From a virus, in IMG/VR virus record IMGVR_UViG_3300031699_000001, positions 1 through 53,537 of that record: a stretch of 53,537 nucleotides of DNA, one strand, 5' to 3'. The notes beneath the pieces are model-generated. The model worked only from the letters and a program-made list of their open reading frames with translations. It made no database searches and was not told the DNA's origin. A program made the translations under genes and the position numbers. This document shows, piece after piece, positions 1 to 53,537 of the stretch; positions within the stretch are counted from its first letter, which is position 1, and every line of letters begins with the position of its first letter.

Positions 1-94
1 TGCCTAATATTAGGACTTCTTTAGCTTTCCCCATATTCCAAACAAATACTCTATCATCTATATTATATTTATAATATATTCCTATTTTTCTCAT
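1..94 (-). CDS. Partial copy (N-terminal 31 codons) of the junction-spanning 89-residue gene
   Basis: This is the first 94 bases of the gene annotated in full at 53242-53511. It starts at ATG 94, overlapping the stop of the 127-residue gene (ATGA), and runs off the left edge. On the circular molecule it continues at 53417. It is not a separate gene. Confidence 0.9.
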   Translation of the reverse strand, partial: MRKIGIYYKYNIDDRVFVWNMGKAKEVLILG

Positions 95-120
95 TTCACC
101 TCATACTCTATGCTATCGAT
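1..120. repeat. Left copy of 120-bp terminal direct repeat
   Basis: Bases 1-120 are identical to 53418-53537. The repeat covers the start of a gene whose body lies at the right end, so joining the copies restores an intact 89-residue gene and the ATGA overlap with the gene before it. This fits a circular assembly overlap or a circularly permuted headful genome. A true short terminal repeat is less likely because it would cut through an operon. Confidence 0.95.
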
Positions 121-474
121 GTTCTTTATTTTATCCCAGACATCTTGCCATGTGCAACCTAAATCTAACCTTAAATAAAATGATTTTTCTCCAATTCCAC
201 CCCCGAAAAAAGCTGTATCTTTTAGTACAATTTGAAGCAATCCTGCTCGGATAAAAAGAACATCATTTGCATATTCACCTTCTAACCATATATCTCTTTT
301 ATCTTTATGCCTAAAATCAAATGTTTCTAAATCAGATAATTTCTTAATCACCTTATCCTGATAGTCTTTCTTATCCTTTTTCTTGCCGTTTAAATATACA
401 TCTACTTTCATCTTTCTCTCCCTCATGTTTATTATATGTTTTCTAACTTGCGTTGTTAGATAATCATCTTTCAT
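91..474 (-). CDS. Hypothetical protein, 127 residues
   Basis: No family recognised. The first half is highly basic and charged (many Lys, Asp, Arg); the second half is more hydrophobic with an FFGGG turn and a WQDVWDKI helix near the end, suggesting a small soluble alpha/beta fold. The start lies inside the end of the preceding gene, and the stop overlaps the next start as ATGA, so translation is probably coupled. It lies in the last early transcription unit before the terminase genes, on a circular map. Confidence 0.75.
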   Translation of the reverse strand: MKDDYLTTQVRKHIINMRERKMKVDVYLNGKKKDKKDYQDKVIKKLSDLETFDFRHKDKRDIWLEGEYANDVLFIRAGLLQIVLKDTAFFGGGIGEKSFYLRLDLGCTWQDVWDKIKNIDSIEYEVK

Positions 475-730
475 TTATTTCTTCCCATGGTTTATTAGTA
501 ATCTTTTCTATAAATTTAATATCATTTTCTGAATGTGCGTGCTTATAGCATTTAATAAGTCTACTAATCATTTCTTCCTGCAATTCATTTGCTTTTTCAA
601 GATCGGGTAAATAATCATATACGATATCAAAGACTTCTTTTCCTGTAAATTTTATACTATCATCCATGTTATAATCAGAAATATTCTTTAATTCTTTTTT
701 TATCTTTTCAATAATATCTTTAATTGTCAT
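464..730 (-). CDS. Hypothetical protein, 88 residues
   Basis: A Lys/Glu/Ile-rich, probably all-helical acidic protein with no recognised domain. It starts by ATGA overlap with the stop of the membrane protein upstream, with an AAGGATG ribosome site about ten bases away, and its own end overlaps the following gene by 11 bases. Tight packing in the operon supports that it is real; the function is unknown. Confidence 0.75.
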   Translation of the reverse strand: MTIKDIIEKIKKELKNISDYNMDDSIKFTGKEVFDIVYDYLPDLEKANELQEEMISRLIKCYKHAHSENDIKFIEKITNKPWEEINER

Positions 731-933
731 TTATAATACATCCTTGCTATTAGGGGTAAAATTGTTATCCACAATAACAATGCGTTTAAACTTAACGAAG
801 CATATAATAAACTTCTATCAGTAAGTGCCAAGATTGAAAATGCTATAATGCCTACTAGGCAAGCTACACTAAATAATACCATTAGCAACCATACTGAGAC
901 TGCTATTAGTATATGTCTTTGAAATATGTTCAT
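727..933 (-). CDS. Small membrane protein, two transmembrane segments
   Basis: 68 residues with two clear hydrophobic helices, about residues 8-36 and 42-63, joined by a short polar turn (LTDRS), and a basic tail. A GGGGGAA ribosome site precedes the ATG, and both ends overlap neighbours as ATGA. It could be an accessory holin or membrane-modifying protein, but nothing in the sequence settles this. Confidence 0.75.
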   Translation of the reverse strand: MNIFQRHILIAVSVWLLMVLFSVACLVGIIAFSILALTDRSLLYASLSLNALLLWITILPLIARMYYK

Positions 934-1184
934 CTTGTTATTCCCCCTAAAAAGCTCCCGTATCTACTGTTGTCTTGTAATGCCCGGCGTCTATTAAAAT
1001 TTTGCATTCCTTCTCTTTGATCGCGCCTTAGTTTCTTATGTTCACACTGACCTTTTTCTAGCAGTATAATATTATTTGACAGTATCTCCTCATGGTCTCT
1101 TGACATTATTAACTCAATCTCTTTGCCATCAACTACCTTAAACCATCGAGGGCATACATCACACTCATAATAGCCGTCTTTCAT
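930..1184 (-). CDS. Small protein with an N-terminal Cys-X2-Cys knuckle
   Basis: 84 residues. Cys8 and Cys11 (ECDVCPRWF) with a later Cys/His pair (QCEHKK) could form a zinc site; the C-terminal third is Arg/Asn rich. The ribosome site AAGGATAACAAC lies before the ATG, immediately after the structured RNA element at 1208-1417 and its U-rich tail. That makes this the first gene controlled by that element if it acts as a leader. Confidence 0.75.
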   Translation of the reverse strand: MKDGYYECDVCPRWFKVVDGKEIELIMSRDHEEILSNNIILLEKGQCEHKKLRRDQREGMQNFNRRRALQDNSRYGSFLGGITR

Positions 1185-1193
1185 GTTGTTATC

Positions 1194-1216
1194 CTTAATA
1201 AAAAATAGTTGCTATG
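1194..1216 (-). terminator. Possible terminator formed by the 3' strand of the RNA closing helix and a U-tract
   Basis: On the minus strand the 3' strand CATAGCAAC (1216-1208) of a 9-bp long-range helix is followed at once by TATTTTTTATT. The partner strand is about 190 bases upstream. It would act as a terminator only if the long-range helix forms in time, or it could simply mark the 3' end of a discrete RNA. Confidence 0.4.
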
Positions 1217-1417
1217 GTAAGGATTTGCCTAATTCTAGTTTTGCATAGAACATTAGTATACGGATCACATGGAGCTTAACTAGAAAGCCATCACCGAACG
1301 TCTATGTTATTATTAGTATATTCACCTTACATTTTTAGCTCTCCATATCTAAAAACGTCTTTACCGATTGAACAGGATACCCTGTACGTTGCGTTACCTA
1401 TTCCGCCACATAGCAAC
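1208..1417 (-). ncRNA. Structured RNA element R1, about 210 nt, with two possible pseudoknots
   Basis: This fills a gap of 268 bases with no gene. Outer helix: GTTGCTATG (1409-1417) with CATAGCAAC (1208-1216), 9 bp perfect, stacked directly on GTAAGG/CCTTAC (1325-1330 with 1217-1222). Local hairpins lie at 1372-1385 (5-bp stem, 4-base loop) and 1332-1355 (7-bp stem). The loop of the latter (1341-1346) matches 1269-1274 over 6 bp, crossing the inner helix. TTCTAGTT (1278-1285) with AACTAGAA (1233-1240) and 1301-1306 with 1244-1249 also cross each other. The 5' part contains a tRNA-Leu-like D-arm string (TGGCGGAATAGGTAACGC), but I cannot fold a canonical tRNA. Pairings were read by eye; the function is unknown. 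Confidence 0.55.
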
Positions 1418-1423
1418 CATTTA

Positions 1424-1452
1424 TATTTAATGGAGTTAATCCATAATATCAA
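1424..1452 (-). promoter_or_regulatory. Candidate promoter for RNA element R1
   Basis: Minus-strand TTGATA (1447-1452), a 17-base spacer and TAAATA (1424-1429). The -35 matches the consensus at 5 of 6 positions; the -10 is weak. A start about 7 bases on would fall at or just before the first base of the 9-bp closing helix of R1, which is the main reason to take it seriously. It begins immediately after the stop of the Gly-repeat gene. Confidence 0.4.
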
Positions 1453-1725
1453 TTAGCCGCTGCCGTAGCCGTCGCCGTCGCCGTAGCCGTCGCCGTAGCC
1501 GTCGCCGTAGCCGGTGCCGTCGCCGTCGCCGGTGCCGTTGCCGTCGCCGGTGCCGTAGCCGTAGCCGTAGCCGTCGCCGTAGCCGTAGCCGGTGCCGTCG
1601 CCGTAGCCGTTGCCGTAGCCGGTGCCGTCGCCGTAGCCGTCGCCGTAGCCGGTGCCGTCGCCGTAGCCGTCGCCGTCGCCGTACGAATTTAAATTGCTAT
1701 CGTAATTTATAGTTCGTTTTTCCAT
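1453..1725 (-). CDS. Gly/Asp/Tyr tandem-repeat protein, 90 residues
   Basis: After a 14-residue ordinary leader (MEKRTINYDSNLNS) the rest alternates Gly with Tyr, Asp, Thr or Asn (units such as YGDG and TGYG) to the C-terminus. Every repeat glycine I read is GGC, in an AT-rich genome where that codon is otherwise sparse. There is no signal peptide, hydrophobic helix or Cys. GAGGATAT precedes the ATG, and the start overlaps the end of the 111-residue gene, which supports translation. Such chains are flexible and may bind calcium or nucleic acid; this is inference. Repeat number is expected to vary by slippage. Confidence 0.65.
   Translation of the reverse strand: MEKRTINYDSNLNSYGDGDGYGDGTGYGDGYGDGTGYGNGYGDGTGYGYGDGYGYGYGTGDGNGTGDGDGTGYGDGYGDGYGDGDGYGSG
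1456..1683. repeat. GC-rich 3/6-bp tandem repeat tract
   Basis: About 228 bases built almost wholly from GCC followed by GTC, GTA, GGT or GTT on the plus strand (GGC-NNC on the coding strand). It is an island of very high GC in an AT-rich phage. It is the coding repeat of the Gly/Asp/Tyr protein, a likely replication-slippage site, and a place where short-read assembly may have collapsed or altered copies. Confidence 0.95.
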
Positions 1726-2042
1726 ATATCCTCATCGCAGCTTAACATGGCAACAACTGTTAAGTAATCAAACTCTACTAATCCACAATAGTCTAATTGT
1801 GTACTCTCTTGTTTCCCTTCACTAGCTAACTGGCCAAGGCCTCTTTCAGTTCCCCACCTTCGAATATTGTACGCTTTATGAAGTTTACAATCATTATCTT
1901 TTCTCTCAAAAATACCGATCATAACCCAACCACGCTGTAATATTACAATTTTAATATCACCTTTGTACTCAGGTTTTTCTAAGCTATCAATAGGTACATA
2001 GTCTTTACCTTCAATAGTTAGTTTATCAATTTTCTTTTTCAT
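1707..2042 (-). CDS. Hypothetical protein, 111 residues
   Basis: No named family recognised. The fold looks beta-rich at the start (a string of short strands around residues 20-50 with a GWVMIGIF strand), followed by a basic segment (YNIRRWGTERGLGQLA) and a C-terminal LDYCGLVEFDYLTVVAML stretch. A strong AAGGAGTAAATAA ribosome site precedes the ATG. The conserved-looking Arg-Arg-Trp-Gly turn may be functional. It is followed by the Gly-repeat gene with an overlap. Confidence 0.75.
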   Translation of the reverse strand: MKKKIDKLTIEGKDYVPIDSLEKPEYKGDIKIVILQRGWVMIGIFERKDNDCKLHKAYNIRRWGTERGLGQLASEGKQESTQLDYCGLVEFDYLTVVAMLSCDEDIWKNEL

Positions 2043-2096
2043 TTATTTACTCCTTATAATTAAAAATATCACTTTAGCTTATAATATCAAATGTCT

Positions 2097-2276
2097 TTAC
2101 ATAATTTTTACTTTTGTATTCCATGTTTTTGGCTTTCTTATCGGCGCAAACTTATTATGATCATTGCATGTATCACATTTCCAACCAACTAAATGCCCTA
2201 GGCAGTTTTTACAAGAGCGTTTTATTTTATGCCGGTAAGTGTAAAGCTGATCTTTTATATCCATAAAAATATTCAT
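2097..2276 (-). CDS. Small zinc-ribbon protein, 59 residues
   Basis: Two Cys-X2-Cys knuckles (SCKNCLG and KCDTCND) ten residues apart in a basic protein, a typical four-Cys zinc ribbon of the kind phages use for nucleic-acid or protein binding. The ATG follows a GAGAGATAGAC ribosome site overlapping the end of the preceding 52-residue gene. The basic tail (APIRKPKTW) supports RNA or DNA contact; the role is unknown. Confidence 0.65.
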   Translation of the reverse strand: MNIFMDIKDQLYTYRHKIKRSCKNCLGHLVGWKCDTCNDHNKFAPIRKPKTWNTKVKIM

Positions 2277-2278
2277 GT

Positions 2279-2437
2279 CTATCTCTCTTGTAGCTTGCCT
2301 TTAATGTAATGATCGTATGTCTTTAGTTTTCTTTCACTTACTAAATAACTCTTACATATATCACTGTAATTACGATACTTTAATAAAGTTTTATCTCGAT
2401 AGTATTCTCTTATATAGTCTGTTATATTGTCTATCAT
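2279..2437 (-). CDS. Small hypothetical protein, 52 residues, with C-terminus shared with a neighbour
   Basis: A tyrosine- and lysine-rich helical protein. Its last 12 residues (YDHYIKGKLQER) are identical, also at DNA level, to the end of the 50-residue gene at 2858-3010, while the N-terminal parts differ. It starts by ATGA overlap with the stop of the three-knuckle zinc protein. The shared end lies on a 41-bp exact direct repeat. Confidence 0.7.
   Translation of the reverse strand: MIDNITDYIREYYRDKTLLKYRNYSDICKSYLVSERKLKTYDHYIKGKLQER
2280..2320. repeat. 41-bp direct repeat, copy 1
   Basis: Identical to 2859-2899, 579 bp away. It encodes the common C-terminus of two adjacent small genes. 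Recombination between copies would delete the zinc-knuckle gene between them and fuse the two small genes. Confidence 0.95.
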
Positions 2438-2832
2438 GATACTTTTAATCCTCTTTTATTATTTCTTCCCATGATTATTGTATCATTACTTATATGAATT
2501 TCTGTTTCCTTGTGTAAACCACATAAAATACAAACTTGATGTATAATAAGAAATTTTTCACGCACAGTCGGTGCAGAAATAGATTGAGCATACTTTATAG
2601 ATTTTCTTGTATCTAAAAAATTATGAGAGCATTTTTCTATTTTAGATTGGTTTAGAGATATATTATTTTTTTTGTCAACAGAAAGCCAATGTGATTCTTT
2701 TTTATAATCAATACTGTCACCAGAAAAAGCAGGTTCCGAACAAGAATAACAAATGCCAGGCACATTGGCTTCTTCCTCATCTAAATTATAAAAACAAATA
2801 TCACAAACATATATTGTATTTAATTTTTCCAT
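2434..2832 (-). CDS. Cys-rich (zinc-knuckle) protein, 132 residues
   Basis: Three Cys-X2-Cys pairs: CDIC near residue 10, CYSC near residue 28 and CILC near residue 102, with an extra Cys-Ser-His. The first two probably form one zinc ribbon, as in many small phage or rubredoxin-like domains; the last may pair with the internal Cys-His. The AAGGGAAAGA ribosome site supports the start. It lies between the two copies of a 41-bp direct repeat, like a movable cassette. Function unknown. Confidence 0.7.
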   Translation of the reverse strand: MEKLNTIYVCDICFYNLDEEEANVPGICYSCSEPAFSGDSIDYKKESHWLSVDKKNNISLNQSKIEKCSHNFLDTRKSIKYAQSISAPTVREKFLIIHQVCILCGLHKETEIHISNDTIIMGRNNKRGLKVS

Positions 2833-2857
2833 TCTTTCCCTTCATTATTTAATTTAA

Positions 2858-3010
2858 TTATCTCTCTTGTAGCTTGCCTTTAATGTAATGATCGTATGTT
2901 CTATTTTTTCTCATTCTAAGTATTCTATCTTTTACCCAGTATTGACAACCTTCATAAAATAATCTATCTGCTTTATAATAACCTATTAAATCTTTTGTAC
3001 TGTATATCAT
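2858..3010 (-). CDS. Small hypothetical protein, 50 residues, paralogous end
   Basis: Starts by ATGA overlap at the stop of the M23 peptidase. The N-terminal 37 residues are aromatic and basic and unlike those of its neighbour, but the last 12 residues (YDHYIKGKLQER) match the 52-residue gene at 2279-2437 exactly. No known domain. Confidence 0.7.
   Translation of the reverse strand: MIYSTKDLIGYYKADRLFYEGCQYWVKDRILRMRKNRTYDHYIKGKLQER
2859..2899. repeat. 41-bp direct repeat, copy 2
   Basis: Exact match to 2280-2320. See copy 1; both copies sit in frame at the 3' ends of two small genes, so they look like a shared gene end created by duplication or gene conversion. Confidence 0.95.
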
Positions 3011-3903
3011 AATACTTTTAACACCCACTTATCATTTATTTTAGTCCAGTAATAACCAGCCATGTAAGTTCTATTATGAGTCGTACCAATTAAAAAGTTC
3101 TTATAAACCCATCTTTTTCCGTCAAACTCTTTCAACTCAAAGTGTATATGTTTGCTAGTTATTGCGTGTCCGCTTTCACCGATAAGTCCTATTACTTCAC
3201 CCTTGCTTAGATATTGATTCTCTTTTACTTTTATTTCTGCCAGGTGAAAATACCCTGAGCGTCGTAATGGCTTCCCTTCAATACGATGTTCAATTATTAT
3301 AAAATTGCCACCTTTTTGATCGTAACCTATCTGTATTACGACTCCTGCATTAACTGCATATATTTCTGGTTTATATGGATTAAGCATATCATTTGCGGGA
3401 TGCAATGTCCAGTTTTTTGTCTTGATACTTTCTTGATATATATATTCATAAGACTCATTAAATAATTTCGGGCGCCACCCAAACTCTCCCCACCCGCTAG
3501 GAATATATCCACTATCTGGATTGATAGGATACATATAATCATCATCAAATAAGTTATATTTTAATAATCCATGCGTTTCAATGTTTTGTGCGATTATCAT
3601 AGATGCCATATCGCTTGGTAAGTCTGCTAAGCGTTGGTCTATATCATAAGTCATATTGTCTTTAATATCAATCAATACTTCTTTTAGTCCCTCACCGACT
3701 GCCGGATAATCCGTTGCAATATTTTGTACGATTTGCAATCCCTTATCTATTCGGATGTCTTTTTCTTTGTTTTCTTTTTCTTTTAATTCAATTTGTTTTT
3801 GTTGACTAGCAAGTTTTTGTTTTTGCCATGTAGTTGTCTTGATTAGGTATGATACGAATAGACATGCTATAAGTATCAATGTCATTTTAAGTAAGTACTT
3901 CAT
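3007..3903 (-). CDS. Membrane-anchored M23-family metallopeptidase (probable peptidoglycan hydrolase)
   Basis: 298 residues. An N-terminal signal-anchor (about 6-22) is followed by a Lys/Glu/Gln coiled coil (about 25-55) and a linker. A LytM/M23 fold spans about 160-265, with HPANDM (His168, Asp172), a YFHL turn (His220) and the HIHFE motif (His252, His254), the expected zinc ligands and catalytic His. It should cleave peptide cross-links in the periplasm for lysis or cell-wall access. It is not in the holin cluster at 22-25 kb but about 30 kb away on the linear map. Ribosome site AAGGAGTACCAAGCA. The leader before it holds a structured element. Confidence 0.9.
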   Translation of the reverse strand: MKYLLKMTLILIACLFVSYLIKTTTWQKQKLASQQKQIELKEKENKEKDIRIDKGLQIVQNIATDYPAVGEGLKEVLIDIKDNMTYDIDQRLADLPSDMASMIIAQNIETHGLLKYNLFDDDYMYPINPDSGYIPSGWGEFGWRPKLFNESYEYIYQESIKTKNWTLHPANDMLNPYKPEIYAVNAGVVIQIGYDQKGGNFIIIEHRIEGKPLRRSGYFHLAEIKVKENQYLSKGEVIGLIGESGHAITSKHIHFELKEFDGKRWVYKNFLIGTTHNRTYMAGYYWTKINDKWVLKVL

Positions 3904-3935
3904 TGCTTGGTACTCCTTACATTTTATTAAATGGA
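3904..3935 (-). promoter_or_regulatory. Hairpin that can cover the M23 gene ribosome site
   Basis: On the minus strand CTCC and GGAG flank a CATTT...AAATG stem with an AATA loop, so the GGAG of the Shine-Dalgarno of the M23 gene can pair with CTCC just upstream, with a small GTAA bulge. It would lower translation unless opened. The pairing is short, so this is only a suggestion. Confidence 0.35.
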
Positions 3936-4177
3936 GCGGGGACTATCTTTCGTATGATAGAATGGCCAGTCGATTAGCCTGCCCCGCATAAATAAAAGCG
4001 GTGTTTTGACTCAATCCAGTTTTGCTTCTTTTATTGTCAATTAGTCGTTTCACCGCTTAATAAAGCAACCTACGATAGTAGTCTAACCATCAAGGCAATG
4101 TATCTAAGTAATACAAGCACTTATCCCTATCCGGCCTACATCATGACTGGTTGGGTGGCCAGCAACTAGGTTGCTTT
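3936..4177 (-). ncRNA. Structured RNA region R2: three consecutive closed elements in the M23 leader
   Basis: This occupies the 288-base gap between the lipoprotein and M23 genes. Element a: AAAGCAACCTA paired with TAGGTTGCTTT (4062-4072 with 4167-4177), an 11-bp helix closing 94 bases. Element b: an 8-bp helix (3996-4003 with 4051-4058) followed on the minus strand by TTATTTAT, terminator-like. Element c: a 6-bp GC-rich helix (3936-3941 with 3982-3987) enclosing a CTATC/GATAG hairpin and a GGC/GCC pair, a three-way junction. Helices were read by eye. Confidence 0.5.
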
Positions 4178-4191
4178 ATGATTATCAATCA

Positions 4192-4833
4192 CTATGATAT
4201 TGGATTGCCAATTATATAATAATCAGCTTTTCCTATTATTTTTACCCAGCCTTCCGTTAAGTTTTCCCAAATCTTTGGGGCTCCGTTGTCTTGATACCAC
4301 TCTACAACGCCCACGTCATCAGTTACAATAAATTCAACATCGCTAGTAGTCATTGAAGGGTTAAGTATTTCCCACGGGTCATTAGAACCTTTTGCTCTTA
4401 TGTGAATATCGGGTGAGTTCGCATTGTTACCCTGTGATATCATTTCATACTTAACTCTTATCAAAAGTTTTTGCTTATGGCCCACTAAAGACCCTACATC
4501 AATATAATGCAGTTCATCTTTATAAATTGAGTCATCTCCGGAATAACTGTTTTGACGATATACTATTCCCTTAGCTTCAAAATCATCGGCAATTGTTATA
4601 GGAGAGATAACCGGATCAGATGCATAAAGTTTTCGACCTGAAAGCACTTGTTTCAATATATCGTATGCTGAAGCTGTTGCAATTGGTGTAGGATATATTT
4701 GTTGATTTGTTCCTACTATTTCCCACGTTACGCCATCTCTTATTATAGTTTTTTCGATTGTTTTTTCCCCTGTTGGAGTAGTACACCCCAGAATAAAAAA
4801 TACCATTACAAGTAAAATTAGTAAGTTTTTCAT
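4192..4833 (-). CDS. Phage-encoded lipoprotein, 213 residues
   Basis: A Lys-start signal peptide with a hydrophobic core ends in the lipobox FILGC (Cys17), so the protein should be lipid-anchored after export. The mature part is beta-rich. Its second half (about 110-205) carries DVGSLVGHKQ and TDDVGVVEW segments that resemble the exported 141-residue protein at 23013-23438, pointing to a shared jelly-roll-like domain. The strong AGGAGGT ribosome site implies good expression. Possible roles are outer-membrane lysis partner, superinfection exclusion or surface modification; the sequence does not decide. Confidence 0.8.
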   Translation of the reverse strand: MKNLLILLVMVFFILGCTTPTGEKTIEKTIIRDGVTWEIVGTNQQIYPTPIATASAYDILKQVLSGRKLYASDPVISPITIADDFEAKGIVYRQNSYSGDDSIYKDELHYIDVGSLVGHKQKLLIRVKYEMISQGNNANSPDIHIRAKGSNDPWEILNPSMTTSDVEFIVTDDVGVVEWYQDNGAPKIWENLTEGWVKIIGKADYYIIGNPIS

Positions 4834-4851
4834 AATATATTACCTCCTATA

Positions 4852-5103
4852 TTATTTAACTTCAGTTACGGGAATAAATCCTATAACTCTTTTTATTTTA
4901 TAATTATTTTTGTTTAAATCTGATAACAATATATTTTCTGTTCTGTTATCTTCTAACTCTATAATAAGCTGGATATCATCTATTTTTTTGCTTTGTTTAT
5001 ATAGTTCATGTATTATTTTCGCCTGAGTTATTGAAATAATCGAAATGACAATAACTAAAATACACATTATCAATAACCAAATTGTTAATATTTTCTTTTT
5101 CAT
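4852..5103 (-). CDS. Membrane-anchored small protein, 83 residues
   Basis: One N-terminal transmembrane helix (about 5-28) preceded by Lys residues, then a polar 55-residue periplasmic segment predicted helix then strands. Lies 18 bases upstream of the lipoprotein start, so the two may be partners (an inner-membrane plus lipoprotein pair recalls two-component spanins). It lacks a long coiled coil, so this is weak. The ribosome site AAAGGAGTTATAAG follows directly after RNA element R3. Confidence 0.75.
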   Translation of the reverse strand: MKKKILTIWLLIMCILVIVISIISITQAKIIHELYKQSKKIDDIQLIIELEDNRTENILLSDLNKNNYKIKRVIGFIPVTEVK

Positions 5104-5123
5104 CTTATAACTCCTTTAGGTTT

Positions 5124-5138
5124 AAAAAAAGGTATAGA
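5124..5138 (-). terminator. U-tract and 3' strand ending RNA element R3
   Basis: The 3' strand TCTATACCTTT (minus strand) of the 11-bp R3 helix runs into a total of seven T residues (5130-5124). With the long-range helix this is a terminator-like end placed just before the ribosome site of the next gene, so it could end a small RNA or attenuate the gene. Confidence 0.5.
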
Positions 5139-5220
5139 TTGACTATGACCCCGTTATTTTAACGTGTACGGTGCACCCTCAACCCTTTCATAATCTAGTT
5201 GTATTTTTCTCTATACCTTT
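5128..5220 (-). ncRNA. Structured RNA element R3, 93 nt with 11-bp closing helix
   Basis: AAAGGTATAGA (5210-5220, minus strand 5' side) pairs perfectly with TCTATACCTTT (5128-5138), closing about 71 bases. Inside are a CGTTA/TAACG hairpin with a 3-base loop and a GGTGCACC palindrome. A U-run follows and an extended -10 promoter lies at the 5' edge. It could be a discrete small RNA or a leader switch for the 83-residue and lipoprotein genes. Confidence 0.55.
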
Positions 5221-5223
5221 ATT

Positions 5224-5252
5224 ATAATAGCATATTACTGCTAAAATTACAA
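5224..5252 (-). promoter_or_regulatory. Candidate promoter for RNA element R3
   Basis: Minus-strand TTGTAA (5247-5252), 17-base spacer, TGC-TATTAT with the -10 at 5224-5229. The TG one base upstream makes it an extended -10. The start would fall near 5217, within a few bases of the 5' edge of the R3 helix. It overlaps the stop of the preceding gene. Confidence 0.45.
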
Positions 5253-5522
5253 GTCTTTTGGTTCAAAGTTACTACAATAATCTTCTTCTATATTCTGACA
5301 TTCCATATAGTTACATGAGTATATATTATCTTCTAAATCACCTTGTTTTTCTACCCATATTTTTAATAGCTTGCAGTTTTTGCATTTAGACTGATCTAAA
5401 AGGGATAATATTTCCCTTGCTTCTAATAACCTTTGATATCTATATTCATCATAATAGATTATTTCATTTTCAAACTCATATTGTTTTATTCTCTCTTCTA
5501 TCTTATCTCTTAACCAGTTCAT
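5247..5522 (-). CDS. Cys-rich small protein, 91 residues
   Basis: A charged helical N-terminal half (Glu/Arg/Tyr) and a C-terminal half with six Cys (CKNC, then Cys-X4-Cys and a final Cys), a possible zinc or disulfide site. AAGGACTAAACA precedes the ATG. No family recognised. It is the last gene before the R3 promoter. Confidence 0.7.
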   Translation of the reverse strand: MNWLRDKIEERIKQYEFENEIIYYDEYRYQRLLEAREILSLLDQSKCKNCKLLKIWVEKQGDLEDNIYSCNYMECQNIEEDYCSNFEPKDL

Positions 5523-5525
5523 TGT

Positions 5526-5699
5526 TTAGTCCTTATATTTATCTATCTTAACCATAGTTTCTTTAATTTTTAATAAAACATCTGTTATGAAATAATCATA
5601 GTCTAACGCCTCATACTTCTTTTTATATTCATGTAAGGCGTCACTCATAATATTTATATCATTTTTTCTTAATTTAACTAAATATTCCTTTTCTTCCAT
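5526..5699 (-). CDS. Small hypothetical protein, 57 residues
   Basis: A Lys/Glu/Tyr-rich, probably all-helical protein, without recognised motif. The AAAGGAGTGAGTG ribosome site is strong, and the start lies 20 bases downstream of the -10 of the promoter at 5719-5746, so this is the first gene of that transcript. Ends just before the ribosome site of the 91-residue gene. Confidence 0.7.
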   Translation of the reverse strand: MEEKEYLVKLRKNDINIMSDALHEYKKKYEALDYDYFITDVLLKIKETMVKIDKYKD

Positions 5700-5718
5700 C
5701 ACTCACTCCTTTATACCT

Positions 5719-5746
5719 ATATTACTACTTAATTATAGATTGTCAA
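5719..5746 (-). promoter_or_regulatory. Internal promoter TTGACA-N16-TAATAT
   Basis: Perfect -35 TTGACA (5741-5746) and TAATAT (5719-5724) with a 16-base spacer, followed about 12 bases after the expected start by a good ribosome site and ATG. It lies in the last codons of the 49-residue gene. The same -35/-10 pair with a 17-base spacer is found at the late promoter near 53,050, so it may be a phage promoter class. Confidence 0.65.
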
Positions 5747-5882
5747 ATTTATTTAATGTTTTTTTACAATTTAATTCTTTTATCATATCATATAATTTTA
5801 ACGCCTCAATAACTTTTTGGTTTTCATAGAGCTTAAATATTGTAATGCTATTTGTTGATGTGCTTAAATAGTTTTTATTCAT
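5733..5882 (-). CDS. Small hypothetical protein, 49 residues
   Basis: Ribosome site GAGGTAAACA before ATG; one Cys, Lys/Leu/Asn rich, probably helical. Its 3' end doubles as promoter DNA (the -35 TTGACA falls in the codons just before the stop). No function recognised. Confidence 0.65.
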   Translation of the reverse strand: MNKNYLSTSTNSITIFKLYENQKVIEALKLYDMIKELNCKKTLNKFDNL

Positions 5883-5885
5883 TGT

Positions 5886-6092
5886 TTACCTCTTTTCAAT
5901 TAATTTAATTGCATTAGGGTATAAAGTTTGGAAGCATCTATAATTATAGTCATTTTCTCTCATCTCAGAACGCATACAGTGAATATTATCAATTAAACTG
6001 TTTAATGCGAACTCTTTGGATTCACCGCTTCCTACTATCCCGTCTATGTCTGCAAAATATATATGCAATAATTTTTCTATCCGTGGTTTCAT
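5886..6092 (-). CDS. Hypothetical protein, 68 residues
   Basis: Soluble helical protein with the string FADIDGIVGSGES near residue 13-25 and two Cys. The AGGAGAAAACA ribosome site supports the start at 6092. Ten bases separate it from the VRR-NUC gene upstream, which suggests co-translation. No family recognised. Confidence 0.65.
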   Translation of the reverse strand: MKPRIEKLLHIYFADIDGIVGSGESKEFALNSLIDNIHCMRSEMRENDYNYRCFQTLYPNAIKLIEKR

Positions 6093-6101
6093 TGTTTTCT
6101 C

Positions 6102-6431
6102 CTATTGTAGTTTAATCCCTTCGTACTTACATATTATTCCTACTGCCTTGTCATAGTCTCTTATTTCGTGCCAGATATAACCACGATCAAGTAGGTAATC
6201 GCGCCACTCAATTTGCTTTTCTGTTAGGCTATTGTAGTCAAGTTTATATTCAAATAATAACGGCTTCCCACCCTTGACATATATTTCGTCGTCCGGAATA
6301 CCCTTATACTTTTCGTTAGCGTACTTTCTATATTTTTGTTGATGTTGGTTGTTTTCTTTAATGCGGTATTTTATGCCGAGTGTATCACAGAATTGATGTA
6401 CTTTGTTTTGTAGGTCTGTTTTTTCACTCAT
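6102..6431 (-). CDS. VRR-NUC domain nuclease, 109 residues
   Basis: Matches the compact stand-alone VRR-NUC fold of phages. GIPDDEIYVKGGK (about 44-56) supplies the catalytic Asp, and LLFEYKLD (about 58-65) gives the Glu-X-Lys of the PD-(D/E)XK core, followed by SLTEKQIEWRDYLLDRGY, the helix typical of this family. It should be a Mg-dependent, structure-selective DNA nuclease (flap or junction). It overlaps the HNH-like gene by 8 bases. Very similar domain order and length are usual for the family. Confidence 0.88.
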   Translation of the reverse strand: MSEKTDLQNKVHQFCDTLGIKYRIKENNQHQQKYRKYANEKYKGIPDDEIYVKGGKPLLFEYKLDYNSLTEKQIEWRDYLLDRGYIWHEIRDYDKAVGIICKYEGIKLQ

Positions 6432-6741
6432 TGATATACTCCGTTATAAAAGCACTTGTTAGCCTCTCATTGCCACGCTGTTTTATTAGGTCGACTAAGC
6501 GGTTGCATTTTTGATCAATCATTCCAATATTATACGAGTCATTACAATCAGTACCTTTTTTACTGCATGCGCTTACTAAGTTCATATTGTGTGCAACAAT
6601 CTTGCTGGTATATTTTTTACGGTTTACTTTTGTGTTTGCTATTCGGTGTGCAATGCGAGTAGCGTATATACCACATTTTTGGCATACATTATTATCGAGT
6701 TCATATCTGATTAAATATTGTTGTACTTTTGAGTCAACCAT
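6424..6741 (-). CDS. HNH-like zinc protein (possible degenerate endonuclease), 105 residues
   Basis: An N-terminal CQKCG knuckle (20-23), then AHRIA, AHNMNLVSACS and CNDSYNIG. This follows the layout of small HNH proteins: Cys pair, His-containing strand, Asn/His helix and final Cys. I cannot place every catalytic His with certainty, so activity is unclear. It starts inside the end of the truncated radical-SAM gene (AAAAGGTAAAA ribosome site) and may have replaced the rest of that gene. Confidence 0.65.
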   Translation of the reverse strand: MVDSKVQQYLIRYELDNNVCQKCGIYATRIAHRIANTKVNRKKYTSKIVAHNMNLVSACSKKGTDCNDSYNIGMIDQKCNRLVDLIKQRGNERLTSAFITEYINE

Positions 6742-7096
6742 TTTTACCTTTTGTTGGTTTGATTTCTGGGTGTAAATGTATTCCAGTAATAACTTGTTTT
6801 ATTAAATCATTAAATGTTGCGTTTTTGCCTGTCCCTACTTTTGGCACATCACAAAAAGTACAATTCATAGAACATCCGTATTGAGTAGATATTGTAATAA
6901 CCCATTTTTCAGTTAGTGGTATTATATTACAATTCGGGACTCCATTTATTTCTTTATGCAATCCTAAAAAATCAGCTTTTAAGTTTTTTTCTTTACCATA
7001 ATCACCAATAGATAGACATTCTAAATTGCCTTTTTCGCCTTCAACAATTAAAATATTTCCTGTTGGCACTTTAATGTTTTTAATTATTTTCATCAT
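6734..7096 (-). CDS. Truncated radical-SAM protein (RlmN-like N-terminal part)
   Basis: 120 residues. After a beta-rich N-terminal domain it shows ISTQYGCSMNCTFCDVPKVG (about 69-88), with the CX3CX2C iron-sulfur motif, then a GKNATFNDLIKQV helix like the one following the cluster in RlmN-type enzymes. It then stops about 24 residues later, where the barrel should continue. Family members are normally about 330-370 residues, so some two thirds is missing. It is either a remnant or a reduced cluster protein. Start: first or second of two ATGs after AAGGAG. Confidence 0.75.
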   Translation of the reverse strand: MMKIIKNIKVPTGNILIVEGEKGNLECLSIGDYGKEKNLKADFLGLHKEINGVPNCNIIPLTEKWVITISTQYGCSMNCTFCDVPKVGTGKNATFNDLIKQVITGIHLHPEIKPTKGKNG

Positions 7097-7104
7097 AACT
7101 CCTT

Positions 7105-7133
7105 ATAGTTACATAAATTAAGCTAGTTGTCAA
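7105..7133 (-). promoter_or_regulatory. Weak candidate promoter upstream of the radical-SAM remnant
   Basis: Perfect TTGACA (7128-7133) overlapping the TGA of the gene before, with AACTAT at 17 bases (7105-7110, 3 of 6). The -10 is poor, so activity is doubtful. Confidence 0.25.
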
Positions 7134-7393
7134 GTTCTTAATCCCTCTAAAAACTTCATAAAATAATATGGTGTGTATGAAAATACATTACCTTCTTTAT
7201 CAAAAATCATTATCTCTTTATCTTCTTCAAATATAAATTTATCATTTACTTTTATTGAATCAAACTCATAATAATTATCTTTAGTAAAAATTATATAATA
7301 TTTTAATCTTCCATTCCAGCAATCGTGTCTAGGTTCAACATTAAGCTCAGTAAGTTTTTTATTTATACTATCTGTTATTTCAGTTATAGTCAT
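7130..7393 (-). CDS. Hypothetical protein, 87 residues
   Basis: Acidic, beta-rich small protein with many Phe/Tyr/Asp and no Cys-rich or membrane segment. The AAAGGAGTCACT ribosome site supports the start. Ends at the TGA that forms part of a TTGACA box. No family recognised. Confidence 0.7.
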   Translation of the reverse strand: MTITEITDSINKKLTELNVEPRHDCWNGRLKYYIIFTKDNYYEFDSIKVNDKFIFEEDKEIMIFDKEGNVFSYTPYYFMKFLEGLRT

Positions 7394-7638
7394 AGTGACT
7401 CCTTTGCTTTTTGGATTAACCGGTCAAACTCTGATTTAAGTATACTACCTTCATTTTTGTATAATACATTATATGTTTTTTCTAATAAATCAAGCATCTC
7501 TTGCTTTAAGTCGGATTCTTTTTCAAGTTCTTCTAATACCCATTGTAACAATCCGATTGAGTTCATGGTATTTACAAAGTCTTTTTTACTGTTTGCTTCT
7601 AGCTTAATTCTATCTTCTATTTTCTCTTTCAATCCCAT
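7390..7638 (-). CDS. Hypothetical helical protein, 82 residues
   Basis: Lys/Glu/Leu-rich, probably two or three helices (KEKIEDRIKLEANSKKDF at the start resembles the 91-residue gene at 5247 in its charged opening). A strong GGAGTTAATCA ribosome site lies before ATG 7638, inside the preceding gene. ATGA overlap at the end. Function unknown. Confidence 0.7.
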   Translation of the reverse strand: MGLKEKIEDRIKLEANSKKDFVNTMNSIGLLQWVLEELEKESDLKQEMLDLLEKTYNVLYKNEGSILKSEFDRLIQKAKESL

Positions 7639-7840
7639 TGATTAACTCCTTTTTACAATTATTATCTAAATATTCAGGTGTAGCTTTAGTTTGGCTTGGG
7701 ACATCACCACTATAATCAAACTCACACATCCACGTTATAGATGATATACTATCAATCTCTTTCTGTATTATAGCACGCTTGCCTTCATAGTCTGCTTTGT
7801 AAAATGCTTTTCTTGCTTTATGTATTTGTTTTAGTGTCAT
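7610..7840 (-). CDS. Hypothetical protein, 76 residues
   Basis: Basic N-terminus (KQIHKARKAFYKADYEGKRA), a DYSGDVPSQTKATPEYL middle and two Cys. GAGGTAACACA lies before the ATG, directly after the helicase-methyltransferase stop. The last 29 bases overlap the next gene in another frame, unusual here but both frames have good ribosome sites. Confidence 0.65.
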   Translation of the reverse strand: MTLKQIHKARKAFYKADYEGKRAIIQKEIDSISSITWMCEFDYSGDVPSQTKATPEYLDNNCKKELINGIERENRR

Positions 7841-7849
7841 TGTGTTACC

Positions 7850-10144
7850 TCAATCAAATAATGATATTTCATTTTGTTTTAATAATTCCTCTGCCTGTAA
7901 ACAGTATTTTATAGATTCATTATAATAACTTTCTTTTAATTCAATCCCTAATCCCCTGCGGTTTAATAATAATGATTGATATATTTCACTTCCTATTCCT
8001 GCAAAAGGAGTAAATACCACATCTTCAGGATTAGTCCATAACTCAACACACTTTTCTATTACATCTAACTGTAAAGGGCATATGTGTTTTTCATCTTCAT
8101 TATCTCTTGCCATTTGTTTATTTAATACATTTGTTTGTTGTATATTAAACCATGCTCTTTGCATTAAATCACGTTCCCAAAGATCGTATTGATCTCTTAA
8201 TTCTTTTCCAAAGTCATCATCTTTAGTCGTATATATTGGCGAAGCGTATTCTTGCCATTTATTTAATTTAAAGTTTTCATGAGTCTTTGTATTTACCGGG
8301 TCAACATCTCCGGCATCTGTCCACTTCCGAAATACAACTATATAATCAGGGAGACCAACTCTTGAATAAGTTGAGTCTTTTCTTAATTGTTTATATAATA
8401 GTCCATGACTTTTGGTCCTTTGCATTTCAATTACCGGGTCCTTCCAAATTGTAATCTCAGTATGGAATATAAAACCATGATTTTGAAAAGCTCTTATAAT
8501 ATCACCTCTAAAATCTCTTATACCACTTGCACCGTCTCGATTTATATAATTAACTAATTGCTTGCAATGCACCGCACATAATCGCCCGCTTTTTAATATT
8601 CTATATAACTCAGGAATTAAAAAATTAAACTGAGTAAAAAACTCCACGTCATCTGCAGTATTTCCCATATCTCTAAAAGAATCGGAATAGATATATAGCT
8701 GTGAAAAAGGAGGGCTGAATATCTGAAAGTCTACGCTATCAGAATCAATAGTTTTAATCTCTTGAATACTATCGCCGTTAATAATTTTAAATCTTTCACT
8801 TTCAAACTCTTGTTTATTATATTCCATATGAAACTCCCTTTTATTATTTATATTGAAATATTCTTTGAAAAACTTCATTTTTTCTTTCATCTCTTCATGT
8901 CTTAACATTTTTTCATTTACGATATTATATATTTCATTCTCATAAATAGATAATATTTTATAAATATTAACTTCGTGAGTTTGTCCAAATCGCCAAAATC
9001 TTCTAATTAGCTGATAATAATTTTCATAACTATAAGATATTCCACAAAGTATCGTATTATAACAATTTTGAAAGTTCATTCCAAAACCAAATATTGAGCT
9101 TTTAGATATGAGTATTCTTATTTTACCATCTATAAAATCCATTGCAGCTTGTTCTTTTTTCTCGATGCTGTCATTCCCTCTAATTTCGACAGATTCTTTT
9201 ATATTGGATTTTAAAACATCCGCTTCATGGTTAGTGTCTACCCATATGACAAATTGCTTTTCTTTCTTAGATTCTAATATATCTGTTATTTTTTCCAGTT
9301 TATATTTTACGGTATTTTTTCTTATTTTATGATAATTAGTTGCATTAACTTCCGGAATATAAAATAACATTCCTTCGTCCGGCTCAATATCTAACTCTTT
9401 AACTTCAATAGTATGTTCTACTTTATTAGGAAGTTTAAAATTTCCATCTTCATAACCTAGATCAGAGGGTTTTTCTATTGATACGGCCCAACTTGACACC
9501 CATTTCCAAAAGTCTTTCTCAGCATGTTTTTTTATTCTATATTTTCCAGTATTCATTGTGTCTAATATAAACCAGCATGAAAGAGCTTCATTACTTCGCA
9601 TTATTCCTAAAAACTCAGAGTGATTTAATAATTCCATGTGATCGTTAGGGCTCGGTGTTGCCGTACAACATAGTTTGTATTTTGTGTTTTTAAACATATT
9701 AGTTATTTTCTTTTTTGTCTTGCCTGTATATGCCTTTAAAATACTTGACTCGTCCAATACAACTCCAATATAATCATCTGGGTTTATATGATCTATATTT
9801 TCATAATTTATAATGTTAATACCTTTTTTTAATCCATTCTCTCTATAACTATTAACCTCAATATTAAACTTTTTACCCTCTCGAATAGTTTGTTTTGATA
9901 CACAAAGAGGCGCAATTATTATAATATTCCCATTTTCTTTTTTTGATATTATATCTGACCAAGATAGTTGCATCGGACTTTTACCTAATCCGCAATCTGC
10001 AAATATAGCAGACTTACCCCGTTTTAAAGCCCATTTAACTATATCTCTTTGGAATGGGAATAAAAACTCATGTACTTCGCCTGTTTCAAATCCTGAAGGC
10101 ATACACTTTCGTTCTTTTGTTTTTAAAAATTCTTGATAATCCAT
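7850..10144 (-). CDS. Superfamily-2 helicase fused to a beta-class SPPF DNA methyltransferase
   Basis: 764 residues. N-terminal SNF2-like helicase: Walker A CGLGKS (51-56), DESS box (131-134), TATPSPND motif III (161-168) and, near 390, QLIRRFWRFGQ as motif VI. The C-terminal part (about 450-764) is an amino-methyltransferase with FSPPF (motif IV) before FTPFAGIGSE (motif I), the order of the beta class; SPPF suggests N4-cytosine or N6-adenine. Such fusions are common in large phages and probably modify phage DNA against restriction or during replication. No partner restriction enzyme is adjacent, though VRR-NUC and HNH-like genes follow. Confidence 0.9.
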   Translation of the reverse strand: MDYQEFLKTKERKCMPSGFETGEVHEFLFPFQRDIVKWALKRGKSAIFADCGLGKSPMQLSWSDIISKKENGNIIIIAPLCVSKQTIREGKKFNIEVNSYRENGLKKGINIINYENIDHINPDDYIGVVLDESSILKAYTGKTKKKITNMFKNTKYKLCCTATPSPNDHMELLNHSEFLGIMRSNEALSCWFILDTMNTGKYRIKKHAEKDFWKWVSSWAVSIEKPSDLGYEDGNFKLPNKVEHTIEVKELDIEPDEGMLFYIPEVNATNYHKIRKNTVKYKLEKITDILESKKEKQFVIWVDTNHEADVLKSNIKESVEIRGNDSIEKKEQAAMDFIDGKIRILISKSSIFGFGMNFQNCYNTILCGISYSYENYYQLIRRFWRFGQTHEVNIYKILSIYENEIYNIVNEKMLRHEEMKEKMKFFKEYFNINNKREFHMEYNKQEFESERFKIINGDSIQEIKTIDSDSVDFQIFSPPFSQLYIYSDSFRDMGNTADDVEFFTQFNFLIPELYRILKSGRLCAVHCKQLVNYINRDGASGIRDFRGDIIRAFQNHGFIFHTEITIWKDPVIEMQRTKSHGLLYKQLRKDSTYSRVGLPDYIVVFRKWTDAGDVDPVNTKTHENFKLNKWQEYASPIYTTKDDDFGKELRDQYDLWERDLMQRAWFNIQQTNVLNKQMARDNEDEKHICPLQLDVIEKCVELWTNPEDVVFTPFAGIGSEIYQSLLLNRRGLGIELKESYYNESIKYCLQAEELLKQNEISLFD

Positions 10145-10145
10145 T

Positions 10146-10352
10146 TTAAATTATTCCTTCCAATTCAGATTTATGATAAATCAACTTATCACATGTTTTA
10201 ATATACTTGTTTATTTTCTTTTTAGCCTTTGTACTTTCAATCATCTTTTTAAACCATGTTTTTTGATTAACACCATCAATAGAATTAACTTTGTTTAAAC
10301 TTTTAATAAACTCTAAATCTTTTTTTGTAGGATTAACACTTCTATCATACAT
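10146..10352 (-). CDS. Small basic protein, 68 residues
   Basis: Very Lys-rich (MIESTKAKKKINKYIKTC), helical, one base before the helicase start codon region, so probably co-translated with it. Possibly a nucleic-acid-binding partner; not recognised. Ribosome site GGGGGAAACAA and a candidate promoter just upstream. Confidence 0.7.
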   Translation of the reverse strand: MYDRSVNPTKKDLEFIKSLNKVNSIDGVNQKTWFKKMIESTKAKKKINKYIKTCDKLIYHKSELEGII

Positions 10353-10372
10353 TTGTTTCCCCCTTTTCCCTT

Positions 10373-10401
10373 ACAATACTACCCTTTTATATATGTATCA
10401 A
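10373..10401 (-). promoter_or_regulatory. Candidate promoter upstream of the helicase-methyltransferase unit
   Basis: TTGATA (10396-10401), 17-base spacer, TATTGT (10373-10378) on the minus strand: 5 of 6 and 4 of 6 consensus bases. The predicted start is about 15 bases before the ATG with a good ribosome site between. It lies in one of the few untranslated stretches here. Confidence 0.4.
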
Positions 10402-10414
10402 GTATATTTAATGA

Positions 10415-10645
10415 TTATTTACAATTTAATTCTGTTAATTTTGACCGCCACACATATCTAATTCTTTGTATATGGTTATAGCCTTTCCAATATCTATTTC
10501 CAAAAACTAATATTTTACATTTACCGGATTTTGTTTTTTTCAATACCAAACATTTCATCGTATATTCATACCTGCTTCGGCATATACAATGCTTACAATG
10601 CAATAAATGAGTTGCGTCATCTATGCTATATATTGTTTCATTCAT
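10415..10645 (-). CDS. Basic Cys-rich small protein, 76 residues
   Basis: CKHCICRSRYEY (about 17-28) carries a Cys-X2-Cys-X-Cys cluster, followed by a Lys/Arg-rich body ending in RIRYVWRSKL. A zinc-binding, nucleic-acid-contacting protein is plausible. AAGGAGTAAGTAAG precedes the ATG. No named family. Confidence 0.65.
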   Translation of the reverse strand: MNETIYSIDDATHLLHCKHCICRSRYEYTMKCLVLKKTKSGKCKILVFGNRYWKGYNHIQRIRYVWRSKLTELNCK

Positions 10646-10646
10646 C

Positions 10647-10862
10647 TTACTTACTCCTTAACTCTTTTGTAGTGTTAATAAAATCAATCATCTCTTTTAA
10701 CGTGCCATAGTTGTTTATTTTTTCATCGTTTTTATAAACGGTTAAAATACATTCATGATTGCAGCGATCTTCATAGAAATATTCTAAATGGATGTCAATA
10801 TCACCATCGATCATTCGTATAAACAGGCTCGGTGAATCTGTAATGCTTAATGTTGTTTGCAT
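10647..10862 (-). CDS. Hypothetical protein, 71 residues
   Basis: Mixed alpha/beta, acidic (IRMIDGDIDIHLEYFYEDR), with no membrane segment. CAAAGGAGTTAGC is a strong ribosome site right after the tandem hairpins R4. One base separates it from the next gene. Function unknown. Confidence 0.7.
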   Translation of the reverse strand: MQTTLSITDSPSLFIRMIDGDIDIHLEYFYEDRCNHECILTVYKNDEKINNYGTLKEMIDFINTTKELRSK

Positions 10863-10896
10863 GCTAACTCCTTTGTAGTGTTATCCCAAATAATAT

Positions 10897-10972
10897 GTGA
10901 GGCAACATACCGGCCAAGGAGTCGCCTCACTTAATCAAGAATATTTAAACTCTAAGCATACAGCAATAGAGT
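10897..10972 (-). promoter_or_regulatory. Tandem hairpins R4 in a 133-base gap
   Basis: On the minus strand ACTCTA/TAGAGT (10949-10954 with 10967-10972, 12-base loop) is followed by GTGAGGC/GCCTCAC (10897-10903 with 10924-10930, 20-base loop, then an AT-rich stretch). The second is terminator-like without a clean U-run. They sit just before the ribosome site of the 71-residue gene and may be a leader or processing site. Confidence 0.5.
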
Positions 10973-10995
10973 AAAAACCATTATAATATAACACT

Positions 10996-11262
10996 CTAAT
11001 AAGCTCTAAAGCCTTTAAACTTTTCATGATGAATCCATCTTTTAAACCATATTTTTGACAACTTGCTAAAAGCATAATTATATATAAAACAAGGTACATA
11101 AATATTTAATTTCTTAAATTTATCATAGCTAGAAAATGGAAACCAGTTTAAAGTATTGTAATGTAATGGTGAATCTATATGTTTACATGATACTTTCCAT
11201 CCTATAATTCTATTATCAACTAACCAAACACACATTCCTATTTTTTTAAATATTTTATTCAT
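10996..11262 (-). CDS. Hypothetical basic aromatic protein, 88 residues
   Basis: Rich in Trp, Phe, Tyr and Lys (WFPFSSYDKF, WFKRWIHHEKF), no clear domain. I start it at ATG 11262, where AGGAGAAAAACAA gives a good ribosome site overlapping the stop of the DnaC-like gene, instead of an in-frame ATG six codons upstream that lacks one. Its place after the helicase loader hints at a replication-associated role, unproven. Confidence 0.6.
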   Translation of the reverse strand: MNKIFKKIGMCVWLVDNRIIGWKVSCKHIDSPLHYNTLNWFPFSSYDKFKKLNIYVPCFIYNYAFSKLSKIWFKRWIHHEKFKGFRAY

Positions 11263-11938
11263 TTGTTTTTCTCCTATCATTTCCAGTAAGTTCTATTAGA
11301 TCGGTTACATTGCTTAACCTGCTAGCTATCCGCATTGCGGTATCATCGTTTATATTTTTCATTTCTTTAACCCATTCGTTTATTGATAGGTTGCTTGTAA
11401 TATATAGTTTTTTGTTGTGTTCTAAAACATAATCGAATAATACAAAATACCAGTCGAGTAAATATTTATTTCTGTTTTCGTTTTTACTTAATCCAAAATC
11501 ATCAATAGCCTCAATGTTTTTTTGCTCACCTTCTTCATATTTAATATTATACTCTTTCACTATATTTAAGTTTGATCTAAAATCTTTAAACTCTTTTATT
11601 CTATCAATCGATATTGCATATAAGCTGTATGTTTTTCCGGTGCCGGCCTTTCCACATAGCCAGCAAAAATTTTTATTATTGCTTTTAAAATTAAGAATCC
11701 TTTTATCTATATTTTTTATATCTGCATTTCTATATATTGCAGGTATGCTACTATTTATTAAACCATTAAGATATCTTTCATTTGCTTCATTATTAAATCT
11801 TAATGTTTCTTTTCTATCTTCTTCTTCTAAATATTTATCATACTCTTCAATAGTCATTCCTAACTTATCAGCATTCTCTTTTTTCTTTATCATCATTGAC
11901 TTCATTATATCGTCAAATACGCTTTTAATATCATTCAT
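11255..11938 (-). CDS. DnaC/IstB-like helicase loader ATPase, 227 residues
   Basis: Walker A CGKAGTGKT (about 95-103) and Walker B EAIDDFG (about 146-152), with a sensor-like YITSNLS and a DTAMRIASRLS arginine-finger region, as in DnaC-type AAA+ loaders. It should load a replicative helicase, presumably the host's because no DnaB is encoded here. I start it at ATG 11938 (AGGAGTTTAAA), not at an ATG 69 bases upstream inside the replisome organizer. Confidence 0.88.
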   Translation of the reverse strand: MNDIKSVFDDIMKSMMIKKKENADKLGMTIEEYDKYLEEEDRKETLRFNNEANERYLNGLINSSIPAIYRNADIKNIDKRILNFKSNNKNFCWLCGKAGTGKTYSLYAISIDRIKEFKDFRSNLNIVKEYNIKYEEGEQKNIEAIDDFGLSKNENRNKYLLDWYFVLFDYVLEHNKKLYITSNLSINEWVKEMKNINDDTAMRIASRLSNVTDLIELTGNDRRKTNE

Positions 11939-11939
11939 T

Positions 11940-12725
11940 TTAAACTCCTGCAATTGTAAAATCTTCATCGTTATATTTAGAATTAACATTCCCGTTAATT
12001 TTCTCATTTAGATAACTTTCAAATTTAGTTCCGAATAAAGTTTCCGGCCGTAAATATATGCACATTTTATTATCCCTTAGCCATTGAGAACATTTATTAT
12101 CGATAACTTTTTTAAAGTCATCAACAGTCCACTTTTCATTTAATCTTGCTTGTATAAAAGAGATATTCTTTTTACTATTACTTCTAAAAGAAGTTGAAGC
12201 TTTTAGATTTAGGTAGTCAATTATAGTTTCTATCTCTCTCTTTAACTCTATATTTAACTCTTTCTCTATATCTAACTCTGGCGGACGTTTGTCCGCAAAT
12301 GTCCCATTTTTGTCCACATTTGCTAATTGCTGACTATTGCAAGATTTAAGACGGTCTCTATACTGCTTTTTCCTCTCACCCTCGGTACTACTTTGACCAA
12401 TAAAATTCTGTATATCTGCAATAAATATCTCTCCTGTTCTCATTATTTCAACTATCCCAAGGTCTTTTGCAAGGTTCAGGGCATGCATTACATGATCAGG
12501 ATCATGACCTATCACCTTAGACAATACCTCTATTTTATCTGCTTTATATGGGATGTATTCATTTATTTTTAATTGTCCGTCAAACTTTAAGGATTTTAAA
12601 TAAAGCTTTAAAAGCACTAAAGAATATATATATCCGTTTTCCATTGACTCTATGACTTTGATATGATCTTGATCAAAGTAGTTTTCTTTAAACTTAAGAT
12701 AATAATATTTTTTATTTTCGCTCAC
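11940..12725 (-). CDS. Phage replisome organizer (DnaD-like replication initiator), 261 residues
   Basis: Residues 1-120 match the winged-helix N-terminal region of phage replisome organizers (YYYLKFKENYFDQDHIKVIE, later SSTEGERKKQYRDRL). The C-terminal part has the DnaD-like block with TVDDFKKVIDNKCSQW and MCIYLRPETLFGTKFESYL. It should bind the phage origin and recruit the DnaC-like loader encoded next. The start codon is GTG, right after RNA element R5 and its U-tract, so initiator expression may be tuned by that RNA. Confidence 0.9.
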   Translation of the reverse strand: MSENKKYYYLKFKENYFDQDHIKVIESMENGYIYSLVLLKLYLKSLKFDGQLKINEYIPYKADKIEVLSKVIGHDPDHVMHALNLAKDLGIVEIMRTGEIFIADIQNFIGQSSTEGERKKQYRDRLKSCNSQQLANVDKNGTFADKRPPELDIEKELNIELKREIETIIDYLNLKASTSFRSNSKKNISFIQARLNEKWTVDDFKKVIDNKCSQWLRDNKMCIYLRPETLFGTKFESYLNEKINGNVNSKYNDEDFTIAGV

Positions 12726-12740
12726 GCTTACCCCCAGATC

Positions 12741-12759
12741 AAAACAAAAAGGACTTATT
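12741..12759 (-). terminator. U-tract and 3' helix strand ending RNA element R5
   Basis: AATAAGTCCT followed by TTTTGTTTT on the minus strand. Its 10-base partner lies about 45 bases upstream. It would end transcription before the replisome organizer if the closing helix forms. Confidence 0.5.
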
Positions 12760-12830
12760 CAAGCCGACTTGGCGGATCGGGGTACGCCTAAAACGCCAGC
12801 TTAAATAAGTCCTCATGATCCCCCGATCAT
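12750..12830 (-). ncRNA. Structured RNA element R5: pseudoknot-versus-hairpin leader before the replication initiator
   Basis: Minus-strand order: a 5' hairpin ATGATC-GGGG-GATCAT (12830-12815), then AGGACTTATT (12813-12804) pairing perfectly with AATAAGTCCT (12759-12750). Inside lies a second stem with CGCCA/TGGCG and GCTT/AAGC pairs. The internal loop holds CCCCGATC (12775-12782), which is fully complementary to GATCGGGG of the 5' hairpin (12821-12828). So the 5' hairpin and an 8-bp pseudoknot compete for the same bases. The promoter lies immediately upstream. Confidence 0.6.
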
Positions 12831-12834
12831 CTAC

Positions 12835-12863
12835 ACTTTACTAAAAATAACTGCCTTTGTCAA
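12835..12863 (-). promoter_or_regulatory. Promoter of RNA element R5 and the replication operon
   Basis: TTGACA (12858-12863), 17-base spacer, TAAAGT (12835-12840): a perfect -35 and 4 of 6 at -10. The expected start, near 12829, is the first base of the R5 hairpin, so the transcript would begin with the structured element. It overlaps the end of the zinc-finger gene. Confidence 0.55.
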
Positions 12864-13045
12864 GATTTATATTTGCTTGTTAGTTCTAATAAATATACTC
12901 CTGTTTTGCCTATTTCTGATCGTTTGTAGTAATATTTATGCTTAAGATTATAGCATTTTATTTTGCATTTATGAGAACAATATATTTGATTTCTTCTTTT
13001 TAGCATAAACTCTTTATTGCAAACAGGGCATTGTTTTTTATTCAT
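12860..13045 (-). CDS. Small zinc-finger protein, 61 residues
   Basis: CPVCNKEF (6-13) and YCSHKCK (22-28) form a C2C2-type finger like the Cys-rich DNA-binding heads seen in many small phage proteins; the rest is Lys/Tyr rich. It overlaps the preceding gene by 8 bases. No convincing Shine-Dalgarno, so it may depend on coupling. Confidence 0.7.
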   Translation of the reverse strand: MNKKQCPVCNKEFMLKRRNQIYCSHKCKIKCYNLKHKYYYKRSEIGKTGVYLLELTSKYKS

Positions 13046-13346
13046 TTATAATTTTGCCACAATAAATACATTTTTGTCTATTACGACTACCCCATTTATA
13101 CGAAGCATTTATATATTTATGCTTACATATATTTTCTATTTTATCTTCCATAAAACGTAAATCTTTTGGGCTTGTTGAACATCCAGTATAATCTTGATAT
13201 TTATCCCATTCATTGTTACATTTATAAACAACAAATATATTATATTCATTCCAGCTTTTTATTTTGCCTTTTCCTTCTTTGAATCCGTCATTATATATAA
13301 CCCATCTTCCTACATCATTTTTTGTCAATTCATTTAGTTTAATCAT
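13038..13346 (-). CDS. Small beta-rich protein with a C-terminal Cys pair, 102 residues
   Basis: Opens with GRWVIYNDGFKEGKGKIKSW, an SH3-like string of strands, and ends in QKCIYCGKII, a Cys knuckle. Two more Cys/His-rich places (CKHKYI) could complete a zinc site. I start at ATG 13346, where the last codons of a 9-codon upstream ORF supply the ribosome site and the stops overlap (ATGA); a longer reading would run through hairpin R6. Confidence 0.65.
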   Translation of the reverse strand: MIKLNELTKNDVGRWVIYNDGFKEGKGKIKSWNEYNIFVVYKCNNEWDKYQDYTGCSTSPKDLRFMEDKIENICKHKYINASYKWGSRNRQKCIYCGKIINE

Positions 13347-13372
13347 CTTTCCCCCTTTAACTCTTTTTTCAT
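13343..13372 (-). CDS. Nine-residue leader peptide (MKKELKGER)
   Basis: ATG 13372 has the strong site AAAGGAGTAAACA, and the ORF ends in TGA overlapping the ATG of the 102-residue gene. Its own AAG-GGG-GAA codons form the ribosome site of that gene. This arrangement gives strict translational coupling. It could be a chance short ORF. Confidence 0.4.
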   Translation of the reverse strand: MKKELKGER

Positions 13373-13391
13373 TGTTTACTCCTTTAAAATA

Positions 13392-13428
13392 GAGGCCAGC
13401 TAATCTGCTTGGGGGGACTGCCAGCCTC
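13392..13428 (-). promoter_or_regulatory. Hairpin R6 before the leader peptide
   Basis: GAGGC and GCCTC (13392-13396 with 13424-13428) close a GC-rich 27-base loop that contains further short complementary pieces (CAG/CTG). It is followed by an AT-rich stretch and the AAAGGAG site. Similar in place and composition to hairpin R4. Confidence 0.4.
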
Positions 13429-13434
13429 ATTGAA

Positions 13435-13551
13435 TTAAGAATGCTTCTTACTTACCTTTATTTTTGTAAGTATTTCATCTATCTTTTCGCCTAATACATA
13501 GGCTAGTAAGATCGTTAGTAAGATTGCTGGTAATAGTAGTAGTTTTTTCAT
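13435..13551 (-). CDS. Single-pass membrane peptide, 38 residues
   Basis: MKKLLLLPAILLTILLAYVLG forms one hydrophobic helix of about 17 residues, with a Lys/Glu-rich cytoplasmic tail. It starts by ATGA overlap with the coiled-coil gene. Membrane topology is clear; the job is not. Confidence 0.65.
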   Translation of the reverse strand: MKKLLLLPAILLTILLAYVLGEKIDEILTKIKVSKKHS

Positions 13552-14195
13552 TCGGTTACTCCTAGTTGTTGTAATATACTTCTAATTGTTTGCCACAAAT
13601 CAACAAAATAACTATATTTATATTTTTCTTTAAATTCTAATATTCCATTATCATACCAACTAGCAACATTTTTATTCCTTAACATCTCTTTTAATATTTT
13701 AATTATAGCATCATCAATTTTTGGCTTTTGTTGTTTTAGTTTCTTGATATATTCAATCGCATGCGGAATACATCTTTTACCGTGCATTTTACATTCTGGA
13801 ATTATATTTAATAATCTATCATTTTCTTCTAATAATTTTTCATCAATATATATTTCTTTTTCCAACTGCCTTATTTTATTATTAAGATTTATTTCTATAT
13901 CTAATAAGGCATTGCGTTCCGTTAAAAGGCTTTCAAAAGCGCCGTTTGATTCTTCGATTTCTTCATCTTTTTGCTGTATAATCTCGTCGATTGCGGATTG
14001 TGCAAGTTCAACTATATCTAGTTTTTCCATTTTATCAGACCAACTAGCATAATCAATCATATCATTCCATTCATCCAGCTTTGATTGTTTATTCTCGTTT
14101 TTATCGTTTTTTGCTTGATTTTGCACTTTTATTAACTCGTTTATTTTATCTTTCAAATCCTCAGGTGTATATTTATTGCCTATTTCTTCAATCAT
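13548..14195 (-). CDS. Coiled-coil protein, 215 residues
   Basis: Long heptad-type region (about 60-130) rich in Glu, Leu, Asn and Lys, flanked by shorter helices; a CKMHGKRCIPHAIEY segment near 145-160 has a Cys/His cluster that may bind a metal. Ribosome site AAGGGGGAACAAA. No family recognised. Confidence 0.7.
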   Translation of the reverse strand: MIEEIGNKYTPEDLKDKINELIKVQNQAKNDKNENKQSKLDEWNDMIDYASWSDKMEKLDIVELAQSAIDEIIQQKDEEIEESNGAFESLLTERNALLDIEINLNNKIRQLEKEIYIDEKLLEENDRLLNIIPECKMHGKRCIPHAIEYIKKLKQQKPKIDDAIIKILKEMLRNKNVASWYDNGILEFKEKYKYSYFVDLWQTIRSILQQLGVTE

Positions 14196-14224
14196 TTTGT
14201 TCCCCCTTGTTTTCTAGCATGTAG

Positions 14225-14401
14225 TTAATGTATATTTGTTTTTTTATGGATTAAGTTTATACATTTTTGACATAAATGGATCGATGCCATTTGTAAATTG
14301 TCTTTGCCTATAGATATTCTAAAAATATTGTTATCTGTGTTTTCAATACCGCATGATTGACATTGAAAATACTTAGCAATATTGTCTATAATTTCAATCA
14401 T
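14225..14401 (-). CDS. Small zinc-ribbon protein, 58 residues
   Basis: Cys pairs CQSC (14-17) and CQKC (44-47) about 26 residues apart, the usual spacing of a four-Cys ribbon. TAATG overlap with the 34-residue gene and AAGGAGAGAACATA provide the start. Too short for most automatic gene lists. Function unknown. Confidence 0.7.
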   Translation of the reverse strand: MIEIIDNIAKYFQCQSCGIENTDNNIFRISIGKDNLQMASIHLCQKCINLIHKKTNIH

Positions 14402-14505
14402 TATGTTCTCTCCTTTGGTTTATATATTGCTATTGTAGCTCTACTCTCGACATCGTCAAGATATTTTACATATTCGTCAAACTCTTTGTATTCTTTTTCA
14501 GTCAT
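14401..14505 (-). CDS. Very small protein, 34 residues
   Basis: Acidic N-terminal helix (EKEYKEFDEYVKYLDDV) and a short basic tail. GAGGTGGACATT before ATG, which overlaps the upstream stop as ATGA; its stop overlaps the next start. Its position in a run of coupled genes is the evidence. Confidence 0.55.
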   Translation of the reverse strand: MTEKEYKEFDEYVKYLDDVESRATIAIYKPKERT

Positions 14506-14732
14506 AATGTCCACCTCTTCATTCTAGCCCATTCAAGCAAGTCAAATAAATACCATTTATCATGGCAATAACTAACATTAACCCAACCAGTTTCCCAGTT
14601 ACCATCTTCATTTTTAATCATACCTTTATAATTTGGGTTAAGTTTTTTAAAGTCTCGATCATCCAACCTCTCACCAATAGCTTTAATGCAATGCCATTCT
14701 TTACGACGTCTTATTTGTCTATATGTTTTCAT
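14502..14732 (-). CDS. Hypothetical basic protein, 76 residues
   Basis: Arg-rich start (RQIRRRKEWHCIKAIGERL) and Trp-rich body (WVNVSYCHDKWYLFDLLEW). No domain recognised. AAGTGAGGTTAAT precedes the ATG, immediately after RNA element R7 and its U-rich tail. Confidence 0.7.
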   Translation of the reverse strand: MKTYRQIRRRKEWHCIKAIGERLDDRDFKKLNPNYKGMIKNEDGNWETGWVNVSYCHDKWYLFDLLEWARMKRWTL

Positions 14733-14753
14733 ATTAACCTCACTTAAAAATAA

Positions 14754-14853
14754 GGGTAGGATATTACCCGTTCCGCACCTTCCGGCCGATACCTAACTAG
14801 GATTTTATGTATCGTTTATCGGTATTTAGCTAGCATAAAAAATTATCCTACCC
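14754..14853 (-). ncRNA. Structured RNA element R7, 100 nt with 9-bp closing helix
   Basis: GGGTAGGAT (minus-strand 5' side, 14845-14853) pairs with ATCCTACCC (14754-14762), followed by TTATTTTTAAG. Inside are CCGATA/TATCGG (14786-14791 with 14817-14822) and an alternative GATAC/GTATC pair that shares bases with it, so two inner folds compete. It is the 3' part of a 339-base gap without genes. Confidence 0.5.
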
Positions 14854-14862
14854 AGTCCCAAA

Positions 14863-14941
14863 GATGATAACCCATTCCCTACACGTCTGTAGGTCGTACT
14901 TGTTAATTCAAGTCGGCTGGTTCGCATCATCTCAGTACATC
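14863..14941 (-). ncRNA. Structured RNA element R8: three-way junction, 79 nt
   Basis: GATGAT/ATCATC (14863-14868 with 14936-14941) plus AACC/GGTT close a junction with two perfect hairpins: 14878-14893 (6-bp stem, CCTACA/TGTAGG, 4-base loop) and 14898-14913 (5-bp stem ACTTG/CAAGT, 6-base loop). The two arms on one stem look like a compact tRNA-like or riboswitch-like shape. The stretch 14942-15071 upstream has only weak hairpins and no ORF I trust. Confidence 0.5.
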
Positions 14942-15071
14942 GAGAGCTAAGCGTCCCGGGTCTTATAATAATAATCCTCAATTTTCCACCGACATTTCAG
15001 AGCCTATTTACTCATTGCAAGTCGATGATAGTTTCCATTTAGGCTTTTGGATTAAGTCATCATAGTTTCAA

Positions 15072-15590
15072 TTACCAATTATTAAACTCGTTTCTAGTTA
15101 CATCAAATAAATCTGATAACCAATCATAACATTTATTAGCCATTTCATCAAATATCAATTCATCTAAACTATCAAAGTCTTGGCTGGCTACCTTTTGGAT
15201 AATATTACCGTCCGGAAGCATTTCTTCATCGAGTGGTAAAAATAACCATTTTAAAATATATCGCAATACTTCTAACTCATCTTTTAATTTTTCAAGTAAG
15301 CTATTTATAACCTCTTCTTTTATCAATCCTTTTGATATCATTCTTTGAAGGGCGTCATTTTTCGCACATAATCCAATCAATCTAAAAAAGTTCTTATGTT
15401 TCCATAAAATCCTTATATGGCTAATCGTTGCTTTAAAAGTACCATTCCATATTTTATTAAATACTTTTAAATCTTTTTCTCTGTCCGGATATGCAATAAA
15501 TACTTTCTTCTTATCAATGCCTTTTGACTCGACTATTTTATTTATTGCATCAAGCGTCATTTTATTTAAATAGATTGTTTTATGTTTCAT
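15072..15590 (-). CDS. Hypothetical helical protein, 172 residues
   Basis: Lys/Leu/Ile/Glu-rich and predicted all alpha, with a KIWNGTFKATISHIRILWKH stretch and a C-terminal acidic region. I start it at ATG 15590, where AAGGTG sits 7 bases upstream within the SSB stop region, not at an earlier in-frame codon inside the SSB gene. Adjacent to SSB and recombination genes, so a DNA metabolism role is possible. Confidence 0.65.
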   Translation of the reverse strand: MKHKTIYLNKMTLDAINKIVESKGIDKKKVFIAYPDREKDLKVFNKIWNGTFKATISHIRILWKHKNFFRLIGLCAKNDALQRMISKGLIKEEVINSLLEKLKDELEVLRYILKWLFLPLDEEMLPDGNIIQKVASQDFDSLDELIFDEMANKCYDWLSDLFDVTRNEFNNW

Positions 15591-15592
15591 AA

Positions 15593-16012
15593 TTAAGCAC
15601 CTTGCCACGGATCATCAAATCCATTATTTTGTTGATAGTCATTCGTTAATCCCTCGGCTTGACCTGATGGTTTACTATCACTTTTGCTATCAAGGAATTG
15701 AACTTGACTAGCATTTATGATAACCTTTGATCGTGTTTGATTCGTTGTTTTATCAGTCCATCGTTGCTGTTTATTTCTTCCAACAACACAAACTTGACTA
15801 CCTTTTTTTAAATACTTTTCACAGCTTACAGCTTGATTCCCCCAGACATCAATATCAAAATAATCTACAGTATCAACTTTTTGATCGCCCTGCATAAATG
15901 AATTATTATTTGCTATCGAAAAGTTAGTAACTGGATTCCCTGAGGGTGTATATTTAATTTCAGGGTCTTTAGTTAATCGTCCTATTATAGTTATTTGATT
16001 TATATCTCTCAT
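15593..16012 (-). CDS. ssb: Single-stranded DNA-binding protein (SSB), 139 residues
   Basis: An OB fold of the bacterial SSB family: NQITIIGRLTKDPEIKYTPS at the start, then FSIANN, TVDYFDIDVWG and a KKGSQVCVVGR strand, covering about residues 5-105. The C-terminal tail is Gln/Asp/Gly rich but ends in DDPWQGA, not the usual acidic tip with a terminal Phe, so contact with host SSB partners may differ. It works with the ERF protein and exonuclease upstream in recombination and replication. Confidence 0.92.
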   Translation of the reverse strand: MRDINQITIIGRLTKDPEIKYTPSGNPVTNFSIANNNSFMQGDQKVDTVDYFDIDVWGNQAVSCEKYLKKGSQVCVVGRNKQQRWTDKTTNQTRSKVIINASQVQFLDSKSDSKPSGQAEGLTNDYQQNNGFDDPWQGA

Positions 16013-16380
16013 TATATTACTCCTGTTACTAAATTTTCAGATATTTCTTTTACAACATTATCGTGCATTGCGTTGGCTTTATCATCTGCATCAATTTCAG
16101 AGATTGCCCAGTTAGAATCAAAACTAATTTGTTTTTCTACATCTGCATCATAATATCTAGTGTTGTTATAATCCGCCTCAAATACCATAGTTTCATAATA
16201 TCTATTTAATCCTATTTCTTCATACTGATCTTTATCATTGTAATGCTTCATTAACCCAACTGTAGAAACTACAATTTTTTTGTCTTTATACTCCACTAAA
16301 GTATTTCTTCTAAAAAGACATCTATCGGCACAACAAAAATGTCCTGCCCATCCTCTTTCAGTTTTTTTAACTGTATTCAT
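16012..16380 (-). CDS. Conserved-type phage hypothetical protein, 122 residues
   Basis: Starts with ERGWAGHFCCADRCLFRRNT, a Trp-Gly-His-Cys-Cys signature followed by a beta-rich body (KKIVVSTVGLM, YYETMVFEADY). This type of small protein often lies next to phage recombination genes, but I know no function. The three N-terminal Cys and His could bind a metal. Ribosome site AAGGGGGAATAAG. The last base overlaps the SSB start. Confidence 0.7.
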   Translation of the reverse strand: MNTVKKTERGWAGHFCCADRCLFRRNTLVEYKDKKIVVSTVGLMKHYNDKDQYEEIGLNRYYETMVFEADYNNTRYYDADVEKQISFDSNWAISEIDADDKANAMHDNVVKEISENLVTGVI

Positions 16381-16391
16381 CTTATTCCCCC

Positions 16392-17120
16392 TTATTCCAC
16401 ACCTAGTGGCAAATCATCGTTTATTTTTTCATCTTCTAGTAAAAATTCAGGCTCTTTATCTTCATCACTTGTCTGTAAAGGCTCGTCAAACGCACGAGAA
16501 GCGCCCTCATTTAAGCGGTTTATTATATTTTCTACAAAAATACGATCTTTTAAAAATTGATCGTTTGAGTACGGTTTCTTTGAAGTTATATCTTTTCGCA
16601 GGTTTGAGAAAAATAAGCGCTCTTCATCATTAAGTGAGTCTTTATAATCAACCGCCATTTTAAAAAGTATTTCTCTTTTCTCATTCCATTCAGTAAATCC
16701 TACTGTTTGTTTTGGTGGCAATGTTTCTTTTTTTTCAGGTATTTTTTGAGTGTCTTGACAGTCAGTATCAACATCGCCTGCAATACCCGTTATACTTACA
16801 ATAGAATATCTTCTAAGATAAGTAAATACCGCCCCGTCTGCTTGTATCTGATTTGCACCTTTCATTTGAATATGGCCGACTGTTATTTTACGGGATAGAC
16901 TTTCACCGCTTGAATGGATTATAATATTTTCAATCCCTATTTCATTATTTTCTGAGATAGGCAATTGCAATATTGATAATTCGTGTTTGGCATAAATTGG
17001 TTTTACTTCATCAATAACTTTTTCGAGCGGGATGTAATTATATCCATATCCTTTAGATGAAGGATATAGGTTTTTTACTTCCGCATTTGCTTTAATCATT
17101 GCTGTGTATAAGTTTTTCAT
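16392..17120 (-). CDS. erf: ERF-family single-strand annealing recombinase, 242 residues
   Basis: The N-terminal domain (about 1-120) has the family features YGYNYIPLEKVIDEVKPIY and QADGAVFTYLRRYSI...ITGIAGD. The second half is charged and ends in a strongly acidic tail (DEDKEPEFLLEDEK). ERF proteins anneal complementary single strands, here probably those produced by the exonuclease at 18537-19385, with SSB present. This gives a lambda Red-like set. Ribosome site AAAGGAGTAAACA. Confidence 0.9.
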   Translation of the reverse strand: MKNLYTAMIKANAEVKNLYPSSKGYGYNYIPLEKVIDEVKPIYAKHELSILQLPISENNEIGIENIIIHSSGESLSRKITVGHIQMKGANQIQADGAVFTYLRRYSIVSITGIAGDVDTDCQDTQKIPEKKETLPPKQTVGFTEWNEKREILFKMAVDYKDSLNDEERLFFSNLRKDITSKKPYSNDQFLKDRIFVENIINRLNEGASRAFDEPLQTSDEDKEPEFLLEDEKINDDLPLGVE

Positions 17121-17134
17121 TGTTTACTCCTTTA

Positions 17135-17299
17135 TTATTTAATTGTTAGTACTATGGTATTTATTGTTATAGTCACCGTATTTATAACTATCAAAAATAT
17201 CCCTACAAAAAATAGCCTAGAATCAGGCGGATATCTAAAAATATCATATATGCCTAGCGAAAAAAGTAACGAGCTTAAGATAATTAAAATAATATTCAT
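17135..17299 (-). CDS. Small membrane protein, 54 residues
   Basis: Two hydrophobic helices (about 2-20 and 29-50) separated by RYPPDSR. AAAGGAGAAATATA is a strong ribosome site. It sits between ERF and the coiled-coil gene and was found only by reading the 198-base gap. Function unknown. Confidence 0.65.
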   Translation of the reverse strand: MNIILIILSSLLFSLGIYDIFRYPPDSRLFFVGIFLIVINTVTITINTIVLTIK

Positions 17300-17318
17300 T
17301 ATATTTCTCCTTTATTAT

Positions 17319-18305
17319 TTATAATTTAGTACAATTTTCTCTTATGTAATTAGAAACTTTTGTTAATTGATCTTTTACCTGTGATAACAATTGTATTGAT
17401 TCAATACTGTTTAATTCTGGCAATTCCATTTTATCAATATTGTTAGCAAGTGTTATAAGTTTATTTTTATCCGGCATCATAGCAATTGATTTTTTTATTT
17501 GTTCTTCTTCTAATCGTTTTTTATTTTCAGCTTCTTCTTTTGCCTTTTGTTCATTCTGGATTCTTAATCTCTCTGCTTCAAGTTTTTGCCTTTCTGCTTC
17601 TATAGCTTTTCTTTCAGCTTCTTCTTTTGCTAATCTCTCAGCATTTTCTTTTTCTATTTTTTCTCTTTCTAGTTTTATAATTCTGTCTTTTTCTTCTGCT
17701 TCTTTTTGCAAACGATCATTATCTGCTTTTAATCTTGCTCTTTCTTCTGCTTCTGCTTTTTCATTTGCGATTCTTTGTTCTTCCGCTTGTTTTTCTGCTT
17801 CTTTCCTAGCCTCATAAGCCATTCCAGAGTTTTGTAATAGTTGATTGAATGCTTGATCGTTCATGTTTACAAGATCATAAAAAGAGCCATCGACATCTAC
17901 AACCGCTAATTGATTAAATCTTTCGGCTCTAATTTTTTCAAGCCTTTCTTGTTCTAATCTTTCAACAAACTTTTCTTTTTCGAGTAGGCTATCTTCAATT
18001 GGTTTTACAGTTCCTGCAATTAGATTATAGCAACCATCGATAAATCGACCTTCGACTAAGATGTTTTCTTTTAATTGCTTTTTTACTTTCTCTGCATTCA
18101 CTCGGATATCTTTTAAGTTTAATCTGATATCTCTTGCTTCTTTCATTTCTTTTATTTGAGATATATCTGTTATCTCAATTGATCTTGCCTTTGCTTCATA
18201 TTCCGATACTTGATCGAAAAACTGATTAAATTGTTCCATTACAACCTGAGCCTTTGGCTTTTCAAGTTGGGTTGTTTCTACTAATTTTACTAATTCATTA
18301 TTCAT
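17319..18305 (-). CDS. Long coiled-coil protein of the recombination cluster, 328 residues
   Basis: A helical N-terminal region (1-150), then a very long Glu/Lys/Ala/Arg coiled coil (about 165-280, with repeated EEAERKAIEAERQKLEAERL-type heptads), then a short globular end. Proteins with this design lie between exonuclease and ERF/RecT genes in many phages and are often annotated DUF1351-like. The function is not established; a scaffold for recombination proteins is a reasonable guess. Ribosome site AAGGAGAAATAAG. Confidence 0.75.
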   Translation of the reverse strand: MNNELVKLVETTQLEKPKAQVVMEQFNQFFDQVSEYEAKARSIEITDISQIKEMKEARDIRLNLKDIRVNAEKVKKQLKENILVEGRFIDGCYNLIAGTVKPIEDSLLEKEKFVERLEQERLEKIRAERFNQLAVVDVDGSFYDLVNMNDQAFNQLLQNSGMAYEARKEAEKQAEEQRIANEKAEAEERARLKADNDRLQKEAEEKDRIIKLEREKIEKENAERLAKEEAERKAIEAERQKLEAERLRIQNEQKAKEEAENKKRLEEEQIKKSIAMMPDKNKLITLANNIDKMELPELNSIESIQLLSQVKDQLTKVSNYIRENCTKL

Positions 18306-18357
18306 CTTATTTCTCCTTTATTATTTATATAACTTTACTGCTTTATAGCAATAATAT

Positions 18358-18540
18358 TTAATGTTTCTTTACGAATTTATTATATAACTTTATTGTCAAT
18401 ATTATAATTATATATAGTATATTGCTAACAATTATACAGAACATAATATATATTATTTGCTTCAATCCATGAAATCTAAATGATGATATCAATGGAATAA
18501 ATAAAGCTCCAAAATTATAAGCTAACCAGTTTATTTTCAT
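18358..18540 (-). CDS. Small membrane protein, 60 residues
   Basis: Two hydrophobic helices (about 8-20 and 28-50) with a basic C-terminus (YNKFVKKH). ATGA-type overlap with the exonuclease stop and an AAAGGAGAG ribosome site. Another in a series of tiny membrane proteins in the early region. Confidence 0.65.
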   Translation of the reverse strand: MKINWLAYNFGALFIPLISSFRFHGLKQIIYIMFCIIVSNILYIIIILTIKLYNKFVKKH

Positions 18541-19385
18541 TTTCTCTCCTTTGCTCTCGGGTTATAATACTCACACCATTTATTAACTCGGCAATAATCC
18601 TCACACTTTGCATCAACTCCCTCTCGATATTCTACACTATATTTATCATCAAGAGTTTTTAAATACTCGCTTGCCGATAATTCATCATCAAATAACTTAG
18701 TTGCTTTCTTATTGCCTTTTTTCATTATAGCCCATTTTTCATCTCTTAACCAGCGTTCTTTTTTATTACAGATAATATCCGTTTCGGTTAAGTGTTTTTG
18801 AATCCGATCTTTTATAAAGGCCTCAGTTTTTTCATTATCCCAGAGATTTAGCTCTATCATTTCAATTGGGTTTTGTGGATAGTCTTTTTCTGTTTTACTC
18901 TTACCTTTTGAATAATCCCTCAATATCATTATAGCTCTTATTTTTTTAACTGTAAATCCATATATATATAATAGATAAGCATAGATATTAAGTTGCTGTT
19001 CGAAGTCAGTATAATCTTTATATTTATATTTCCAGACACTCGACATTTTATAATCATCCAGTGTTCCATCTTCATAAAAGGCATCAAATTGACCAGATAT
19101 CTCAATACCATCTATAACAACTTTTAACCGTTCTTCAATTAAAACCTCTTTACTGTCGTTTGATTTTGTTAACACTTCATGTAAGGCTGTTCCGGTTAAA
19201 GCCCAGACCCTATCCATAACATCCTCAGTAATTTCCGCACTATGTAGCTTTTCAAGATTAAGCATATAAGGGCTTTTTAATAAATCGGTTGCTGAGTATT
19301 TTGAAGTATTAGTATAATCACGTTGGAATGATTTAACTGCATTTTCAAAAACTTTTGGAAGGTTTAATTTATTTGTTATTGTCAT
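18537..19385 (-). CDS. PD-(D/E)XK exonuclease (Cas4/AddB-like), 282 residues
   Basis: Key residues in order: GTALHE (His in motif I, near 76), SGQFDAF (Asp, near 110) and LDDYKMSS (Asp-X-Lys, near 120), then QLNIYAYLL (Gln-Tyr motif). A C-terminal CEDYCRVNKWCEYY gives three Cys that with an upstream Cys (IICNK) could hold an iron-sulfur cluster as in Cas4/AddB. It should resect DNA 5' ends for the ERF protein. Ribosome site GAGGTGAAGAA. Confidence 0.88.
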   Translation of the reverse strand: MTITNKLNLPKVFENAVKSFQRDYTNTSKYSATDLLKSPYMLNLEKLHSAEITEDVMDRVWALTGTALHEVLTKSNDSKEVLIEERLKVVIDGIEISGQFDAFYEDGTLDDYKMSSVWKYKYKDYTDFEQQLNIYAYLLYIYGFTVKKIRAIMILRDYSKGKSKTEKDYPQNPIEMIELNLWDNEKTEAFIKDRIQKHLTETDIICNKKERWLRDEKWAIMKKGNKKATKLFDDELSASEYLKTLDDKYSVEYREGVDAKCEDYCRVNKWCEYYNPRAKERK

Positions 19386-19591
19386 TTCTTCACCTCTTCA
19401 TATCTTACTACCATATCAGCGAGGTCGCTTTGTATTCTGTCAATTTTAGATTGCTTCTTTGCACACTCAAAACGTTCTGCAATTAAACTTCCTTTTAGAT
19501 ACGCAATAACTAAATAAGGATCGTTTTTAAAATTTTCAAAGGCGTTGTCTATTTCCGTTTCTATTTGTTCTTTTATTTTATTTAGTTCCAT
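19382..19591 (-). CDS. Small coiled-coil protein, 69 residues
   Basis: Two helices with heptad character (KIKEQIETEIDNAFENF and KKQSKIDRIQSDLADM). AAGGAGTTAATCAA ribosome site; ATGA overlap with the exonuclease. Perhaps an accessory subunit; not recognised. Confidence 0.65.
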   Translation of the reverse strand: MELNKIKEQIETEIDNAFENFKNDPYLVIAYLKGSLIAERFECAKKQSKIDRIQSDLADMVVRYEEVKK

Positions 19592-19797
19592 TTGATTAAC
19601 TCCTTAATAATGTAGTCTAATGTTTCACCGTTAACTTTGCTTGTAATGTTGCGAAAGTACTTGAATGTTAATTCCTTTTTTCCATTACGTATTTCTGATA
19701 GGCTAGTATTTGGCATCCCTATCCAGTCGGCTAGCTGCTGATCGGTAGTAAGATTTAGCACGCCTTTTAAGTAGTTGAATAGTTTGTTATAATCCAT
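19582..19797 (-). CDS. Cro/CI-type helix-turn-helix regulator, 71 residues
   Basis: LTTDQQLADWIGMPNTSLSE followed by IRNGKKELTF is a complete lambda-repressor-like helix-turn-helix (about 16-46), with the recognition helix TSLSEIRNG. No dimerisation or cleavage domain is present, so it resembles Cro more than CI. It is the only clear transcription regulator and may act at the palindrome and promoter region near 22.1 kb. GAGGAGCTTAATA ribosome site. Confidence 0.85.
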   Translation of the reverse strand: MDYNKLFNYLKGVLNLTTDQQLADWIGMPNTSLSEIRNGKKELTFKYFRNITSKVNGETLDYIIKELIKWN

Positions 19798-20164
19798 TAT
19801 TAAGCTCCTCTTCTTTTATTTCAAATGCTTTTAGGATTGCCTCATTCTCTGAATCTTCTTTATCAATGTAAATATTAGTACTATAAAATTCATAATTATT
19901 TTGTCGATTATATATAAAGCATTTAAAACCATTTCCATTGATTGAATAATGATATGTTATAATTATCATATTATTTCGAAAAAACTTTTCAAGATCACAA
20001 TAGCAAACTCTAATATGCTCTCTTGTAGAAAAATTTATTATTTTATGTAATTCCAACTTGCCAGTAAAATCATTATGCCACTCGATAAACCATACCCTAT
20101 GTTTTAAAAACAAAATATAACTATTTATATATTTTTCTTTTATATCTTTCCAGTTAATATTCAT
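19787..20164 (-). CDS. Hypothetical protein, 125 residues
   Basis: Aromatic-rich and beta-rich (YILFLKHRVWFIEWHNDF), with an acidic tail; no membrane helix long enough to span. I start it at ATG 20164, which has AAAGGAGTCAAACTA and overlaps the stop of the small membrane protein (TAATG); a longer frame upstream reads through that membrane gene and is not needed. Confidence 0.65.
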   Translation of the reverse strand: MNINWKDIKEKYINSYILFLKHRVWFIEWHNDFTGKLELHKIINFSTREHIRVCYCDLEKFFRNNMIIITYHYSINGNGFKCFIYNRQNNYEFYSTNIYIDKEDSENEAILKAFEIKEEELNNGL

Positions 20165-20331
20165 TAGTTTGACTCCTTTAATATTTTTGATAGACAAAAA
20201 GCTATTATACAAACACACAAAATCCCAAATCCCACCCATGGCCAGAAGTAATCACTATATATCATTTCAGTTACCGAAAGCCCAAATAATAGCACAAAAA
20301 GCATCATTATTATTATGTTTATTATTTTCAT
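20164..20331 (-). CDS. Small membrane protein, 55 residues
   Basis: Two hydrophobic helices (about 3-20 and 31-48) with a WPWVGFG turn; short Lys/Glu tail. GGAGATATAAG before the ATG. Stop and next start overlap as TAATG. Confidence 0.65.
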   Translation of the reverse strand: MKIINIIIMMLFVLLFGLSVTEMIYSDYFWPWVGFGILCVCIIAFCLSKILKESN

Positions 20332-20332
20332 C

Positions 20333-20545
20333 TTATATCTCCTTTAATTCATCAAGTTCATTTTCAATTGTCATGTTGTCTATTATTTGACAATCAAAGT
20401 TAAGCAATGCATCTTCTAGTTGATCACCTAAAACTTTTAATGTATCGTATGTTTTCACGGCATTAAACTTTTTAAGAAAGTTCTCTCGAAAGTCTACGAT
20501 ATCATCTAATGTTTTGATGATTTCTGTTAAGTCATAGTTATTCAT
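20333..20545 (-). CDS. Hypothetical acidic helical protein, 70 residues
   Basis: Leu/Asp/Glu-rich, no Cys-pair or membrane segment. AAAAGGAGTAAACA ribosome site; ATGA overlap with the gene upstream. Function unknown. Confidence 0.65.
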   Translation of the reverse strand: MNNYDLTEIIKTLDDIVDFRENFLKKFNAVKTYDTLKVLGDQLEDALLNFDCQIIDNMTIENELDELKEI

Positions 20546-20742
20546 TGTTTACTCCTTTTATAATATCCGTGTTTTATTTGATCTTCAATAGTAAGCATAT
20601 CCTCAACGCTATAATGCCACCATTGCTTATATTTGCCATAATATTTATACACAACAATTATTTCGCTATTATCCTCGAATATATTTACTACATGATATTT
20701 TGTAGCCTTATTATACTTATAAAAACAATCACCTACTTTCAT
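20542..20742 (-). CDS. Hypothetical beta-rich protein, 66 residues
   Basis: Short strands with many Tyr, Lys and Val (YHVVNIFEDNSEIIVVYKYY), a possible SH3-like barrel. The strong site ATAGGAGGATAACA is formed by the last Gly-Gly codons of the acidic gene upstream. Function unknown. Confidence 0.65.
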   Translation of the reverse strand: MKVGDCFYKYNKATKYHVVNIFEDNSEIIVVYKYYGKYKQWWHYSVEDMLTIEDQIKHGYYKRSKQ

Positions 20743-20744
20743 TG

Positions 20745-20885
20745 TTATCCTCCTATATAATCAAGTCTGTCATAGTCTTCATAAGGTTCTTCAGGCTCGC
20801 CAAAATCTTCCTCATTATCTTCCGGCACGTCATCTTCATGGACGTCTGTACATTCACGCTCTAACCATTTGTCGTGTCCTTGCAT
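20745..20885 (-). CDS. Very acidic small protein, 46 residues
   Basis: Nineteen Asp/Glu and three Lys/Arg, with an EDNEEDFGEPEEPYEDYD core. Such charge patterns occur in DNA-mimic inhibitors, but also in unremarkable phage proteins. AAAAGGAGCGTAAA precedes the ATG. Below usual length cut-offs. Confidence 0.65.
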   Translation of the reverse strand: MQGHDKWLERECTDVHEDDVPEDNEEDFGEPEEPYEDYDRLDYIGG

Positions 20886-20886
20886 T

Positions 20887-21408
20887 TTACGCTCCTTTTA
20901 GTAAATTTTTATTTTCGTATATGTTGCCAATTATTATAAAGTTTTCATAAACGGCATTATTCTCACCCCCGATTCTATCCTCATGTACGACGCTTTTAAA
21001 TAATACACTCATTTGTAATTTTTCATTATAATGCAAACTTATTTGATTTAGGTATTTTATAGTTGGATAACAATGACAATCTTTTATTATAAAAGCACCA
21101 TTATCAAAGCCTATAAACCCTTTAAATACTTGCTTTGTTGTGTCTTTATAAAATCCACTAGCGCAATGAAAACCGCTACTTTCAACTCTATCAAATTGGA
21201 TAATATCACCCTCATATATTTCTTTTCCATTTTTATCTTTTAATCCTGTATATTGAGATATAAAAAAATCCTTCTCATTCAGCTCAAAAACATCACCATC
21301 ACAATTAACTCCATCTGGCATAATATAAACATTATCGTAAACAATGCAATCTGTTTGATTTGGGAAATCATTATCCAATGCATAAGCTCTAAATTTAATT
21401 TCTCTCAT
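20887..21408 (-). CDS. YopX-family protein, 173 residues
   Basis: Shows the YopX signatures REIKFRAYALD at the start, SQYTGLKDKNGKEIYEGDII (about 51-70) and IIGNIYENKNLL at the end. This beta-barrel family is widespread in phages and prophages; no molecular function is established. Here it sits among the first early genes. GGGGGTGAAGAA ribosome site; ATGA overlap with the 35-residue gene. Confidence 0.92.
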   Translation of the reverse strand: MREIKFRAYALDNDFPNQTDCIVYDNVYIMPDGVNCDGDVFELNEKDFFISQYTGLKDKNGKEIYEGDIIQFDRVESSGFHCASGFYKDTTKQVFKGFIGFDNGAFIIKDCHCYPTIKYLNQISLHYNEKLQMSVLFKSVVHEDRIGGENNAVYENFIIIGNIYENKNLLKGA

Positions 21409-21512
21409 TTCTTCACCCCCTTCAATAGCTTTTCAATCTTAGCCTCATTCTCTTTGTTGATCTTAATTTGATCAAGCAATAACTTGTCAACAAAAAATAC
21501 TGATTTTCTCAT
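21405..21512 (-). CDS. Very small protein, 35 residues
   Basis: Hydrophobic start (SVFFVDKLLLDQIKI) then a Lys/Glu helix. AAAGGAGTTGTAAG is a near-perfect ribosome site, and the stop overlaps the YopX start (ATGA). Real by context; no function. Confidence 0.65.
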   Translation of the reverse strand: MRKSVFFVDKLLLDQIKINKENEAKIEKLLKGVKK

Positions 21513-21513
21513 C

Positions 21514-21717
21514 TTACAACTCCTTTAAGTGATCGTTTATAAAATTATTTATTGTTTCGGTAATATATCTTTTCTTTTCCTTTCTATCTACAACGCTAGA
21601 ATCTATTATGTTCACATCCTGCGTCCCTCGTCTTTCATGGAAATTCATCAAAGTAGCTTTATACTCATTGTTTTCTATAGTGATTCTTATGTCGATCATT
21701 TCCATTTCTTTAGTCAT
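21514..21717 (-). CDS. Hypothetical protein, 67 residues
   Basis: Compact alpha/beta protein with RITIENNEYKATLMNF, a paired-strand pattern, and a basic middle (RKEKKRY). AGAAGGAGTTGACTAA ribosome site at the end of the preceding ORF. Function unknown. Confidence 0.65.
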   Translation of the reverse strand: MTKEMEMIDIRITIENNEYKATLMNFHERRGTQDVNIIDSSVVDRKEKKRYITETINNFINDHLKEL

Positions 21718-21849
21718 TTAGTCAACTCCTTCTAATATCTCATATGCTGTTTCTAACATTCTTATATCATCATAGCACATCACTTGTTTTTCACCTTTTG
21801 TCATAGTTCTATAAGTATCAACTATTTCTTTCGCTCTGTATTTATCCAT
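21718..21849 (-). CDS. Very small helical protein, 43 residues
   Basis: Charged helix-forming sequence (YRAKEIVDTYRTM, MLETAYEILEG). AAGGAGTTAAAA before ATG; stop directly abuts the next start. Second gene of the early operon. Confidence 0.6.
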   Translation of the reverse strand: MDKYRAKEIVDTYRTMTKGEKQVMCYDDIRMLETAYEILEGVD

Positions 21850-21859
21850 TTTTAACTCC

Positions 21860-22039
21860 TTATAATAACTCTAATGCTAGTCCCTGTAATCTTACAAGCT
21901 CGCTTGTCTGCGCTGCATCGCAGCTGAAACAATTAGTATCAAATGCGTTCGCAAACAATTCTTTGATCTTGTCAACTCTTTTGTGATTGATCGCTATTTC
22001 CCAGTCAATCAAATGTTGTAATGCTTCAATATGTTTCAA
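21860..22039 (-). CDS. First early gene, 59 residues, TTG start
   Basis: Helical protein with CFSCDAAQ (one Cys-X2-Cys). The frame opens at TTG 22039 behind a perfect AAGGAGAAATAAA site; no ATG is available nearby. It is the first reading frame after the promoter at 22065-22092, with a leader of about 20 bases. Confidence 0.6.
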   Translation of the reverse strand: MKHIEALQHLIDWEIAINHKRVDKIKELFANAFDTNCFSCDAAQTSELVRLQGLALELL

Positions 22040-22064
22040 TTTATTTCTCCTTATTGTTAAGATA

Positions 22065-22092
22065 AGTATATCATATTATTTTAATAAGTCAA
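22065..22092 (-). promoter_or_regulatory. Early promoter TTGACT-N16-TATACT
   Basis: TTGACT (22087-22092) and TATACT (22065-22070) on the minus strand with a 16-base spacer, each 5 of 6 to consensus, in an AT-rich stretch right after the late terminator and before the first early gene. The best candidate for the main early promoter. Confidence 0.7.
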
Positions 22093-22170
22093 GAAAAATA
22101 TTCGTAAATATCTAATTATTTTGATTTATTTAACAATTATTTACATTTGAAGTTATGATTTTAAGTGTTT

Positions 22171-22209
22171 TACTACATGTAGTAGTAGTGTTTTGTAGTT
22201 TTTGTAGTT
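22171..22209. promoter_or_regulatory. Palindrome plus TTGTAGTT repeats, possible operator or origin
   Basis: A 14-bp perfect palindrome TACTACATGTAGTA (22171-22184) runs into AGTAGTG and two TTGTAGTT copies (22193-22200, 22202-22209), all variants of CTACA/TGTAG. It lies in the 226-base gap between late and early regions, about 80 bases upstream of the early promoter. It could bind the Cro-like protein or serve as initiator iterons. Confidence 0.45.
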
Positions 22210-22211
22210 AA

Positions 22212-22239
22212 TAAAAAAGCCCCGTATCTCTACGAGGCT
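22212..22239 (-). terminator. Intrinsic terminator at the end of the late operon
   Basis: Minus strand AGCCTCGTA-GAGA-TACGGGGCT (22239-22218), a 9-bp stem with one G-T pair and a four-base loop, followed by a T-run (A bases 22213-22218 on the plus strand). It lies 26 bases after the last late gene. Confidence 0.88.
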
Positions 22240-22265
22240 CAAGGAGAAAACCGATGAAAAAGGTT

Positions 22266-22814
22266 TTATTTATTTTTACCAAACTTAAAGCCAACTTCAA
22301 ATAGACCAGCACCGCCGATATCTTCATATATCTTAACGGCTATACCGCCACCGATAAAAGGCTCAATCAGTTTGCAGTTAGTAAAATATCTTCTATACAT
22401 TACACCAACATATATATCCGGCGTTATTGTTTTGTCAATCCCGGCAAGTGCAAATAAACTTAATGAATGTTGAAAGCTAAATGTAGCTTTTAGGGCTTCA
22501 TTTGTTTTGTTAAGTCTATCATATAAGTTGTCTATTATGATTGTATCGGCCTTTATAATATCTTGCTGGTTAAGTATTATTTCGTCCTTTTTTGCAGAGC
22601 TTAGATACTTAATAGTTTCTTTTGTAATAGGATTTTCCAGTAAGTTGTTAATAGTATTTTCACGCTCTGTAAGCAATTTTTCTTTGTTTTGTAGTATAAT
22701 ATTATTCTCTTGAATTATCTTGCTTGTAGCTAATCTATGCCACCATAGAAGAAACGCTATAACTAATAGACTAATGAAAAGTGCTATGCTTAATATCCAT
22801 ATTGCTTTTTTCAT
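22266..22814 (-). CDS. Membrane-anchored coiled-coil protein with a beta-rich end (spanin-like candidate), 182 residues
   Basis: A signal-anchor helix (about 5-24), a periplasmic Asn/Glu/Lys coiled coil (about 32-110) and a C-terminal region of alternating strands (FSFQHSLSLFALAG, YVGVMYRRYF, EPFIGGGIAVKIYED, LFEVGFKFG) ending like an outer-membrane barrel. This could link inner and outer membranes as a spanin does, but the beta end is unusual for that class. Last gene before the terminator, next to the holin. The function is inferred from place and topology. Confidence 0.6.
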   Translation of the reverse strand: MKKAIWILSIALFISLLVIAFLLWWHRLATSKIIQENNIILQNKEKLLTERENTINNLLENPITKETIKYLSSAKKDEIILNQQDIIKADTIIIDNLYDRLNKTNEALKATFSFQHSLSLFALAGIDKTITPDIYVGVMYRRYFTNCKLIEPFIGGGIAVKIYEDIGGAGLFEVGFKFGKNK

Positions 22815-23008
22815 TTCTTTTTCTTTATTGATGCTGAGATTTCATCTTTAAATTTATCAACTGAACTTGTACCTAATACTGCAAAAGTAATCCACATATA
22901 TACATCCGATGGTATTTTACCATACCACAATAATATAGTAGAAAGTCCCATTACAAGAAACCTTCTACTTAAAAACAATCTCATTAACCGCTGTTTTAAT
23001 TCGTCCAT
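22811..23008 (-). CDS. Holin candidate, 65 residues
   Basis: Two hydrophobic helices (about 17-29 and 36-47) and a Lys-rich C-terminus (ISASIKKKK), the class II holin layout. Met1 and Met9 offer two starts as in dual-start holins, though neither has a strong ribosome site. ATGA overlap with the spanin-like gene. Would form the membrane lesion for lysis. Confidence 0.65.
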   Translation of the reverse strand: MDELKQRLMRLFLSRRFLVMGLSTILLWYGKIPSDVYMWITFAVLGTSSVDKFKDEISASIKKKK

Positions 23009-23012
23009 GTTG

Positions 23013-23438
23013 TTAATTTATACTATTTTCCAGAATTAATACCACTCTTACCTTTTTCGACTCCCACCAACCATAGTCTATTTTGTATTCGATAATTCCA
23101 TCATCATCTGTATAGCATTGCAATTCTACCTTTTTACCCAAATTGTAACTTGTAGACCCCTGATAATTTGACGTATAATTACCGTTATATTCTCTTATCG
23201 CAAATGAAACATACTCTGATCCATCCGTGTCTATGTCAAGAACCTGCAAACTTACGCGGATAAGAGATTGCTTATTGCTTACATAGCTCCCAAGATCAGC
23301 TTGAACCCATTCACCTTCATTGTTATAATCAACATATACCCATCCATCAAACATAGTGTATCCATGCTTATTAAGCCCCGAAAACATTGGCATTGTTAAT
23401 AAGATTAACACCAACAAAATGCTTATAATTTTTTTCAT
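23013..23438 (-). CDS. Exported beta-rich protein, 141 residues, related to the lipoprotein
   Basis: A typical signal peptide (MKKIISILLVLILLTMPMFS) without a lipobox. The mature part repeats the pattern seen in the lipoprotein at 4192-4833: DLGSYVSNKQSLIRVSLQ and TDDDGIIEYKIDYG correspond to DVGSLVGHKQKLLIRV and TDDVGVVEWYQDNG. This suggests homologous beta-sandwich domains. It lies in the lysis cluster; role unknown. Confidence 0.75.
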   Translation of the reverse strand: MKKIISILLVLILLTMPMFSGLNKHGYTMFDGWVYVDYNNEGEWVQADLGSYVSNKQSLIRVSLQVLDIDTDGSEYVSFAIREYNGNYTSNYQGSTSYNLGKKVELQCYTDDDGIIEYKIDYGWWESKKVRVVLILENSIN

Positions 23439-23451
23439 AATAACCTCCCAG

Positions 23452-23886
23452 TTACTTTATTAAATTAGATAGCCAAAATACAGGGATAGAAATAAATCCC
23501 CATAGTATAAAATGTATTATATCAACTTGACCCATTATGTTTAACTTGATTGTTTTACTCCCAATTTTTATTTCTGTTGCATAATACCATAAGTTTAAGT
23601 TTAAAATCTTGTTAAATAATATACCATAGCCTAATTCTATAAGGCTACAAATTACAGCACCAAAAAGCATAAATAATACTAGAAAATCTAATAACTTAAA
23701 TATAGGTATATAGGTTATCCAGAATAAAATAAGCCCACCCGTACCGTAAACAAATATATTAAGCAGTGGCTTTAGTTTTTTAAGTATTTCTATTATACCC
23801 TTAACGCCTTCTAGCTGTCTTGTTATCCAATCAACTATAAATCCGAGTCCACCCATTAACAAAAATACTAATAATATTAGTTTCAT
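23452..23886 (-). CDS. Multi-pass membrane protein (CmpB-like), 144 residues
   Basis: About four transmembrane helices (2-18, 43-60, 66-84, 121-141). The block LIELGYGILFNKIL followed by LNLWYYATEI and LNIMGQVDIIHFILW resembles the putative ABC-transporter type IV (CmpB) membrane family. In a phage lysis cluster it may act as a holin-like or antiholin-like protein. ATGA overlap with the gene upstream. Confidence 0.65.
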   Translation of the reverse strand: MKLILLVFLLMGGLGFIVDWITRQLEGVKGIIEILKKLKPLLNIFVYGTGGLILFWITYIPIFKLLDFLVLFMLFGAVICSLIELGYGILFNKILNLNLWYYATEIKIGSKTIKLNIMGQVDIIHFILWGFISIPVFWLSNLIK

Positions 23887-24131
23887 AATCTATTCTCCTT
23901 TTTAAGTTTTTCTCTTAACTCATATTCTAATTGTTTATTTTTATTTATTACTGTTTGATAACTTGATACTCGCTTTTTCTCAATAAATACTTCAATTTCT
24001 GGCTTTTCAATATCGGCTGTTCTTTGCTGTTTTTTCATTAAATTAAAGATTTTTGAGCGTATTTGAATATCACGATACCACAGAATTAAAACAGGAATTA
24101 GAATAATTATAGCACTAAAAATATATTTCAT
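23883..24131 (-). CDS. Inner-membrane spanin-like candidate, 82 residues
   Basis: N-terminal transmembrane helix (3-18) followed by a basic and charged stretch and a C-terminal coiled coil (KNKQLEYELREKLKKENRL). This is the layout of short i-spanins, and the place beside the holin-like genes agrees. It overlaps the zinc-ribbon gene by 17 bases. No proline-rich region. Confidence 0.55.
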   Translation of the reverse strand: MKYIFSAIIILIPVLILWYRDIQIRSKIFNLMKKQQRTADIEKPEIEVFIEKKRVSSYQTVINKNKQLEYELREKLKKENRL

Positions 24132-24291
24132 GGTTACTCTCTAACCTTATTAAAGTATCATCGCTTATCTCTTCTTGCTCTTCATATATACACGCTGAGC
24201 ATCTTGAATAAGAATATTTTTTACTACCCAGCATTATTACTTTTGGCATAGATAATGTTTTATTATAGCACATAGGACATTCTCTATTCAT
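24115..24291 (-). CDS. Small zinc-ribbon protein, 58 residues
   Basis: Cys5 and Cys8 (ECPMCY) and Cys31/Cys34 (RCSACI) form a four-Cys ribbon; the tail is acidic. It starts by ATGA overlap with the stop of the cysteine-peptidase gene and overlaps the spanin-like start. Below usual length cut-offs but the coupling supports it. Confidence 0.7.
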   Translation of the reverse strand: MNRECPMCYNKTLSMPKVIMLGSKKYSYSRCSACIYEEQEEISDDTLIRLESNHEIYF

Positions 24292-24764
24292 TGTAATTCA
24301 ATCTTTATAAGTTTAGTTATATCTTTATTTTGCAGACGTTTTTCTTTACCGTTTTCTACGTCAAATATCATCCAAGTGTTAGCTTCTTTTCGCAATACGT
24401 TAACATAATGACCGCCACCCGATCGGTGAATAATTCTAGCAATCCAGTAAGTTCTATCTTCTTCATAATAATTTTTATAATTTAAATCATTTACAATACT
24501 TGTATTTATGATAAATCTTAATCTATCCAACATTAAAAAACTTGCTCTATTTTCTACTGTTTTTTTATCATATAGATATTCGTAGCATTTATTTTCTTTT
24601 ATGATATCATTAAGCTCTTTCGGAGTCATGTCAAGTATATTAGCAAGTGAAGTAACAAGGCACCCCCAGCGTGAAATGTAGTCAATCCAACCCCGATATT
24701 TTTCGTTGCATTGAGTCATTATCTCATTGCCATATTTTTTATCTGTTTGTGTATTTTTTAGCAT
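24288..24764 (-). CDS. C39-like cysteine peptidase fold protein, 158 residues
   Basis: The triad pattern of the papain-like C39 type is visible: Gln18, Cys35 in SRWGCLVTSLANIL, His119 in SGGGHYVNVL and Asp135 in WMIFDVENG. No signal peptide. It may be a peptidoglycan or peptide hydrolase of the lysis cluster, or a tail-associated protease. The catalytic reading is strong, the substrate is not known. Confidence 0.78.
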   Translation of the reverse strand: MLKNTQTDKKYGNEIMTQCNEKYRGWIDYISRWGCLVTSLANILDMTPKELNDIIKENKCYEYLYDKKTVENRASFLMLDRLRFIINTSIVNDLNYKNYYEEDRTYWIARIIHRSGGGHYVNVLRKEANTWMIFDVENGKEKRLQNKDITKLIKIELQ

Positions 24765-25118
24765 TTATTTTACTCCAAACCATATTAAAGTTAATATTAC
24801 AGCTATAGGGAAAACCCAACCTTTTAACACTTCTATACCTATCAAAAATGTATTTTTTATTCTTTTCTCTCTTAGTGCATCAATAGTTTGTTTATCAAGT
24901 TCAATATGTTCTAACTTATATTCAATTTTGTCGATCCTATCATCATGATCATTACATATTCTATTAAGTTTTACTACAACACTTTCAATTCTTTTCATAG
25001 AATCTTTTAGCAAATCATGTGCTTCTATTTTGAATTGTGTTATGTCGGTCTTTAATTCTTTTTTCATAGTTTCTATTATACCTAAGAAAAACTCTATATC
25101 ACCTTTATCCATACTCAT
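24765..25118 (-). CDS. XhlA-like coiled-coil tail-anchored membrane protein, 117 residues
   Basis: A long helical, heptad-containing N-terminal part (about 10-90, with VVKLNRICNDHDDRIDKIEY) and one C-terminal transmembrane helix (WVFPIAVILTLIWFGV), the XhlA layout of holin helpers. I start at ATG 25118 behind AAAGGATATGATATT; an in-frame TTG six codons upstream lacks a site. Likely part of the holin complex. Confidence 0.65.
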   Translation of the reverse strand: MSMDKGDIEFFLGIIETMKKELKTDITQFKIEAHDLLKDSMKRIESVVVKLNRICNDHDDRIDKIEYKLEHIELDKQTIDALREKRIKNTFLIGIEVLKGWVFPIAVILTLIWFGVK

Positions 25119-25136
25119 AATATCATATCCTTTCAA

Positions 25137-25553
25137 TTATATCAATATATTTTTTAATTCACCTATTGTTTTAGCTTTTTCGATAGATGCATATACTTTA
25201 TCATACTTAGTTGTATCTTTTGTCATTATATAGTCGATGTCTTGACTAACAATATTTCCAAGCTGTAATTTTACTTTTGCCTTTGCATCTTCTAACAACT
25301 CTGCTTCAGTTTTTAGTCTCCATACACCCGCTTCTTCTATAATCTCATGTTTTGTGTAAGTGTATTCAATCTGCATTGTAGGCTCATCAAATTCTTTTGC
25401 ATGTATTGTTTTTGTAACCCCACCACGATATATTTTGATATACTCGGGCTTTCCGTTATCTGGATTTCCAACAAATATATCGCTGTCAAGTTTTTCATCT
25501 CGAAGTATATCAAGATACTTGCCACCTGTTCTTACTTTTACAAATTCATTCAT
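25137..25553 (-). CDS. Probable tail-fibre associated or assembly protein, 138 residues
   Basis: Beta-rich N-terminal half (YLDILRDEKLDSDIFVG, YIKIYRGG) and a helical C-terminal half (AELLEDAKAKVKLQLGNIV). It directly follows the fibre gene with an AAGGAGAAAAAA site, the usual place of fibre chaperones or caps. No named family recognised. Confidence 0.6.
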   Translation of the reverse strand: MNEFVKVRTGGKYLDILRDEKLDSDIFVGNPDNGKPEYIKIYRGGVTKTIHAKEFDEPTMQIEYTYTKHEIIEEAGVWRLKTEAELLEDAKAKVKLQLGNIVSQDIDYIMTKDTTKYDKVYASIEKAKTIGELKNILI

Positions 25554-25563
25554 TTTTTTCTCC

Positions 25564-27273
25564 TTATGCTGAAATTTCTATTTTAACGTTAACATAATAA
25601 TCTTGCGCTACAAGTGCAGCTGATACTCCACTATCTTGTACCATCCCTATTCCGTTTGTGGCAGATTGCAGTTTGATATTGTTGGTGTCAATTCCAATCC
25701 ATCCGTAAGAAACATCATTACCGGACGAGCCTAAGGATCCAGAATATACACCCATTATGTTTGCCTCACTCCCATCTGTCGAAACAAGAAAATTATACAA
25801 ACAATCTTTCATAGAAATTCCCATATTGTGGGTTATATTATTATCATCGTTTTTGTTAGTAGTGCCTTCGTTTACATCACATGTTTTGCCATTACCGAAT
25901 GTAATTTGACGACCATCTGTGAATATTCCAGTTCCATCAACACTATAGATTGTTAGAGTTCCAGCATTTCCCGTTGGTGCAGAGTCGGCTAAAACAATAA
26001 AATTATTCAGACTTGTTGCTTCTTGGCCATGCTGTCCTGTCAAGTCGGTACTATCTGACTGATTATCATATACGAAGTTAGAAAATCCTACATGAACATT
26101 AGACCAATCTGATCTATTATACCACCCTGATTCTATATGGCTATAGCAATGTTCTACGTTTAGATATGTCCCATCTGATTTCAGATCTACATAATCACCG
26201 TCTAAATACAAATAGAATTGTGTCAAAACATTTCCTTTATATTTTATATTTCCTACAACTTTTGTTAGTCCATCACCATTATTTTGTACTCTTATTTCTC
26301 TATTAGTTTGTGTATTTATAGCTGTTAATGTGCCAGTAAATAATCCCGTTGTCGCTGAATGAGGGATTAAAACAGTTTCAATAAAATCCGTTGTAGCCGC
26401 TGTATAATCCGTTATAACAGAATAAGTTTTATTTAATTTATTTAATATTCGATAAGTTGTTCCATTGCTGTATAAAATTATCTTACTTTGATTTAGATTT
26501 AATGCAATAGATGCTAACCCCTCAAATGTTTCCGCTCCGTCTGGAGTAAGAGTTAATATCCCTGTCCCGATGTTTTCTAAATAGAAAGTCAATCCTTTTG
26601 CGGATGCCGCTGTTGGCATTGTAATTGCAAAAGTTCCGCTACCTGAAATATATTTATCATATAATTTTACCGTATAAGTAGTTGTAACGGCTTTTACTTT
26701 ATTCCATCTAGGTTCATCATTTGTAAAAGTAAGCGTTGCTCCATCACTTGTAAATGTTGCAAATGCTACTTCATAAGCTGTTGGAGGTGTTGTATCACAT
26801 GAAAAAGTATAAGTTGGTTCTATTTCTGAGTCATACGTTCCTGCTGCAACCGCTCTTTGCCTTGTAGAAGTTGAACTCTGATTATAGCTAAACTTTGCAT
26901 AATTTACATTTACCCCACCCGTATCTGCACTTGCTATAGCTTGATCGGTCGCTAGCGCAATATCTATAATAATAGGTATGTCATGTGCGGTCATTGCAGG
27001 TGGTAGTGCTGTCCAATCAGTAGGCGTTTTAACTTCAAATGAAGCCTTAACCCTTCCCGCTGTCCAACTTAGAGTATGACCTGCACCCTGACTTACTGTC
27101 AACCCACTTATTATAATACTGCTTGTTGTATTTAATAAATCCTGTGATATTTGTCCACTATATTCCCTTTGATTCCAAAAATCTCTTATTAAGTCCTGTC
27201 CATTATATCGATCACCGACGGCTTCCGGCACTTCACTAACATTTAGTATTGGATTGTGGTATCTTGTTTCCAT
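25564..27273 (-). CDS. Tail fibre / receptor-binding protein, 569 residues
   Basis: The start (ETRYHNPILNVSEVPEAVGD) is a baseplate-attachment type segment; the rest is Gly/Thr/Ser/Asn-rich beta structure, with a KYISGSGTFAITMPTAASAK module near 210-230 and a lectin-like C-terminal half. No sialidase, lyase or chaperone domain is visible. It lies between baseplate wedge genes and the fibre-associated gene. Determines host contact, by inference from place and composition. Confidence 0.8.
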   Translation of the reverse strand: METRYHNPILNVSEVPEAVGDRYNGQDLIRDFWNQREYSGQISQDLLNTTSSIIISGLTVSQGAGHTLSWTAGRVKASFEVKTPTDWTALPPAMTAHDIPIIIDIALATDQAIASADTGGVNVNYAKFSYNQSSTSTRQRAVAAGTYDSEIEPTYTFSCDTTPPTAYEVAFATFTSDGATLTFTNDEPRWNKVKAVTTTYTVKLYDKYISGSGTFAITMPTAASAKGLTFYLENIGTGILTLTPDGAETFEGLASIALNLNQSKIILYSNGTTYRILNKLNKTYSVITDYTAATTDFIETVLIPHSATTGLFTGTLTAINTQTNREIRVQNNGDGLTKVVGNIKYKGNVLTQFYLYLDGDYVDLKSDGTYLNVEHCYSHIESGWYNRSDWSNVHVGFSNFVYDNQSDSTDLTGQHGQEATSLNNFIVLADSAPTGNAGTLTIYSVDGTGIFTDGRQITFGNGKTCDVNEGTTNKNDDNNITHNMGISMKDCLYNFLVSTDGSEANIMGVYSGSLGSSGNDVSYGWIGIDTNNIKLQSATNGIGMVQDSGVSAALVAQDYYVNVKIEISA

Positions 27274-27283
27274 TCAATTCTCC

Positions 27284-27913
27284 TTATATCGTTCTTAATT
27301 CATAAAATGTCGTACCTACTGTATAACCTAAAACTATTACAATATAAGCAGGTATTATATTTTGTATATTTATTTCAATTAAATCTAAAACGGCTGAAGT
27401 TACGGTTGCACCTAAATCAATATAGATATTGCCTTTGATTTGATATTCAAGCCCCGTGCCTAATAATGCAAGCCCTAAGTTTAGGTCAACCCCGTCAACT
27501 CCCATCGTTCCCCAATAGTAGCCTGACGGAATATTTCCATCACCGCCCATTATCCAGTCATCATTATTTATGTTAGAATATAAAACCGCATTAAGTCCGG
27601 TTACGGCATCTATTCTAATTTTAATGTCTTCTTCCCATAAACTTCTTTTTCTATGGCCTTGTATTGCATTCCAGATTTTTACTCTTTTTTGTCTAGGCGT
27701 ATCGCTTGATAATATCTCGGCTGCAAGTAGAAAGCCTAAATCATCAAGCTGTACATCCGGACATATAACAGGATCATTCCAATAGTTAATTATTAAAAGT
27801 TCATTTTTCCAACTTGCTATATAACTATTTATCTTATCGATAAGAGCCTGACCATCTGTATTTAGATTGTCAATGAGTAATTTAGGCATTAACTTTGTTA
27901 CATCTGGTATCAT
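27284..27913 (-). CDS. Baseplate wedge protein, P2 gpI-like, 209 residues
   Basis: Short helical opening (MPKLLIDNLNTDGQALIDKI), a LAAEILSSDTPRQKRVKIWN stretch typical of the GpI/DUF2612 group, then a beta-rich end. It lies directly between a gpJ-like wedge and the fibre gene, as in P2-type and Mu-type baseplates. Likely joins the wedge to the fibre. Confidence 0.72.
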   Translation of the reverse strand: MIPDVTKLMPKLLIDNLNTDGQALIDKINSYIASWKNELLIINYWNDPVICPDVQLDDLGFLLAAEILSSDTPRQKRVKIWNAIQGHRKRSLWEEDIKIRIDAVTGLNAVLYSNINNDDWIMGGDGNIPSGYYWGTMGVDGVDLNLGLALLGTGLEYQIKGNIYIDLGATVTSAVLDLIEINIQNIIPAYIVIVLGYTVGTTFYELRTI

Positions 27914-27914
27914 T

Positions 27915-29681
27915 TTATATCTCGCTTAAATTATAAGTTGAGCCGCTATGAGTTAATATCTCATCCGTTGCCTGCGTAACCGGAAAAGCTGGCAATGTAA
28001 TAGTAATATAATCAATTCCATCAACCGCATTTTGGATATAGGAATATGTATCTGATAGCTGTAAACTATCATTAAAATCTCTATATCCTACTCTTTCAAG
28101 TTGTTCTATAATTTGCATTATCTGATTTGATTCTGTATCAAGAAAGGCTGTTGAGAATATTGAGTTTATTAAAGCTATAGCAGTTGCTATCCCAGTGCCA
28201 TTAAATGCGTCAATTATTTCTTTGCCGGTTTCGCTTGTTAGCATTTTCCATGCAACTGTTATATAATCAATAATATTTGCATATAAATAACCATCCGCAA
28301 CCTTTGTTGCTGAGGTTACAATCGTTGTTTTTGGAGTATAAGCGTTAAATCTAACGTCCATACCTGATAATATTGATTTATCAATTAAATCCGTTTGTAT
28401 TGCCGTTCTTAAAGCTGCCCCCGGATTGCCTCCGCCGCTTGCTACACCTAACACTTGACAGGATAAAGCTCCGTATGTATTTCTTTGAACTTGCGCCAAA
28501 CTTATCCCACCATAAGCATATATAAGAGCTTCACCGTCTTCTACGGTTACAAATCTATTTGTTGCTTTTAGTAATAGCGGCCCCTGTATCTTTGCAACCT
28601 CTGTATTTTCTTCATCCGCACCGCCTGTAAAAGTAGTAGCATTGTAAACACCCGTTATATCAGAGTTTCCGCCTGAATATATATTTATTTTATTTATAGT
28701 TGTTACATTTGAGTTTGTTCCCCCACCAACTGCATAAGTAGCGTATACATCATTTGCCGGTGGTATCACTCCATAAGTTCCATTGCCAAACATACAAGCA
28801 GTCGATCCTAAACTCTTGACTACCGCCTTCCAGTCTTTATCCGTTGCAATTGAATTAACAAGAGTTGTTTGTTTTGTATAAGTTGATGCCGCGACTGATA
28901 TTTCTACGGTGTCTAATAATACATTTTTATCAAGAAAATCAAATATTTGAAACTCTGTTGATCCGTCACTTTGGCCTATTATTTGAGTGCCTTTATTCTC
29001 TTGTTGATACATCAATTTTGCAAAAGAATATAAAGTCCAGGTATGAGTCCCAACCCCAGCCCCCGCCGCTGTTAAGTCTATATAAGTTCCTGCAAGTGCG
29101 TTTGCAAGGCTGGTAGCAACCGAGACGGTTGTTGCTGATAACCATACCAGATAATAATCCGTTCCTGTCGATAATCCTGTCGGCAATGTATTTGTAGTTG
29201 TAAATCTTACTTTATGACCGGTATAAACAAAATCCGTTGCAACCGTTAAATAATTATCCGGATTGGCGTGTGTAAAAGTTCCGGTTGTCGATGCTATTGT
29301 TTCGGATGTTCTTGCTTCGAATCGTTTACTTAATACGTTTATATTGCCCTGACTAATTGCTGTCATTTCAGTAGCAAGAAAAGACACCGGAAAAGCTATA
29401 CCCGTATCAAGATAAAATATACAATATCCGCTCGATGTAGCTTGCTGAGTTAATTCATAATCTATAAGTTGTAATTGATCTTTTATAGCTTGTCTGGTAA
29501 ATGCCGTTCTTAATCTGCTATTATTAGCGGAAGCATTCTCCCACATTGATAAAACATCGCCTAAGCCTGCAATCATCCTTTTAAACCACGCGGGCTTATC
29601 TCGAAGGTTTAAATCATTATCTATATCATTAAGAATTGTCGTATACGTGCGACTCGTATATAATATTGGGTTCCCTGTCAT
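27915..29681 (-). CDS. Baseplate wedge protein, gpJ-like, with an inserted beta domain, 588 residues
   Basis: Flanking parts look like the gpJ wedge: a helical N-terminus (MIAGLGDVLSMWENA, RQAIKDQLQLIDYELTQQ), then, further on, LLDTVEISV and GGADEENTEVAKIQGPLLLK, and MDVRFNAYTPKTTIV near the end. Residues about 134-218 are an extra Thr/Gly-rich module (GTDYYLVWLSATTVSVAT, GVGTHTW) often found inserted in phage structural proteins. Forms the baseplate periphery. Strong by order and length. Confidence 0.82.
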   Translation of the reverse strand: MTGNPILYTSRTYTTILNDIDNDLNLRDKPAWFKRMIAGLGDVLSMWENASANNSRLRTAFTRQAIKDQLQLIDYELTQQATSSGYCIFYLDTGIAFPVSFLATEMTAISQGNINVLSKRFEARTSETIASTTGTFTHANPDNYLTVATDFVYTGHKVRFTTTNTLPTGLSTGTDYYLVWLSATTVSVATSLANALAGTYIDLTAAGAGVGTHTWTLYSFAKLMYQQENKGTQIIGQSDGSTEFQIFDFLDKNVLLDTVEISVAASTYTKQTTLVNSIATDKDWKAVVKSLGSTACMFGNGTYGVIPPANDVYATYAVGGGTNSNVTTINKINIYSGGNSDITGVYNATTFTGGADEENTEVAKIQGPLLLKATNRFVTVEDGEALIYAYGGISLAQVQRNTYGALSCQVLGVASGGGNPGAALRTAIQTDLIDKSILSGMDVRFNAYTPKTTIVTSATKVADGYLYANIIDYITVAWKMLTSETGKEIIDAFNGTGIATAIALINSIFSTAFLDTESNQIMQIIEQLERVGYRDFNDSLQLSDTYSYIQNAVDGIDYITITLPAFPVTQATDEILTHSGSTYNLSEI

Positions 29682-29684
29682 TGT

Positions 29685-30080
29685 TTAAACTCCTATCGGC
29701 AAGCTGATACTTGCAATGTTTGTATAATCTTTAAAAAATATATAATAAATTGTTAAGTTCAACACTCCCTTTTCTGCTTCCTGAACTCCAATCATATTTT
29801 GAGACGTCGCAATTCTACGGTCTGGCAATTCGTCTCTTCCGTCTGATATATAACCATTACGAAAAGCTACCCATTTTATTACATACATTCTTGACATTAT
29901 GTAATTGCTTAATGATATTGCCATATTTTCATTTGATGATATTCCTGCGCCTTCCTGTCGAAAATAAAACATTGACCGGTTGTCTTGACAACACCCTTGT
30001 AAAATATCCATTTCGGTTTCGTCAGTTTCATCAATAAGCCCGGTACCATAGTAGAAAAACATATCCCAGTCTATTGTCAT
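29685..30080 (-). CDS. Baseplate wedge protein, gp25/gpW-like, 131 residues
   Basis: DILQGCCQDNRSMFYFRQEG and NYIMSRMYVIKWVAFRNGYI show the gp25 lysozyme-like fold pattern with LNLTIYYIFF as the last strands, and the length is right. Lies between the odd 442-residue gene and gpJ. The start overlaps that gene as ATGA. Confidence 0.7.
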   Translation of the reverse strand: MTIDWDMFFYYGTGLIDETDETEMDILQGCCQDNRSMFYFRQEGAGISSNENMAISLSNYIMSRMYVIKWVAFRNGYISDGRDELPDRRIATSQNMIGVQEAEKGVLNLTIYYIFFKDYTNIASISLPIGV

Positions 30081-31405
30081 AAGCTCCCACCTAAAATACT
30101 ATTCATTTGCTGTAACCATAGTCTATCGCTATCAAAAACATCTTGAATATCATCGATATTCTCTACTGCGTATATTTTATATTTTTCTCTTAATGTTTGA
30201 GTTGTTATATAAAAATCACTTAATTCTGTTGCTGTTGCTAGTTTTATATTATTCAAATCCTGAATAAAGGTTATAATTTCAGGTTTTTTATTATTGTAAT
30301 AATCATTATAGTAATTAAAATAATAACCTTTATCACCAACGTAAGTGGGGAAATCATATACATCTTCTAAAATTATAACCTCCTGCATAGTATTTAAATC
30401 AAGTTTATATAAATTGCTACCTGTTTTTTTATAAAAAAGATATCTATTGTTTATAAACATTTTATAATATGTTTCATAATCTAAAAATTCAGCTTCTACC
30501 ATAGTATTATGATTAAAAATATATGTTTTTCCTGATCGAACATAAAGAATATTATTTGTGTCATAATAAGATACGTCCACCACCAAATAATCAGTTAATT
30601 GAGTTATTGTTAATGTATCAATATTTATTTTATATAGATTCCCAGTAGCTGCCTCCAAAAACGAAACACATCGATTGCCAATTTCACAAGGCCATGCTAC
30701 TGCAAAATTTGTTAATGGTATAGTTGTAAGGGTATCTATATTTATTTTTAATAAATATCCATCAGAATTTCTAACAAAAGCTATTTCGTTGTTAGAAATT
30801 CTACAAGTTCCCTCTGTACCAATTTTATAATTAGTTAACTGAGTTTCATTATCAGCTTCTAAAATTGATTTTATGTTTAAATATCCATTTGAGTTGTCTT
30901 TATAAGCAATAATATTTTTCCCTATAGACGAAATGGCACCTTCGACTTTTTTTGTGGTTAATGGAATTTCTTCATATGGATATAATAAAGACTTTTTATA
31001 TAAGTACCCATCAGGTTTTATGAATACAATTGCATTTTTACCTGTAGTTTCAGAAACTAAATTATTAAAAATAGCATCATTATTAACAATTTTATTTTCA
31101 CAACCCCATAAAAAAAACATAGATATTAATAATAATCTGTAATATGCTTTCATTCTTAATTCCTCTTTTAAAATAGGGTCGCTCTCTGCGTTCATTTGAT
31201 CGATAAGATAATCATAATCAAGACCTTCATCTTCAAATAATTCAGTTGTAAAATTATATTTTGGTTTAATCATTGACTCTAATAAATCATAATCATATTC
31301 AATCCCATTCATGTGCAATGGAGTTGTAATATTGCCGTCTTTATCTCGAGGAACAGTATCTTGAATTATATAACCGTTATCATCAATACAAAAATTTGTA
31401 ATCAT
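30077..31405 (-). CDS. Baseplate-region protein with an embedded lipoprotein/beta-propeller segment, 442 residues
   Basis: Residues 1-84 and about 407-442 look like two parts of one small structural protein; joined they read ...LKEELREKYKIYAVENIDD. Between them an in-frame 966-bp segment begins with ATG 31153, its own AGAGGAATTAAGA ribosome site and MKAYYRLLLISMFFLWGC, a signal peptide with a Cys lipobox (LWGC). Six weak repeats follow (DGYLYKK, NGYLNIK, DGYLLKI, TGNLYKI, SGKTYIF, GSNLYKL), as in beta-propellers. The segment is flanked by 7-bp ATTAAGA copies. There may be two products: the full chain and an internal-start lipoprotein. Confidence 0.72.
   Translation of the reverse strand: MITNFCIDDNGYIIQDTVPRDKDGNITTPLHMNGIEYDYDLLESMIKPKYNFTTELFEDEGLDYDYLIDQMNAESDPILKEELRMKAYYRLLLISMFFLWGCENKIVNNDAIFNNLVSETTGKNAIVFIKPDGYLYKKSLLYPYEEIPLTTKKVEGAISSIGKNIIAYKDNSNGYLNIKSILEADNETQLTNYKIGTEGTCRISNNEIAFVRNSDGYLLKINIDTLTTIPLTNFAVAWPCEIGNRCVSFLEAATGNLYKINIDTLTITQLTDYLVVDVSYYDTNNILYVRSGKTYIFNHNTMVEAEFLDYETYYKMFINNRYLFYKKTGSNLYKLDLNTMQEVIILEDVYDFPTYVGDKGYYFNYYNDYYNNKKPEIITFIQDLNNIKLATATELSDFYITTQTLREKYKIYAVENIDDIQDVFDSDRLWLQQMNSILGGSL
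30188..31153 (-). CDS. Possible internal-start product: lipoprotein with six beta-propeller-like repeats
   Basis: In-frame with the host gene; it would stop only at that gene's TAA at 30077, so its true end is uncertain. The codons from ATG 31153 encode a Lys-start signal peptide and Cys18 lipobox. Translation from this ATG would place a propeller at the cell surface or periplasm, for instance in superinfection exclusion. Treated as a hypothesis; see findings. Confidence 0.4.
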
Positions 31406-32157
31406 TTACCCTTAACCTCCGTACTTAAATTGTTAGTTATAGGGTTCGTTGCTGTCGCTAATCCTGCCGATACAGAAGAAGTAATTGTGCCTGCTCCTGC
31501 TTGCACTCCAACAATATCATGAGTATGCGGTTTTAAAAGATTAAGGAATGTAGTAAAATCTGTATCTAAGCTAGTCCCTAATACAAACGCCTCAGTTCCT
31601 TCATTTAATACAATCCCGCTTGCTTTCATTTCTATTTTATTCCCGTTTGTATCTGTTAATATCATCCCGTTTGAATCCATTACCACTTCATTGCTATTTG
31701 AATCGGTTATAATAATTCCATCTGTATTTATTGTTATATTATTCCCGTCTTCATCATTTATTATAAATTCTTTATCCTCTTCATTATATTTTACATATAT
31801 TCTTTTTTTATTGTCTTCAAATAATATTTGAGTATTTTTATCCTCATAGCTATCAGGAAGCATCCCTTCCATTTCTGTCATTATGCCGGTATAATACGCC
31901 CTTGAAATATCTTTGTTCATAAAAGATATTCTTACATAATCATCTTTTTTTACAGTAGTCAATGATCTCTTGTCATTTGCATAACACCATATTGCGGTAT
32001 CGTCTTTAGTCCATCCTAGTTCTATAACTTGACATTTTACACGGCCTAACTTATCGGGATCATCTGTATCAACAACTTTGCCGGTGTAGTTTCTATAGTA
32101 TACGGATTCTTCAATGATAATTTTTCTAATAAAATCTAATAAACTTTTATTAACCAT
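31402..32157 (-). CDS. Baseplate spike, gpV/gp5-like, 251 residues
   Basis: An N-terminal OB-fold (YYRNYTGKVVDTDDPDKLGR at 17-36), a mid-region, then repeated short units (DGIIITDSN, NGMILTDTN, SGIVLNEG) that form the triple beta-helix of the spike, and a PHTHDIVGVQAG C-terminal tip motif. It pierces the outer membrane at contraction. Follows the hub gene with a one-base overlap. Confidence 0.9.
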   Translation of the reverse strand: MVNKSLLDFIRKIIIEESVYYRNYTGKVVDTDDPDKLGRVKCQVIELGWTKDDTAIWCYANDKRSLTTVKKDDYVRISFMNKDISRAYYTGIMTEMEGMLPDSYEDKNTQILFEDNKKRIYVKYNEEDKEFIINDEDGNNITINTDGIIITDSNSNEVVMDSNGMILTDTNGNKIEMKASGIVLNEGTEAFVLGTSLDTDFTTFLNLLKPHTHDIVGVQAGAGTITSSVSAGLATATNPITNNLSTEVKGK

Positions 32158-33413
32158 TATGCGTTTACATAACTCCCATAAGCTGTAATAATATCAGCAA
32201 CGCTGATTGTGCATCTATAACCTTCACTATTTAACCTATGTTCTACACTCTTTAAAAATATTTTAAAATCATCTCCGCTTTTTTGAACTGCCGGAGGAAA
32301 GCCATAACCAAATTTACACTCTAAAGGAATACACAAAGTAGGATCACCTATAACCTCAAAACTTCCCGAATACCCTAATCCCTGTGGAGCGGTCTCAACT
32401 TTTTCCGCTGTAAAAAAATCCTTTACTTTTTTATCTTGATATACTTGACTATCAAAACTTGATGCCTGAATAACATTTTTCATTATAATATTAAAATCTT
32501 CACCTCTCTCGGATGCAAACTTTCTTATTTTATCTTCATCAAGTCTTAACGTGGTAATAGTTCCTTGTTGTGCGACCCTTCGAGTAACAACTTGCTTACC
32601 GTTTATAATAGAAATACTTACGTTATCACCCTGTCCGTTTTCCCCGATATGATGTTCTATGTTACCAGATATAATATTTGGATAAGTAGCCCCTATTCCA
32701 TATTCAAATAATTTTGTATTCCCTACGCTTCCGGTTGCTTTTGACATAAACTCAGTAACTTCTTTTGAAGCCGCTAAATTGCTTTGAACAAAACATCCTA
32801 TCAAGTTTCCACTTGGTAAACTGCCTATCATAAAAGTACATTGCCATTCTTTAGATATTCTTAATAAAAACTTATAACCTTTCTCGTATTTAACAAGTCC
32901 GCCCTTTGTTGTTAATTTGTCATTTTGTGTATCGAACTTTATTAAAAAACTTGTTACACCAAGTTTTGAAAGCTCGTTTTGTATTACTGTCCCTTTCGTG
33001 CCTGAATTATAAATAAACATCTCTCTCGTATCATCTGCGGCCTCAGACCCATAAAATCCAACTGTTGTTGTATTTACTCCATTATTACCAAAGTTGTACT
33101 TAGGATTAGAAGCAAATACATTTAGCCCCGTTCTAAAATTAACACCTTGTACTTCTTCCGGATTCTTAATTTTAACTAATATATCATTGATGGTCTGATT
33201 TTTATTCTTATATCCCCATGAACACGTAAACTTATTTCCATCGTTAAATAGTTTAGAGTAATACCATGCAGGGTCGAAAAATGTAATATTTCCATGTAGT
33301 AACTGTCCTATCTCTTCTGTGATAGACAGCTCTATAACGTCGGTTGTAATATCGGTATCGCCGCCAACGGTTACATTGAAAAAACTACTATCAGTATCAA
33401 AAGTCGCATACAT
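32157..33413 (-). CDS. Baseplate hub, gpD/gp27-like, 418 residues
   Basis: Typical hub length. FNVTVGGDTDITTDVIELS at the start, later RISKEWQCTFMIG and a C-terminal IPLECKFGYGFPPA...SVEHRLNSEGYRCTISV, the features of late-control gene D type hubs. Trimerises around the spike encoded next. One-base overlaps on both sides. Confidence 0.85.
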   Translation of the reverse strand: MYATFDTDSSFFNVTVGGDTDITTDVIELSITEEIGQLLHGNITFFDPAWYYSKLFNDGNKFTCSWGYKNKNQTINDILVKIKNPEEVQGVNFRTGLNVFASNPKYNFGNNGVNTTTVGFYGSEAADDTREMFIYNSGTKGTVIQNELSKLGVTSFLIKFDTQNDKLTTKGGLVKYEKGYKFLLRISKEWQCTFMIGSLPSGNLIGCFVQSNLAASKEVTEFMSKATGSVGNTKLFEYGIGATYPNIISGNIEHHIGENGQGDNVSISIINGKQVVTRRVAQQGTITTLRLDEDKIRKFASERGEDFNIIMKNVIQASSFDSQVYQDKKVKDFFTAEKVETAPQGLGYSGSFEVIGDPTLCIPLECKFGYGFPPAVQKSGDDFKIFLKSVEHRLNSEGYRCTISVADIITAYGSYVNA

Positions 33414-33691
33414 TAACTTGCCACCGGTACTTTAATCTTTTTGAACTTTTCTAAACTGAAATTATTTTCAGTTATTGCCGTCATATTATGCTCAAATATT
33501 GCATAACTTAAATCTTCCCTTGCTTCACCGTAAACCTCTTGTCTAGTTGCAATTTCATCTAACATCGCATTTTCATCAATTTTTAAATTAACAAGAGTAT
33601 TATAAATCGGTATTTCTCTCATATCTTTTACAACGAATGTTTTGTTATCAATATTTGTAAATTCTATATTATCCACATTTATATATCTCAT
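33413..33691 (-). CDS. Small baseplate-associated protein, 92 residues
   Basis: Mostly helical second half (LDEIATRQEVYGEAREDLSY) after two short strands. The IA-R-VYG string recalls short LysM/gp53-like or tail-X proteins that join tube and hub, which matches its place between the tube-connector and hub genes. Not certain. Confidence 0.6.
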   Translation of the reverse strand: MRYINVDNIEFTNIDNKTFVVKDMREIPIYNTLVNLKIDENAMLDEIATRQEVYGEAREDLSYAIFEHNMTAITENNFSLEKFKKIKVPVAS

Positions 33692-33692
33692 G

Positions 33693-34286
33693 TTAAAACG
33701 CCTTCATTCCTGCATTTACTTTTGTTAAGTCAAGAAAGTTTTCTGTTATTCCTGCGATGCTTGCCATTTTCCTATAAACTTCCTCAGCTTTATTTATAGG
33801 GTCTTTTTCATCTAACCATAATTCTATTGACACCTCAGTTAATTGAGGGCTTCCAAGTGAATTATGCCAATATTGCTTATGTACAAAATCACATTTAGCC
33901 ACATACCAGATTAAAGGGATCGCACCAACACCCCAACAATATAATACTTTCGGGTTAGATTGAAATTGTGAAGTACCTTTAAAAACATTAACAAAGTTAA
34001 AACTCTGATTTCTTAGATTTTCAAACTGTGCTAATACCTTTTTATTTCCTTCGATACTATCTCTTTTCAATATTCCTAAAGTAAATGATATTTTTCTATT
34101 ACCCATGCCAGCCGATTGCACCGGTTGATAACTCATTCCGGGTATTGCTATTTCTGCTAATATAACGCTTTTTGAATCGGATATGTCACCTGGAATAAAT
34201 GGAGATGTTATCAATGCCTTATTAGATATGTCAAACATATACCAGGGCAAATCAAATGGAAATTTCGGAGTCTTAAAGTTATACAT
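33693..34286 (-). CDS. Tube-hub connector protein, 197 residues
   Basis: Starts MYNFKTPKFPFDLPWYMFDI and has a strand-rich middle (ISFTLGILKRD, LTEVSIELWLDE), similar in layout to the contractile injection system tube-initiator/LysM-holder proteins that lie between tape measure and hub. Position and length are the main support. Overlaps the tape measure stop by one base. Confidence 0.62.
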   Translation of the reverse strand: MYNFKTPKFPFDLPWYMFDISNKALITSPFIPGDISDSKSVILAEIAIPGMSYQPVQSAGMGNRKISFTLGILKRDSIEGNKKVLAQFENLRNQSFNFVNVFKGTSQFQSNPKVLYCWGVGAIPLIWYVAKCDFVHKQYWHNSLGSPQLTEVSIELWLDEKDPINKAEEVYRKMASIAGITENFLDLTKVNAGMKAF

Positions 34287-35584
34287 TATCTGTTCCCCTG
34301 TAAAACATATTCATCCATTAAACCCATTCTTATTTGTTCCATCATTACTTTAGTTGACTCAATTACTTTCTGTCGTATATTATCCCCACCGGATATATTA
34401 AAATTATTACTAAAGTTTAAATTGATATTAGCACCACCTAATTTTTCCGGATTCTTAGTTGCAATTAAAGTGTCCATAGGGTGTGTTTCAATCACATCAC
34501 CATTAGGTCTAATAATAGCATCATTAACCTTTCTATTTGCTTTATTTTGTTTATACATTTCAATATAATCTTTTGCTGTGTCTTTGCCTGCTTCGAATAG
34601 ACCTTGCCCTAATTGTTTATAAGCGTCTATTTCGCTTTTGATATATTCCGCACCCGCTGTCTTTGAAGCCTCTAAAAAGTCTTTTCCGGACATCTTTCCT
34701 GTTGCAAACTGGACTAAATTACCTAATAAATCCGTAAATAGTTTAATCTTATTTATTACTAAATTAAAAGCTACTCCGATTGTAGTCCCTATAATCTTTC
34801 CTAATCCTTTAAATGCAGGCTCTAATCCTTCTAAAATAGTGCTTATGCCTTCAAGTAATCCTTTAAGTTTTTCCATAGTCCCTAAATTATTAGCTACTTC
34901 TAAAAATCCTTCTACAAATCCCTTTACAAAATTAGCGACTATTTTTACTAACTTTGCAAATATCGTTCCTAACACTTCCATTAAAGGCTGTATCTTAGCT
35001 GTTATAAAAGCTATTACCATTGCAATCTTAAATAAAATCATATTAACTAAATCTGTCAAGTTACCAAATGCCCCTTTATACATATCATTGAGACCTTTTA
35101 AAAAGCTACTAAACAAAGTCTTTATTAAAGTTATTGCAGATTTAATAGTTATAAATATAACCTTAAAAATGTTAGCAAGTATGCTACCCCACGCAATAAA
35201 CAAAGTACGGCTATTTCTAACCCATGCTAAAAACTGATTCAATAACGGGATTAACATTTTACGCAATGGCCATATAAAATTACGCATAAATATTTCACCT
35301 GCAATTTTAAAAGTCATTCCGATTTCTGGTATTGCGCTAACAACCTTTTTAAGCCCTTGAAAAGCTGCAACAAATATACCGCCGATCATTGCAAGTTTTC
35401 CGAACGCTTGCATCATGCCTTTAGCGGTTGCCTTTGCATTCATTTTCATTTCATTACCACGTTTAGTATCTTTCTTTTGCATACTGTCTGAAAACTTATT
35501 AAAAGTTTCAGTCATTTTATCAACTGATTGTTTAAATGAATCTGTATCAAATGTTAAGTCTAAAGGGTCTAATGTATCAGCCAT
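34286..35584 (-). CDS. Tape measure protein, 432 residues
   Basis: Long hydrophobic helical stretches with Phe, Ile, Lys and Gly (about 60-330), a polar N-terminus, no peptidase domain. The length predicts a rather short tail (roughly 65 nm at 0.15 nm per residue). ATG overlaps the stop of the frameshifted chaperone extension; the ribosome site is weak, so coupling is likely. Comes after tube and chaperone genes, as in other myoviruses. Confidence 0.9.
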   Translation of the reverse strand: MADTLDPLDLTFDTDSFKQSVDKMTETFNKFSDSMQKKDTKRGNEMKMNAKATAKGMMQAFGKLAMIGGIFVAAFQGLKKVVSAIPEIGMTFKIAGEIFMRNFIWPLRKMLIPLLNQFLAWVRNSRTLFIAWGSILANIFKVIFITIKSAITLIKTLFSSFLKGLNDMYKGAFGNLTDLVNMILFKIAMVIAFITAKIQPLMEVLGTIFAKLVKIVANFVKGFVEGFLEVANNLGTMEKLKGLLEGISTILEGLEPAFKGLGKIIGTTIGVAFNLVINKIKLFTDLLGNLVQFATGKMSGKDFLEASKTAGAEYIKSEIDAYKQLGQGLFEAGKDTAKDYIEMYKQNKANRKVNDAIIRPNGDVIETHPMDTLIATKNPEKLGGANINLNFSNNFNISGGDNIRQKVIESTKVMMEQIRMGLMDEYVLQGNR

Positions 35585-36598
35585 TTGTCTTTTCCGCTAT
35601 TTCCTTACAGTCTTTTAAAATATAGTTTAAATCTTTTAAACTCATTTTTCTCAAATCCTTATACTTATACGAACTTGTTACCCATCCGATATAAGTTGAA
35701 GTTGTTAATAACAACTCATTATTATAATCAATAAAATAAAGAGCAGGGATAATCCAATCATGCCCTCCAGTCTGCCCGGTTATCGTTCCTCTTTCTACTG
35801 GAGAGCTGAAACGAAAAAATTGGCAGTATTCAAATACACCTCAAACTCTTTCCCACACTGGTTACAAGTTTTATAAATAAGTCCGTCTATCCCTGCTTTA
35901 TTTACTATCTTTGCAATTTTATTTAACTCTCTATTTTTCTGTTGTTCAAAAAACAATTTAGAAAACTTTGTTTTCCAATCCGTTGTAATCGGGTTACTAT
36001 TAACCCTTGTTATAGAATTCTCATATACTTTATATTGAAGCCTTATTGAATCCGTTGGATATTTATTATATGCATCTATATAAGAATCTATAGACGGATG
36101 GTTAAAACTCATTGATTGAATACTTTCTATCACTTCACCTTTTGCATTTTTGATTTCAAGTATATTATCAAAGTTAATAGAGAATTCTTTGTTATCCTCT
36201 TGATAAACAATATTTAAATCTCCAATACAATCACGAGTGTCATCTTCTTTTGTTTTTTCCGCATATATCTTTTCGTTACATCTAGGACATCTATATATAC
36301 CTTCAACTTTGTCGTCTTCATTATAAAGAAGTACCTGTTGAATCGCTAGATGCTCTATAGTTTTATAAGTCATATTTCTACAAATCTGAGAGATAGTATC
36401 TTTCTTTTCTTCCACATCTCCCGTATCTGTTTTTAAACTAACTATATTACCTTTTGCAAAAGTAAGTAATGCAAAAAATACATTTCCATTATTCTCTATA
36501 ATCTTATTTGTATCAGCTATAACCCCACCACCCGGGTCGGTTATTTCAGCTTCTACAAAAAGTCTATTTGAGAAATTAACCGGGCAAATCAATCTCAT
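35577..36598 (-). CDS. Tail assembly chaperone, -1 frameshift product (340 residues)
   Basis: The 0-frame gene contains T-TTT-TTC (35819-35813), a perfect X-XXY-YYZ slippery heptamer in the correct phase, six codons before its stop. After a -1 slip the frame stays open from 35813 to TGA 35577 and adds 78 residues (ending ...LKDCKEIAEKTNG). Total 262+78. It ends inside the tape measure start, as lambda gpGT does. The slip is predicted, not observed. Confidence 0.72.
35795..36598 (-). CDS. Tail assembly chaperone, 0-frame product, 267 residues
   Basis: Beta-rich N-terminal part, a Cys-X2-Cys knuckle (RCPRCNEK, near 105) and a second (TCNQCGKEF, near 246) in a helical/zinc C-terminal region just before VYLNTANFF. 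The place between tube and tape measure and the frameshift identify it as the chaperone that coats the tape measure. The zinc-finger type resembles T4-like baseplate assembly chaperones. Ribosome site AAGGAGTTTACA. Confidence 0.78.
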   Translation of the reverse strand: MRLICPVNFSNRLFVEAEITDPGGGVIADTNKIIENNGNVFFALLTFAKGNIVSLKTDTGDVEEKKDTISQICRNMTYKTIEHLAIQQVLLYNEDDKVEGIYRCPRCNEKIYAEKTKEDDTRDCIGDLNIVYQEDNKEFSINFDNILEIKNAKGEVIESIQSMSFNHPSIDSYIDAYNKYPTDSIRLQYKVYENSITRVNSNPITTDWKTKFSKLFFEQQKNRELNKIAKIVNKAGIDGLIYKTCNQCGKEFEVYLNTANFFVSALQ

Positions 36599-36608
36599 TG
36601 TAAACTCC

Positions 36609-37019
36609 TTATAAATCTATTATGTTTAATGGCAGTAATGTAAACTCAGCCTGTGCAAAAGTAGGATTTTCGGCTGCATATTCCGGCAGTTTTCTATCAA
36701 CTAATTCACATTGACTAAATATCATTCTGTCATACTCTTCACCGTGTCCGTCTATTTCTATTGCGGAAACGTCCTTTACTTCGTCGTTATCTCGCCAATT
36801 ATTTAAAAACAATAAATTAGAACTATCACGCCTTATTTTTATTGCAATTGGGATTGGTGGTATTTTAGTAACACCTGATTTTACAGTTACTATCGTTCTT
36901 AAACTAGGCACTTCGGTTTTAATATCTTCTAGGAATATTTCACCTACTCGTATAATATCAGAAAACTCAACGTCGCCTACTTGTATTTTAATACGTCTTG
37001 ACATATCACTCGATTGCAT
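36609..37019 (-). CDS. Tail tube protein, 136 residues
   Basis: Size and strand-rich pattern match contractile tail tubes (IKIQVGDVEFSDIIRVGEIF, later IPPIPIAIKIRRDS, ATPFTLLP-like end). It directly follows the sheath gene, the usual order. Ribosome site AAGGAGATAAAAA. Forms the inner tube through which DNA passes. Confidence 0.85.
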   Translation of the reverse strand: MQSSDMSRRIKIQVGDVEFSDIIRVGEIFLEDIKTEVPSLRTIVTVKSGVTKIPPIPIAIKIRRDSSNLLFLNNWRDNDEVKDVSAIEIDGHGEEYDRMIFSQCELVDRKLPEYAAENPTFAQAEFTLLPLNIIDL

Positions 37020-37042
37020 TTTTTATCTCCTTATATTTTTAT

Positions 37043-38866
37043 CTAGCGAAGCCATAGTCCCACGCCAACTTCAATTCTACCAGCAGGAGCAGGAAACGTA
37101 AAATATACGTCTAACACTCTCTCACCTGCATTTATTTGGCTTTGTGGATTATTACTAGCATCTGCTATTACTTGTACATGGTCATCAAACTTTGTCGGCT
37201 TGCCGTCGCTTCCGAATCCTTGACCGAAAGTTTCACCTTGTTTAACGGCGCCTGTGGATCCTCTTTCCCATAATGAGCGCATAAAATTATATATAGCATC
37301 TCTATCTTGCAGAATCCTTTCAAAGCTATTAGGTTGATTTTCGCTTGATTGTAAACTATCGACTGTTGATACTTTTACATATTCTCTCATCATTATTGCA
37401 TTGAAGAAAGAATATTCCTGAGTTGTTGACGGAGTGAATAAGTTCCTTATTACATAGCCATTACCACTTAAAAATTGAATTATATTAACTCCTGCCTCTG
37501 CAATATCCGTTCTATCTTGATCAGAAATTATTCCTAAATTATCATTGTCAATTCCAATAATTCCGAAAATAGGAGTATCTTTCTGGGGTATATAATGAAT
37601 ACCTTTTAAACCTATTGTTCTCATTATCGTACCCATCACAAATGCAACATTTGGAATTATTCTAGGCAATGCAGTATCGCTAGTTGAAAATGGATCATCT
37701 ATTTTTACCCATTCCGCAACTATTGTCATTAAAACATCATCGCTTCTTTGAAAGTTGTTACCGATAGTAATCAGCTGTGCTTTTGTTCTATCCTGTGCAA
37801 TATTGATTATTACTTTCGGATTATCCTCTCTTGCTTTACACCATGTTTCCATAGCAAGTTGTATAGAGCTTGTAGTAGTTTCTGGGTTACAGATAAGTCT
37901 TACAGGCAAATTATCTAAATTACTTAAAGCAAACGCCCAATGTGCCGCCGTTGTTGCTGCCGTTCCATCTACTCCACTTGCAAGATATGTAACCGTTGTT
38001 ACATCCGACGGCCAGTCTAAATCAACTGTTGCCGGTGTAGTTGCGGCTCTTGTTATGTCTATCCATTTTGAAGTTGAAAAAACATTTTCTACATAATAAT
38101 CAGTTACTAAACTATTTATAGAACAATATATTCTACCAAGATTTTTATCAACTTCGGTTACTATGCCTTTTGAGTCTTTTCTCCAAACTTGTATTTTAAT
38201 ACCCATTACTTCTACGACATCCGTTGCTGTTGCTTTTTTAGTCGCATGTATTACGTTTGTAAAAGATACCTTTTTTAAAGTTTCATCGACTGTGGTTACT
38301 ACATGATAAACCGTTTCTGCCCCGCCGTCTGTTAAGAATATTTTTAATGTATCACCAATTTTTACATCCGAAACGCTTGTTAAATAAATCCAAGTATCTG
38401 TTGCAAGTCCAGTTGTAGAACAAGTAGAAGAAAATCTTGCACCGTTTGTTAATGTATAACCGGTACGATTGCCAGATATACCATATTCTAACGCCCCACC
38501 TGATTTTACTTGATACCCTGCTTTTAATGTTAATAAAGTTGATGGCGTTTGATTCTGTATTATTACGCTTGCATTTACGGCATCAATTGCCGCACCGTCA
38601 TTACCAACGTGAGAGCTTACATATAATGTAGAATCGACTCCAACTGCATTTGAGAAAAAACCATTAACAGATTCAGGAGTATACCAAGATGAACTTATAT
38701 CATATCCGTATATATCTTGAAATTCTTTTGGGCTTCTTACTGCAAACGCTTGATCATATTTTCTTTCTGTATGTCCTATAATCCCTCCGATTAGAAAGTC
38801 TGCGGGTTCTACTACTTTACTTTTTATTGTCGGTCTATTGACACCATGAACACCTAAAGTCTTCAT
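37043..38866 (-). CDS. Tail sheath protein, 607 residues
   Basis: Its N-terminus is the sheath type (GGIIGHTERKYDQAFAVRSP, then the KEFQDIYGYDIS helix), with a large strand-rich middle (beta insertion about 110-270) and the C-terminal RVLDVYFTFPAPAGRIEVGV strand that docks in the next subunit. Establishes a contractile tail. GGAGGTAAGTGA ribosome site. Confidence 0.93.
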   Translation of the reverse strand: MKTLGVHGVNRPTIKSKVVEPADFLIGGIIGHTERKYDQAFAVRSPKEFQDIYGYDISSSWYTPESVNGFFSNAVGVDSTLYVSSHVGNDGAAIDAVNASVIIQNQTPSTLLTLKAGYQVKSGGALEYGISGNRTGYTLTNGARFSSTCSTTGLATDTWIYLTSVSDVKIGDTLKIFLTDGGAETVYHVVTTVDETLKKVSFTNVIHATKKATATDVVEVMGIKIQVWRKDSKGIVTEVDKNLGRIYCSINSLVTDYYVENVFSTSKWIDITRAATTPATVDLDWPSDVTTVTYLASGVDGTAATTAAHWAFALSNLDNLPVRLICNPETTTSSIQLAMETWCKAREDNPKVIINIAQDRTKAQLITIGNNFQRSDDVLMTIVAEWVKIDDPFSTSDTALPRIIPNVAFVMGTIMRTIGLKGIHYIPQKDTPIFGIIGIDNDNLGIISDQDRTDIAEAGVNIIQFLSGNGYVIRNLFTPSTTQEYSFFNAIMMREYVKVSTVDSLQSSENQPNSFERILQDRDAIYNFMRSLWERGSTGAVKQGETFGQGFGSDGKPTKFDDHVQVIADASNNPQSQINAGERVLDVYFTFPAPAGRIEVGVGLWLR

Positions 38867-39114
38867 TCACTTACCTCCTGAATAACTATTTTCTTTAATG
38901 CCGATTTTATGTCGTCATGTTCACTTTGTTTTTTTGTTATTATTACGCTATCCCCTTCTTTCCCTCTTGGTTCTAGTCTATACATAATGCTGCCTATATA
39001 TAACTCATAAGGAGCGTTATTTCTATTTATAACCATAAACTTTGATTCTTTTTTTCTTTTTACAGGGATATTCTCTTTTATCTCTTCTTTTATTTCTTCT
39101 TTGATATCTTCCAT
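38863..39114 (-). CDS. Small hypothetical virion-region protein, 83 residues
   Basis: Acidic Glu/Lys/Ile repeat N-terminus (IKEEIKEEIKENI), then a beta segment (YELYIGSIMYRLEPRG). It starts at ATG 39114 after GAGGCTAATTG. Position just upstream of the sheath suggests a small neck or sheath-terminator role. Confidence 0.6.
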   Translation of the reverse strand: MEDIKEEIKEEIKENIPVKRKKESKFMVINRNNAPYELYIGSIMYRLEPRGKEGDSVIITKKQSEHDDIKSALKKIVIQEVSE

Positions 39115-40313
39115 CAATTAGCCTCCACATAGATATTATTTGTTAAAGTTGTCGTATTAGGCAACGTTATTCCTTCATCAAAATACTCTTGTATTTCTAC
39201 TATACAAGTGTATACTTTTTTATACACTAAATCCTCCGGCATTATCGGGTCTATTACAGCCGGATCGCCTTGAAAATTAACTTGATATCTCTTACCGTTA
39301 ATCCATAGTAATTCACTTTCAATTGACTGTCTTACCGCATCGCTCATTATCTGCATTATTTGTTCATGTCTAGCTTCTAAATGAAACTCGATATTCCAGT
39401 TCATAATCTCAGGATTTTTTCTCTCATTCACAGTTTGATCGGCTCTATAAGAATAAAGCTCTTTTGTCTGTTTATTATGTCTATTTACAACCGTCGGTTG
39501 CCATCCTTTAATCATAATGCCCGGGATTAAAACCTCTCTATTCATTCCGTATTCAACCGGTATTCTTAGATATACCGTACCGGCTGCAAAGTCGTTTATT
39601 ATCTCATCACCGTCATACATTGAGTTTATTTTATAATAGCTTTCATCGTTTTCATCAAGTTGATGATCTTCACTATTTGTAATATCTTTAATCCTTACAA
39701 CTGAGTATTTATTTATATAATCTTTATTACCGGTTATCTTTAATTCAGTATCACCATCGCTGACAACCGTTGACCCTATTGATACACCGTCTCCGATCAT
39801 ATCCGTTAATCTATTTTCAACTTTTGTTTTAAATGACTTATAGATATCTAAAGGTATCTGATCTTTATAAGCAATAATAGAGCTTATAAATAAATAATCA
39901 GATTCATCATGTAATGCTGTTATTCGTATTCTGTCAATAGTTGTTAAGTCTCTAACATCAAAGACAACGGGAGTAAACGAGTTATATGTCGGTATACAAA
40001 AATCAGTCATTGTACTATTAAAATCTATGGAGTATTTAAAATCAGAATAACTCGTTAATTGGCCTCCCTGATTCTTTAATCTTGTAGAATATATCCACAT
40101 AACAATCTCATCATAAGAACTTATATCAATTGCGGTAAATGTTTTCTGAACGTATTCACCGCTTGCATCTCCAATACATTGTATCATTAACGAATAGTCA
40201 TTTTCATTTGCAATGTAAGCCGGTATTTGATTAGTGCCTGCGACTTTCATTTTAGTTATATCTGAGTTTGTCCAACTTGTTATGGAGTCTAAATTATCAA
40301 TGGTAAGCATCAT
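39114..40313 (-). CDS. Virion structural protein with N-terminal carbohydrate-binding-like domain, 399 residues
   Basis: Residues about 10-150 read like a jelly-roll binding domain (YSLMIQCIGDASGEYVQKTF, YDEIVMWIYSTR, FDVRDLTTIDRIRITAL). The C-terminal half (about 150-399) looks like a neck/tail-terminator-type fold (LYSYRADQTVNERKNPEIMN, YTCIVEIQEYFDEG). A plausible tail terminator or neck decoration. Ribosome site AGGAGGCTAAAAACT. Confidence 0.6.
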   Translation of the reverse strand: MMLTIDNLDSITSWTNSDITKMKVAGTNQIPAYIANENDYSLMIQCIGDASGEYVQKTFTAIDISSYDEIVMWIYSTRLKNQGGQLTSYSDFKYSIDFNSTMTDFCIPTYNSFTPVVFDVRDLTTIDRIRITALHDESDYLFISSIIAYKDQIPLDIYKSFKTKVENRLTDMIGDGVSIGSTVVSDGDTELKITGNKDYINKYSVVRIKDITNSEDHQLDENDESYYKINSMYDGDEIINDFAAGTVYLRIPVEYGMNREVLIPGIMIKGWQPTVVNRHNKQTKELYSYRADQTVNERKNPEIMNWNIEFHLEARHEQIMQIMSDAVRQSIESELLWINGKRYQVNFQGDPAVIDPIMPEDLVYKKVYTCIVEIQEYFDEGITLPNTTTLTNNIYVEAN

Positions 40314-40893
40314 AGTTTTTAGCCTCCTGTTGTTTTTTCTTAATCAAGTTCTTTATCCTTTTATCCCTACCGCTAACTATCCATTCATTTATACTAGCTG
40401 CAAAATTAGCAACTAAACTTCTATTGTCTTTCTCATTATAAAACTCATTAAACGCTTTTTTCCCTGCCGGCCTTGCCGGTATCACTATTGCTACTTTGCC
40501 GTTAAAAATAGTCTTACCGTATTCATGCACATAAAACAAGGTCTTTAAACTTATATTTGCTTTATGATGTTTTCTATCACTCGGTCTTATTCTATATCCG
40601 TTCTTTAGCTTTCTTATCATAAGCATTTGACGGTATAGTCTTTTATCGTCCCCACCCATGCCCATTAACGGATTATCTGGTTGTGGATATCCTTGTCTTT
40701 GCTTTTCCCTTACCGTTTCGGGCTTTAATCGCTTTAATCCAAAACTATCATTTTCTATACCTTTAACAAATATATCAATCAATCTTACCGCATCAGCTTT
40801 TCGCTGAGCGTCTATATATCCCTTATGATAATCATGGAGTCGGTTAAATCTGCCTTCAAGTCTTTTCCCAACTTGTTTTAAGTTAGCTATCAT
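40297..40893 (-). CDS. Tail completion / neck protein, gpG-HK97gp10-like, 198 residues
   Basis: LKRLKPETVREKQRQGYP, PLMGMGG and YVHEYGKTIFNG...IPARPAGKKAF match the neck protein of the Mu gpG/HK97 gp10 type, where substrate-like RPFL-type and PLxxTG-type motifs are conserved. Helical N- and C-terminal arms. Closes the tail tip toward the head. Confidence 0.8.
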   Translation of the reverse strand: MIANLKQVGKRLEGRFNRLHDYHKGYIDAQRKADAVRLIDIFVKGIENDSFGLKRLKPETVREKQRQGYPQPDNPLMGMGGDDKRLYRQMLMIRKLKNGYRIRPSDRKHHKANISLKTLFYVHEYGKTIFNGKVAIVIPARPAGKKAFNEFYNEKDNRSLVANFAASINEWIVSGRDKRIKNLIKKKQQEAKNYDAYH

Positions 40894-41513
40894 TCTTTTC
40901 TAAGCCCCAGCACTATATATAAATAACTATTACCAAATCTAGTTAAATTGTTCCTGTCTACTATTTTATACGTCTCAGCGTTATGCTTTACAGTTGATCT
41001 ATTTAGGATAATATCGTTTAAGTCATAACCGGCATCTATCCAATCTTGATAAGCTGTTTTAACCGATACTTGACAATCTTCTTTTAATCCAGTCTCATCA
41101 AGTTCATTCTTTGAAGGGTTCTCAATAATCGGATATGCCTTAACCCAAAATGACTTTGATTGAGCTTTTCGTTTGATCGAATTATAGTCATCTCTTGTTA
41201 CATTCGTTTCATCTCTCAAAACTATTTGTATCAATGATCCTTCATTATTAACAATGTTTTGTACTTCTTTTCTTGCCTCGCATGTCTCCTGCAATTTATA
41301 AGGCGGTACGTCGCTAAACAAAACATTTACAGTGCCGTCAAGTAAAGCATTATCTGACATTGTTAATTCGTCAACATCATCTATCGTCAATACAGTCGTG
41401 CAAATAGGTATATAATCACTCTTGTATAAAAATAACCCTGCTGCCATTCTGTTAGTGTCAACTGTAAGGGTAGGGCTTCCTAATGTAAATACTGCACTTC
41501 GTGTATATTCCAT
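40890..41513 (-). CDS. Head-tail connector region protein, 207 residues
   Basis: Mixed fold: starts with strands (VFTLGSPTLTVDTNR), a helical middle (YNSIKRKAQSKSFWVKAYPI) and a C-terminal NNLTRFGNSYLYIVLGL strand, similar to head-closure or stopper proteins in order. One-base and ATGA overlaps with both neighbours. Family not recognised. Confidence 0.62.
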   Translation of the reverse strand: MEYTRSAVFTLGSPTLTVDTNRMAAGLFLYKSDYIPICTTVLTIDDVDELTMSDNALLDGTVNVLFSDVPPYKLQETCEARKEVQNIVNNEGSLIQIVLRDETNVTRDDYNSIKRKAQSKSFWVKAYPIIENPSKNELDETGLKEDCQVSVKTAYQDWIDAGYDLNDIILNRSTVKHNAETYKIVDRNNLTRFGNSYLYIVLGLRKE

Positions 41514-42136
41514 TAAACTACACTCGTTCCATATCGTCTTATTTTATAATAAGCAAGTCTAAATAATTCATTACGAATATTTGTATATTTGCCTCGCCTT
41601 CCATAACTCTTACTAAATGCCTCTGCGGAAGTATCACCACCCCCGAATCTTCCTTCAATTTGTGTCAACATCATTTCAGCTGTTAAAAATGAAATAGCCT
41701 CTTTTATCCCTGCCGGTATATCGGCATCCTCATATCCAACCGTGTAAACGATTTTCATGTTCTTTTGGCCTTTTGGGAAAACCGGCATAATCCAGGTTTC
41801 AACTGCATTTCTTTTGGCTTTCAGCATTCCTTCATCTGCGAGTAACTCTACATTCGAGAGGTTTAAAACTCTTTGGTTATCCCCACCGAGTACATATCTA
41901 ATTTCAGTCAATGACTTAATATCACGCCTTGACAAGTATAATATATTAGTACCGTTTCCGCTTACATACTCTGTTATAGTTTCAACACCTGTAAACTTAG
42001 AGCGTGTCATTTCTTCAACTGTTGGAATAACATAATTATCCCGACGTGCTTCTATCCATGCGTCTGATATAACATTGCTTGAAATGCAATAACCTTCGAG
42101 TACGGCTCTGATTTCCGTTGCGGTCGGTTTACTCAT
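41513..42136 (-). CDS. Head-tail adaptor protein, 207 residues
   Basis: Helical N-terminus (ATEIRAVLEGYCISSNVISD), a beta hairpin (YLSRRDIKSLTEIRYVLGGD) and helical end (IPAGIKEAISFLTAEMMLTQ), the layout of Gp6/gp15-type adaptors that sit under the portal. The order portal, capsid, adaptor, stopper agrees. Confidence 0.75.
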   Translation of the reverse strand: MSKPTATEIRAVLEGYCISSNVISDAWIEARRDNYVIPTVEEMTRSKFTGVETITEYVSGNGTNILYLSRRDIKSLTEIRYVLGGDNQRVLNLSNVELLADEGMLKAKRNAVETWIMPVFPKGQKNMKIVYTVGYEDADIPAGIKEAISFLTAEMMLTQIEGRFGGGDTSAEAFSKSYGRRGKYTNIRNELFRLAYYKIRRYGTSVV

Positions 42137-42462
42137 AATCCAGCCTTTAGAAGTATGCTATAATATTTCGGGGTTTCAGCCAAATGATCTAATGCTACTC
42201 TTGCGGCTATTATTGGCTCATTCGTATGTTCCATTTCAACCTTAATGCCTTTTCTCAATTCAGCTTCGTCAATATCTTTTATATTCAGCTTTTTCTTTTT
42301 AGCATTTCCACTATTAAAAAAACTCGTTAATAACCCATAAGCGATTGATTCCAGTTTGTCCGGTTCTACTCCTAACTTACCCGCTAAGGCATGGAACTCT
42401 TCATCATTAACCGGAGCTTTATGAGTTTGCATAAACTTTACTACTTCTATTTTTAAATCCAT
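42133..42462 (-). CDS. DUF5661-like protein in the connector cluster, 109 residues
   Basis: The C-terminal half has LRKGIKVEMEHTNEPIIAAR followed by VALDHLAETPKYYSILLKAG, the EH-T-DHL-E-P-YY signature of DUF5661. The two His and Glu could bind a metal. AAGAGGCTAAA ribosome site after the terminator-like hairpin. It overlaps the adaptor start. Function unknown. Confidence 0.75.
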   Translation of the reverse strand: MDLKIEVVKFMQTHKAPVNDEEFHALAGKLGVEPDKLESIAYGLLTSFFNSGNAKKKKLNIKDIDEAELRKGIKVEMEHTNEPIIAARVALDHLAETPKYYSILLKAGL

Positions 42463-42475
42463 TTTAGCCTCTTAT

Positions 42476-42505
42476 AAAAATATCCGTTTTTCAGGGTGAA
42501 CGGAT
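42476..42505 (-). terminator. Intrinsic terminator inside the head gene block
   Basis: Minus strand ATCCGTT-N10-AACGGAT (42505-42482), a perfect 7-bp stem, then ATTTTT. It separates the capsid/beta-helix genes from the connector and tail genes and may lower their transcript level (partial terminator). Confidence 0.7.
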
Positions 42506-42527
42506 TCAAAACCCTTTTTCGTTTAAT

Positions 42528-42569
42528 AGCCTTATAAGGCTTTAACAATCGGCACGGTTAATGCCGATT
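42528..42569 (-). promoter_or_regulatory. Two hairpins after the 35-residue gene
   Basis: AATCGGCA/TGCCGATT (42547-42554 with 42562-42569, 8-bp stem, 7-base loop) and the perfect palindrome AGCCTTATAAGGCT (42528-42541). Neither has a U-run on the minus strand, so they look like mRNA stabilising or processing structures; the terminator at 42476-42505 follows. Confidence 0.5.
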
Positions 42570-42578
42570 ATAAAAACT

Positions 42579-42686
42579 TTATTCTTCTTCTTTTACTACT
42601 CTTCTTGTATCTTTTTTAACTTCTATTTTAGTTACTATTTCCGGTTGTTTATCTATTATTTCTATCCAGTCATCATCTCTTCTCAT
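42579..42686 (-). CDS. Very small charged protein, 35 residues
   Basis: MRRDDDWIEIIDKQPEIVTK then a Lys/Arg/Glu tail. AAGGAGTTTATA is a strong site before ATG, so translation is likely. It lies between the beta-helix gene and the hairpins; too short for common cut-offs. A possible capsid accessory peptide. Confidence 0.6.
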   Translation of the reverse strand: MRRDDDWIEIIDKQPEIVTKIEVKKDTRRVVKEEE

Positions 42687-42696
42687 TATAAACTCC

Positions 42697-43680
42697 TTAT
42701 TGATTAGTACCAATTCCACCGGCTGCACTTGCTGCTGCTGCTACTGCATTATTATAAATAATGCCCCTATTATTTGAATCCCACTCAGCCGCACCATCTG
42801 TGAAAGCCATACAGTCTTTTAATATAATCTTTCCTTGTACTATTCCAGCCTTGATATTAAATACAGATGTTTGTGCGATTGTCTGGTTAACAGAATCAGT
42901 AAAGAACAAACAATTTTTAAACATTAAATATCTATCAATTGCGGTTGCATCTTCCAGTGTTACGGTTGCATAGCCTGCCGCACCTGCATAACCATATAAC
43001 TGGCAATCTTCAAATACGTTTCTGGTTGCTGCGCCGTCAAGCCATAGTTCCGTAGCGTCCGCATCACGAGTCGCTGTATCGACTCCAATTTGACAACCTT
43101 TAAATACATTTTCAGCACCGCCATTTATTTTTACACTTGCCGATCCTGCTACGCTCATTGTTGCATTTCCTATTCCTGCAAAATGACAATTTTCAAAGTA
43201 ATTTCTTTGTCCCGTAACTGTCAAACATATCTTTGACGTTGCATCCGCAACTCCATGAAATGCATATATGTTCTTCCATACACATCCACTTCCAGATACT
43301 TTTAACAGATCAATGCCGGTTGCGGTTGATAATTGAAATATCCTCGCTCTTTTGCCCACCCCTACGGGAGCGCAAAATCCTATTAAATGTGCATAGCTTT
43401 TAGCCCAATCAAGTTGAGCGGATAAAGTTACGCCCGTTGTACCTGCCATATAAACCAACACGTCATTATAGCCATCTCGTAACACACTATATCCATAGGT
43501 TAATGTTTTAAAGGCTTTATCATAAGATTGGCCATCATTTGAATCCGCCCCATTTGTTGGGTCAAGATAATATATTTTACCTACATTTATACCTAAGGAT
43601 TGCATGACTTGATCGCCCAGCTTAACAAGTTGATTAGCTGGCATAGCATTATTTATTATATTTGCTTCATCTCTAGTCAT
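42697..43680 (-). CDS. Right-handed beta-helix protein (possible capsid fibre or decoration), 327 residues
   Basis: IYYLDPTNGADSNDGQSYDK...AFKTLTYGYSVL (about 37-67) is the start motif of DUF1565-type beta-helices; then regular rungs (NYFENCHFAGIG, NVFKGCQIGVD, NVFEDCQLYGYA, LMFKNCLFF, IILKDCMAF), each with a Cys/Phe turn. It is encoded right after the capsid gene, not with the tail fibre, so a head fibre or decoration that touches host sugars is a good guess. Confidence 0.8.
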   Translation of the reverse strand: MTRDEANIINNAMPANQLVKLGDQVMQSLGINVGKIYYLDPTNGADSNDGQSYDKAFKTLTYGYSVLRDGYNDVLVYMAGTTGVTLSAQLDWAKSYAHLIGFCAPVGVGKRARIFQLSTATGIDLLKVSGSGCVWKNIYAFHGVADATSKICLTVTGQRNYFENCHFAGIGNATMSVAGSASVKINGGAENVFKGCQIGVDTATRDADATELWLDGAATRNVFEDCQLYGYAGAAGYATVTLEDATAIDRYLMFKNCLFFTDSVNQTIAQTSVFNIKAGIVQGKIILKDCMAFTDGAAEWDSNNRGIIYNNAVAAAASAAGGIGTNQ

Positions 43681-43955
43681 ATTTTTAACTCCTTCAATAA
43701 AAGATAACCCTGTCTTATAAGGTCATCTCTAATTTGTTTACTATACGTATAACAAACATTATTTACTACTTTTACAATCTCATTATCAATTGTAATTTCA
43801 TAGTTTCTTGGATTACCAACTTCCCACTCCGGACAGTGAAGCTGATATCTTACCTCTTCCTTTTTCTCTTGCTTTTCCTTTTGTTCTATCTTTACCTTTT
43901 CGGATATAAGCGGAGCTTTAAGCCCCGCATTATATTCTTTATATGTTTTTAACAT
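43677..43955 (-). CDS. Small hypothetical protein in the capsid block, 92 residues
   Basis: A charged first half (EKVKIEQKEKQEKKEEVRY) and a mixed second half with two Cys (QLHCPEWEVG, NNVCYTY). Lies 2 bases after the capsid stop. Possibly a decoration or completion protein; not recognised. Confidence 0.6.
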   Translation of the reverse strand: MLKTYKEYNAGLKAPLISEKVKIEQKEKQEKKEEVRYQLHCPEWEVGNPRNYEITIDNEIVKVVNNVCYTYSKQIRDDLIRQGYLLLKELKI

Positions 43956-43957
43956 TA

Positions 43958-45433
43958 TCAGTAAGTCCTAACTCCACGATGATACACGCTTGTCATATCT
44001 GCGCTTGGTACTAACGCACAATAACTCTTTATCAAGAATGGTAAAAAGTCATCTGTTTGTGCAAGTGGAGTTGTGGTAATTAAACCATCAAAATTACTTC
44101 CACCCTGGTTTGTATAAACAAGTTTACCTAGTCCCTGAATTGGGTCTAAATCCCATAAGAATATAGACTCTGGAACGTCATGTGCCGCCTCTTGTTCATA
44201 AGCAACATCCCTTGTCTGCCATAAGCTCACGCTTGCTGTGATAGTACCGGCTGCCATTGTAGTAGTTCCGTCTGTATATGAGAAAGTCGGATTATAAACT
44301 GTTGGATTAGTTGTAAAAGTTACACTTGTTACACCTATCGCATTGTTTGTTCCGTTTGTATCATAAGTAAAGCCCGGAAGTTCAGCAACTAATACTTCTG
44401 TATTTACAGTGTCTGAACAGTATATCTTATATCTAAGATTTGCTGTATTAGCAGTCCATGTTAAAGTTAGAGTTGATGTATTTCCGCCAGCTGTGACCTG
44501 GCTTTCTTCGATTGCTAGTTGTTCACCGTCAAGTGTTACTGCCGCAATTTTGAAAAAGTATTCATCATCTGGTATTGTTCCACCCGCTGCATTAGTTGTC
44601 GGGGTTACGGTCGTCATAGTTGTTAATGGTCTTGTAGAAGTTGATTCTACTATAGGAATATCCCTATATGCGTTCATTCTCCAACCGCCGTTAATTTCAA
44701 CTTGACTCATAGTTCCGGATAAACCTTGATTTAACCTTACATTTGTCAATAGCTGAGATACGAAAGATAACATCTCAGGAGACATTACAAAACATCTTCG
44801 ATGCTTAGAGCCGCCCTTCCTGTTTGATCTGTCAATCATGTCATCAAGAAACTTTAATGAAGTTTTTGTTACTCCATATCTTGCCTCTACGATTCTATTA
44901 AGGCATACTGTTGCACTTGCTGAATTGTAGTAAGTTCCTATCAATTTATCTAGCCCGCTAAACTCATAAGGATTAGCGTCTGCATTACCATATAAAATAG
45001 CGTTAACTAAATCATACACTTGTACGATAAGTTGATTTTCCATTTCATAAGCTGCGGCATCAATATACTCGCCGCTTGTATCTTGTAAGAAGTTTGTTAC
45101 CGCGCCTTTTCTACGAATAACTTTTAATGTTACACCCGTTTTTACAGTTGTACTGTTAGTTGTCGGAGTTGTAGCATTTTCGCCCATTGCGCCACCGGCT
45201 GCGGGTAGTGTTGTCAACCTATTGAACTCATGGTATTTGCCTTGAATCTTCTTAGATTGTGTTAAAGCAAGTTCAGGTGAAAGTCTAATAATTAAATTAG
45301 TAATTTCTTTTTCCAAACTCTGAGGAATTAAGCCTTCCCCTACACCTGTTGCAGATGAAAGAGCTTTTTTAATTAAGCTAACATTCTCACCTGCAAATCT
45401 ATTAAATTGTCTTAACTGTTGAATTCCGTTCAT
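43958..45433 (-). CDS. Major capsid protein with an inserted Ig/FN3-like domain, 491 residues
   Basis: HK97-type pattern: N-arm with ATGVGEGLIPQSLEKEITNL (29-48), E-loop region (AAGGAMGENATTPTTNS, 78-94), spine helix (YIDAAAYEMENQLIVQVYDL, 123-142) and the P-domain/A-domain strands through about 265. Residues about 266-405 hold an extra Thr-rich beta sandwich (DEYFFKIAAVTLDGEQLAI) before the capsid fold resumes (WQTRDVAYEQEAAHDVPESI). Surface display domain is likely. Processed by the upstream protease, probably near the N-arm. Confidence 0.9.
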   Translation of the reverse strand: MNGIQQLRQFNRFAGENVSLIKKALSSATGVGEGLIPQSLEKEITNLIIRLSPELALTQSKKIQGKYHEFNRLTTLPAAGGAMGENATTPTTNSTTVKTGVTLKVIRRKGAVTNFLQDTSGEYIDAAAYEMENQLIVQVYDLVNAILYGNADANPYEFSGLDKLIGTYYNSASATVCLNRIVEARYGVTKTSLKFLDDMIDRSNRKGGSKHRRCFVMSPEMLSFVSQLLTNVRLNQGLSGTMSQVEINGGWRMNAYRDIPIVESTSTRPLTTMTTVTPTTNAAGGTIPDDEYFFKIAAVTLDGEQLAIEESQVTAGGNTSTLTLTWTANTANLRYKIYCSDTVNTEVLVAELPGFTYDTNGTNNAIGVTSVTFTTNPTVYNPTFSYTDGTTTMAAGTITASVSLWQTRDVAYEQEAAHDVPESIFLWDLDPIQGLGKLVYTNQGGSNFDGLITTTPLAQTDDFLPFLIKSYCALVPSADMTSVYHRGVRTY

Positions 45434-45443
45434 TTATATACTC

Positions 45444-46166
45444 CTATCTTTTTGCAACTAGGCTTGCAAGGATTGACTTATCCGCTAAGGACTTTCTTAC
45501 CTTATCTATATTTGATAAAGTGCTTTCTTCTTTTTCTACACTCTGAATATTCAGTGCCTTTGCTATATAAGCAAGTGTAGCCTCTGCGTCTTTAGGGTTG
45601 TTCAAACCTTTTCTAACCTGTTGTTCTTCTTTTACTGCATAGCTTTTTTCAATTTCATTTGCAATGCCTAACCCATTGATTAGATTGCCGATTGCATTTT
45701 CAGTCACCTCTTGTCTTGCAAGTAAATTCTTGTTTATTTTTACAAGTTCGTTTAATACTTTATTAGTTGAACTTGAATCATTCTTTACTGATTTCTTTAC
45801 ATTAGATTTAAAACCTATTTTGTTTAAAATAGCTTTTGCAACTTCGTCAATTGTTTCCTCTGTTATGTTTGTAAGAGGTTCTTCAATTAGTTCTTCTGAG
45901 TCGTCATTTGCTACCGATCCGTCTGACGGGGTATCAATTGTTGACTTGTTTACTTCCTCATCTTTTTCGTCTTTCTTATCTTCTTTATCCTCAGCGTCTA
46001 AAGCCATTAAAACTTCGTCATTAGCTTCTAACTCGTTTCCTGATTGCATATCTTCCTCTCCTGTCATTTCTTCAGAGCCTTCACTCTGTAATAGTTGCTG
46101 AACTAAGCTCATTATATTGTTTAACAATACTTTTTCTTCGTTCTCATTCTCTTTTCTTATAATCAT
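45444..46166 (-). CDS. Acidic scaffold candidate, 240 residues
   Basis: Very acidic first half (EDKEDKKDEKDEEVNKS) and a helical second half (NKVLNELVKINKNLLARQEV), without globular domain signs. It sits between protease and capsid, where scaffolds are encoded, and the helical C-terminus would bind the shell. GGAGTAATAAAAT ribosome site. Not a firmly known family. Confidence 0.65.
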   Translation of the reverse strand: MIIRKENENEEKVLLNNIMSLVQQLLQSEGSEEMTGEEDMQSGNELEANDEVLMALDAEDKEDKKDEKDEEVNKSTIDTPSDGSVANDDSEELIEEPLTNITEETIDEVAKAILNKIGFKSNVKKSVKNDSSSTNKVLNELVKINKNLLARQEVTENAIGNLINGLGIANEIEKSYAVKEEQQVRKGLNNPKDAEATLAYIAKALNIQSVEKEESTLSNIDKVRKSLADKSILASLVAKR

Positions 46167-47131
46167 ATTTTATTACTCCTCTGCTTTACTATAAGCAATT
46201 TTTGCAAATTAGATTCCAGCCCTTTGAGTACTTTGACTCCAATTCTTGATAATCCAATTTGTTGTTGTTGTTTTTCGTCTGTCATGTCATTGTCATTCAC
46301 AAAGATATTTGCGGACGAAAGTATTAAATCTATCATTAGATTTTTATATTCTTCAAATAAAGCGTCTAGTCTATCTTGTTTATTCTCTTTAGGGTCTTTC
46401 ATAATATCCTCTATCATATCTTGAAAGGCTTCTTCTATCTCATACTTTTTAGAATAAAACTGATTAGATGATTCTTTATCTTTTAAAATAGCTCCGAGTT
46501 TTGTATCTACACTTTTTTTAATCTTGTCTACTTCCCACGGCGGTAATTCGTCAAGAGCTTTATAAATAGCGTTTGCAATACTGTCTTTATATGCGGGGCG
46601 TGGAACTAAAACAACTCCGTCAAGTAGCACTTCGTCAATTACTCTTTGACCTGATTCAGACATTCTAATTATGCCGGTATTCTCTGGTATATACCCTTCG
46701 ATTGAAAAACCTTTTTGAATAGGCTTTTTATAAGGGGGGAGCCCGTTTAACTGATTCCAAAGTGTATCTATTTTTTCTTTTTTAATCGTGCCGATATTAT
46801 CGTCATATAATTCAAACTCAGTCTCCCAGTCAAAATTAGGTAATACTCTTGCTTTCACTAAACGCCCGATATCCTCAGATTGTTTTACACCGTGTATGTC
46901 CGGAAACAGCAATATCTCTCCGCTGTTAGCTTGGTCAACAAATGACTTGATACATTTCTCTGTCATACGTTCACCGTGCTGATCGGTTTTAATGCCGGAA
47001 GAGATTCCTTTTAAATATCGTTTCTTTTTGTTATTAAGAGATTTTTCTAATGTGAAAGTATTTGAGTTGTTTAAATTAGGATGGAAGTGGAAAGATATTC
47101 TTTTTTGCACGTCGGTTTTAACATCACTCAT
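46163..47131 (-). CDS. Prohead maturation protease (HK97/U35-like) with C-terminal extension, 322 residues
   Basis: SSGIKTDQHGERMTEKCIKS, FPDIHGVKQSEDIGRL (His80) and IQKGFSIEGYIP (Ser143) match the catalytic His and Ser of S78/U35 proteases. About 150 residues after the protease are helical and may act as a built-in scaffold. Cleaves capsid and scaffold after assembly. Overlaps the next gene as ATGA. Confidence 0.85.
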   Translation of the reverse strand: MSDVKTDVQKRISFHFHPNLNNSNTFTLEKSLNNKKKRYLKGISSGIKTDQHGERMTEKCIKSFVDQANSGEILLFPDIHGVKQSEDIGRLVKARVLPNFDWETEFELYDDNIGTIKKEKIDTLWNQLNGLPPYKKPIQKGFSIEGYIPENTGIIRMSESGQRVIDEVLLDGVVLVPRPAYKDSIANAIYKALDELPPWEVDKIKKSVDTKLGAILKDKESSNQFYSKKYEIEEAFQDMIEDIMKDPKENKQDRLDALFEEYKNLMIDLILSSANIFVNDNDMTDEKQQQQIGLSRIGVKVLKGLESNLQKLLIVKQRSNKI

Positions 47132-47186
47132 TAAGTAATTCCTTAACTATGATCTTATCCGTTCGTGCGGGTTAAGACTTTTTTAA

Positions 47187-47342
47187 CTAAATATTATATT
47201 CAGTTATATTCATTTTTATTTCTTTAGAGCTTGGTACGTTCAACTCGACTTTAAAGTCTTTTGAGTAGAACTTTTTCAACAATAAAGAACATTCCTTTAA
47301 TTTTAAAGCAATTTCTTCAAATTCATTGTTATCTTTTTTCAT
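47187..47342 (-). CDS. Small hypothetical protein, 51 residues
   Basis: Helical N-terminal half (EFEEIALKLKECSLLLKKFY) and a beta end (VELNVPSSKEIKMNI). AAAGGAAATAGTGT supports ATG 47342. Located in the 232-base gap between the Mu F-like and protease genes; head accessory role possible. Confidence 0.6.
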   Translation of the reverse strand: MKKDNNEFEEIALKLKECSLLLKKFYSKDFKVELNVPSSKEIKMNITEYNI

Positions 47343-47362
47343 ACACTATTTCCTTTTATAAG

Positions 47363-48160
47363 TCAAGAGTTTTTTCTTAAAATATATTTTAATTCACATG
47401 AACACCCGATAATTTCACTTATATCAACATTACTATCGTGAGGTCTATCCATTTCAACTGTTTTACCTGATTTAACCCACTTGCCTTTTTTCTTCTCGTA
47501 TATATTAACCGTAAACTTTTCACCCATTTTCTTTTTTTCAAGATGCTTTTCTGCATGGCCTCTGCGGTATTCCTTTGAATAGCTTTTATAATGAAACCAC
47601 TGTTTATAATATTCAAGTTCCGGATTTCTTGCAATCAGTTCATCCATGTATATTTTACGTGTGTTATTAACTGCACTTTTCATTTCGGTTACTGATATAT
47701 TCCTGATATTACTCGGCACTCCATAACGTGGGTCTTTCTTTGTATAGTTGCTAAAAGTATCGGTTATCCTTGCCTTATACTCTTTAACTAGCCTTTGACT
47801 TAATTTAGTCCCTGCCGGTACTCTTTTTAATGTTTCTTTTAAATCATTGCTTAATTTATTTCTTAGCGTTTGAGTTATGTAGTTACCTTTTTCGGCAGTC
47901 TTTAATAATTCTGTCTGTGGCTTCATGTCAATAAACAATAAACGTTTCTTTGTTATATCTTCAATCGGCGGGAAGTCTACTCTCCATTTATTACTCGCAA
48001 TAGTTTTCTTAAACTTATCATCTGTTATCTTTACAACTGAGTTTGTTATTTTCTCACGGTTAAAGCTAAGTATATCATTAACTATTTTTTGATACTTTTC
48101 GCCTTTGATGTTATCTGAGCCATATTTTTTAGTTAATCTATCGATGCTAATTTTACTCAC
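47363..48160 (-). CDS. Mu F-like minor head / capsid morphogenesis protein, 265 residues
   Basis: All-helical body and a C-terminal YRRGHAEKHLEKK...RPHDSNVDISEIIGCSCELKYI, with the H-rich segment and the final Cys-X-Cys of the Mu F/SPP1 gp7 family. Binds the portal inside the capsid. I start at GTG 48160 (AAGGGCTATTTA site), inside the end of the 60-residue gene; an in-frame TTG 15 bases upstream is an alternative. Confidence 0.8.
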   Translation of the reverse strand: MSKISIDRLTKKYGSDNIKGEKYQKIVNDILSFNREKITNSVVKITDDKFKKTIASNKWRVDFPPIEDITKKRLLFIDMKPQTELLKTAEKGNYITQTLRNKLSNDLKETLKRVPAGTKLSQRLVKEYKARITDTFSNYTKKDPRYGVPSNIRNISVTEMKSAVNNTRKIYMDELIARNPELEYYKQWFHYKSYSKEYRRGHAEKHLEKKKMGEKFTVNIYEKKKGKWVKSGKTVEMDRPHDSNVDISEIIGCSCELKYILRKNS

Positions 48161-48335
48161 TAAATAGCCCTTCAATCATTGTATTGATCTCATATTCACT
48201 TTTACCTGTAAAATCCATATTGTTTACTTTATCCTCAATCAACTTAAATACTGCAATTAAATCTAACTCAAAAGGGGCAGTTATATCGTCGAATTGGTTT
48301 ATTGATAATTTGTCTATTGTTATTTCTTTTTGCAT
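48153..48335 (-). CDS. Small hypothetical head-region protein, 60 residues
   Basis: Mixed helices (FELDLIAVFKLIEDKVNNMD), acidic. Overlaps both neighbours. No domain recognised. Position upstream of the minor head gene suggests a head accessory. Confidence 0.6.
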   Translation of the reverse strand: MQKEITIDKLSINQFDDITAPFELDLIAVFKLIEDKVNNMDFTGKSEYEINTMIEGLFSE

Positions 48336-48565
48336 TTTTTCTTTTTCTCATTTCCCGCTAAACTCTGCGGTATTAAAGCCCCTCCGCTATTACTGTCAAG
48401 GGATCTTGCTACATACCATTTTTTAAGATTACTTATTAACCCTTTTACAATGCTTTTCCTGCTTTCCCATTTAGAATAGCAAATTGCGCTTGCTTGCTCT
48501 TGGCTTTTACCGTTCTTAATACAATTAGAGATACAATCACTTATGAACTCTTGTTTTTTATTCAT
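48320..48565 (-). CDS. Small head-region protein with capsid-like motif, 81 residues
   Basis: A CISNCIKNGKSQEQASAICY segment (the AIC-W pattern common in phage head proteins), then SNSGGALIPQSLAGNEKKK, which resembles the capsid N-arm GVGEGLIPQSLEKE. Ends in a Lys-rich tail. Possibly a head component processed with the capsid. ATG overlaps the stop before it. Confidence 0.65.
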   Translation of the reverse strand: MNKKQEFISDCISNCIKNGKSQEQASAICYSKWESRKSIVKGLISNLKKWYVARSLDSNSGGALIPQSLAGNEKKKKCKKK

Positions 48566-48704
48566 ATATTTTTTCCTTTGCTGGATAGTTGGTTAAATGG
48601 CTACCATAATATTTAAGCTTGTCTTTCTTCATTTCTTTTTCTTTATTCTTTTCAGCTTCCTTTTTCATATTGTTATAATTTTCTTTGCCTTTACATGTTT
48701 GCAT
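48558..48704 (-). CDS. Very small basic protein, 48 residues
   Basis: Lys/Glu-rich helix then KYYGSHLTNYPAKEKIYE. The ATG lies within the end of the 79-residue gene and the stop overlaps the next start, so it is coupled on both sides. Head accessory by location; function unknown. Confidence 0.55.
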   Translation of the reverse strand: MQTCKGKENYNNMKKEAEKNKEKEMKKDKLKYYGSHLTNYPAKEKIYE

Positions 48705-48930
48705 CTTTTACACCCTGAATGTTCATATCTATCCAGCCTTTTATTTTATCATAATTATCAAATACTTTTCCATGTAGTTCTTGCCCATTATCTAACCTAT
48801 ATTCTATAAAACATTTATCCGCTTCTTCTTTAGTAAGAAGACCTCCTATTATTTCCCACCAATATTTTATACTAAATGATATTAAATGATTTGTATTTAT
48901 ATATTTCCCTGTATTTATTTCTAATATCAT
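48691..48930 (-). CDS. Hypothetical protein, 79 residues
   Basis: Mixed fold with TGKYINTNHLISFSIKYWWE and a DNGQELHGKVFDNYDKIKGW end. Directly after the portal gene, one-base overlap, AGGAGAAATTTA site. Likely a head protein; not recognised. Confidence 0.6.
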   Translation of the reverse strand: MILEINTGKYINTNHLISFSIKYWWEIIGGLLTKEEADKCFIEYRLDNGQELHGKVFDNYDKIKGWIDMNIQGVKDANM

Positions 48931-50465
48931 TAAATTTCTCCTTGTTGTAATAAATTATTTTGCTGTTGTTCTTGCTGACTTGCACCCTGTGGATAGTTAT
49001 ACTCTTCTTTGTCAAATCCTTCTAAGTTATCCATTTCCCTTACTTCATTAACAGAGTATTTACCTGATTGTATTTTTGCAGTTTCTAGTTGTATCTCTGC
49101 CATTTCGTTTTTTGTTGTTTCAAACTCAAATATCCTTCCCCACCCAAACCTGAAAGGGAGGATCTCTTTTGATACTATTCTCTCAATTCTTTTAAAGTGA
49201 GGATAAGTTCCCTTTTCATGTTCTAGTCGTTCCTGAGTTTCGCTTGTTTCCCTACCAGCCACATAATCACTGCCCGATAGATTAACCTCTTGATTAGTTG
49301 CATTAAATATTAAAGCCACCTCTTCCCTTATATCCTTTTGGCGTTGCATCTGAATACCCATAGTATTTTCACGTGATAGATCGGCAACGGTTACTTTGTT
49401 CCCAGAAAATGTCATTATACCACCCTTAACAGGAGTATTGATTTTCTCTTCAACTCTCTTTTGTTCCATCGGATCGAGTGGTACTTCTAAGTCTTTATCC
49501 CAATCCCCAAAAGGTGAGTTGTCTGATATTATTACAACCTTTTCGGGTGGTTTCGTTCCATCTGCTTGATCTGCCATTAACTTATCAAAAAACATAGTTT
49601 CGGCTACTTTGTTAATCAAAGCCTCGAGAGGCACTAAAGGATATGATCTCATTGACGTTGGAATATATTGACTAAATGAAAGTTCATCATTAAAAAATAT
49701 TTGAGGCTCTAGTCCGTCAATGATTTGCATATAAGCATTAAGACTTGATATGTATCTGTCTTTTACAGGGACTACAGTCCCCCCAGGTAAGATATATAAG
49801 TTTTCTATTTTGCCATTAAGTGTTTCTTTATATAGGGCAGTACACCCGTGTACATGATCATCAAACACCCATTTTTTTATAAAGTCTTCCCACTTATCAT
49901 TAGCGTTCGGCTCATTCAACCAGTCTTCAATCTCGTTGTTTCTATCAACATCAATTTGTGAGTTTCTTCTTTTCCAACGGATTAAGCAACCATTAAAATT
50001 AGATGCATCCGGCAATAACTCTGTAAGCTCTGTTTTTAGTATTGCGTATAGTCTTGCCCTTGCTACTATAAAGTCAACTCTTTGTTCTTTCTGATATTCT
50101 CTATATACTTGATAGATTGATTTTAATCTCTCTGCGATTCTATCCTCTTCTTTTTTGTTGTTAGTTATTGTAAACTTTGTACTCGCAATCTTGTTTTGCC
50201 TACTTGTAACTATACCTAAAACAGGTGTGCATAGCTGAGCTATCCTTACCCTGTCTTCAGGGGATAAATAGAAATACTGGTTTTCAACTGTGGTTGTAAG
50301 TAATCCCCCCTCTTTATTCCTTGCGGTCATTCCCATTAAAGATGAGTAGGATATTATATTTATACCACGTTTATTATTGTCAACATTCCCCTGCATTTGA
50401 ATGTCATTGAGACCCTGTGTCAAACCTTTTTCAACTGTCTCCGCATTTATTATTGTATCGTTCAT
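48930..50465 (-). CDS. Portal protein, 511 residues
   Basis: Portal length and order. N-terminal part, LSPEDRVRIAQLCTPVLGIV (about 69-88), wing strands (NLYILPGGTVVPVKD), a long crown region and a Gln-rich end. Forms the DNA entry ring and binds the terminase and Mu F-like protein encoded nearby. Ribosome site AAGGTAAACTAA. Confidence 0.88.
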   Translation of the reverse strand: MNDTIINAETVEKGLTQGLNDIQMQGNVDNNKRGINIISYSSLMGMTARNKEGGLLTTTVENQYFYLSPEDRVRIAQLCTPVLGIVTSRQNKIASTKFTITNNKKEEDRIAERLKSIYQVYREYQKEQRVDFIVARARLYAILKTELTELLPDASNFNGCLIRWKRRNSQIDVDRNNEIEDWLNEPNANDKWEDFIKKWVFDDHVHGCTALYKETLNGKIENLYILPGGTVVPVKDRYISSLNAYMQIIDGLEPQIFFNDELSFSQYIPTSMRSYPLVPLEALINKVAETMFFDKLMADQADGTKPPEKVVIISDNSPFGDWDKDLEVPLDPMEQKRVEEKINTPVKGGIMTFSGNKVTVADLSRENTMGIQMQRQKDIREEVALIFNATNQEVNLSGSDYVAGRETSETQERLEHEKGTYPHFKRIERIVSKEILPFRFGWGRIFEFETTKNEMAEIQLETAKIQSGKYSVNEVREMDNLEGFDKEEYNYPQGASQQEQQQNNLLQQGEI

Positions 50466-50723
50466 TTAGTTTACCTTGCCTATATATTTATAATCACTCC
50501 ACCAACCCGTTAAAGGCACTATCCATTTTAATATTTTATATTTTAAATAATACTTATATGCCCTTTGGCTATATGAATAAGTGCCATCTTCATGCTCAAT
50601 AATATCTATTCCATCCACTTTATATCCCGATGGCAAATATCTAGCAAGCCTAATAAAAAACCATTGCAATATAAAAAAGTTTATATACCCTAACCATGAC
50701 CAGTTTTGATACCATTTTTCCAT
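50466..50723 (-). CDS. Aromatic, probably membrane-associated small protein, 85 residues
   Basis: Trp/Tyr/Phe rich (YQNWSWLGYINFFILQWFFI, 5-24) with one hydrophobic stretch and a beta end. Lies between terminase and portal. No family. Confidence 0.6.
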   Translation of the reverse strand: MEKWYQNWSWLGYINFFILQWFFIRLARYLPSGYKVDGIDIIEHEDGTYSYSQRAYKYYLKYKILKWIVPLTGWWSDYKYIGKVN

Positions 50724-50968
50724 TACTGTACCTTCATCTCTTCTTTTTGTGTTAATAGTATTATCTCTTTATACTTTTCCATCCGCTTGTATATTGCATC
50801 CCTTAAAGTCTCGTATGCATCTTTGTAGTTTAAGTTGTCTTTGAATACTAAATCTATCATCATTGTATTTATAAACTCTAATTCCATAAACTTAGTGCTT
50901 ACAAGTGCAATTTTCATTTCATCGTGAAGTGTTTCAATAGCAACCTTTACTTCTTTGTTTTTTCCCAT
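50723..50968 (-). CDS. Hypothetical helical protein, 81 residues
   Basis: Three helices in prediction by eye (IETLHDEMKIALVSTKFMEL, LRDAIYKRMEKYKEIILL). AAAAGGATAACAA ribosome site; follows the terminase by 11 bases. Not recognised; perhaps a terminase or portal helper. Confidence 0.6.
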   Translation of the reverse strand: MGKNKEVKVAIETLHDEMKIALVSTKFMELEFINTMMIDLVFKDNLNYKDAYETLRDAIYKRMEKYKEIILLTQKEEMKVQ

Positions 50969-50979
50969 TTGTTATCCTT

Positions 50980-52530
50980 TTACCTGCTAAGTAATAATAG
51001 TTTCTTACATAAATTAAGATAATTCAAACTATGAAAGCAATGATCCGGCTTATTCCCTTCAACCCAGATATAACGCCCACCTTCCAGGTGATTCTCTTTC
51101 TCCTGCCATATTCGAGTGCTGGCCTCTAAGTGTTCATTAAAGTATTCTGGCAAGTCTTTTGGAAATATAACATCTTTTAAGAGTATGGCTTCTTTTACTG
51201 AATCAAGGCTAGTTGTCCTATCAACTTTAATTATTCGTCTGGTTGCGTCTATTGCATCTTTGTTGCTTTCGGTTAAATAATCACACATAAACCAACCCTT
51301 GAAAGTTGCTACGATTTGTCTTGATAATCTTGCTTCAGGTCTACTATCTACTACTCCGCATATTATATTATATTGACGGTGAATGTCAAGAATATCTTGA
51401 AAGTTTTTAAGCTCTAACACCTTAATGATCCTTACTTTCTTATCCGGTAGCATTTCGCCGATTACAGTATGCAATATGTTTCCAACGTCAATCCCTGCAA
51501 TACAAGGGTTTCTACTTTCTGTTAGTTGGTAGTAGTCTCCTATCTCAAACATTGATCTATTGATCTTAGCTCCCTCTGCGGTGTATGCTTCCCCTAATAC
51601 AGCGTTGTAGAATCGTTGTAATTCCCTGTCATTTGAAAGGCCTCTGTTAAAGTTTGATAGCTGATCTCTTATTGGAGTCGGGCTTGTAAAAAACTGAGTA
51701 TAATGATATCCAGATATTTGGCTTTTCTTTTCGGTCACCCACTCACCTTTTCCAAATCTATCAACAGGCTTTCCGCATTTATCACATATTATATTACAGT
51801 CTCTTTCGCTTTCAAAATCAAAGTCCTTATCAATAACAATATATTCGTCATTCTCTTTTCTTACTATATGCTTAAAGAAGTCTATAAAAAACTTATGACC
51901 ACAATCACATTGATTAAACCATCTCTTTTTATCACTTTCGTTGTAGCTTATATCTATGCCATAATCTAATATAGTTGGATTGCTAACCTCTATTGTATAT
52001 CGATCTTCCATCTGTTGCTTTGCCTGTCGTTCTTTAGCCATTATAAAATTAGCTTGATTACAAAAATCCTTTTCGTCCACTATTACAACACTTGCAACAA
52101 ACTCTGCAAAGTTAGCCTGCGAGTTACTCCCGACATAATTGATTATCCCATTAAACGCTTTCATACTTGCGCTATCGATGTTCTTCATTAACGATTTATA
52201 ATACTCTGTATTCTGTATAGTAGTGTTTACCCTGGATTGTACAAACCTTGCTTTTATAACATCAGTTGGCAATATATACAGACAATTGCTTCCCTCAATA
52301 GCTTTGTTCACACTAAATGCAATTAGATACTCGCTTATACAGGATTGAGTACCCTTTTTATGTATTTGATGATGTGACTTGTCTTTGTATACCGGTATTA
52401 AGTATTGATGTTTTTGAAATCTAATAGGTTTATTTTCGTGTGTTCTATGATGGAATAATGCTTGATTAAGTACCGGATATTCTAACGATAGGTATTGATA
52501 TCCCTTATCAAGTAACTTATCATCAAACAC
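50980..52530 (-). CDS. Terminase large subunit, GpA-like, 516 residues
   Basis: GTG start (TAGTG overlap with the small subunit). ATPase: KKGTQSCISEYL as a deviant Walker A (about 58-69) and VVIVDEKDFC Walker B (about 146-155). A zinc ribbon, QCDCGHKF plus CDKCGKPV (about 209-256). Nuclease: AGIDVGN (Asp, near 348), VVDSRPE (near 396) and DHCFHSLNY (near 500). It packages DNA; GpA relatives often cut at sites or by headful. Confidence 0.92.
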   Translation of the reverse strand: MFDDKLLDKGYQYLSLEYPVLNQALFHHRTHENKPIRFQKHQYLIPVYKDKSHHQIHKKGTQSCISEYLIAFSVNKAIEGSNCLYILPTDVIKARFVQSRVNTTIQNTEYYKSLMKNIDSASMKAFNGIINYVGSNSQANFAEFVASVVIVDEKDFCNQANFIMAKERQAKQQMEDRYTIEVSNPTILDYGIDISYNESDKKRWFNQCDCGHKFFIDFFKHIVRKENDEYIVIDKDFDFESERDCNIICDKCGKPVDRFGKGEWVTEKKSQISGYHYTQFFTSPTPIRDQLSNFNRGLSNDRELQRFYNAVLGEAYTAEGAKINRSMFEIGDYYQLTESRNPCIAGIDVGNILHTVIGEMLPDKKVRIIKVLELKNFQDILDIHRQYNIICGVVDSRPEARLSRQIVATFKGWFMCDYLTESNKDAIDATRRIIKVDRTTSLDSVKEAILLKDVIFPKDLPEYFNEHLEASTRIWQEKENHLEGGRYIWVEGNKPDHCFHSLNYLNLCKKLLLLSR

Positions 52531-52838
52531 TATTTAAACTCCGCTTTCATTATATCAAGCAGCTCTTTTTTAATTGTTTCCTTATCTTCCTTGTTAATCT
52601 CATTTTCTACTTTAGCATTTACTTTCACTTTCTCTGTGGCTTTACTATGCGCCCATTCCATAGCCATCTTCCAAAAGTCCTTATTGCCTTTTTGTACCAT
52701 ACCTTCAAATACTTCTCTATTCTCTTTGATAAGCTCCTTTAGCCATGTCTTATGCTTCTTTACTTGCTTGCTTTCGTTTGGAGGTTGATACTCACTTGAA
52801 AATTGTTTGCCGTCTTTATATATATCTTTTCTTCCCAT
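52530..52838 (-). CDS. Terminase small subunit candidate, 102 residues
   Basis: The basic N-terminus FSSEYQPPNESKQVKKHKTW and helix-rich Lys/Glu body look like small terminases of the GpA type (DUF5681-like start). Overlaps the large subunit start. No good Shine-Dalgarno precedes ATG 52838, so it may rely on coupling with the 58-residue gene 22 bases upstream. Confidence 0.72.
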   Translation of the reverse strand: MGRKDIYKDGKQFSSEYQPPNESKQVKKHKTWLKELIKENREVFEGMVQKGNKDFWKMAMEWAHSKATEKVKVNAKVENEINKEDKETIKKELLDIMKAEFK

Positions 52839-52860
52839 AATCGTTTTTTAATCGTTTAGT

Positions 52861-53037
52861 TTAATGTGTATGCTTTTTTATACAGTCTGCCACCTGCCCT
52901 AATAGTTTTAATGCCTTATTTAATTCTTTGCCTACAGCTATAAATGGTTTTAATATTAACTTAGACGCCTTTATAAGCTCATCTCTATTTTCTTCAAGCT
53001 CTATTATTATAGACTGGTATTTATTTGGATATAGCAT
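52861..53037 (-). CDS. Small helical protein, 58 residues, possibly leaderless
   Basis: Starts MLYPNKYQSIIIELEENRDE; a long amphipathic helix then a Cys/His end. ATG 53037 is almost at the expected start of the late promoter (near 53036), so either it is read from longer transcripts with the AAGGAT site lying in the -10 region, or it is leaderless. A real gene is not certain. Confidence 0.5.
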   Translation of the reverse strand: MLYPNKYQSIIIELEENRDELIKASKLILKPFIAVGKELNKALKLLGQVADCIKKHTH

Positions 53038-53042
53038 ATCTT

Positions 53043-53071
53043 ATATTATCCTTTTTACCCTTAGTTGTCAA
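53043..53071 (-). promoter_or_regulatory. Late promoter TTGACA-N17-TAATAT
   Basis: Perfect -35 TTGACA (53066-53071), 17-base spacer, TAATAT (53043-53048) on the minus strand, directly before the terminase genes. The TTGACA overlaps the TGA of the preceding gene. Same class as the promoter at 5719-5746. Probably drives late genes or terminase; a sigma70-like sequence suggests host polymerase. Confidence 0.6.
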
Positions 53072-53223
53072 GTATTGTTTATTATATCAGTAATCACGTT
53101 TAGATGTTCAGCTATCATGTTGAAGATTAAGTCTTTTATTAAGTGCTTATCATCTGTTAGCGTTAAGATATCAAATATAATCTCTTTTATCTCTTCTTCT
53201 TTTTGCTTGTAGTCGTTATTCAT
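53068..53223 (-). CDS. Small acidic helical protein, 51 residues
   Basis: Glu/Lys/Ile/Asp-rich helices (YKQKEEEIKEIIFDI, LIKDLIFNMIAEHL). AAAGGATAACTAA supports ATG 53223. Its TGA is part of the TTGACA box of the late promoter, as with the gene at 7130. Last gene of the early unit. Confidence 0.62.
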   Translation of the reverse strand: MNNDYKQKEEEIKEIIFDILTLTDDKHLIKDLIFNMIAEHLNVITDIINNT

Positions 53224-53241
53224 TTAGTTATCCTTTAGTAG

Positions 53242-53511
53242 TTATTCATTTAGAGCTTTTAGTTCTTTTATTTTAAAATTAATTAAATCTTCTTTTGTCA
53301 AATAGACATCAGACTCGACATAGTTTCTAATTTTAGGATTATTATCAAAATATCCAACCTTATAAAAGATAGACTTATATGCTTTGATATCTATCCCTTT
53401 CTTATATTCTATCTCTATGCCTAATATTAGGACTTCTTTAGCTTTCCCCATATTCCAAACAAATACTCTATCATCTATATTATATTTATAATATATTCCT
53501 ATTTTTCTCAT
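53242..53511 (-). CDS. Junction-spanning hypothetical protein, 89 residues
   Basis: A beta-rich Lys/Tyr/Ile protein (YYKYNIDDRVFVWNMGKAKE, VLILGIEIEYKKG) with a helical end. Complete only at this end of the linear window; its start is copied at 1-94. It begins by ATGA overlap with the 127-residue gene when the circle is closed, supporting circularity. Function unknown. Confidence 0.75.
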   Translation of the reverse strand: MRKIGIYYKYNIDDRVFVWNMGKAKEVLILGIEIEYKKGIDIKAYKSIFYKVGYFDNNPKIRNYVESDVYLTKEDLINFKIKELKALNE

Positions 53512-53537
53512 TTCACCTCATACTCTATGCTATCGAT
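53418..53537. repeat. Right copy of 120-bp terminal direct repeat
   Basis: Identical to bases 1-120. See the left copy. Confidence 0.95.

Follow-up and report, generated by a model that had tools for sequence, protein, structure and literature searches.

The CI RNA of phage P4 terminates its own replication operon through pairing with seqA and seqC, and the short IsrK RNA of Gifsy-1 targets its own read-through transcript in trans (PMC4825925). The putL and putR RNAs of phage HK022 have a common sequence and form two stem-loops that bind the β′ zinc-binding domain of RNA polymerase (PMC9378689). In the attenuation systems of pT181 and pIP501, a terminator lies just ahead of the initiator start codon, an upstream strand (the pre-emptor) prevents the terminator by pairing with its 5′ arm, and a counter-transcribed antisense RNA serves as effector; the arrangement sets the initiator dose. 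Here we describe a viral leader RNA whose closest precedents are P4 CI RNA, IsrK (PMC4825925), and the pT181 pre-emptor (PMC5703833), without claiming membership in any of these groups. We interpret the leader, from its sequence, as a putative conditional intrinsic terminator of a kind found at phage operon heads and set by private self-complementarity.

The sequence studied is a viral record (IMG/VR IMGVR_UViG_3300031699_000001), analyzed over its full 53.5 kb (the window), with ~31% GC and genes almost all on the minus strand. The leader, also on the minus strand, is flanked by a 61-aa ORF (stop at 12860) and a replisome organizer gene (GTG at 12725) (Table 1). Among 100-nt RNAs on the coding strand of the window it ranks as the most stable, with a folding z of about -6. 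An earlier sequence-only reading had placed a promoter before a hairpin at this locus, and we found this promoter on the minus strand with a score well above that of shuffled sequences (p 0.006). The reading had also described the 3′ strand of the hairpin as complementary to an internal loop. The complementarity is complete over 8 nt (shuffle p 0.008), but the strand involved, GATCGGGG, is the 5′ arm plus the loop of the hairpin. Exact copies of GATCGGGG occur twice in 53.5 kb, both in the leader (12828-12821 and, inverted, in the terminator loop). The closing helix and U-run expected ahead of the organizer GTG were found as described, and the helix, AGGACTTATT/AATAAGTCCT, continues to about 19 bp.

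Table 1 Features of the leader and of the gene that follows it (window positions).
Feature	Position	Strand	Basis
Promoter TTGACA-N17-TAAAGT (-35 TTGACA at 12863-12858, -10 TAAAGT at 12840-12835, spacer 17 nt; predicted start about 12830-12828)	12835..12863	-	sequence and scan
5′ hairpin AUGAUCGGGGGAUCAU (AUGAUC-GGGG-GAUCAU) at the predicted start; displays the 5′ pairing strand	12815..12830	-	sequence and growing-transcript fold
5′ pairing strand GATCGGGG (PK5)	12821..12828	-	perfect complement of 12775-12782
Loop pairing strand CCCCGATC (PK3)	12775..12782	-	sequence, complementarity and folding tests
Long terminator hairpin, outer stem about 19 bp, -33 kcal/mol	12749..12814	-	folding
U-run TTTTTGTTTT of the intrinsic terminator	12741..12750	-	sequence
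GATCTGGGGG, Shine-Dalgarno region (GGGGG)	12731..12740	-	sequence
Replisome organizer / replication initiator gene, GTG start, 261 aa	11940..12725	-	PHROG 1163, 428, 5968; Pfam Phage_rep_org_N, Phg_2220_C

Other stretches on the minus strand of the window also stood out. A noncoding, GC-richer stretch of ~340 nt between two early genes (14733-15071) is a possible structured RNA, with a folding z of -2.3 over part of its length, a terminator-like hairpin at its end, and no Rfam match. An intergenic hairpin at 10863-10995, AGUGAGGCGACUCC...GUUGCCUCAC, is nested in a more extended pairing around the leader of the following gene (z -2.9). A 90-aa ORF at 1453-1725 has ~75% GC in a genome of 31% GC and no PHROG match.

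Relatives of the initiator were taken from viral and bacterial collections, and in most of them the gene was packed against its upstream neighbor without intergenic space. Close relatives, 63-68% identical, are L135, L195, and L134. L135 and L195 carry a long terminator hairpin 17-22 nt ahead of the start codon; no leader was found directly upstream of the initiator in L134 or in L142 (59% identical). The terminator hairpin of L171, L174, and L221 precedes a small ORF that in turn precedes the initiator. Every one of these terminator-bearing leaders was found to have a perfect complement between its loop or bulge and the upstream stretch, namely ACGCAC/GTGCGT in L135, TATCACC/GGTGATA in L195, TGAACCGGTCAA/TTGACCGGTTCA in L171, CTCCACC/GGTGGAG in L174, and ACGTTCAA/TTGAACGT in L221. 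The phage of L134 (G009) has a leader 1.3 kb upstream of the initiator, and its pair, AGCGTTAC/GTAACGCT, directly follows a near-consensus TTGACA...TATAAT promoter. Whole contigs of two phages, G012 and G006, contain two leaders each, with pairs that differ. No DNA similarity to the leader was found in phages and plasmids; a scan with a palindrome-like pattern gave chance GC-rich matches only, and its stricter version only a GATC-repeat array. L295 has a 650-nt noncoding stretch before the initiator (16676-17310, the same as L135:849-1483) with repeated TTGACAAATAATTATTTTTTTAGTATA promoters, at least two terminators sharing AGCAACTATTTTTGTTTAAT, and T-arm-like sequences; part of this stretch occurs in L446 before a different gene.

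We also scanned viral contigs blindly for the basal stem only (AGAGCCTTT ... AARGGCTTTT), so that complementarity was not a selection criterion. The scan returned 59 stretches. With a fold cut-off that was set after the table was seen, the strong long hairpins were all preceded by a 6-14-nt stretch complementary to the loop (such as ACGGGGCATCGTGT in L400 and GTGCCGGAATCAC in L437), and the weakly folded chance matches were mostly without one. Together, 10 leaders from initiator relatives and 14 from the scan by stem base alone gave a set of 24. Against dinucleotide shuffles of the upstream stretch, upstream-to-loop complementarity was highly significant in this set (Fisher p 6e-19) and in the 14 blind leaders alone (8e-11), about 9 of the 24 being individually not significant. 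A direct-repeat control gave 0.75. A single strong long terminator was found in an unrelated sample of 1.09 Mb (L122); it, too, has a promoter (TTGACA-17-TAGATT) and a complement of 8 nt. DNA comparison of three operon heads from the blind set with isolated phages gave no useful match. A leader's own pair of 5′ strand and loop ranked first in 15-16 of the 24, which, together with the different pairs within one phage (G006, G012), is as expected for private self-recognition. As judged from these sequences, the layout is conserved between leaders and the letters, apart from the stem base, are not. In L438, the loop sequence (TAGTGTT) is present once more, ahead of the 5′ strand, and this extra copy could sequester that strand in a possible third state.

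A second scan, with the window's own stem base (AGGACTTA ... TAAGTCCTTTT), returned ten records that form a family. In an alignment of six of them (mean identity 89%), all seven 5′-strand:loop pairs were intact in every sequence, and the helix carries compensatory changes from A-U to U-A (L468) and from G-C to C-G (L455, L456), with none broken. Covariation in relatives had been named as a check by the sequence-only reading, and in the loop helix it is present. These changes also bear on an explanation at the level of DNA, namely an operator, an iteron pair, or an origin sequence by the initiator gene. GATC-rich inverted repeats do adjoin this gene, and the start site is covered by a 16-bp palindrome, that of the first hairpin. 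However, the repeats are always inverted and never direct, as the control indicates, the stems are G-U-rich, no second copy of the palindrome lies within the window, and the layout also precedes non-replication genes. A DNA operator was rejected on the orientation and the compensatory changes, and we regard a DNA-level feature of any of these kinds as exceedingly improbable.

Noncoding sequence follows the terminator in part of this group. Directly downstream of the L468 leader (1306-1423, minus strand) there is a match to Rfam RF02932 (Betaproteobacteria-1 RNA, 104 bits). Related leaders of the L455 type also have about 300 nt of noncoding sequence 3′ of the terminator, and a CGTTAGCAGTGG-like motif common to this stretch in L413 and L455-L473 is possibly another RNA element.

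We folded growing transcripts with a nested model. In the window, hairpin 1 is predicted up to about 50 nt, the 8-bp GATCGGGG:CCCCGATC helix at 58-66 nt (probability about 0.99), and, once 74 nt are reached, hairpin 1 together with the terminator. The predicted succession is that expected of an attenuator. The 8-bp pairing had been read as excluding the first hairpin; this competition was recovered, with the correction that the terminator competes with the 8-bp pairing as well. In the growing transcript, the helix between 5′ strand and loop reached a probability of at least 0.8 in 18 of the 24 leaders (32% in shuffles), and it was displaced by the terminator in full-length transcripts. Such folding gives the order of the structures and not their rates, since a nested model cannot hold both late helices together. 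At equilibrium the terminator of the window is far stronger than the early helix (-33 versus -14 kcal/mol), so that antitermination would need kinetic trapping.

The locus thus has an intrinsic terminator between its promoter and the first gene, and an earlier alternative fold is predicted in the window and in those 18 leaders. Anatomy and comparison (competing folds, promoter, terminator ahead of the start codon, and no promoter in between) support the earlier suggestion of an attenuator, at the level of sequence. The second suggestion, a put-like site, was not supported. An RNA of the HK022 put type, modifying RNA polymerase for processive antitermination, would also be promoter-proximal and structured, with two hairpins ahead of early phage genes. 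However, the published put RNAs share sequence and bind the β′ domain of the polymerase (PMC9378689), they have no terminator of their own, and the sequences here are unrelated to one another with a second hairpin that ends in its own terminator-type U-run. We consider this explanation highly improbable.

Sigma-70-like promoters were found 6-36 nt ahead of the 5′ strand (14 of 24 leaders at p<0.05, Fisher 9e-12). No sense promoter was found between terminator and gene in the 24 leaders (Fisher 0.98), which makes the gene dependent on read-through. Start codons often lie 10-40 nt past the terminator, and the upstream genes have the opposite orientation at L415, L440, L413, L444, and L405, so that expression there must come by read-through. 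A counter-promoter was likewise not found (Fisher 0.73, 0 of 24 below 0.05), and a counter-transcribed RNA of the pT181 type was rejected on this result. The leader thus shares with pT181 and pIP501 the terminator just ahead of the initiator start codon and an upstream strand proposed to prevent it, and differs in that no counter-promoter was found and in that its 5′ strand pairs with the loop rather than with the 5′ arm.

It could also be that the 5′ structure only stabilizes the mRNA or blocks translation and that the U-run is there by chance. In L408, L415, and L448 the start codon is a few bases past the U-run and no separate Shine-Dalgarno sequence is seen. A U-run follows the stem in all leaders, though partly by selection, and a separate Shine-Dalgarno sequence lies past the terminator in most; we regard this explanation as very unlikely.

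The first genes or operons downstream of the leaders encode a replisome organizer, DnaD-like loader, primase, prim-pol, or helicase, and further ones a methyltransferase (methylase), terminase, homing endonucleases, or antirepressor. The proposed control of initiator dose fits the position of the leader here and in several relatives; as a specific role it does not hold, because other types of gene also follow. The same layout before primase, helicase, methylase, terminase, and antirepressor genes indicates a general device of operon heads. Protein antitermination classically acts at a terminator placed close to the promoter, ahead of an operon, as at lambda pR′-tR′. Many leaders precede early or terminase operons, and an antiterminator protein of the phage or its host (Q-like or similar) could target the terminator, the paired loops being only a structural mark read by this protein or by polymerase. 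However, no letters are conserved beyond the stem base, the paired letters differ between the two leaders of one phage, and Q systems need no loop complementarity. Private letters in each leader, even within one genome, argue for self-recognition rather than a shared protein signal, and we hold the protein explanation to be quite unlikely.

The leaders are of two types by the linker between 5′ strand and terminator. The linker is short (1-8 nt) in the window (6 nt), L171, G009, both leaders of G012 (G012a, G012b), L408, and L416. A short linker cannot run along a stem of ~20 bp, so the early helix and the closed base of the terminator are mutually exclusive in these leaders, and it is only here that the two folds of the attenuator exclude each other sterically. 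More than half of the 24 leaders have linkers of 13-35 nt, which would allow both helices together. In these longer-linker leaders the 5′ strand often lies in the loop of its own hairpin, as in L195 (15-bp stem), G006b (17-bp), and L135 (9-bp); this placement was significant in 7 of 26 cases (p<0.05, Fisher 4e-7). A model in which the early helix straps the stem base open fits the short-linker leaders better than the remaining ones, and where the 5′ strand lies in such a hairpin loop, pairing in cis and contact of two separate molecules are equally plausible.

The leader also resembles P4 CI RNA and P1 c4 RNA (Rfam RF01695), which likewise lie ahead of phage replication genes, with a short RNA from the same promoter and strand and an upstream seqA-like complement; the pairing decides premature termination in P4 CI and is proposed to do so here. 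The terminated RNA might be mainly a trans-acting antisense RNA for immunity or incompatibility, with a loop that base-pairs to the 5′ strands of other leaders; pairing in cis would then be a side effect. Each phage has recognition letters of its own and complementarity is retained throughout, the hairpin loops of L195, G006b, and L135 suit loop-loop contact of two molecules, P4 CI RNA and IsrK provide precedents (PMC4825925), and none of the 52 window ORFs scanned had an integrase or repressor Pfam match. Conversely, leaders also precede terminase and methylase genes, and one genome may have two with different pairs, neither of which would be expected of an immunity function, and protein regulators are also present in many such phages. 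P4 CI RNA is a processed member of a sequence family with two target sites; the leaders here end at an intrinsic terminator and have private letters. In most of them a third, downstream (seqC-like) site does not clearly rise above chance, and the signal for it is weak: complementarity of the loop to the downstream stretch gave Fisher 0.03, with 4 of 24 below 0.05. In the window, GATCTGGGGG partly repeats the 5′ strand, and its possible 6-bp pairing with the loop (GGGGUA/UACCCC; GGGGTA in the DNA) is not significant (p 0.2). The c4 covariance model and Rfam, at gathering and permissive thresholds, gave no match in the window nor at the element in 15 other loci. We consider a mainly trans-acting RNA rather unlikely. 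IsrK likewise has a single promoter giving a short terminated RNA and a read-through mRNA, on which the short RNA acts; it differs in that it activates translation of a downstream ORF, and complementarity between a 5′ strand and a terminator loop is not described for it in the sections of PMC4825925 considered.

Our preferred model is that the window leader is a transcription attenuator at a phage operon head that limits itself through private complementarity, which, taken as a whole, is on balance probable. RNA polymerase would start at about 12830. GATCGGGG, the first strand out, would form the small hairpin and then pair with CCCCGATC once the terminator loop emerges. While this helix is held, the base of the terminator stem would stay open, because a 6-nt linker is too short for a stem of ~19 bp, and polymerase would read into the initiator gene. 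With the 5′ strand engaged elsewhere, the long hairpin would close, and transcription would stop at the U-run with release of an RNA of ~80 nt. With its complement free in the loop, this RNA would be expected to pair with the 5′ strand of the leader transcribed next and to favor further termination. The outcome would be a copy-sensing, self-limiting shut-off with a private recognition sequence. The layout, the complementarity and its retention across unrelated sequences, the compensatory change in one family, the promoter position, and the fold order are computed; from the folding model we infer that the early helix acts as an antiterminator, and by analogy with P4 CI RNA the terminated leader may feed back in trans.

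The recurrence of this layout at operon heads, with other letters each time, among many bacterial viruses that are unrelated suggests a class of RNA switch that has yet to be described. The layout is not described in the open-access literature searched, and Rfam has no such family; catalogs of RNA based on sequence are blind to such a class, as only complementarity is conserved. We tentatively propose, as a possibility, that this is a widespread phage operon switch in which a terminated sense-strand leader recognizes the first nucleotides of its own transcript, each operon sensing its own transcription or copy number and shutting itself off by a private RNA code, with no protein needed. If true, this would provide a simple rule for finding further members, compact insulated parts for synthetic gene circuits, and a testable answer to how repressor-less operons limit their own expression. 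If the class is real, many high- and low-GC phages would control early, replication, and packaging operons by an RNA-only, self-addressed terminator.
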